Positions 1 through 23,790 of a stretch of 23,790 nt of DNA are shown here, piece after piece. The DNA is from a virus, in IMG/VR virus record IMGVR_UViG_3300023184_003422, positions 1 through 23,790 of that record; one strand, 5' to 3'. The position numbers and the translations under genes were made by a program. Numbering within the stretch: the first letter of the stretch is position 1; every line of letters starts with the position of its first letter. A model generated the notes under the pieces. That model was not told the origin of the DNA and did not search any database. It was given only the letters and a program-made list of their open reading frames with translations.

Positions 1-2
1 AA

Positions 3-80
3 TATAATGAAGATTTTATGACGGCAATAAACAAAGGAATACTTCCAAATTGGGTACCCTTAATAATGAAAAATAAATAA
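3..80 (+). CDS. 3' end of an unidentified gene (partial)
   Basis: An open frame enters from the left edge and runs 25 codons to TAA, ending in the residues ILPNWVPLIMKNK. It stops 5 bases before the next ATG, as expected for an upstream gene of the same operon. Too little is present to name a family. Its C-terminus (MKNK) does not carry the K-x-L-L/I tail seen in many genes further on. Confidence 0.55.
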   Translation, partial: YNEDFMTAINKGILPNWVPLIMKNK

Positions 81-85
81 TAGAA

Positions 86-1441
86 ATGTTAAATTTAAAT
101 TTAGTATATGATGATTGGGATGATAGTACAAACAAACCAATACCAAACGGAGAAAAAATGTTTGGGTATCCCGATAGATTTTGGGATGCGAGTAATTTAA
201 TGTACCATTTTATTTTCAATGGATTAAATTCTAATGTTGAAAGATTTACATTAGAAAAATATAGAATGTCCGATGTTTATGATAACCCTGATAAAAAATA
301 TTATTATATTATAAATCACGCCAGACTTGAACTACAAAGGGTATTTAATTATGAACTATTAGACATACATAGACCCGAATACGACTCCAAAAAAATGTTC
401 CAATCAACACCATTTAGTGATGAAGTTTTGGAATGTGTCAGGAAATGTAAAAATTTTAACATTATGTTTTTAACAGAACACGAACCTGAAGATGAAATTG
501 GTTTCAAAACTGTGATTGATTATTTTAAATCTGTGAACGTAAATGAAGAACAAATATTCATTATAACCAATAATTCAGAACTTAATGAGTTAAAATTGAA
601 ATATAAAAGTAAAATTAATACATATTCGTTAGAGTTTATTCCATTTTCATCCACATTAAGTTTTGAAGTTATTGGCTCACAATATATAAAGGAAAAAATG
701 GGTAAATTTTTTATGTGCCACAATAAAGGACCTAAAATACATAGATTTTTATTATTATCATTATTAAAAAAATACAATTTATTAGATGAGATAAATTGGT
801 CATTAGTCCCAACATGGAAACCATATTTTGATGTTCATCATTGTGACTCTCTCATTACTAAAAATCAATATGAGGCATTTAAAGATGATTTGGATTTTTT
901 TATCGAACTTAAAATAAAAAATAGTGATTTTGAACGTGAAAAAAATTGGTTTAAACCGTTTGAAGATGTTGAAGTGGAAAATCTACCGAAGGGTGCGTTA
1001 ATACCCGAAGACAGACATACATTAGAAAATTCATATGTGAATATAATCACAGAATCACAATACATTAATATTCATAGAGAAACCGAACATATTGTGAAAG
1101 AAAATCAAGTTATACATATTACCGAAAAATCAATACGACCATTTTATTTTTATCAAATACCATTAATTTTAAGCACACCAGGACATATTAGAAAAATGAA
1201 AGAAAAATATAAACTTGATTTTTTTGATGATATAATTAATCATAATTACGATAATGAATATGAACCGGAAAAAAGATTATTTCTTTTCTTTAATCAAATT
1301 TTGGAAATAAATAGAAATAAAGAAAATATAATTAAGTTCTACGAAAACAATCAAGAGAGGTTTGAAGAAAATAAAAGAAAAATATTAAAAATATTAGATG
1401 ACAGAAAAGATTATTTTTATTTTAAAAGTTTATTAAATTGA
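86..1441 (+). CDS. Putative GT-B-like glycosyltransferase (uncharacterised, paralogue of the gene at 8657)
   Basis: A 451-residue soluble protein with no signal peptide or membrane segment. It shares its plan with the 467-residue product of 8657-10060. A central block near residues 206-220 reads CHNKGPKIHR here and CFNRIPKPHR there. A C-terminal block near residues 312-370 has VNIITES...ITEKSIRPFYFYQIPLIL, like VNIVTES...SEKTYKPIFSAQPFII in the paralogue. The C-terminal TEK-x-x-x-P pattern resembles the donor-binding half of GT10/GT-B glycosyltransferases, so a sugar-transfer role is inferred, with donor and acceptor unknown. The gene ends in KSLLN, close to the tail shared by the later island but with one extra residue. 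The next gene starts 2 bases after the stop. Other GT-B-fold roles are possible; the family identity is not secure. Confidence 0.6.
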   Translation: MLNLNLVYDDWDDSTNKPIPNGEKMFGYPDRFWDASNLMYHFIFNGLNSNVERFTLEKYRMSDVYDNPDKKYYYIINHARLELQRVFNYELLDIHRPEYDSKKMFQSTPFSDEVLECVRKCKNFNIMFLTEHEPEDEIGFKTVIDYFKSVNVNEEQIFIITNNSELNELKLKYKSKINTYSLEFIPFSSTLSFEVIGSQYIKEKMGKFFMCHNKGPKIHRFLLLSLLKKYNLLDEINWSLVPTWKPYFDVHHCDSLITKNQYEAFKDDLDFFIELKIKNSDFEREKNWFKPFEDVEVENLPKGALIPEDRHTLENSYVNIITESQYINIHRETEHIVKENQVIHITEKSIRPFYFYQIPLILSTPGHIRKMKEKYKLDFFDDIINHNYDNEYEPEKRLFLFFNQILEINRNKENIIKFYENNQERFEENKRKILKILDDRKDYFYFKSLLN

Positions 1442-1443
1442 CA

Positions 1444-2067
1444 ATGAGATTAATTACATTTGGCGATAGTTGGACCGAAGGGCATGGAGTTGAAAAAAAT
1501 GAAAAATATAAAGAAAATGTATTACCCCCAACCTTTATTAAAAAACTAAGAATGATGAATTCTTGGCCAAGACATGTTGCAGATAAATTAAAATGTGAAT
1601 TTGTTAATATGGGTGTTTGTGGATATGGAAACCCCTGTATCTTAAATGAGATAAATGAAACAATTGATAATGGATTTATTGAAAAAGATGATATTGTAAT
1701 TGTAATGTTATCGTACCCATATAGATATAAAAAAAAGCCATATGATTTAGTTAAGTTTTTTTGGGAAATGGAAAAAACACTATCCAATTATAAACATCTA
1801 TACTTCAACTCTTTTTTCCCAACGTTTAAAGAGGAAAATTTTGATACCATTAATTTACCCAAAACATTCATTAATCCAAATGGTTGCGTTTCAGATATTT
1901 TAAAGGAATATGAAATTAAAAATGACATATCTGTGTGGGAATATGAAAGTAGAAGTGTGTGGAACGACGAGAAAAATTTTTATGAAGGAGATTATCATCC
2001 TAATTTATTAGGTTATAAATTAATTGCGGAATACGTTTACCAAAAAATTATTAAAAATAATGATTAG
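1444..2067 (+). CDS. SGNH/GDSL-family hydrolase
   Basis: A 207-residue protein of the SGNH hydrolase superfamily (esterases, O-acetyl transferases and deacetylases acting on glycans or lipids). Block I is FGDSWTEG near residues 6-13, with the nucleophile Ser9. A Gly/Asn block follows (NMGVCGYGNP, residues 55-64). The C-terminal catalytic block is GDYHPNLLGY with His185; the acid is Asp183, giving DxH instead of the usual DxxH. I chose ATG 1444 over an in-frame TTG at 1438 because the family begins with a beta strand directly before GDS. The gene starts 2 bases after the upstream stop and overlaps the next gene by 8 bases. Beside two glycosyltransferase-like genes, a role in adding or removing acyl groups on a glycan is plausible. 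Confidence 0.8.
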   Translation: MRLITFGDSWTEGHGVEKNEKYKENVLPPTFIKKLRMMNSWPRHVADKLKCEFVNMGVCGYGNPCILNEINETIDNGFIEKDDIVIVMLSYPYRYKKKPYDLVKFFWEMEKTLSNYKHLYFNSFFPTFKEENFDTINLPKTFINPNGCVSDILKEYEIKNDISVWEYESRSVWNDEKNFYEGDYHPNLLGYKLIAEYVYQKIIKNND

Positions 2068-2794
2068 TTCAACATATAAAATTGATAATGAAATACTTTT
2101 CAAAAATCATTTAAAGTATATGGAGAATAGATTATCAAACTACACTCCAATCATCCCTAAAAAAACTGACCATGTTGCAATGATTCTTGAATTAAGAAAT
2201 TGTGAACATATGGAGACAGTTTTAAAAACCGTCATCTATTACCTTAATGAAACTAATTCAAATATTAAATGGGGACTTCAAATATTTCACGGAGAGAAAA
2301 ATAAAAAACAAATAGAATTGATAACTAAAAATTGGAAAAATACCCAATTAGTTAATTTAAATATTAATGATATAACCAAGTTGGAATATAGTAATTTATT
2401 AAAAACTACCGATTTTTGGGAAAAGGTAAATGGTAAGAAAGTATTAACATTTCAAACTGATTCTATTTTATTAAGAAGTGGTATTGATGAATTTTTAGAA
2501 TTTGATTATATAGGTGCACCATGGAAAAAATCAAAAGACGGTTATTTTGTTGGTAATGGTGGTTTATCGTTAAGAACAAAAGATAGGATGATTGAAATCA
2601 CTAAAGAACATAATAACATCACCGAAGAATGGGAAGATACATTTTTTGTTAAACATTTAAAAGGTAATGGTGTGGCAGATATCGAAACTGCTAGTAGATT
2701 TAGTATGGAAGATGTTTTTTATCAAAACCCACTTGGGATACACAACCCAATAAAAATTAACACAGATTTACTTAAAAAGGTGTTGTCATTTTAA
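2060..2794 (+). CDS. DUF5672-family glycosyltransferase-like protein
   Basis: A 244-residue protein resembling the DUF5672 family, found in phages, giant viruses and bacterial glycan loci and thought to be glycosyltransferases of GT-A type. Diagnostic stretches are FQTDSILLR (near residues 131-139), FDYIGAPW (150-157) and VGNGGLSLRTKDRM (165-178), followed by an acidic segment ending in EDVFYQN. The ATG at 2060 overlaps the upstream stop in ATGATTAG. An upstream in-frame ATG at 2024 would add 12 residues inside the SGNH gene and is less likely. It lacks the K-x-L-L/I tail (it ends KKVLSF). It closes the first gene group; a promoter for the next operon lies at its end. Confidence 0.75.
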   Translation: MISSTYKIDNEILFKNHLKYMENRLSNYTPIIPKKTDHVAMILELRNCEHMETVLKTVIYYLNETNSNIKWGLQIFHGEKNKKQIELITKNWKNTQLVNLNINDITKLEYSNLLKTTDFWEKVNGKKVLTFQTDSILLRSGIDEFLEFDYIGAPWKKSKDGYFVGNGGLSLRTKDRMIEITKEHNNITEEWEDTFFVKHLKGNGVADIETASRFSMEDVFYQNPLGIHNPIKINTDLLKKVLSF

Positions 2795-2811
2795 AATTTT
2801 TTTGTTATATT
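2783..2811 (+). promoter_or_regulatory. Candidate sigma70-like promoter for the nucleotide-sugar operon
   Basis: TTGTCA at 2783-2788 and TATATT at 2806-2811 are separated by 17 bases. TG-T precedes the -10 box, an extended -10 feature. The ATG of the 3-dehydratase gene is at 2831. The same arrangement (TTGACA, 17 bases, TATATT) occurs at 21633-21661. In an AT-rich genome isolated matches are common, but the spacing and the agreement between the two sites support it. Confidence 0.5.
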
Positions 2812-2828
2812 ATAGGGAATACTATAAT
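2809..2828. promoter_or_regulatory. Inverted repeat over the promoter start region
   Basis: ATTATAG and CTATAAT form a perfect 7-bp inverted repeat with a 6-base loop. It overlaps the -10 box and the expected transcription start, just before ATG 2831. It could be an operator or a short 5' RNA hairpin. It is AT-rich, so chance cannot be excluded. Confidence 0.3.
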
Positions 2829-2830
2829 CT

Positions 2831-4012
2831 ATGAATTACAAATGGCCACTGATTAATGATAACATCACAAAAGAAGACAGGAAAGTTTTATCTGACTTCA
2901 TACTTGATAATCAACGACTTACAAATGGAGAAAGAGTTAAAGAGTTTGAATCTATTTGGTCTAAGTGGTTGGGAGTCAAGCACTCAGTAATGGTTAATTC
3001 GGGTAATTCGGGTAATTTCTTATCAATTGCATTGGTTAAAGAACTTTATGGTATTGGTGAAGTTATTGTACCACCATTAGGTTGGGTTTCCGATATATCA
3101 TCCGTCGTTCAATTAGGAATGACACCTGTGTTCGTTGACATCTCAATGGACAACTTATCAATCACGGCAGAAAACATTGAGAAAGCAATTACACCACAAA
3201 CAAAAGCAATTGTTCTTGTACATTGTTTAGGATTTAACGCAATTAATGAAAAAATCTTAGAAATTTCCAAGAAACACAATTTAGTATTGATTGAAGATTG
3301 TTGTGAAGCACATGGGGCAACATTTAAAGGCCAGAGAGTAGGTTCATTTGGTGATATATCAATATTTTCTTTTTATTTTGGACATCATATCACAACCATT
3401 GAAGGTGGTATGGTATGTGTTAATGATGATAACGCGAATGATATTGTTCGTTTATTTAGATCACATGGAATGACTCGAGAGGCGTCACAAGAACTTCAAG
3501 ATAATTTTACTAACAATTATCCAGAATTAAATCCTCTTTTTACATTTGCGGTTGCTGGATTTAATATGAGAAGTACTGAACTTAATGCGGTGTTGGGTAT
3601 AGAACAAATGAAAAGAATAGATTCAAATGTTGAAAAAAGACAACACAATTTTAAATTATGGTTAGACAATTTAGATAAGTATAAATTCTATACCGAATTT
3701 GATGTGGAAGGTAATAGTAATTTCGCGTTACCTCTTATAATGAAAAAGGGTTATGAAGATAGATTTGATATTAACGATGATTTTAGTGGTGTTAGAGATA
3801 TTTTAGATTTATCTGGTGTAGAATATAGATTAGGAACTGCGGGTGGTGGTAATCAAGCATTACAACCATATCTAAAAAAATACAAACATCGTATTGAGGG
3901 TGAATTGACAAATGTGAATTACATTCATAGTAATTCACTTTATATTGGGAACCATACTGACTTAACTGACGAACAAATAATTAGTTTATGTAAATCATTA
4001 AATAATGTTTAA
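2831..4012 (+). CDS. ColD/RfbH-like PLP-dependent sugar 3-dehydratase (DegT/DnrJ/EryC1/StrS fold)
   Basis: A 393-residue aminotransferase-fold enzyme of the DegT/DnrJ/EryC1/StrS family. Seen motifs are NSGNSGNFLSI (phosphate loop, near residues 57-67), VPPLGWVSD, LIEDCCEAHGA (PLP-ring Asp, near 155-165) and SFYFGHHITTIEGGMV. In sugar aminotransferases the last motif carries a Lys that holds PLP. Here His185-His186 occupies that place, as in ColD (GDP-4-keto-6-deoxymannose 3-dehydratase) and the RfbH/E1 group, which remove the C3 hydroxyl. The length is near that of ColD (about 390), shorter than RfbH. The block GGGNQALQPYL near residue 340 also fits this group. A GDP-mannose 4,6-dehydratase in the same operon (5933) would supply the ColD substrate. 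The stop overlaps the next ATG by 8 bases. Substrate assignment is inferred from context. Confidence 0.8.
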   Translation: MNYKWPLINDNITKEDRKVLSDFILDNQRLTNGERVKEFESIWSKWLGVKHSVMVNSGNSGNFLSIALVKELYGIGEVIVPPLGWVSDISSVVQLGMTPVFVDISMDNLSITAENIEKAITPQTKAIVLVHCLGFNAINEKILEISKKHNLVLIEDCCEAHGATFKGQRVGSFGDISIFSFYFGHHITTIEGGMVCVNDDNANDIVRLFRSHGMTREASQELQDNFTNNYPELNPLFTFAVAGFNMRSTELNAVLGIEQMKRIDSNVEKRQHNFKLWLDNLDKYKFYTEFDVEGNSNFALPLIMKKGYEDRFDINDDFSGVRDILDLSGVEYRLGTAGGGNQALQPYLKKYKHRIEGELTNVNYIHSNSLYIGNHTDLTDEQIISLCKSLNNV

Positions 4013-4976
4013 AAATAAAAAAGTATTAATAACTGGTGGAGGTGGAATGATTGGTCGTTCTTTAATTAACTTATTGTTAAATAAAGAATGTGAAATTTAT
4101 ATTGCGGATTTAACCACACCGGTTGATTTACCTGAAGGTGTGATACACCTACAAGTTGATTTAAGATTTTTTGATAATTGTTTGGATATTTGTAAAGGTA
4201 AAGATTATATTTTTCATTTAGCAGGTGTTAAAGGATCACCACAAATGGCAAAAGACCAACCAGTCGATTTTATGGTACCAATGTTACAATTTAATACTAA
4301 TATGATTCAGGCGGCATATGAATCAAATGTTGATTGGTTTTTATACACAAGTTCAGTTGGAATTTATTCACCAGCAAATGAATTTTTTGAAGATAGTGTT
4401 TGGTCAACATTCCCATCACCAAATGATAGATATGCCGGTTGGTCAAAACGAATGGGTGAATTACAAATTGAAACATATAAAATACAATATGGTTTTGATA
4501 GGTTCTCTATAGTAAGACCTGCAAATGTTTATGGTCCTTATGATAACTTTAACCCTAAGAATGCCATGGTGGTACCTTCACTAATTAGAAAAGCAAATGA
4601 GAATGATGTGATGGACGTGTTTGGTGATGGAACAGCAATCAGGGATTTTATTTATGCTGACGATGTCGCAAGAGGTATGTTATTTGCTGTTGAAAACAAA
4701 ATAACAGAACCATTAAATCTTGGTTCAGGTAAAAAACATTCAATAAGTGACGTTGTTAATTTAGTTATAAAATATTCAAGCAAGGAAAATACTATTAACT
4801 ACTCTTCATCGGGTAGTGTAGGTGACGATATAAGATTGTTTAATACTGATAGGGCAAAATCATATGGATTTGAACCACAAGTAAGTTTAGAAGATGGCAT
4901 TAAAAAAACAACCGAATGGTTTTTAAATAATAAAGAAATTTTAGATAAACGATATAACCCATTTGTAAATCATTAA
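4005..4976 (+). CDS. NAD(P)-dependent nucleotide-sugar epimerase/reductase (extended SDR)
   Basis: A 323-residue extended short-chain dehydrogenase. The N-terminal ITGGGGMIGRSL (residues 9-20) is the NAD(P) glycine loop. FHLAG, a Ser-rich strand YTSSVGIYS (Ser116/117), RPANVYGPYDNF, MVVPSLI and GDGTAIRDFIYADDVARGM follow in the order seen in GDP-L-fucose synthase and related 4-reductases. The catalytic YxxxK motif is unusual: the sequence is YAGWSK, with Tyr143 five residues before Lys148 and Ala at the normal Tyr place. In context it may reduce and/or epimerise the GDP-4-keto-3,6-dideoxy sugar, as ColC does for colitose. It overlaps the upstream gene and ends one base before the next ATG. 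It lacks the shared tail. Confidence 0.8.
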   Translation: MFKNKKVLITGGGGMIGRSLINLLLNKECEIYIADLTTPVDLPEGVIHLQVDLRFFDNCLDICKGKDYIFHLAGVKGSPQMAKDQPVDFMVPMLQFNTNMIQAAYESNVDWFLYTSSVGIYSPANEFFEDSVWSTFPSPNDRYAGWSKRMGELQIETYKIQYGFDRFSIVRPANVYGPYDNFNPKNAMVVPSLIRKANENDVMDVFGDGTAIRDFIYADDVARGMLFAVENKITEPLNLGSGKKHSISDVVNLVIKYSSKENTINYSSSGSVGDDIRLFNTDRAKSYGFEPQVSLEDGIKKTTEWFLNNKEILDKRYNPFVNH

Positions 4977-4977
4977 T

Positions 4978-5928
4978 ATGAGTAATTTTTTAGAAGGTAA
5001 AATAGTAGTTGTAACCGGAGGCTCAGGATTTATTGGGTCACATTTTTTATTGGAGTTAGTTGAAAGAGGTGCAGATGTAAGAACACACACACATAATAAA
5101 CCACTCCAAGTTAGTAACGATAAAATTAAAGTAATTAAAAATATTGATTTAACAAACTTAAATGATTGTTTAATATTAACAAAAAATGCTGATTATGTAA
5201 TTCACTGTGGTGGAAGTATTGCTCACCCTTCAACAGTACCAACGGATGTACAGATATCATTAAATCAATTAACAATCATTGGTAATGTATTAGATGCTTG
5301 CGCCAAAAATAAAGTCAAAAGATTTTTAGATTTAAATAGTTCAACTGGATATCCCGATATACGTAGACCATTAACTGAAGATGAGTTTTGGGTGGATGAA
5401 CCATACAAATCATACTATGGATATGGTTGGATGAGAAGATATAGAGAGAAGTTAATGGAACATGTATCAAGATTTTCAGGATTAGAAATTGCGTTAGCAA
5501 GATGTACAGCAATATTTGGTCCGTATGATAATTTCGATTTAAAAACATGTCATGTTGTTCCGGCTTTAATTAAAAGACATTTAAGTGGTGAAGACCCTTT
5601 TGTGATATGGGGAACACCCGATGTGGTAAGAGATTTCCTTTATGTTAAGGATGTGGTTAAAGGTGCGTTATTGATATTAGAAAAAGGTGAATCTATGAGA
5701 CCATATAACTTGGGTTATGGTGGTGGAATTACAATAGGTGAGATTGTAGACAGTATTTTGAAAGTTACAGGTATGAGACCAAAAGTTGAATTTGATGTGA
5801 CAAAACCCACCACAATTCCATTTAGAGCGGTGAGTATAGATAGAATAAAAAATGAATTGGGGTTTGAACCTACCTATACTTTTGAACAAGGTATTAAAGA
5901 AACAATTGATTGGTATTTAAAAAAATAA
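4978..5928 (+). CDS. Second NAD(P)-dependent nucleotide-sugar epimerase/reductase (extended SDR)
   Basis: A 316-residue extended SDR with VTGGSGFIGSHF (residues 11-22), VIHCGGS, a Ser/Thr strand LNSSTGYPDIR, IFGPYDNFDL, VVPALIKRH and WGTPDVVRDFLYVKDVVKGALL. It resembles the preceding gene in plan (GPYDNF, VPALI, RDF-x-Y) and is probably an old duplicate with a distinct role. At the YxxxK site it has Tyr149-GWM-Arg153, so the catalytic Lys is replaced by Arg. This could alter or abolish catalysis, or the register may differ from the standard. The last block (GFEPTYTFEQGIKETIDWY) is typical of sugar epimerases. It likely acts with the ColD-like enzyme and GDP-mannose dehydratase. No shared tail. 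Confidence 0.78.
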   Translation: MSNFLEGKIVVVTGGSGFIGSHFLLELVERGADVRTHTHNKPLQVSNDKIKVIKNIDLTNLNDCLILTKNADYVIHCGGSIAHPSTVPTDVQISLNQLTIIGNVLDACAKNKVKRFLDLNSSTGYPDIRRPLTEDEFWVDEPYKSYYGYGWMRRYREKLMEHVSRFSGLEIALARCTAIFGPYDNFDLKTCHVVPALIKRHLSGEDPFVIWGTPDVVRDFLYVKDVVKGALLILEKGESMRPYNLGYGGGITIGEIVDSILKVTGMRPKVEFDVTKPTTIPFRAVSIDRIKNELGFEPTYTFEQGIKETIDWYLKK

Positions 5929-5932
5929 TTAA

Positions 5933-6943
5933 ATGAAAAATGTATTAATTACGGGAATTAGCGGGATGGTCGGTTCACACTTATCTGATTTTTTATTGGA
6001 GAATACAGATTGGAAAATTTATGGTTTTGCAAGATGGATTGAATCAATGGAGAACTTAGAACATCTCTCTGATAGAATTAATAAAAAAGATAGAATGGAA
6101 TTGATATACGGAGATTTGAACGATTTAACATCACTGATTAATGCTGTTAACATATCAAAACCAGATTATGTATTTCACTTAGGGGCACAATCTTATCCAC
6201 AAACAAGTTTTGACGCACCTAATGAGACATTACAAACAAATATAATTGGAACAACTAATTTACTTGAAGCATTAAAAAATTCAAAATATAAAGATACTAA
6301 AATACACGTTTGTTCATCTAGTGAAGTGTTTGGCAAAGTACCAAGAGAAAAATTACCAATAGATGAGGAGTGTTCGTTTCATCCAGCATCACCATATGCA
6401 ATTTCTAAAGTGGGTACTGATTTAATTGGTAGGTATTATGCTGAAGCATATGGAATGACAATAATGACAACACGTATGTTTACACATACAGGACCAAGAA
6501 GAGGAGATGTATTTTCAGAATCAACATTTGCAAAACAAATTGCAATGATTGAGGTTGGTTTACAAGAACCAAAAATTTATGTGGGTAATTTAGAGTCATT
6601 AAGAACATACGCCGATGTGAGAGATGCGGTAAGAGCGTATTATTTATTACTAACAGTCAATCCAACAGGAGGTGAATATTATAATATTGGAGGAACGTTT
6701 ACTTGTAAAATAGGTGATATGTTAAACTACTTAAAAAATCAATCAACAGTAAAAAATATTGAGATTGTTACGGACCCAAGTAGATTAAGACCTATCGATG
6801 CCGACTTACAGGTACCAAATATAGAAAAATTTAAAAACCATACTGGTTGGGAACCAACAATAACTTTTAATCAAACAATGGATGATTTATTAGAGTATTG
6901 GAGAAATAAAATGAAAACAGGACGTAAATTTTTAAATAGATAA
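5933..6943 (+). CDS. gmd: GDP-mannose 4,6-dehydratase
   Basis: A 336-residue extended SDR. The glycine loop is ITGISGMVGSHL (residues 6-17). DYVFHLGAQSYPQTSF near residues 78-93 is characteristic of GDP-mannose/NDP-hexose 4,6-dehydratases. CSSSEVFGKV and SPYAISK supply Ser and the canonical Tyr155/Lys159 pair. TRMFTHTGPRRG is the family nucleotide-sugar loop. Known members convert GDP-mannose to GDP-4-keto-6-deoxymannose, the precursor of fucose, rhamnose, perosamine and colitose. The ColD-like gene three genes upstream makes the dideoxy branch most likely. The stop overlaps the next start (TAATG). The exact nucleotide (GDP versus CDP/UDP) is inferred from family likeness. Confidence 0.82.
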   Translation: MKNVLITGISGMVGSHLSDFLLENTDWKIYGFARWIESMENLEHLSDRINKKDRMELIYGDLNDLTSLINAVNISKPDYVFHLGAQSYPQTSFDAPNETLQTNIIGTTNLLEALKNSKYKDTKIHVCSSSEVFGKVPREKLPIDEECSFHPASPYAISKVGTDLIGRYYAEAYGMTIMTTRMFTHTGPRRGDVFSESTFAKQIAMIEVGLQEPKIYVGNLESLRTYADVRDAVRAYYLLLTVNPTGGEYYNIGGTFTCKIGDMLNYLKNQSTVKNIEIVTDPSRLRPIDADLQVPNIEKFKNHTGWEPTITFNQTMDDLLEYWRNKMKTGRKFLNR

Positions 6944-8613
6944 TGTATATAATAGGAATATCGGCTTTTTATCATGACTCCTCTGTATGTTTATTCAGAG
7001 ATAATCAATTAATATTTGCTTGTGAAGAGGAAAAGTTCACGGGTATTAAACACGACGACTCATTCCCAAAAATGGCGTTGGACTATGTTTATAAACACTA
7101 TAAAATAACACCGAAAAATTTACAAGCGGTTTGTTATTATGAAGACCCCAAATTGAAATATCAAAGAGTAATGGAAAACATTAAACCTCAATGGTTTAAG
7201 AACCCATTTTATTCACTAAAATCTTATTTGAAAATACGCAATAATGTAAAAGAAATTGATAAAAGATTAAAAGAAATTTGTCCAATTGTATTCTATTCAA
7301 CACATCACGAAGCTCATCAGTATTATTCACATTATACATCTCATTTTGAGGAATCAACTTGTTTATCTGTAGATGGTGTTGGTGAGATTGATACCGTATC
7401 TTTAGGTGTTGCGGATTATAATGGAATCAAATACAGTTCACTTGCAAAGTATCCACACTCAATGGGTCTTTATTACTCCGCATTGACCTCATATTTGGGA
7501 TTTAGACCAAACGAAGGTGAGTATAAGGTAATGGGTTTAGCATCCTATGGTGACCCCCAAAAGTATATTAAAGAGGTAAGAAACCTTATATCATTTAAAT
7601 CAGGTAAGTTAGTGTGTAATATGGATGTATTTTGTTGGAATAAGACAGATAAATCCATGTTCAATGAAAAACTTGCGGAACTATTAAGTGTTCCACAAAG
7701 ACTACCTGAAGAAACTTTAGAACAAACACATAAAGATTTAGCAGCAGCAGTCCAATTAAGATACGAAGAGGTATTGTTTGAGATTATCAAATCAATTAGA
7801 CACGTAAGTAAAAGTCCAAACTTAACATTAAGTGGTGGTTGTGCATATAATGGAACCGCAAATGGTAAAATTATTGATAAGACACATTTTACACATCTTT
7901 GGATTCCGCCAGCACCATCTGACGCAGGATCGGCAATAGGTGCCGTAGTACATTATTTAGTAAAGGAAAGAAAAGTAAGGAGTAAAATTACAAGAAATCC
8001 ATTTTTAGGACCCGAATATCTTTATAATGATACATTAAATGCAATTAGAGGTTCAAAATTTAAAGTATATAAAAATGAAAACCATTTAAGGGAATATATT
8101 GCCAAACATTTAAATGATGGTAAGGTTGTTGGTTGGTTCCAAGGTCATATCGAATTTGGTTCAAGAGCATTGGGAAACAGGTCGATATTGGCTAACCCAA
8201 CTATTGATGGAATGAAGGATAGGATTAATAAGGTTATAAAGAAAAGAGAAGGTTTTAGACCTTTTGCGCCTATGGTAACAAAAGAAAGTCAAAATCAATA
8301 TTTTGAGATGACTGACGACGTTCCATATATGAATCAAGTTGTTAAAGTTAAACCAGAATATAGAGATATTTTAAAGGCCGTTACCCACGTGGATGGTACC
8401 GCTAGAGTCCAAACAGTTTATAGATATACCGCAATTCATAATCTCTTAAAAGAGTTTGAAAGGATTAGTGGGTACCCTATTCTTTTGAATACATCTTTTA
8501 ATGTGAAAGATAAAACTATGGTATTGACCCCTAAAGACGCCGTCGACACATTTTACGATACCGACATGGATTTGTTGGTTATCGGTAATTATGTAATATA
8601 TAAAACAAATTAA
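6943..8613 (+). CDS. Carbamoyltransferase, NodU/CmcH/TobZ family
   Basis: A 556-residue two-domain O-carbamoyltransferase. The N-terminal domain opens with GISAFYHDSSVCLF and contains the metal-ligand motif HHEAH (residues 121-125), the strand SVDGVGE and LSGGCAYNGTANG. This is the Kae1/TsaD-like half that transfers the carbamoyl group from carbamoyl-adenylate. The C-terminal half (near 375-556) has GWFQGHIEFGSRALGNRSILA and KKREGFRPFAPMV, the YrdC-like half that makes carbamoyl-adenylate from carbamoyl phosphate and ATP. Family members modify sugars and antibiotics. Beside a deoxysugar pathway it may carbamoylate that sugar or a glycan. Its last 28 bases are repeated exactly at 10074-10101, beyond the next gene. 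It ends NYVIYKTN and has no shared tail. Confidence 0.9.
   Translation: MYIIGISAFYHDSSVCLFRDNQLIFACEEEKFTGIKHDDSFPKMALDYVYKHYKITPKNLQAVCYYEDPKLKYQRVMENIKPQWFKNPFYSLKSYLKIRNNVKEIDKRLKEICPIVFYSTHHEAHQYYSHYTSHFEESTCLSVDGVGEIDTVSLGVADYNGIKYSSLAKYPHSMGLYYSALTSYLGFRPNEGEYKVMGLASYGDPQKYIKEVRNLISFKSGKLVCNMDVFCWNKTDKSMFNEKLAELLSVPQRLPEETLEQTHKDLAAAVQLRYEEVLFEIIKSIRHVSKSPNLTLSGGCAYNGTANGKIIDKTHFTHLWIPPAPSDAGSAIGAVVHYLVKERKVRSKITRNPFLGPEYLYNDTLNAIRGSKFKVYKNENHLREYIAKHLNDGKVVGWFQGHIEFGSRALGNRSILANPTIDGMKDRINKVIKKREGFRPFAPMVTKESQNQYFEMTDDVPYMNQVVKVKPEYRDILKAVTHVDGTARVQTVYRYTAIHNLLKEFERISGYPILLNTSFNVKDKTMVLTPKDAVDTFYDTDMDLLVIGNYVIYKTN
8586..8613. repeat. 28-bp direct repeat, copy 1 (3' end of the carbamoyltransferase gene)
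   Basis: The last nine codons and stop of the carbamoyltransferase gene (NYVIYKTN and TAA plus flanking bases) are identical, base for base, to 10074-10101. The two copies flank the glycosyltransferase gene 8657-10060. The sequence after this copy also resembles the first codons of the small gene that follows copy 2. Confidence 0.85.
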
Positions 8614-8631
8614 TATAAAAAAAATTAATAA

Positions 8632-8639
8632 TATATTTG
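8632..8639 (+). promoter_or_regulatory. Candidate Bacteroidota-type -7 box
   Basis: TATATTTG matches the TAnnTTTG element of Bacteroidota primary-sigma promoters and lies 17 bases before ATG 8657 in the only gap between the carbamoyltransferase and this gene. No clear -33 TTTG element is visible at the expected distance, so this is weak. Confidence 0.25.
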
Positions 8640-8656
8640 TTGCATATAACGAAATA

Positions 8657-10060
8657 ATGGTTTATTCGATTACCACTGGAATACATTACCCAAATTCAAA
8701 TTTGGAGAAATACAATATACACCCATGGTATATCCCAAATCAAGATACGAGATTTGAAATTGAAAAAAAATATGATATTAAATTTCCACACACATTAAGA
8801 AGAAAAGAAAGTGAAGATTTAAAAAATGAATTAAATATGTACTATTTTAATAGTTTTGAAAGACAATTAGATAATAGTGATAATTTTTTTATATCGGATA
8901 CGGTAGAAAATATAATAAAAAAAGATGTTCATTTTATTTACCCCGTAGTATTGTATAGTACTGATTTATTTAATAAATACGATACCATTACATTGCGTTC
9001 AGATGTGGTTGAAAAAGTTAAAGAAGGTAAAGCTAAAATTGTTTTTTCACTACTAACCGAGGGATATTTTGGGATTAATAAATTAGAATATCTTTGGATA
9101 TCAAACTTAGTTAAAAAATATGGATTTGATAAAAATCATGTTATTTTATTAACATCTAATTTAGTAATTGAAGAAAAGTATAGGGAATTTGTTAAAATTG
9201 GGTACATCGAAGATAACTATACGGTAATTCCATATTCATACTTTCAACATAATTTATGGTTTTTTAAGACCGGCAAGTTTTTGGTAGAAGAATTAAAACA
9301 ATTAATTAGAAATGAATTTGAAAAATCTATAGATAAAAATAGAACAATAAAAAAAGAAAAACATTTCCTTTGTTTTAATAGGATACCGAAACCTCACAGA
9401 TTATTAGTATTCGCAGAATTGATGACCAACTCTAACTTTAAAGATAAATTTATAACATCTTTAGGTGCGTCTACGGATAGTATTGTTAATGATTTTTATA
9501 ATAAAATAACGATTCATATTGGTGAGAATTATAAATACGGTAAAGATAAACTTTTAAATTTTTACAAAAATTATGACTCAACTATCCCACACATATTTGA
9601 CGAATCAGATTTAGAGAATAAGTTACCGATGATAAACTTAAACGCACAAAGAAAAACCTTTGTTAATATTGTAACAGAATCGTTAATTGAAGATTATTCA
9701 GTATTTTTTTCGGAAAAAACTTACAAACCAATTTTTTCTGCACAACCATTTATTATCATCGGTAACCCATTCTCACTTAAAAAATTAAAAGAAGATGGAT
9801 TTCAAACGTTCAGTAAATGGTGGGACGAAAGTTATGACAACGAAACAGATTTTACAAAACGTATGGGAATGATTATTGATTTAATGGAAGAAATTTCAAC
9901 TTGGGGTGAGGAGAAATGTTTTAATGTGACAAATGAAATGACTGAAGTTTTTAGAAATAATTTAGAGGTAATGATGGATACTAAAAGTATTAAACGAGTT
10001 TATAAAATTTTCTCGGAATTCGGTATTAATAATGTAAAATTTAATAATAAACTTATTTAA
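8657..10060 (+). CDS. Putative GT-B-like glycosyltransferase in a repeat-flanked cassette
   Basis: A 467-residue soluble protein, paralogous to the gene at 86-1441. Shared blocks are CFNRIPKPHRLLVFAEL (near residues 238-254) and a C-terminal VNIVTES...FFSEKTYKPIFSAQPFIII followed by GFQTFSKWWDESYDNETD (near 335-400). The EKTYKP-x6-PF-I-I pattern recalls the C-terminal donor site of GT10-type fucosyltransferases. A GDP-sugar donor would fit the neighbouring operon, but this is inference. The protein ends in NNKLI, the tail shared with the modification island more than 2.9 kb away, although none of its immediate neighbours has it. The gene lies between two exact 28-bp copies of the carbamoyltransferase 3' end, so it appears to be a later arrival. 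Start ATG 8657 has no Shine-Dalgarno motif. Confidence 0.62.
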   Translation: MVYSITTGIHYPNSNLEKYNIHPWYIPNQDTRFEIEKKYDIKFPHTLRRKESEDLKNELNMYYFNSFERQLDNSDNFFISDTVENIIKKDVHFIYPVVLYSTDLFNKYDTITLRSDVVEKVKEGKAKIVFSLLTEGYFGINKLEYLWISNLVKKYGFDKNHVILLTSNLVIEEKYREFVKIGYIEDNYTVIPYSYFQHNLWFFKTGKFLVEELKQLIRNEFEKSIDKNRTIKKEKHFLCFNRIPKPHRLLVFAELMTNSNFKDKFITSLGASTDSIVNDFYNKITIHIGENYKYGKDKLLNFYKNYDSTIPHIFDESDLENKLPMINLNAQRKTFVNIVTESLIEDYSVFFSEKTYKPIFSAQPFIIIGNPFSLKKLKEDGFQTFSKWWDESYDNETDFTKRMGMIIDLMEEISTWGEEKCFNVTNEMTEVFRNNLEVMMDTKSIKRVYKIFSEFGINNVKFNNKLI

Positions 10061-10073
10061 ATGTTGTTGACAA

Positions 10074-10101
10074 TAATTATGTAATATATAAAACAAATTA
10101 A
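10074..10101. repeat. 28-bp direct repeat, copy 2 (remnant of a carbamoyltransferase 3' end)
   Basis: Identical to 8586-8613. In frame, 10063-10101 reads VVDNNYVIYKTN-stop, matching the true gene end LVIGNYVIYKTN-stop with a few differences upstream of the exact block. It is therefore a leftover gene end without a gene, placed just before the small basic protein at 10105. Confidence 0.85.
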
Positions 10102-10104
10102 AAT

Positions 10105-10221
10105 ATGAAAAAACTAATCAATTGGGTAAAGAAATACTTTGCCGACAAGAAAAGAAAAAAGGAATTTAAAAAGAAATTAGAAGAACTACGTAAAAGAGAT
10201 CCATTTATTTATAATCATTAA
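10105..10221 (+). CDS. Small highly basic protein (38 residues)
   Basis: A short ORF beginning ATG AAA AAA, 38 residues with about 40% Lys/Arg. It starts with an amphipathic segment (MKKLINWVKKYFADKK), continues as a charged helix (FKKKLEELRKR) and ends DPFIYNH. The composition suggests a helical nucleic-acid or membrane-surface binding protein. I recall similar short proteins with a DPFIY ending in large marine phages but cannot verify this. It sits between the repeat remnant and the promoter of the APS kinase operon. It may originally have followed the carbamoyltransferase gene directly. Function unknown. Confidence 0.6.
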   Translation: MKKLINWVKKYFADKKRKKEFKKKLEELRKRDPFIYNH

Positions 10222-10247
10222 TTTGGTTTTTTGGGAAATTTTCTTTA

Positions 10248-10256
10248 TGTTATACT
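10248..10256 (+). promoter_or_regulatory. Candidate extended -10 promoter for the APS kinase operon
   Basis: TG-T-TATACT lies immediately upstream of ATG 10260 in a gene-free gap; no good -35 box is seen at 17 bases. If used, the transcript would begin at or just inside the start codon, giving a leaderless mRNA. Confidence 0.35.
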
Positions 10257-10259
10257 ATT

Positions 10260-10700
10260 ATGTCAATATATTGGTTCACAGGACAACCCGCATCAGGTAA
10301 AACTACCTTAGCAAATAATCTTCTAACCCATTTTGGTAAGGAGAACACCATCATTATAGATGGTGACAATTTAAGGGATATCTTCCAAAATAAAGACTAT
10401 TCTGAGGTGGGAAGAAGAAAAAATATTGAAAGAGCACAAGACATCGCTCAATTTTTACATAAAAAGGGATTTACGGTGTTGGTGTCATTAGTTTCACCAT
10501 ATAAAGACCAAAGAGAGGACTTTAAGAAAAGAGAGGGAGGGGTTGTTGAGATTTATATTCATACGACAGAAGATAGGGGTAGAAATCAGTTTCATGTGGA
10601 GAATTATGAACCACCCACTGAAAACTTTATAGATTTGGATACAACGGATAAAACTGAAACGGATTCTTATTATGAAATATTAAAAAAATTAACACTATGA
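10260..10700 (+). CDS. cysC: Adenylylsulfate (APS) kinase
   Basis: A 146-residue P-loop kinase that phosphorylates APS to PAPS, the universal sulfuryl donor. Seen motifs are the Walker A GQPASGKTTL (residues 8-17), IIDGDNLRD, the helix YSEVGRRKNIERAQDIAQFL (APS contact region) and SLVSPYKDQRE. The usual PLEVCEKRD-PKGLYKKAR segment after the fifth strand is reduced here to TTEDRGRNQFHVENYEPP, so it is shorter than bacterial CysC (about 200 residues). Such compact forms are known in phages. The stop overlaps the next start (ATGA). Two sulfotransferase-like genes lie 4-9 kb downstream, so PAPS made here may feed sulfation. It ends KKLTL, only weakly like the shared tail. Confidence 0.85.
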   Translation: MSIYWFTGQPASGKTTLANNLLTHFGKENTIIIDGDNLRDIFQNKDYSEVGRRKNIERAQDIAQFLHKKGFTVLVSLVSPYKDQREDFKKREGGVVEIYIHTTEDRGRNQFHVENYEPPTENFIDLDTTDKTETDSYYEILKKLTL

Positions 10701-11083
10701 GTAAAAAATATGCAATGTATGTGGGACGTTGGCAGAATTGGCACAAGGGTCACGAATGGTTAATTAACCAACAATTAGAAAAGGGGAAGAATGTATGGGT
10801 AGCAATTAGAAATGTAGAGACAGATGAAAACAATCCAAAAACGGCTCACCAGGTTATGATGGATTTGACCGAAGAACCTTTTTTTAGGGAAAATTCACAT
10901 AAAATTAATATATCAATTATTCCTGATATTGAGAGTATTAACTATGGTAGAGGGGTTGGATATGACGTTATTTATCATGAACCACCTGCAGATGTTGCTA
11001 AAATTAGTGGTACAAATATCAGAAACGGATATATCGACTCAAATGGAGATATTATTGAATATCCTAATATGAATGATAAATGA
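10697..11083 (+). CDS. HxGH-motif nucleotidyltransferase (NadM/cytidylyltransferase-like)
   Basis: A 128-residue single-domain nucleotidyltransferase of the HxGH superfamily. GRWQNWHKGHEWLI (residues 11-24) contains the HxGH nucleotide site. KISGTNIRNG near residues 105-114 is the C-terminal ISxTxxR motif that binds ATP phosphates. It is closest in motifs to NMN adenylyltransferase (NadM) and glycerol-phosphate cytidylyltransferase types. It is smaller than ATP sulfurylase, but its overlap on both sides with APS kinase and DUF2061 suggests a link to sulfate activation or nucleotide-sugar supply. The substrate cannot be read from the sequence. Confidence 0.75.
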   Translation: MSKKYAMYVGRWQNWHKGHEWLINQQLEKGKNVWVAIRNVETDENNPKTAHQVMMDLTEEPFFRENSHKINISIIPDIESINYGRGVGYDVIYHEPPADVAKISGTNIRNGYIDSNGDIIEYPNMNDK

Positions 11084-11295
11084 TAGTAGAACGTAAACGA
11101 CATATAGCTAAAACCATCTCATATCGTATTGTGAGTACTCTTATTGGGTTCTTAATAATATGGTGGGTAAGTGGATCAATTAAGGTTGGAACCGCATTTG
11201 GAGTGGTGGAATTGATTTATAAACCCGTACAATATTATATTCACGAAAGAATTTGGTATAAGTGGATAAAATTTGGATTAAAAGATAAAAAATAA
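11080..11295 (+). CDS. DUF2061 small membrane protein
   Basis: A 71-residue protein. ERKRHIAKTISYRIVST, then the hydrophobic helix IGFLIIWWVSG (residues 22-32), a second short apolar stretch, and YYIHERIWYKWIKFG at the end match DUF2061, a family of small inner-membrane proteins. The family often occurs near sulfate-assimilation genes. Its overlap with the nucleotidyltransferase and proximity to APS kinase repeat that association. Role unknown, perhaps in transport or membrane anchoring. Confidence 0.85.
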   Translation: MIVERKRHIAKTISYRIVSTLIGFLIIWWVSGSIKVGTAFGVVELIYKPVQYYIHERIWYKWIKFGLKDKK

Positions 11296-11322
11296 GTATT
11301 TATATAGAAATAAAGAAATAAT

Positions 11323-12813
11323 ATGAGAACAGTATTAATAGGTTCGGACTTTATGTACGATAAAGATGGTAATTTAAGACCCATCGAAATAAACACTGCG
11401 GTTGGTTGGGATGGACCGGAAAAAGTCGAGGACGATGTTGATTGTTTGGATTTATCAAGTTTAGATACATTTGTTAAATCTAATAACTTTACAACCATTC
11501 ATTACATTGGAGATTTGGGAGCCCTAAATTTAAAATTAAAAGATTATTGTACAGATAATTCAATTACATATGAGTGGCATGTGGTTACCGATACTGCAAT
11601 TACCGTTCCTTATATTGAGGACGGAGATTCTATTTTAATTATTAGAAGTGCATATGACACAACTGCATTAGTTGATGACCATTATTGTAGAGATAAAGTA
11701 AATTTTATGAATTTAATTAAAAATTCATCATTTGGTTCTCAGTTTGCATATAAAGATATGGCGATTAATAGTGTGGTATCAAATATAACTACAATAAATG
11801 ACAACAACGGTCACCCAAATTTTATATTAAAATCAAGATATCCAGGATATGATAAAGCTGTATATCCAAAATTATTTAAAGTATCAACTCAGTTAGAATT
11901 AGATACGGTAATTGCAAATAATGTTACTGAAGAATATTTCTTAATGGAATATTTGTGTAACACGGGTAAAACTTGGGACGGACATTTAACCGTAATAAGA
12001 AGTTTAAATATTTTAGTTCCACCAAATTTAGAATCAATTCAAATTGGTCAATATACAAAATTGAATCAAAATATGTTATTAGATAATGTAACATATAATT
12101 CGACATCATTTGAAGTAAATGAAGAATTTAAAGATAGTTATCACACAAATGCCGCAACACAAACACTACCTAAATTATTAGATACTGATTTAGTTGAAAT
12201 GGCGGACGGCTCGTTTAAATCGGCATTAGATTTACAAGTTGGTGACGTTATTAAAACAATTGAAATACCAAATGATAATGGTTCAAATTTAGATAGTTAT
12301 ATATCACAAACATTTGGACTTTCATATAGTGCTCTTACATCAACTGCAACATATTCTAGTAATACTGTTACACATAAAGGAAAAGTAAATGTCTTAACAT
12401 TTTTAAATGATATAACATTTGAAGATGGGGATACTTGGGAAGATACTATGGGGTCTAGATACTTAATAGAAAGAGCCGGTGTTGTAAAATTTGAACCATT
12501 GGCTACCACAATTGCAGGTGATATTGTTATATTATTAGATACAAGTAATACCGATATAACATTTGTAAGAAAAACGGTAGCAACAAATGTACAAAGAAAA
12601 AGAGTTTTTTCTGGATGGTACATCAGCGTAGAAAATGCAATGTTGTTTTTAACTAAAAATCCAAATTCATCAGTAACATCGTTTGTTTCGATAGAACATA
12701 ACACAATCTATTGTCCACCATATGCTTGTCCTCCTTGTACTACTAGTTGTTCAAGTTGTCCTAAAAATGCTAGGTATTGTCAGTGGACAGTATGTAGTCC
12801 ATATGTATGTTAA
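11323..12813 (+). CDS. Large ATP-grasp-like / Hint-like protein with a Cys-rich C-terminus
   Basis: A 496-residue protein in three parts. Residues 1-280 have GSDFMYDKDGNLRPIEINT (7-25), ILIIRSAYDT (104-113), FILKSRYPGYDKAVYP (167-182) and EEYFLMEYL. These resemble ATP-grasp elements, but the D-G...E-x-N block that is normally last comes first. Residues 282-460 look like a Hint (intein/hedgehog) domain: DTDLVEMADGSFKSALDLQVGDVIKT at the start, a GD strand near 400, and SIEHN (456-460) followed by Thr461 at the end. The usual first Cys is absent (Thr/Leu there) and the block-B His is not seen, so splicing is doubtful. Residues 464-496 hold eight Cys in CPPYACPPC-type spacing. It may be a virion structural or adhesin-like protein. 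It is followed by a 29-residue peptide and the modification island, and could be a substrate. No signal peptide. Confidence 0.6.
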   Translation: MRTVLIGSDFMYDKDGNLRPIEINTAVGWDGPEKVEDDVDCLDLSSLDTFVKSNNFTTIHYIGDLGALNLKLKDYCTDNSITYEWHVVTDTAITVPYIEDGDSILIIRSAYDTTALVDDHYCRDKVNFMNLIKNSSFGSQFAYKDMAINSVVSNITTINDNNGHPNFILKSRYPGYDKAVYPKLFKVSTQLELDTVIANNVTEEYFLMEYLCNTGKTWDGHLTVIRSLNILVPPNLESIQIGQYTKLNQNMLLDNVTYNSTSFEVNEEFKDSYHTNAATQTLPKLLDTDLVEMADGSFKSALDLQVGDVIKTIEIPNDNGSNLDSYISQTFGLSYSALTSTATYSSNTVTHKGKVNVLTFLNDITFEDGDTWEDTMGSRYLIERAGVVKFEPLATTIAGDIVILLDTSNTDITFVRKTVATNVQRKRVFSGWYISVENAMLFLTKNPNSSVTSFVSIEHNTIYCPPYACPPCTTSCSSCPKNARYCQWTVCSPYVC

Positions 12814-12857
12814 TATTAATTTAAAATAAAAATAAAAATAAAAAAAAGAAAAATAAA
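12814..12857. other. A-rich leader with repeated AAAATA units
   Basis: The 44 bases between the Cys-rich protein and the 29-residue peptide are nearly all A and T, with AAAATA-type units repeated about four times. This could be an unstructured ribosome-access leader of a kind common in AT-rich phages without Shine-Dalgarno sites. No promoter consensus is clear. Confidence 0.3.
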
Positions 12858-12947
12858 ATGGCAAACATTATATCAAATACAGACATTAATACTTTAAATA
12901 CAACAATGACAACAATTGGTAATTTAATAGTAATTGCAAACTCATAA
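12858..12947 (+). CDS. 29-residue Asn/Thr-rich peptide
   Basis: A short ORF starting ATG GCA AAC after an A-rich leader. Its 29 residues begin MANIISNTDINTL, continue with NTTMTTIGN and end LIVIANS. Asn, Thr and Ile make up more than half; there are no charged residues except one Asp. It is flanked downstream by a hairpin (12946-12963) that overlaps its stop, and lies directly before six oxygenases and a radical SAM protein. It may be a small structural peptide, a substrate of the modifying enzymes, or a gene remnant. Translation is not proven. Confidence 0.45.
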   Translation: MANIISNTDINTLNTTMTTIGNLIVIANS

Positions 12948-12963
12948 CGATTTACTAATCGTT
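12946..12963 (+). terminator. Hairpin with T/A-rich downstream tract (possible weak terminator)
   Basis: AACGATT and AATCGTT form a perfect 7-bp stem with a TACT loop, followed by TTAAAATT. It overlaps the stop of the 29-residue peptide and precedes ATG 12977. It is short and lacks a strong U-tract, so it may partially terminate transcription or protect an mRNA end. Confidence 0.3.
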
Positions 12964-12976
12964 TAAAATTGGTTAT

Positions 12977-13507
12977 ATGATACACCTTATAAAAGGTATA
13001 TTAACAAAAGAGGAATGTGATAATCTTACAAAACAATTTGAAATTGATAAAAAGATTAACGCTTCTAGAGATAAAAAAGTCGATACTGGTAATACATACG
13101 ACTTTGAACCATCGCACATCTTCAACACATACTTAGATAAATTTAAATCATCAATATTAGATATTAATTCCGATATTGATGATTTAATAAATGTTAACAC
13201 TTGGATTAGAGAATATAAAAATAATGACTTTTTACGAAAACATATAGATAGAACGGATATTAGTGTTACAATATCAATATGTTTAGAATCAACAATAAAT
13301 AAAGAATGGTTTCTTTGTGCTGAAATAGACAACAAAGACTATTGCTTCAACACAGAAGTTGGAGACGGAATATTGCTATTTGATGCCGATAAAATTCCAC
13401 ATTGGAGAGATAAATTAATTTGTAATGAAAATGAAAGAGTATTACAATTTTTTTTACATTGGAAACCTGTTAACTATACCATTAAAAAAATAAAATCATT
13501 ATTATAA
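12977..13507 (+). CDS. Fe(II)/2-oxoglutarate-dependent oxygenase 1 (prolyl-4-hydroxylase-like)
   Basis: A 176-residue double-stranded beta-helix protein. The N-terminus GILTKEECDNLTKQ is the usual opening helix of phage prolyl-hydroxylase-like oxygenases. Fe ligands fit His89-x-Asp91 (RKHIDRTD) and His142 (KIPHWR); Arg154 (NERVLQFFLHW) would bind 2-oxoglutarate. The protein is small and single-domain, typical of phage versions whose targets are unknown. It ends KKIKSLL, an instance of the tail shared across this island. It is first of the tightly packed island and is preceded by a hairpin. Confidence 0.75.
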   Translation: MIHLIKGILTKEECDNLTKQFEIDKKINASRDKKVDTGNTYDFEPSHIFNTYLDKFKSSILDINSDIDDLINVNTWIREYKNNDFLRKHIDRTDISVTISICLESTINKEWFLCAEIDNKDYCFNTEVGDGILLFDADKIPHWRDKLICNENERVLQFFLHWKPVNYTIKKIKSLL

Positions 13508-13521
13508 AATAAAAATAAGTT

Positions 13522-14100
13522 ATGGCATTTACATACACAATTGAACCTAATTTTTTAACAAAAGATGAATGTGATACTATATTAAATTTTACATTAGAAA
13601 ATTTAAAATTAAAACCATCTGAGGTTATTGATAATTACATAGAAGTTACTAACCATAATTTAAGAAAGTCCAATCAAGTTTATTATCCATATTATAAAAA
13701 ATTTTCATTTTTATTAGAAAAAATTAGTAAATTATTGAACCAACACATTAGTGTGAAAGGATTTGATTTAGATTATGAACATAGCGAATTTCAATTTACA
13801 GAATATAATATAGGAGATCACTTTGATTGGCACAAGGATCAATATGGTGAGAAAATAACAAGTTGTGATAGATATTGTTCATTGGTTATACAATTAAATG
13901 ATGAATATGAGGATGGTAATTTACAAATAAAAAATGCGGAAAATGAACCATTAATGGTTGATAAAGGAACGGGTAATTTAATCCTATTTTTATCAAATAT
14001 TGAACATAAAGTACAACCGGTAAAAAGTGGAGTTAGATATACGTTAGTTAATTGGGTAAGACTAGTAGATAAAAAAAATTATAAAAAAACACTACTATAA
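13522..14100 (+). CDS. Fe(II)/2-oxoglutarate-dependent oxygenase 2 (PKHD/prolyl-hydroxylase-like)
   Basis: The clearest oxygenase of the group, 192 residues. It opens PNFLTKDECDTIL. GDHFDWHKDQYGE carries His104-x-Asp106 (His100-x-Asp102 is an adjacent alternative), followed by CSLVIQLND and YEDGNLQI, the conserved core strands. GNLILFLSNIEHKVQPVKSGVRYTLVNWV gives the distal His162 and the 2-oxoglutarate-binding Arg172. Known relatives hydroxylate Pro, Lys or Asp/Asn side chains in proteins. It ends NYKKTLL, the tail motif, with two CTA Leu codons. It lies 14 bases after gene 1 and one base before the next. Confidence 0.88.
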   Translation: MAFTYTIEPNFLTKDECDTILNFTLENLKLKPSEVIDNYIEVTNHNLRKSNQVYYPYYKKFSFLLEKISKLLNQHISVKGFDLDYEHSEFQFTEYNIGDHFDWHKDQYGEKITSCDRYCSLVIQLNDEYEDGNLQIKNAENEPLMVDKGTGNLILFLSNIEHKVQPVKSGVRYTLVNWVRLVDKKNYKKTLL

Positions 14101-14101
14101 T

Positions 14102-14704
14102 ATGAAAAAAATATATTTTGATGATACTACTTTTATTTGGAAAACAAAGTTAAATTTTTTAGAATATAAAAATGACATGTTAAATGAATGGTTAAAAATA
14201 GAAGAAAAAAATCAATATAATCCTAAAAATGACAATTATAACTATGAATTTACAAAAAACAAAAATAAATTGGATGATATTGTAAATTTATCTATAGATA
14301 AATGTAAGGAATTATATACAAAAAAATTTAACAATGTATTATTGGAATCTTGGGTTAATGTAATTAGGGCTAAAGAACCAAAACAACCAGGTTTATCTGA
14401 AGGAATTGTAAAAATGCATCAACATGATATAATAAGTAAAATACATGGATTTTTTATACCTGATTATACTTTTGTATATTACATTCAAATGCCAGATAAT
14501 TTAATAAATGATGACGGTGTATTATTTATCGAAGGAGAAAATAAAAAAATGTTCAATATATTACCAGAAGAAGATGATTTAATCATAATGGTTGGAGATT
14601 TACCACATGGACCAAACGTTGCTTTAAATTCAACTAAGGATAGGATTGTTTTGGCGGGTAATATTGGATTTGAATACAATAAAGGAAATAAAACATTATT
14701 ATAA
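14102..14704 (+). CDS. Fe(II)/2-oxoglutarate-dependent oxygenase 3 (phage 2OG-FeII_Oxy_5-like)
   Basis: A 200-residue protein of a second oxygenase subgroup, sharing VYYIQMPDNL-x-x-DDG-x-LF and ILP-x-E-x-D with the gene at 16352. Candidate iron ligands are His106 or His108-Asp109 (KMHQHDII) and His169 (DLPHGPN); Arg181 (KDRIVLAGN) would hold 2-oxoglutarate. WVNVIRAKEP precedes the metal site, as in T4-like phage oxygenases of the PF13759 type. Target unknown. It ends KGNKTLL. ATG lies one base after the upstream stop, implying translational coupling. Confidence 0.75.
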   Translation: MKKIYFDDTTFIWKTKLNFLEYKNDMLNEWLKIEEKNQYNPKNDNYNYEFTKNKNKLDDIVNLSIDKCKELYTKKFNNVLLESWVNVIRAKEPKQPGLSEGIVKMHQHDIISKIHGFFIPDYTFVYYIQMPDNLINDDGVLFIEGENKKMFNILPEEDDLIIMVGDLPHGPNVALNSTKDRIVLAGNIGFEYNKGNKTLL

Positions 14705-14710
14705 TATAAT

Positions 14711-15028
14711 ATGAAATTAGATTTTAAAGAAATCGCAACAGCTTGGTTTAATACAATTGTACATACAGATGAACAAAAAAAATTAGCCGATAAACGTTTA
14801 GAAGTTTGTTTTTCATGCCCTAAAAAGCAGGAAATAATTAATGGAACAAATTGGATGTTAAAATGTGGTGCGTGTGGATGTCCCCTAAAAGCAAAAGTTT
14901 ATACTAAAAAAACATTTTTAGATAAAAATGGTTCATGTCCATTAAGTAAATGGAAAGAAATTGAATCAGAATACCTTATTCAAACGGGAAAAATTCAAAA
15001 CCCTAAAAACAATAAAACAATATTGTAA
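14711..15028 (+). CDS. Cys-rich zinc-ribbon-like small protein with the shared tail
   Basis: A 105-residue protein. After a short N-terminal helix (FKEIATAWFNTI), Cys33-x2-Cys36, Cys52-x2-Cys55-x-Cys57 and Cys76-Pro form a six-Cys pattern (CFSC...CGACGCPL...CPLSKW) expected to bind zinc or possibly an Fe-S centre. Similar small Cys proteins occur in large phages without known function. It has no catalytic domain yet ends KNNKTIL, the tail shared with the enzymes around it. This argues that the tail marks membership of an assembly rather than one enzyme family. Confidence 0.75.
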   Translation: MKLDFKEIATAWFNTIVHTDEQKKLADKRLEVCFSCPKKQEIINGTNWMLKCGACGCPLKAKVYTKKTFLDKNGSCPLSKWKEIESEYLIQTGKIQNPKNNKTIL

Positions 15029-15030
15029 TT

Positions 15031-15726
15031 ATGTCTTATTTAATAAATGACGACCTTATTTGGGTTATGACAACTAAAACCGCTAGTTATTCAATTGAAG
15101 AGGCATTATTGAATTCAAATTTAAAACTAAGAAAATTTAATGAATATTTTAATAAAGATAAACATATTCATATACCGTTAAAAGGACTTTTAGATTATTT
15201 TGGTAATAAAGAAACTGTATGTATCACTAGAAATTGGTTTGATAAATGGTTAAGTGCAATGAATTTTATTTGGGATATTATTGAATATGACTCTAAGTTT
15301 GAACCAATATGTAAATGGGAAGATGTAAATAATGAATTTATTTATAACATATTTGATGATGATTTTATTAATAATTTACATTTTGAAACAATAGAGGGTA
15401 ATAAAAAATGTTTTTTAAGTTTCCTTAAAAATAAAGAAGAAAACATATCCGAAGCACCAAATTATTTGGAACTGATAGCTATAGTATGTACGTTAATTTC
15501 GGAAAATAATTGGAAAAGTAATAGAAAATGTACATATGAATTTGATATTAAAGAATTGGATAAATTTATTGATTTTATTGAAGATAGATTTGGTGAAAGA
15601 TTAGTTATAACAAATAAAAATAAATCATCAAAGAGATTAAATAAAATAATAATAAATGATGAGTTAAAATCTTTTGTTTGGGAAAAGTTTGAAAAAAAAT
15701 TTGAAAAAAGAAATCAACTGATTTAA
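15031..15726 (+). CDS. Sulfotransferase-like P-loop protein 1
   Basis: A 231-residue protein resembling sulfotransferases. The N-terminal strand and loop LIWVMTTKTASYSIEEALL (residues 9-27) fit the 5'-phosphosulfate loop (K-T-A-S-x-S). ETVCITRNWFDKWLSAMNF (near 60-78) fits the 3'-phosphate motif (R-x6-S). The C-terminal NKSSKRLNKIIINDELKSFVWEKFEKKF resembles the usual last helices. These enzymes move a sulfuryl group from PAPS to a hydroxyl or amine. The APS kinase at 10260 could supply PAPS. It ends KRNQLI, with CTG as the Leu codon, rare in this region. Its stop is directly followed by the 18-residue microprotein. Confidence 0.65.
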   Translation: MSYLINDDLIWVMTTKTASYSIEEALLNSNLKLRKFNEYFNKDKHIHIPLKGLLDYFGNKETVCITRNWFDKWLSAMNFIWDIIEYDSKFEPICKWEDVNNEFIYNIFDDDFINNLHFETIEGNKKCFLSFLKNKEENISEAPNYLELIAIVCTLISENNWKSNRKCTYEFDIKELDKFIDFIEDRFGERLVITNKNKSSKRLNKIIINDELKSFVWEKFEKKFEKRNQLI

Positions 15727-15783
15727 ATGAATAATGATATTTTAAAAAAATATTTACCTAAAAAAATAAGCTCATTAATATGA
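15727..15783 (+). CDS. 18-residue microprotein ending in the shared tail
   Basis: ATG begins on the first base after the upstream stop, and TGA overlaps the next ATG in ATGA, so the ORF fills the gap exactly. The product is MNNDILKKYLPKKISSLI: a basic amphipathic peptide whose last residues KKISSLI match the tail KKIKSLL of the first oxygenase. It could be a free copy of the tag, or the collapsed remnant of a larger tail-bearing gene. The perfect fit in the gene string and intact start and stop favour a translated ORF, but 18 codons may arise by chance. Confidence 0.45.
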   Translation: MNNDILKKYLPKKISSLI

Positions 15784-16340
15784 TAGAAATTATCGATGAA
15801 TTTTTAAATAAAACGGAAATTGATAAATTATATGATATATTATGGTCATCTGATTTATATTTGATTGGAATTGAAGATCACACAAGTAATAGAAATGATA
15901 GGAGATGGTCATTATCAAAACAAATTAAGAAGGAAGATAAAGACATTAATTTTTTTAGTGAAATTTTAGGTAAAATACTTAATTTACCAATATTAAATAA
16001 TCAATATGAATGTTATAGAAATATGATAAATGCTTATAAATATTCAGATGTACTTTCAATTCATGATGATGGAGTAATCAATGGATTTAATAATATTACT
16101 GCGTTGATATATGGTAATGATAATTGGGATGCAAATTGGGGTTCTGAAACTGTATTTTTTGATAAGAAATCAAGTGACGCGGAAATAATAAAAAGTATAT
16201 TACCAAAACCCGGAAGATTAGTTTTATTTGATGCCAATATTCCACATACAGGTAGAGTACCCAGCTCAATATTTCCAAATTATAGATATTCTTTAGTATA
16301 TAATCTAAAACTTAAAACACCTAAAAAAACATTACTTTAA
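15780..16340 (+). CDS. Fe(II)/2-oxoglutarate-dependent oxygenase 4
   Basis: A 186-residue oxygenase with the opening EFLNKTEIDKLYDILWSS. SIHDDGVINGFNNITALIYGN carries His95-x-Asp97. WGSETVFFD is the strand after the metal site. PGRLVLFDANIPHTGRVP gives distal His156, and FPNYRYSLVYNL gives Arg169. The core is typical of prolyl-hydroxylase-like enzymes acting on proteins or small molecules. It ends LKTPKKTLL (TTA CTT for the two Leu). Its start overlaps the microprotein stop. Confidence 0.8.
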   Translation: MIEIIDEFLNKTEIDKLYDILWSSDLYLIGIEDHTSNRNDRRWSLSKQIKKEDKDINFFSEILGKILNLPILNNQYECYRNMINAYKYSDVLSIHDDGVINGFNNITALIYGNDNWDANWGSETVFFDKKSSDAEIIKSILPKPGRLVLFDANIPHTGRVPSSIFPNYRYSLVYNLKLKTPKKTLL

Positions 16341-16351
16341 ATTAGTTTATT

Positions 16352-16951
16352 ATGAAGGAAATAAAAATAACAGATAAAATATCAATTTATAGCATTAAAA
16401 TTGAATATAATAAAGAACAAATATTGAAGGAGGCTAAATTAAATTTTGATGCTAATGCGCTTACAGCTGAATCAACACAAGAAACTCCTGGCATTCAATC
16501 TTCATTAATAATTAATGCTGATGAAATTGATAGAATAAGGGAAGTTGGATTGAAAATATTAGGTGAGGAATTAAAATGTAATATAAATAAACCATATTAT
16601 CACGACACTTGGTTATATAAAAGTGATAATAAAAATATATATGATGGGTATCATACACATAATTCACCTAATGGAACTAATTTAAAAAATGTAGAATGGA
16701 CATATACTTTTTATATACAAATGCCAGATAATTTAGAAGGTGATGATGGATATTTATTTTTTAAAACAAAAGATAACATTGAGTATAAAATTTTACCAAA
16801 TGAGGGAGATATGTTACTTTTTCCAGCATCATTGGCTCACACCGCAAAACCAAACACAAAATCAAAAATGGAAAGAATTGTATTAGCAAGTTCATTTAAA
16901 AGTTTAAATTTAAATAATAGTATTTTTAAAGAACAAAAAAGTTTAACTTAA
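16352..16951 (+). CDS. Fe(II)/2-oxoglutarate-dependent oxygenase 5 (phage 2OG-FeII_Oxy_5-like)
   Basis: A 199-residue paralogue of the 14102 gene: both have Y-x-IQMPDNL-x-x-DDG-x-LF and ILP-x-E-x-D followed by a His and an ERIVLA/DRIVLA strand. Metal ligands fit His101-x-His103 (GYHTHNS) and His163 (SLAHTAKP), with Arg175 for 2-oxoglutarate. The H-x-H form differs from the H-x-D of the other four and is seen in the PF13759 group. It ends KEQKSLT, a variant of the tail with Thr in last place. Eleven bases separate it from the next start. Confidence 0.75.
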   Translation: MKEIKITDKISIYSIKIEYNKEQILKEAKLNFDANALTAESTQETPGIQSSLIINADEIDRIREVGLKILGEELKCNINKPYYHDTWLYKSDNKNIYDGYHTHNSPNGTNLKNVEWTYTFYIQMPDNLEGDDGYLFFKTKDNIEYKILPNEGDMLLFPASLAHTAKPNTKSKMERIVLASSFKSLNLNNSIFKEQKSLT

Positions 16952-16962
16952 AATAGTTACAA

Positions 16963-18078
16963 TTGAATAAAAAAGTTAATATAAACTTTATAGATGGACC
17001 TTTTGTTGAAATAATAGAAGATACCACATTACATTATAATGTTGAATTTATTGATAGAGACACAAATAAAATTGTTTTTAATTTAGATTTAATAAGTAAT
17101 AAATGGGTTAGATGTGCCAAAAAATATTTTGTTAATTGGTTAATTAAAATAAAAGGATTGGATAATGATTTTTATTATGAATATGTTTTTGATTTAAATA
17201 AAAAAATAGTTCATATTGATTTAGAATCAAAAGGATTAGGGGACACTTTAGCTTGGATTGAATATGTGGAAAAATTTAGAATAGAAAAAAATTGTGAGGT
17301 AACTTGTTCCACATATTACAATGAGATTTTTGAAAAACAATATTCTAATATTAATTTTACTTTACCTAACTCAAATAAACCTGATGTATATGCTTTATAT
17401 AAATTAGGATTTTGGTATACTATTGATGGTAAAATAGATATAAATAGACACCGAATTAATCCTAAAGATTTACCGTTGATGAAAGTCGGTTCAGATATTT
17501 TAGGAATTAAATATGAAGAACTAAAACCAAGATTAGAGGAATTAGGAACAACCAAAAGAAAATTAGTTACAATTGGATTTCACGGAAAGGCACAATGTAA
17601 ATATTGGAATAATCCAACAGGTTGGCAAGAGGTCGTGGATTTTTTAAATACGGAAGGATATGAGGTTAGAGTGTTATCATATGAAGAAGATGGTTATATG
17701 GGTAATAAATTACCTAGTGGCATAACTAAACAACCAAACGGACCGTTAATCAAATTAATTGAGGTTTTACAAGAATCTGAATTATTTATTGGTATTAGTA
17801 GTGGTTTAAGTTGGTTATCTTGGGCGGCAGGAACCCCCACAATAATTATTTCAGGATTCACTGATGTTGATTTAGAACCTACTGATGGTGTAACAAGAAT
17901 AATCAATAAAAATGTATGTAATAGTTGTTGGTCAAAATATGATTTTGACCATAACAATTGGTATTGGTGTCCTGTTCATGCTGGCACCGAAAATAGATTT
18001 GAGTGTTCAAAATCGATAAGTGGTGAAGTAGTAATTGAAAATGTAAAAAAAATATTAAATAATAATAAAATATGGTAG
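16963..18078 (+). CDS. TibC-type (BAHT) iron-finger heptosyltransferase homologue, GT9-like
   Basis: A 371-residue GT-B glycosyltransferase. The N-terminal VNINFIDGPFVEI and strand-rich domain match the bacterial autotransporter heptosyltransferase (BAHT) family. HIDLESKGLGDTLAW (residues 85-99) is the GT9 acceptor-side loop, and FHGKAQCKYWNNPTGWQEVV and FIGISSGLSWLSWAAGTP are family signatures. Cys319-x2-Cys322, Cys336 and Cys348 match the four-Cys iron finger of TibC, which forms a dodecamer and heptosylates Ser residues from ADP-heptose. No ADP-heptose genes are in the window, so the donor may come from the host or differ. The start is TTG 16963: an upstream stop closes the frame and no ATG fits. 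It ends NNNKIW, at best a variant tail. It overlaps the next gene by 7 bases. Confidence 0.85.
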   Translation: MNKKVNINFIDGPFVEIIEDTTLHYNVEFIDRDTNKIVFNLDLISNKWVRCAKKYFVNWLIKIKGLDNDFYYEYVFDLNKKIVHIDLESKGLGDTLAWIEYVEKFRIEKNCEVTCSTYYNEIFEKQYSNINFTLPNSNKPDVYALYKLGFWYTIDGKIDINRHRINPKDLPLMKVGSDILGIKYEELKPRLEELGTTKRKLVTIGFHGKAQCKYWNNPTGWQEVVDFLNTEGYEVRVLSYEEDGYMGNKLPSGITKQPNGPLIKLIEVLQESELFIGISSGLSWLSWAAGTPTIIISGFTDVDLEPTDGVTRIINKNVCNSCWSKYDFDHNNWYWCPVHAGTENRFECSKSISGEVVIENVKKILNNNKIW

Positions 18079-19115
18079 ATTTAAAAAATTATACATGTAA
18101 CGTACCATTTACCTCATTAGAAGTACACAACAATGTTTGTTTTGTTTGTTGTCCATCATGGTTACCCAATAAAGTAGAACTTGGTGAAATTCCTCTAAAA
18201 GATGTTTACAATAGTGAACCAATTATTGATATTAGAAATTCTATATTAGATGGTTCATTTAAGTATTGTAATAAAGAGCTTTGTCCTTATTTAAGTAAAT
18301 TAATAAACTATGGTGTGACATCTGGTCCAGTCAGACTAAAATCAGATTCAAATATTAATAGTCCGATTGTAATAAATAATACACCCGATTATTTGGTAAT
18401 GAATTTTGATAGGACTTGTAATTACAAATGTCCTTCATGTAGAGTTGATTTAATTGTTGAAAATAGTGAAGGTATAAAACGTGTTGAAAAAACTATTGAA
18501 GATATTGATAAATATTATTCAAAACATGTTAGAACTTTATACATAACCGGTTCAGGAGATCCATTTGTTTCCGTTGGGTTTAGAAATTACTTAAGAAATT
18601 TTAATCCTAAAAAATACCCAAATTTAGCATCAATACATTTTCATACCAACGCATCAATGTGGAATAAAGAAATGTGGGATAGTATGCCGAACGTACATAA
18701 ATACGTTCATACTTGTGAAATCAGTATCGATGCAGGTACTAAAGACACTTACGAAAATAAAACGAGAATAGGGGGAAATTGGGAAAATTTACTTTCTAAT
18801 TTAAAATTTATCAGTACTTTACCACGTATGAATGTAAAAACATCATTTGTTGTTCAAGATTCCAACTATATGGAAATGGAAATATTTTATAATTTAATGT
18901 ATTCCATATTCGGCAAAAAGGTAAATGTGTTTTTTGGTAAAATAACTAATTGGGGAACATTTTCGGAAGGTGAATTTAAATTAAAACAAGTATGGGATAA
19001 GGAACATCCTGAACATCAACTATTTAAAAAAGAATTTAATAAGATATGGAAAAATAAATACCTTTTTCATAATTTATATGAGTTCATTGATACTACAAAT
19101 AAAACTTTAATTTAA
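18072..19115 (+). CDS. Radical SAM protein with an N-terminal SPASM-like Cys cluster
   Basis: A 347-residue radical SAM enzyme. Cys116-x3-Cys120-x2-Cys123 (RTCNYKCPSCR) binds the [4Fe-4S] cluster that cleaves S-adenosylmethionine. YITGSGDPF (GxGxP-type, near 157-165), IHFHTNAS and ISIDAGTKDTYE follow in barrel order. Before this, residues 9-79 hold Cys9, Cys23, Cys26, Cys27, Cys70 and Cys75 (NYTCNVPFTSLEV...CFVCC), which resembles a SPASM auxiliary-cluster domain, normally found at the C-terminus. Such enzymes modify peptides or proteins (thioether, C-C, epimer formation) or small molecules. It ends DTTNKTLI, the shared tail. The next ATG follows the stop at once. The substrate is unknown; the 29-residue peptide and Cys-rich protein nearby are candidates. 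Confidence 0.8.
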   Translation: MVDLKNYTCNVPFTSLEVHNNVCFVCCPSWLPNKVELGEIPLKDVYNSEPIIDIRNSILDGSFKYCNKELCPYLSKLINYGVTSGPVRLKSDSNINSPIVINNTPDYLVMNFDRTCNYKCPSCRVDLIVENSEGIKRVEKTIEDIDKYYSKHVRTLYITGSGDPFVSVGFRNYLRNFNPKKYPNLASIHFHTNASMWNKEMWDSMPNVHKYVHTCEISIDAGTKDTYENKTRIGGNWENLLSNLKFISTLPRMNVKTSFVVQDSNYMEMEIFYNLMYSIFGKKVNVFFGKITNWGTFSEGEFKLKQVWDKEHPEHQLFKKEFNKIWKNKYLFHNLYEFIDTTNKTLI

Positions 19116-19676
19116 ATGAAAATTTTAATATTGTCACATACAAGATGTGGTTCTACTACATTATGTAAATGGATATCAAAAGAATTAGATATTGAATTAG
19201 ATGAAACTCCATATGATAAAACTACATTTGAATCTATATTTAAAAAAACAAATATAATTAAAAAAATAGTTGTAGAGGAATATATACCATCAAATGAAAT
19301 TATAAATAAATTTGATAAAGTTATTTGTTTAAATAGAGAAAATACTATCGATACATCAATAAGTTTTATTATGGCAAATAATACTAACATTTGGCACGAT
19401 GCATATACGGTTTCATCCGATTGGATTTTAGAACATAAATTTGAAATAACCAATATGTCACATAGGTACGATGTTATGAAAAATAGTTTAAAAAAAATAA
19501 ATGGATTTCACATAACGTATGAAAATATGTATATTAATAAAACAGATGTTAATAGCGTTATTAGTTATTTAAACATTGAAAACCCAATACATTTGGATAT
19601 GATTGATTATGACAAAAAATATAGAAAAGATATATATACCTTAACATATGATATTAAAAGAAAAAATCTTATTTAG
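19116..19676 (+). CDS. Sulfotransferase-like P-loop protein 2
   Basis: A 186-residue protein. ILILSHTRCGSTTLCKWI (residues 3-20) is a good sulfotransferase 5'-phosphosulfate loop (R-x-G-S-T-x-L). KVICLNRENTIDTSISFIMA (68-87) fits the 3'-phosphate motif, with Arg and Ser properly spaced. The rest is short, as in phage and bacterial LPS-type sulfotransferases. It likely uses PAPS, perhaps from the APS kinase at 10260. The acceptor is unknown. It ends IKRKNLI (CTT ATT TAG), the shared tail. Its last 29 bases overlap the next gene in another frame, so the tail sequence is held under constraint in two frames here. Confidence 0.75.
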   Translation: MKILILSHTRCGSTTLCKWISKELDIELDETPYDKTTFESIFKKTNIIKKIVVEEYIPSNEIINKFDKVICLNRENTIDTSISFIMANNTNIWHDAYTVSSDWILEHKFEITNMSHRYDVMKNSLKKINGFHITYENMYINKTDVNSVISYLNIENPIHLDMIDYDKKYRKDIYTLTYDIKRKNLI

Positions 19677-20148
19677 TAAAGAGGAGTGTCAATCTATAAT
19701 ATCATATAACGACACCTATATTACAAATTGGGTAATGGATGATAGAAAATATAATTCACAACCAATTAATTATTCATTAGATACTAAATGGTTATTTGAT
19801 AAACTTAAAACATTTTTTGAAGAAGAATTAAACATACAAATAAAAAAAAATAAAGAAGTTATTCATTTTCATAAATTCATAAAAGGTGATTGGTTTGGAA
19901 GACACAATGATATTATAGAAAATAGATTATCTTCAGTGGGTGTTTTGTTAAACAATGATTTTGAAGGAGGTGATTTTAAATTATACAACCCAAATGAAAT
20001 TATATTAAATAAAGTTATTGGGAACACCTACATATTTGATGTAAAAATTAATCATGAAATAACACCTATTTTAAACGGAGAGAGATACTCATTACTTTGG
20101 TTTTTACAAAATGAGCATTTAGAAGTAAAAATTGATAAATTAATATGA
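19648..20148 (+). CDS. Fe(II)/2-oxoglutarate-dependent oxygenase 6
   Basis: A 166-residue oxygenase. It opens ILFSKEECQSIISYND. FGRHNDIIENRLSSVGVLLN provides His86-x-Asp88. FEGGDFKLY is the next core strand. FDVKINHEITPILNGERYSLLWFL gives distal His136 and Arg146. The start ATG 19648 lies 29 bases inside the upstream gene; it is kept because the family helix begins almost at once and no later start would retain it. It ends VKIDKLI (TTA ATA TGA), the shared tail, and overlaps the next gene in ATGA. Confidence 0.8.
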   Translation: MILKEKILFSKEECQSIISYNDTYITNWVMDDRKYNSQPINYSLDTKWLFDKLKTFFEEELNIQIKKNKEVIHFHKFIKGDWFGRHNDIIENRLSSVGVLLNNDFEGGDFKLYNPNEIILNKVIGNTYIFDVKINHEITPILNGERYSLLWFLQNEHLEVKIDKLI

Positions 20149-20822
20149 TAAGAATATATTACCATATTTACGCAATTGATGGGGTTGAGTCTATTATAGA
20201 AGAACAACTTTCTTTAATAAAAACTCATTTTAATTTTGAAAATATAATAAACATTGGGATATGTTTATCAGAAGAAAACATACCGATAGATAGTATTAAT
20301 AAATTAATAAACAAGTACAATAAATCAAATAAAATAGTTGTTTGTGATGTTAAAAATGAGTGTAATGAGTTTGTAACTTTAGACTTAATAGAAACACATA
20401 AACCAACATTTGATGACAATGATTTAATTTTTTACCTACATACTAAAGGGGCATCTAAACAAAACACCATTGATTATTTAGAAAGTGAAAGGTGGAGAAA
20501 TGTAATGCAATCATTCAATATTGAACATGTAAAAAACGTATTTGAAGTTTTAAAAAGTGAATCATATAATACGTATGGTGTTTTATTAGAAACCCTAAAA
20601 AATTCCAAAAATGTAATTTATTCCGGTAATTTTTGGTGGATGACTGGTGAATATGCTAAAACTATAAACATTAATGGGGTCGACAGAAATAGATGGAACG
20701 CAGAATTACAATATATTCAAAAGGGAAATGATTGGAAACCTTATTCATACTTTATAAAAAATAAAAATATGGTACCTTTAAAAAACAATAACACAAAATT
20801 TAGTTTTAACAAATTAGTATAA
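20145..20822 (+). CDS. HTKG-motif glycosyltransferase-like protein
   Basis: A 225-residue protein with IRIYYHIYAIDGVESIIEEQLSLI at the N-terminus, then LIFYLHTKGASKQN (near residues 93-106), ERWRNVMQSF and VIYSGNFWWMTGEYA (near 159-173). This combination (HTKG, WR-x-x-M, SGNFWW) is that of a widespread family in phages, giant viruses and bacterial glycan clusters usually annotated as glycosyltransferase-like. Donor and acceptor are unknown. It ends SFNKLV, a tail variant with Val. The start overlaps the upstream stop. Confidence 0.6.
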   Translation: MIRIYYHIYAIDGVESIIEEQLSLIKTHFNFENIINIGICLSEENIPIDSINKLINKYNKSNKIVVCDVKNECNEFVTLDLIETHKPTFDDNDLIFYLHTKGASKQNTIDYLESERWRNVMQSFNIEHVKNVFEVLKSESYNTYGVLLETLKNSKNVIYSGNFWWMTGEYAKTININGVDRNRWNAELQYIQKGNDWKPYSYFIKNKNMVPLKNNNTKFSFNKLV

Positions 20823-20832
20823 TTATAAAAAT

Positions 20833-21636
20833 ATGAACCCATTAAGATATTGGACGTTGGATGGATTTGAAATATCTTCATTTAAATTTAATTTGAATGG
20901 AAGAAAGGGAAAAACATATAAAACATCTGGTTCCGATAACACAGGGTTGTGTACATATACATACAATGAATTAGGATTTAGAGGAGATAGTTTAAAAAAA
21001 GAGGGGTTTAAAGTGATGTCATTGGGTTGTTCACATACCGAAGGTGTTGGAGTCAATTACAACGATACTTGGCCAACGCAATTTACAAATCTCATACCTA
21101 ATGGTGTTAATATGAATTTTGGTACGGGTGGTAGAAGTAACGATTTTATTGTTAGATGTCTATTAACATATTACGATGTAATAAAACCAGATTTAGTATT
21201 AGTTATGTACTCATCACCATTAAGAAGAGAAATATATACAAAAGATGGTAATATAGAACCATTTATCCCAACCCATTCATGGGGATATATGGATGAGACT
21301 GAATACGGTAAACAAATACAAAGTTATTTAACTGAATTACAAAATGATAATGAAGATTTAATTAATTGGTATAAAAATCACCAATTAGTAAAATTATTCT
21401 TAGAATCTAAAAATTGTAATTGGATTTGGAATGGGGCTTTTGGTATACCAAGTGAATTTAAAGAACCTAATAGATTTGATGGTCAATATCAAATTTTTAT
21501 CGATAAGGGTGTTGAAGGAGGTCATGCTGGTCCAAAACAAAATAAAAGTTATGCAAATAAATTACATGATTTCATAAATAAAAACTTCTCAAATTACTTA
21601 AATGGTTTATCAAAAAATAAACAAAATTTGATTTGA
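20833..21636 (+). CDS. SGNH/GDSL-family hydrolase (phage surface-glycan type)
   Basis: A 267-residue SGNH superfamily protein. YNELGFRGDSL leads into MSLGCSHTEGVGV (block I, nucleophile Ser67). NFGTGGRSNDFIVR contains Gly/Asn of blocks II-III. PDLVLVMYSSPLRRE is the following strand. GGHAGPKQNKSYANKL near residues 229-244 supplies the catalytic His231. Relatives act as glycan O-acyl hydrolases or transferases. It ends KNKQNLI (TTG ATT TGA), the shared tail, and is the last gene of the island. The -35 box of the next promoter overlaps its stop. Confidence 0.78.
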   Translation: MNPLRYWTLDGFEISSFKFNLNGRKGKTYKTSGSDNTGLCTYTYNELGFRGDSLKKEGFKVMSLGCSHTEGVGVNYNDTWPTQFTNLIPNGVNMNFGTGGRSNDFIVRCLLTYYDVIKPDLVLVMYSSPLRREIYTKDGNIEPFIPTHSWGYMDETEYGKQIQSYLTELQNDNEDLINWYKNHQLVKLFLESKNCNWIWNGAFGIPSEFKEPNRFDGQYQIFIDKGVEGGHAGPKQNKSYANKLHDFINKNFSNYLNGLSKNKQNLI

Positions 21637-21661
21637 CATTTTAACTTATTTTCATTATATT
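21633..21661 (+). promoter_or_regulatory. Strong sigma70-like promoter
   Basis: TTGACA at 21633-21638, 17 bases, TATATT at 21656-21661: near-consensus in both boxes and spacing. It begins inside the stop region of the island's last gene. The ATG of the glycosyltransferase is at 21669, 7 bases after the -10 box, so the transcript would be leaderless or nearly so. Confidence 0.65.
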
Positions 21662-21668
21662 ATGGTAT

Positions 21669-23790
21669 ATGAAAATATTAGCTCACACATGTTTTATTGG
21701 AGTAACAGGATATGCTAATCACGCAAAGTCCTTTTTTTGTGCTCTGAACAAATACCACACAGTAAAGGTTAGAAATTCAACGGTAGGTAAAGGTTGGAAA
21801 GGGATGAATAACACCCCGCACGATAATGAGACCTATATGACCACCGAGATGAAGGATATGTTAATCCTTCAGACCCTTAACAATTCGGACGGTAGTAGGT
21901 CAGATTACCCCATTTACGGGTATGATGGTGGTTACAAACCAGATGTTCATATTGTTCTGGTTGACACCAATAACTATTATTTCTATGAAAATTATGAGGG
22001 ATATAAAATAGCATATAATGTTTGGGAATCAACACGTTATCCAGATGATTTCTTTCAAAGATTACATTATTTTGATGAAGTATGGGTACCAACTCAATGG
22101 CAGTTTGATTGTTTAGTTGAACAGGGTTACCCATCACATAAAATATCAATCGTTCCTGAGGGGGTTGACGTGAACACATTTAAACCGTTAACTAAATTTC
22201 CGAAAAGAGATAAAAAAAGATTTGTATTGTTTGGTAGATGGGAATGGAGAAAAGGTACAACCGAAATATTACAAGCATTTGCGGAAGAGTTCAAAGACCA
22301 AGATGATATTGAGTTAATCGCATCAGTTGAAAACCCGTATCCGTCGGATGGTCTTAAGACCACTGAGGAAAGAATTAAACATTACGGTATCGACACCAAG
22401 AACATTAAGTTTGTTAAGTTCCCATCACAAGATGAATACGTTAATTATTTACAAACAGCACATGCTTTCATTTCTTGTGCAAGAAGTGAGGGTTGGAATT
22501 TGCCATTGATTGAGGCCATGGCTTGTGGAACACCATCATTATATTCAAATTGGGGTGGGCAATTACAATTTACATTAGATAAAGGGGTTCCTGTTTCAAT
22601 TAAAGGATTAACACCCGCTAATCACGAACACAAAGATTTCCCTGGTGAATATTGTGAACCTGATTGGCAAGATTTGAGATTCAAAATGCGTCAAGCATAC
22701 GATTATGACACCGCAATGTGGATTACCGCAAAAAGTGACTCTGAAAGAATACACAAAGATTTTAATTGGGACACAATAGCGAAAGGTGCAAGTAAAATTC
22801 TTGAAAATAAATTTGATGATTTTGCTTTCATAACAACAGGCAACATTGGTTATATGCCTGTGATTGAAAAGTTAGTTCAATCATTATTAGAATTTTCTAA
22901 ACGTAAGATTATTGTTTATGGTATTGATTGTGAGGTTCCGTTTGATTATCCAAATATTATTAAAAGAACTATTACAACACAAAAGATATCAGAACACGAT
23001 AAGTGGTATTGGAAACAAATAGCCTGTATTGAATCGGTTAATGAAGGGTTTGATAACTACGTTTGGATGGATGGTGATGTTGTTGTAAACTATAACGTTG
23101 ATGAAATTAAAAAATATTTCTCAGAAATTGAAAATTATCCAATATCCGATATACACGTACAAGAAGAATTTTTCGGTTGGTATGATGATGGGAAAAATTC
23201 ACAACTATTTAACGAACAAGTTGCAAATGATTGGGGGGTAGAAAAACAACAACCATATATGCATGTTTGTATGTATGTTTATAATAAAGAATGTAAATGG
23301 TGGTTTGAGGAAATTATAAGTCATTACGTGAAAGTAATGAAAGACGGAGGTAAAGATTACAAACGACTATACCTATGGAATGATGAGGGTATTGATAATG
23401 TGATGAGATGGAAGTATAATTTTAAAAAACATTTACCACTATCGAACTTTGACACATCATCCTATGATGGTGATGATGGAATGACAGATGATACCCAACA
23501 TCATTTTTTAAAGTTTTGGAATGAGGAAGGTCCACAGAATTTTAATAGAATATTTGGATATCAGGCAATACCTAAAGATAAAAATCAAATTTTATATTTC
23601 CACGGTAATAAAAATGCAGACATGTCTGATTTCATGATGAATTTTATCAAAATGAAACGTGACAATAGTTTTTATAAATCAGAACAATTTTATACATCGT
23701 TAGATGTTAATACATATAAGTTAGAGAACTTAGGTGATATTAAAGATGTACAAGGTGGAACCATTGAAGTTGCAGATAAGTATGGGTGGG
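21669..23790 (+). CDS. Two-domain glycosyltransferase, GT4 + GT-A (partial, runs off the window)
   Basis: At least 707 residues with no stop before the edge. Residues 1-380 form a GT-B fold of the GT4 family: an N-terminal MKILAHTCFIGVTGYANHAKSF, IAYNVWESTRYPDDF, VPEGVDVNTFKP, FGRWEWRKGT and ARSEGWNLPLIEAMACGTPS with Glu274 and Glu282 (E-x7-E donor site). From about residue 385 a second domain begins (FAFITTGNIGYMPVIEKLVQ) with VWMDGDVVVN, Asp468-Gly-Asp470 being a metal-binding DxD motif of GT-A enzymes. A C-terminal part (after 620) is cut off. The two domains may add two sugars in turn. The 5' part is visibly richer in G and C than the island before it. It has its own promoter. Confidence 0.85.
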   Translation, partial: MKILAHTCFIGVTGYANHAKSFFCALNKYHTVKVRNSTVGKGWKGMNNTPHDNETYMTTEMKDMLILQTLNNSDGSRSDYPIYGYDGGYKPDVHIVLVDTNNYYFYENYEGYKIAYNVWESTRYPDDFFQRLHYFDEVWVPTQWQFDCLVEQGYPSHKISIVPEGVDVNTFKPLTKFPKRDKKRFVLFGRWEWRKGTTEILQAFAEEFKDQDDIELIASVENPYPSDGLKTTEERIKHYGIDTKNIKFVKFPSQDEYVNYLQTAHAFISCARSEGWNLPLIEAMACGTPSLYSNWGGQLQFTLDKGVPVSIKGLTPANHEHKDFPGEYCEPDWQDLRFKMRQAYDYDTAMWITAKSDSERIHKDFNWDTIAKGASKILENKFDDFAFITTGNIGYMPVIEKLVQSLLEFSKRKIIVYGIDCEVPFDYPNIIKRTITTQKISEHDKWYWKQIACIESVNEGFDNYVWMDGDVVVNYNVDEIKKYFSEIENYPISDIHVQEEFFGWYDDGKNSQLFNEQVANDWGVEKQQPYMHVCMYVYNKECKWWFEEIISHYVKVMKDGGKDYKRLYLWNDEGIDNVMRWKYNFKKHLPLSNFDTSSYDGDDGMTDDTQHHFLKFWNEEGPQNFNRIFGYQAIPKDKNQILYFHGNKNADMSDFMMNFIKMKRDNSFYKSEQFYTSLDVNTYKLENLGDIKDVQGGTIEVADKYGW

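Follow-up and report, generated by a model that had tools for sequence, protein, structure and literature searches.

A shared C-terminal peptide tail on modifying enzymes of uncultured freshwater giant phages, associated with an ATP-grasp-Hint gene

A dozen unrelated stand-alone enzymes, encoded in one island of a viral genome, carry the same short peptide tail at their C-termini. This tail is real, is selected at the peptide level and occurs far above chance, and it is associated with a gene that encodes an ATP-grasp-Hint protein, here termed the hub. These data are best read as a phage pathway that yields modified ribosomal peptides; the tail is probably a docking tag, with the untailed hub, a putative self-cleaving precursor, as its most likely partner. 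The window, i.e. the whole stretch of DNA analysed, is the 23,790-base virus record IMGVR_UViG_3300023184_003422 (positions 1-23,790), and the carriers of the system are uncultured freshwater giant phages. The genes of the window that flank the hub gene are as follows.

8657..10060 (+), 467-aa putative enzyme, tail ..NNKLI; family 72% tailed
10260..10700 (+), APS kinase, untailed; PF01583 1.7e-18; family 0/26 tailed
12977..13507 (+), 2OG-oxygenase-like enzyme, tail ..IKSLL; phrog_2954 5.8e-18 (annotated ferrochelatase); family 93% tailed
13522..14100 (+), 2OG-Fe(II) oxygenase, tail ..KKTLL; PF13640 9e-14
14102..14704 (+), 2OG-Fe(II) oxygenase, tail ..NKTLL; phrog_81 1e-9; family 90% tailed
14711..15028 (+), small zinc-ribbon protein with conserved Cys pairs, tail ..NKTIL; in 82/88 loci, 94% tailed
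15031..15726 (+), sulfotransferase, tail ..RNQLI; PDB profile match to heparan sulfate 2-O-sulfotransferase, 1.6e-3
15727..15783 (+), 18-aa ORF, ends ..KISSLI
15780..16340 (+), 2OG-Fe(II) oxygenase, tail ..KKTLL; PF13640 4e-9
16352..16951 (+), 2OG-Fe(II) oxygenase, off-consensus tail ..KSLT; PF13640 7e-6
16963..18078 (+), glycosyltransferase family 9, end ..NKIW, a poor tail; PF01075 1e-6
18072..19115 (+), radical SAM enzyme, tail ..NKTLI; PF04055 9e-7; 80 related loci; 90% tailed
19116..19676 (+), sulfotransferase, tail ..RKNLI; PF09037 weak; NodH profile match 2e-3
19648..20148 (+), 2OG-Fe(II) oxygenase, tail ..IDKLI; PF13640 2e-5
20145..20822 (+), possible glycosyltransferase (by eye), tail ..FNKLV; no Pfam match; 7/7 relatives tailed
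20833..21636 (+), SGNH-type esterase (motif by eye), tail ..KQNLI; no Pfam match; family 66% tailed

The original prediction had read the gene ends between 12977 and 21636 as KSLL, KTLL, KTLL, KTIL, NQLI, KTLL, KSLT, NKIW, KTLI, KNLI, DKLI, NKLV and QNLI, with SSLI closing an 18-aa ORF at 15727; all of these are exact, KSLT and NKIW being the off-consensus ends among the window genes. The variety of leucine codons it had noticed in the tails (TTA, CTA, CTT, TTG and CTG) is present as well, and so is the reading of one tail in a second frame, as the gene at 19648 begins within the tail codons of the gene at 19116. The gene at 8657-10060 (..NNKLI) is an additional tailed gene lying beyond the range of that prediction. 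Across relatives the tail has the consensus K-[TSKN]-[LI]-[ILVF]-COOH and follows a Lys/Asn-rich linker; its last two residues hold 2.3-2.8 bits of information, the preceding two 1.3-1.5 and positions -8 to -12 ~0.2, and the third-last residue is T in 37%, S in 21%, K in 20% and N in 10%. For the sulfotransferase at 15031..15726 nearly all best fold matches are sulfotransferases, with weak E-values, and its last four residues are unstructured; in the sulfotransferase model these four residues, which constitute the tail, are the sole segment of very low confidence (pLDDT <50). The 18-aa ORF, which consists of little more than a tail, was considered as a decoy and rejected as too rare, 7/452 short intergenic ORFs ending in this manner and some of these being gene remnants.

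Using the radical SAM gene as a query, 80 related viral loci were retrieved at 50-93% identity, one of them the 335-kb record G001; most loci were collected via queries taken from the window locus itself. Genes in seven long relative records were called by our own codon-score ORF caller and not by Prodigal. Family-wise tail rates were calculated from 88 non-redundant loci and position-wise rates from 62 non-redundant hub loci. The genome has 31% G+C, and its start regions are A-rich.

In the relatives' records (up to 335 kb), approximately half of the genes carry the tail at up to 10 kb from the locus, vs ~5% of those far from it. In G001, 11/23 genes at less than 10 kb carry the tail vs 18/361 at more than 25 kb (Fisher p = 5e-8); the corresponding near and far values are 10/22 and 7/162 in G002 (p = 8e-7), and 8/18 and 10/170 in G003 (p = 3e-5). 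An equal frequency of such ends in unrelated genes, one of the two outcomes that were to refute the original prediction, is thus not what these three records display. The other, a random loss of the tail in close relatives, was not seen either: the tail is conserved, and families are mostly all-or-none. In the 88 loci most large families are tailed at 88-100% or at 0%, with few intermediate values. The first group comprises 2OG oxygenases, two sulfotransferase families, the zinc ribbon, the radical SAM enzyme and a Trp halogenase, and the second APS kinase, nucleotidyltransferase, carbamoyltransferase and DUF2061; these family-wise rates bear out the proposal that macromolecule-modifying enzymes carry the tail and small-molecule enzymes do not, and that it is conserved in relatives.

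The same data bear on the origin of the tail. It is extremely improbable that it is a side effect of AT-rich composition, of translation coupling or of a DNA or RNA signal over the stop codon, as might be thought from the 31% G+C genome and its A-rich start regions. The tail codons vary at every position, the tail frequency is.88-.92 whether the next gene is overlapping, close or distant, and untailed families in the same operons stay at 0%. A signal overlying the stop codons, be it a ribosome-binding site, a terminator or a promoter, was rejected on account of this independence of spacing and the codon variation, and the earlier claim that selection acts on the peptide was upheld by all three observations. 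Locus-specific tail dialects, considered as a sign of co-evolution, are weak, the effect being limited to the last residue (.549 vs.507, p =.003).

It is also very improbable that a host or phage protease reads the tail as a signal for degradation or stability. Tsp/Prc and ClpXP read hydrophobic C-termini, and such ends are known protease signals; here, however, the tail is confined to one island and to families beside one protein, among them a zinc ribbon of 95 aa, and an LAA-type end is absent.

The protein beside which these families lie is encoded at 11323-12813, and its parts are given below.

11323..12813 (+), untailed hub/precursor protein, 496 aa: ATP-grasp, BIL/Hint and Cys-rich C-terminal peptide
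11323..12150 (+), ATP-grasp (glutathione-synthetase-like) domain; E22, N24, K170 and R226 invariant
12169..12702 (+), Hint/BIL domain, without Cys at position 1 and without the block-B His; ends in His459-Asn460
12697..12702 (+), His-Asn, invariant; cleavage predicted to follow Asn460
12703..12810 (+), Cys-rich peptide TIYCPPYACPPCTTSCSSCPKNARYCQWTVCSPYVC; core whose release is predicted; disordered in the model (pLDDT ~35)

The AlphaFold2 model of the hub (16 sequences, pLDDT 82) has a disordered end from residue 462, and in Foldseek it matched BIL2 6y75 (2e-7) and yeast glutathione synthase 1m0t (1.7e-4). Fold matches of the Hint domain are BIL2 of T. thermophila, a C. thermocellum BIL and inteins, in agreement with the sequence profiles. 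All 16 diverse hub members compared share ATP-grasp residues E22, N24, K170 and R226 as well as the His459-Asn460 pair, and the His-Asn is present in 62/62 non-redundant members. As the N-terminal Cys and the block-B His of splicing inteins are absent in the Cys-rich hub types, only C-terminal cleavage would be expected. The Cys-rich peptide averages 35 residues with 6.7 Cys (19% Cys vs 0.5% upstream) and is enriched in Pro, Tyr, Trp and Gly; identity is 81% upstream vs 61% in the peptide and 53% at its non-Cys sites, so that the peptide diverges faster. In some relatives it sits between two Hint domains, the placement expected of an excised product. Two hub proteins bear a tail-fibre-like C-terminal segment after the peptide; a replacement of the peptide by this domain in the L282/L286 hub was considered and rejected, as the full sequence keeps the peptide and the domain follows it. 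A profile scan returned 271 hub relatives. Neither the bacterial genome collection searched nor cultured phages yielded hub homologues; radical SAM homologues were likewise absent from that collection, and cultured phages contained no relatives of the radical SAM enzyme or the zinc ribbon.

Several lines of evidence show that the tail tracks the hub. The hub family occurs in nearly all loci (the records found with the radical SAM query that lack it are all short or incomplete contigs), it is 0% tailed among 62 members, and it is the sole untailed family present in most loci. Over the 62 loci, 66-79% of the genes at positions +1 to +5 from the hub are tailed, vs 4-7% at -7 and -8 and 11% at +14. 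When the same families were compared in the same long records, 55/68 members within 8 kb of the hub were tailed vs 7/24 beyond 30 kb (p = 8e-6). Zinc-ribbon homologues are tailed in 61/69 cases with a hub, and in a small unlinked sample those without a hub, together with one untailed paralogue, have no tail. Marine phage homologues were used as the comparison set outside hub phages in place of bacterial ones; their 2OG enzymes and halogenases, without a detectable hub, have no tail. A 211-kb record contains two hub copies, one of which lies amid housekeeping genes and is followed by just two tailed genes, for a zinc ribbon and for a protein of sulfotransferase type. Tailed modules around the hub were also found in other genomic positions, and a few tailed sulfotransferases lie 50-260 kb away from it.

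These results bear on an alternative in which the tail recruits the enzymes to some other partner, e.g. an intracellular compartment, a tail fibre or a virion protein that bears glycans, the hub being a mere member of the island. The tails of G001 cluster at ~257-292 kb, directly downstream of giant tail-fibre-like genes, and both this location and the tail-fibre-like segment that follows the Cys-rich peptide in two hub proteins are in keeping with such a partner. In G006, G007 and close relatives the hub has tandem Hint domains without the Cys-rich peptide and the tails are kept; the peptide therefore cannot be the sole substrate there, and the persistence of tailed enzymes beside such hubs also suits another partner. 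The tail nevertheless accompanies the hub gene into non-structural neighbourhoods, and besides the hub most loci share no untailed family, and we consider this alternative unlikely. For a virion, membrane or protease as the partner of the tail there is little or no evidence.

If the hub is the partner, as we favor, the tag would be a short linear motif at the C-terminus, borne by a flexible linker rich in Lys and Asn, and it would dock a variable set of maturation enzymes on one protein. We infer the binding, the cleavage, the peptide's role as substrate and the chemistry as follows: the ATP-grasp domain of the hub would bind the free C-termini of the enzymes; docked oxygenases, sulfotransferases, the radical SAM enzyme and, in other phages, the Trp halogenase would thereby be held beside the Cys-rich peptide; and the Hint domain would cut after the His-Asn, freeing the modified peptide. 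The ATP-grasp domain may also be viewed as a ligase that takes the tail as its substrate, activating the C-terminal carboxylate and joining it to an amine, e.g. the N-terminus that the Cys-rich peptide gains on its release. Glutathione synthetase joins carboxylate to amine in small peptides, the fold relatives of the domain work on peptide carboxylates, its catalytic residues are invariant, and the tail is invariably at the extreme C-terminus; yet there is no reason to conjugate a dozen different enzymes, and the tailed proteins are catalysts and not inert carriers, which renders this possibility rather improbable.

The tailed chemistry that would be docked on the hub comprises 2OG oxygenases, two sulfotransferase families, radical SAM and a zinc ribbon, joined by a Trp halogenase (PF04820, 1.9e-87) in loci with Trp-rich peptides. 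Trp occurs in 22/22 unique peptides of halogenase loci (mean 3.1) vs 53% of 64 others (mean 1.2), a link that is confounded by clade. The sulfotransferase assignments are weak singly and consistent together, and the untailed APS kinase would supply the sulfate donor PAPS to the adjoining sulfotransferases.

The original prediction of a tag that recruits modifying enzymes to one partner stands as regards the shared tag; the PDZ and encapsulin partners, which it had mentioned as known for C-terminal ligands and tags, were not found in five relatives, and the likeliest partner, the hub, was overlooked. PDZ domains (PF17820, PDZ_6; PF13180, PDZ_2) were detected in 0/5 relatives' records, which are possibly incomplete, with positive controls, and encapsulin (PF04454) likewise in 0/5. 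Class I PDZ ligands have S/T as the third-last residue and a hydrophobic last residue, and 42% of the tails are without S/T there. Encapsulin targeting peptides are also short C-terminal peptides with hydrophobic anchors that gather enzymes at one partner (PMC7925596), but their GSL motif is absent here, as is an encapsulin from the five relatives. NRPS/PKS systems use C-terminal SLiM or beta-hairpin docking domains, the former being short disordered motifs whose last few residues bind and which recruit different enzymes, including halogenases, in natural-product pathways (PMC9113145). In the present case, by contrast, a dozen unrelated stand-alone enzymes have a single tag in common, which is phage-encoded and has no recognised docking domain, and no synthetase-like (NRPS/PKS) gene was seen in the loci read. 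The tag appears to work like NRPS/PKS SLiM docking and encapsulin targeting, and is classed under neither.

The hub itself resembles A-type BIL domains in its Hint fold, its conserved C-terminal His-Asn (62/62) and its hypervariable flank (PMC7765530), and autocleavage is predicted; it differs in being fused to an active-looking ATP-grasp domain and a Cys-rich peptide, with modifying enzymes around it. As in RiPP pathways, an encoded variable peptide is accompanied by radical SAM, oxygenase, sulfotransferase, halogenase and ATP-grasp functions; a ribosomal precursor with a variable core lies beside modifying enzymes, and a modified product is predicted. RiPP pathways include graspetides (ATP-grasp) and sactipeptides (radical SAM), and their enzymes commonly, not universally, possess a PqqD-like recognition element (RRE); this element (PF05402) was found in 0/5 relatives' records. 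Unlike in these pathways, the precursor itself bears the ATP-grasp and Hint domains, recruitment seems to proceed via the enzymes' C-termini, and the system is phage-borne. Cyanophages and the Pelagibacter phage HTVC008M, also aquatic, encode the same enzyme classes (2OG oxygenases and Trp halogenases), but theirs are without the tail and without a detectable ATP-grasp-Hint gene. Among open-licence papers, no description of such a system was found.

Taken together, the data suggest that with this island the virus encodes an assembly line, not described before, whose products are heavily modified peptides. We tentatively envisage a modular ribosomal-peptide factory of giant phages, in which the tag could plug any newly gained enzyme, be it a hydroxylase, a sulfotransferase, a halogenase or a radical SAM enzyme, into a self-cleaving carrier that releases hypervariable and heavily modified Cys-rich peptides during infection. 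If right, this would be a previously unseen class of virus-encoded peptide biosynthesis, in which a portable end-tag joins unrelated enzymes in one assembly line; it would give pathway engineers a new tag and open up a supply of novel modified peptides, and would make it directly testable why aquatic phages hold so many 2OG oxygenases, sulfotransferases and halogenases.

Exceptions were seen to the proximity between the C-terminal tail of the modifying enzymes (K-[TSKN]-[LI]-[ILVF]-COOH) and the hub gene, which encodes an untailed ATP-grasp and Hint (BIL) protein with a Cys-rich C-terminal peptide. Inside the islands of tailed enzymes around this gene, a subgroup of 2OG oxygenases ends in ..YALNFWFH and is untailed (L001:5446-5916 and similar), and tailed sulfotransferase homologues lie 50-260 kb from the hub gene in two long related viral records (G001:20907, G001:334651 and G003:162687). 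In the window, an 18-aa ORF (15727-15783; MNNDILKKYLPKKISSLI) is hardly more than the tail itself.

The architecture of the hub also varied among related loci. Two hub proteins (L282:6324-8018 and L286:7181-8926) carry an extra segment C-terminal to the Cys-rich peptide; judged by eye, this segment looks like a tail-fibre S74-type chaperone, and a Pfam search of it at 0.01 returned no match. In the hubs of L257 (6338-8290), L214, L215, L253 and L269, two Hint domains flank the Cys-rich peptide, the second having a Cys at its N-terminus. The hubs of the long records G006 (L134:12913-15651) and G007 have tandem Hint domains a few residues apart, without the Cys-rich peptide, and the enzymes around them are tailed. 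A single 211-kb record (L170 and L191) contains two hub genes with differing neighbourhoods.

In loci with a Trp-rich hub peptide, a 45-50-aa protein ending in ..IKVKHLGE is encoded immediately 3' of the hub gene (L263:7880-8023 and 23 other loci); it is tailed in none. Such loci also encode a tailed tryptophan halogenase (L259:2779-4017, C-terminus KHKNKLI), whose relatives in cyanophages and Pelagibacter phage HTVC008M are without the tail.

Other C-termini are shared in the 335-kb phage genome G001: ..KSRFGL by paralogous proteins after the tail fibres (245428-250000) and ..NETI by small adjacent proteins (12390-14034). This phage encodes four tRNAs and a tmRNA with the tag ATSTVAVA (L085:6275-6679). 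Over the whole record (L081-L097), no Shine-Dalgarno signal was found upstream of its genes (8/307, equal to shuffled), and its start regions are A-rich, like those of Bacteroidota. Together, these features of the start regions suggest that the host may belong to the Bacteroidota.
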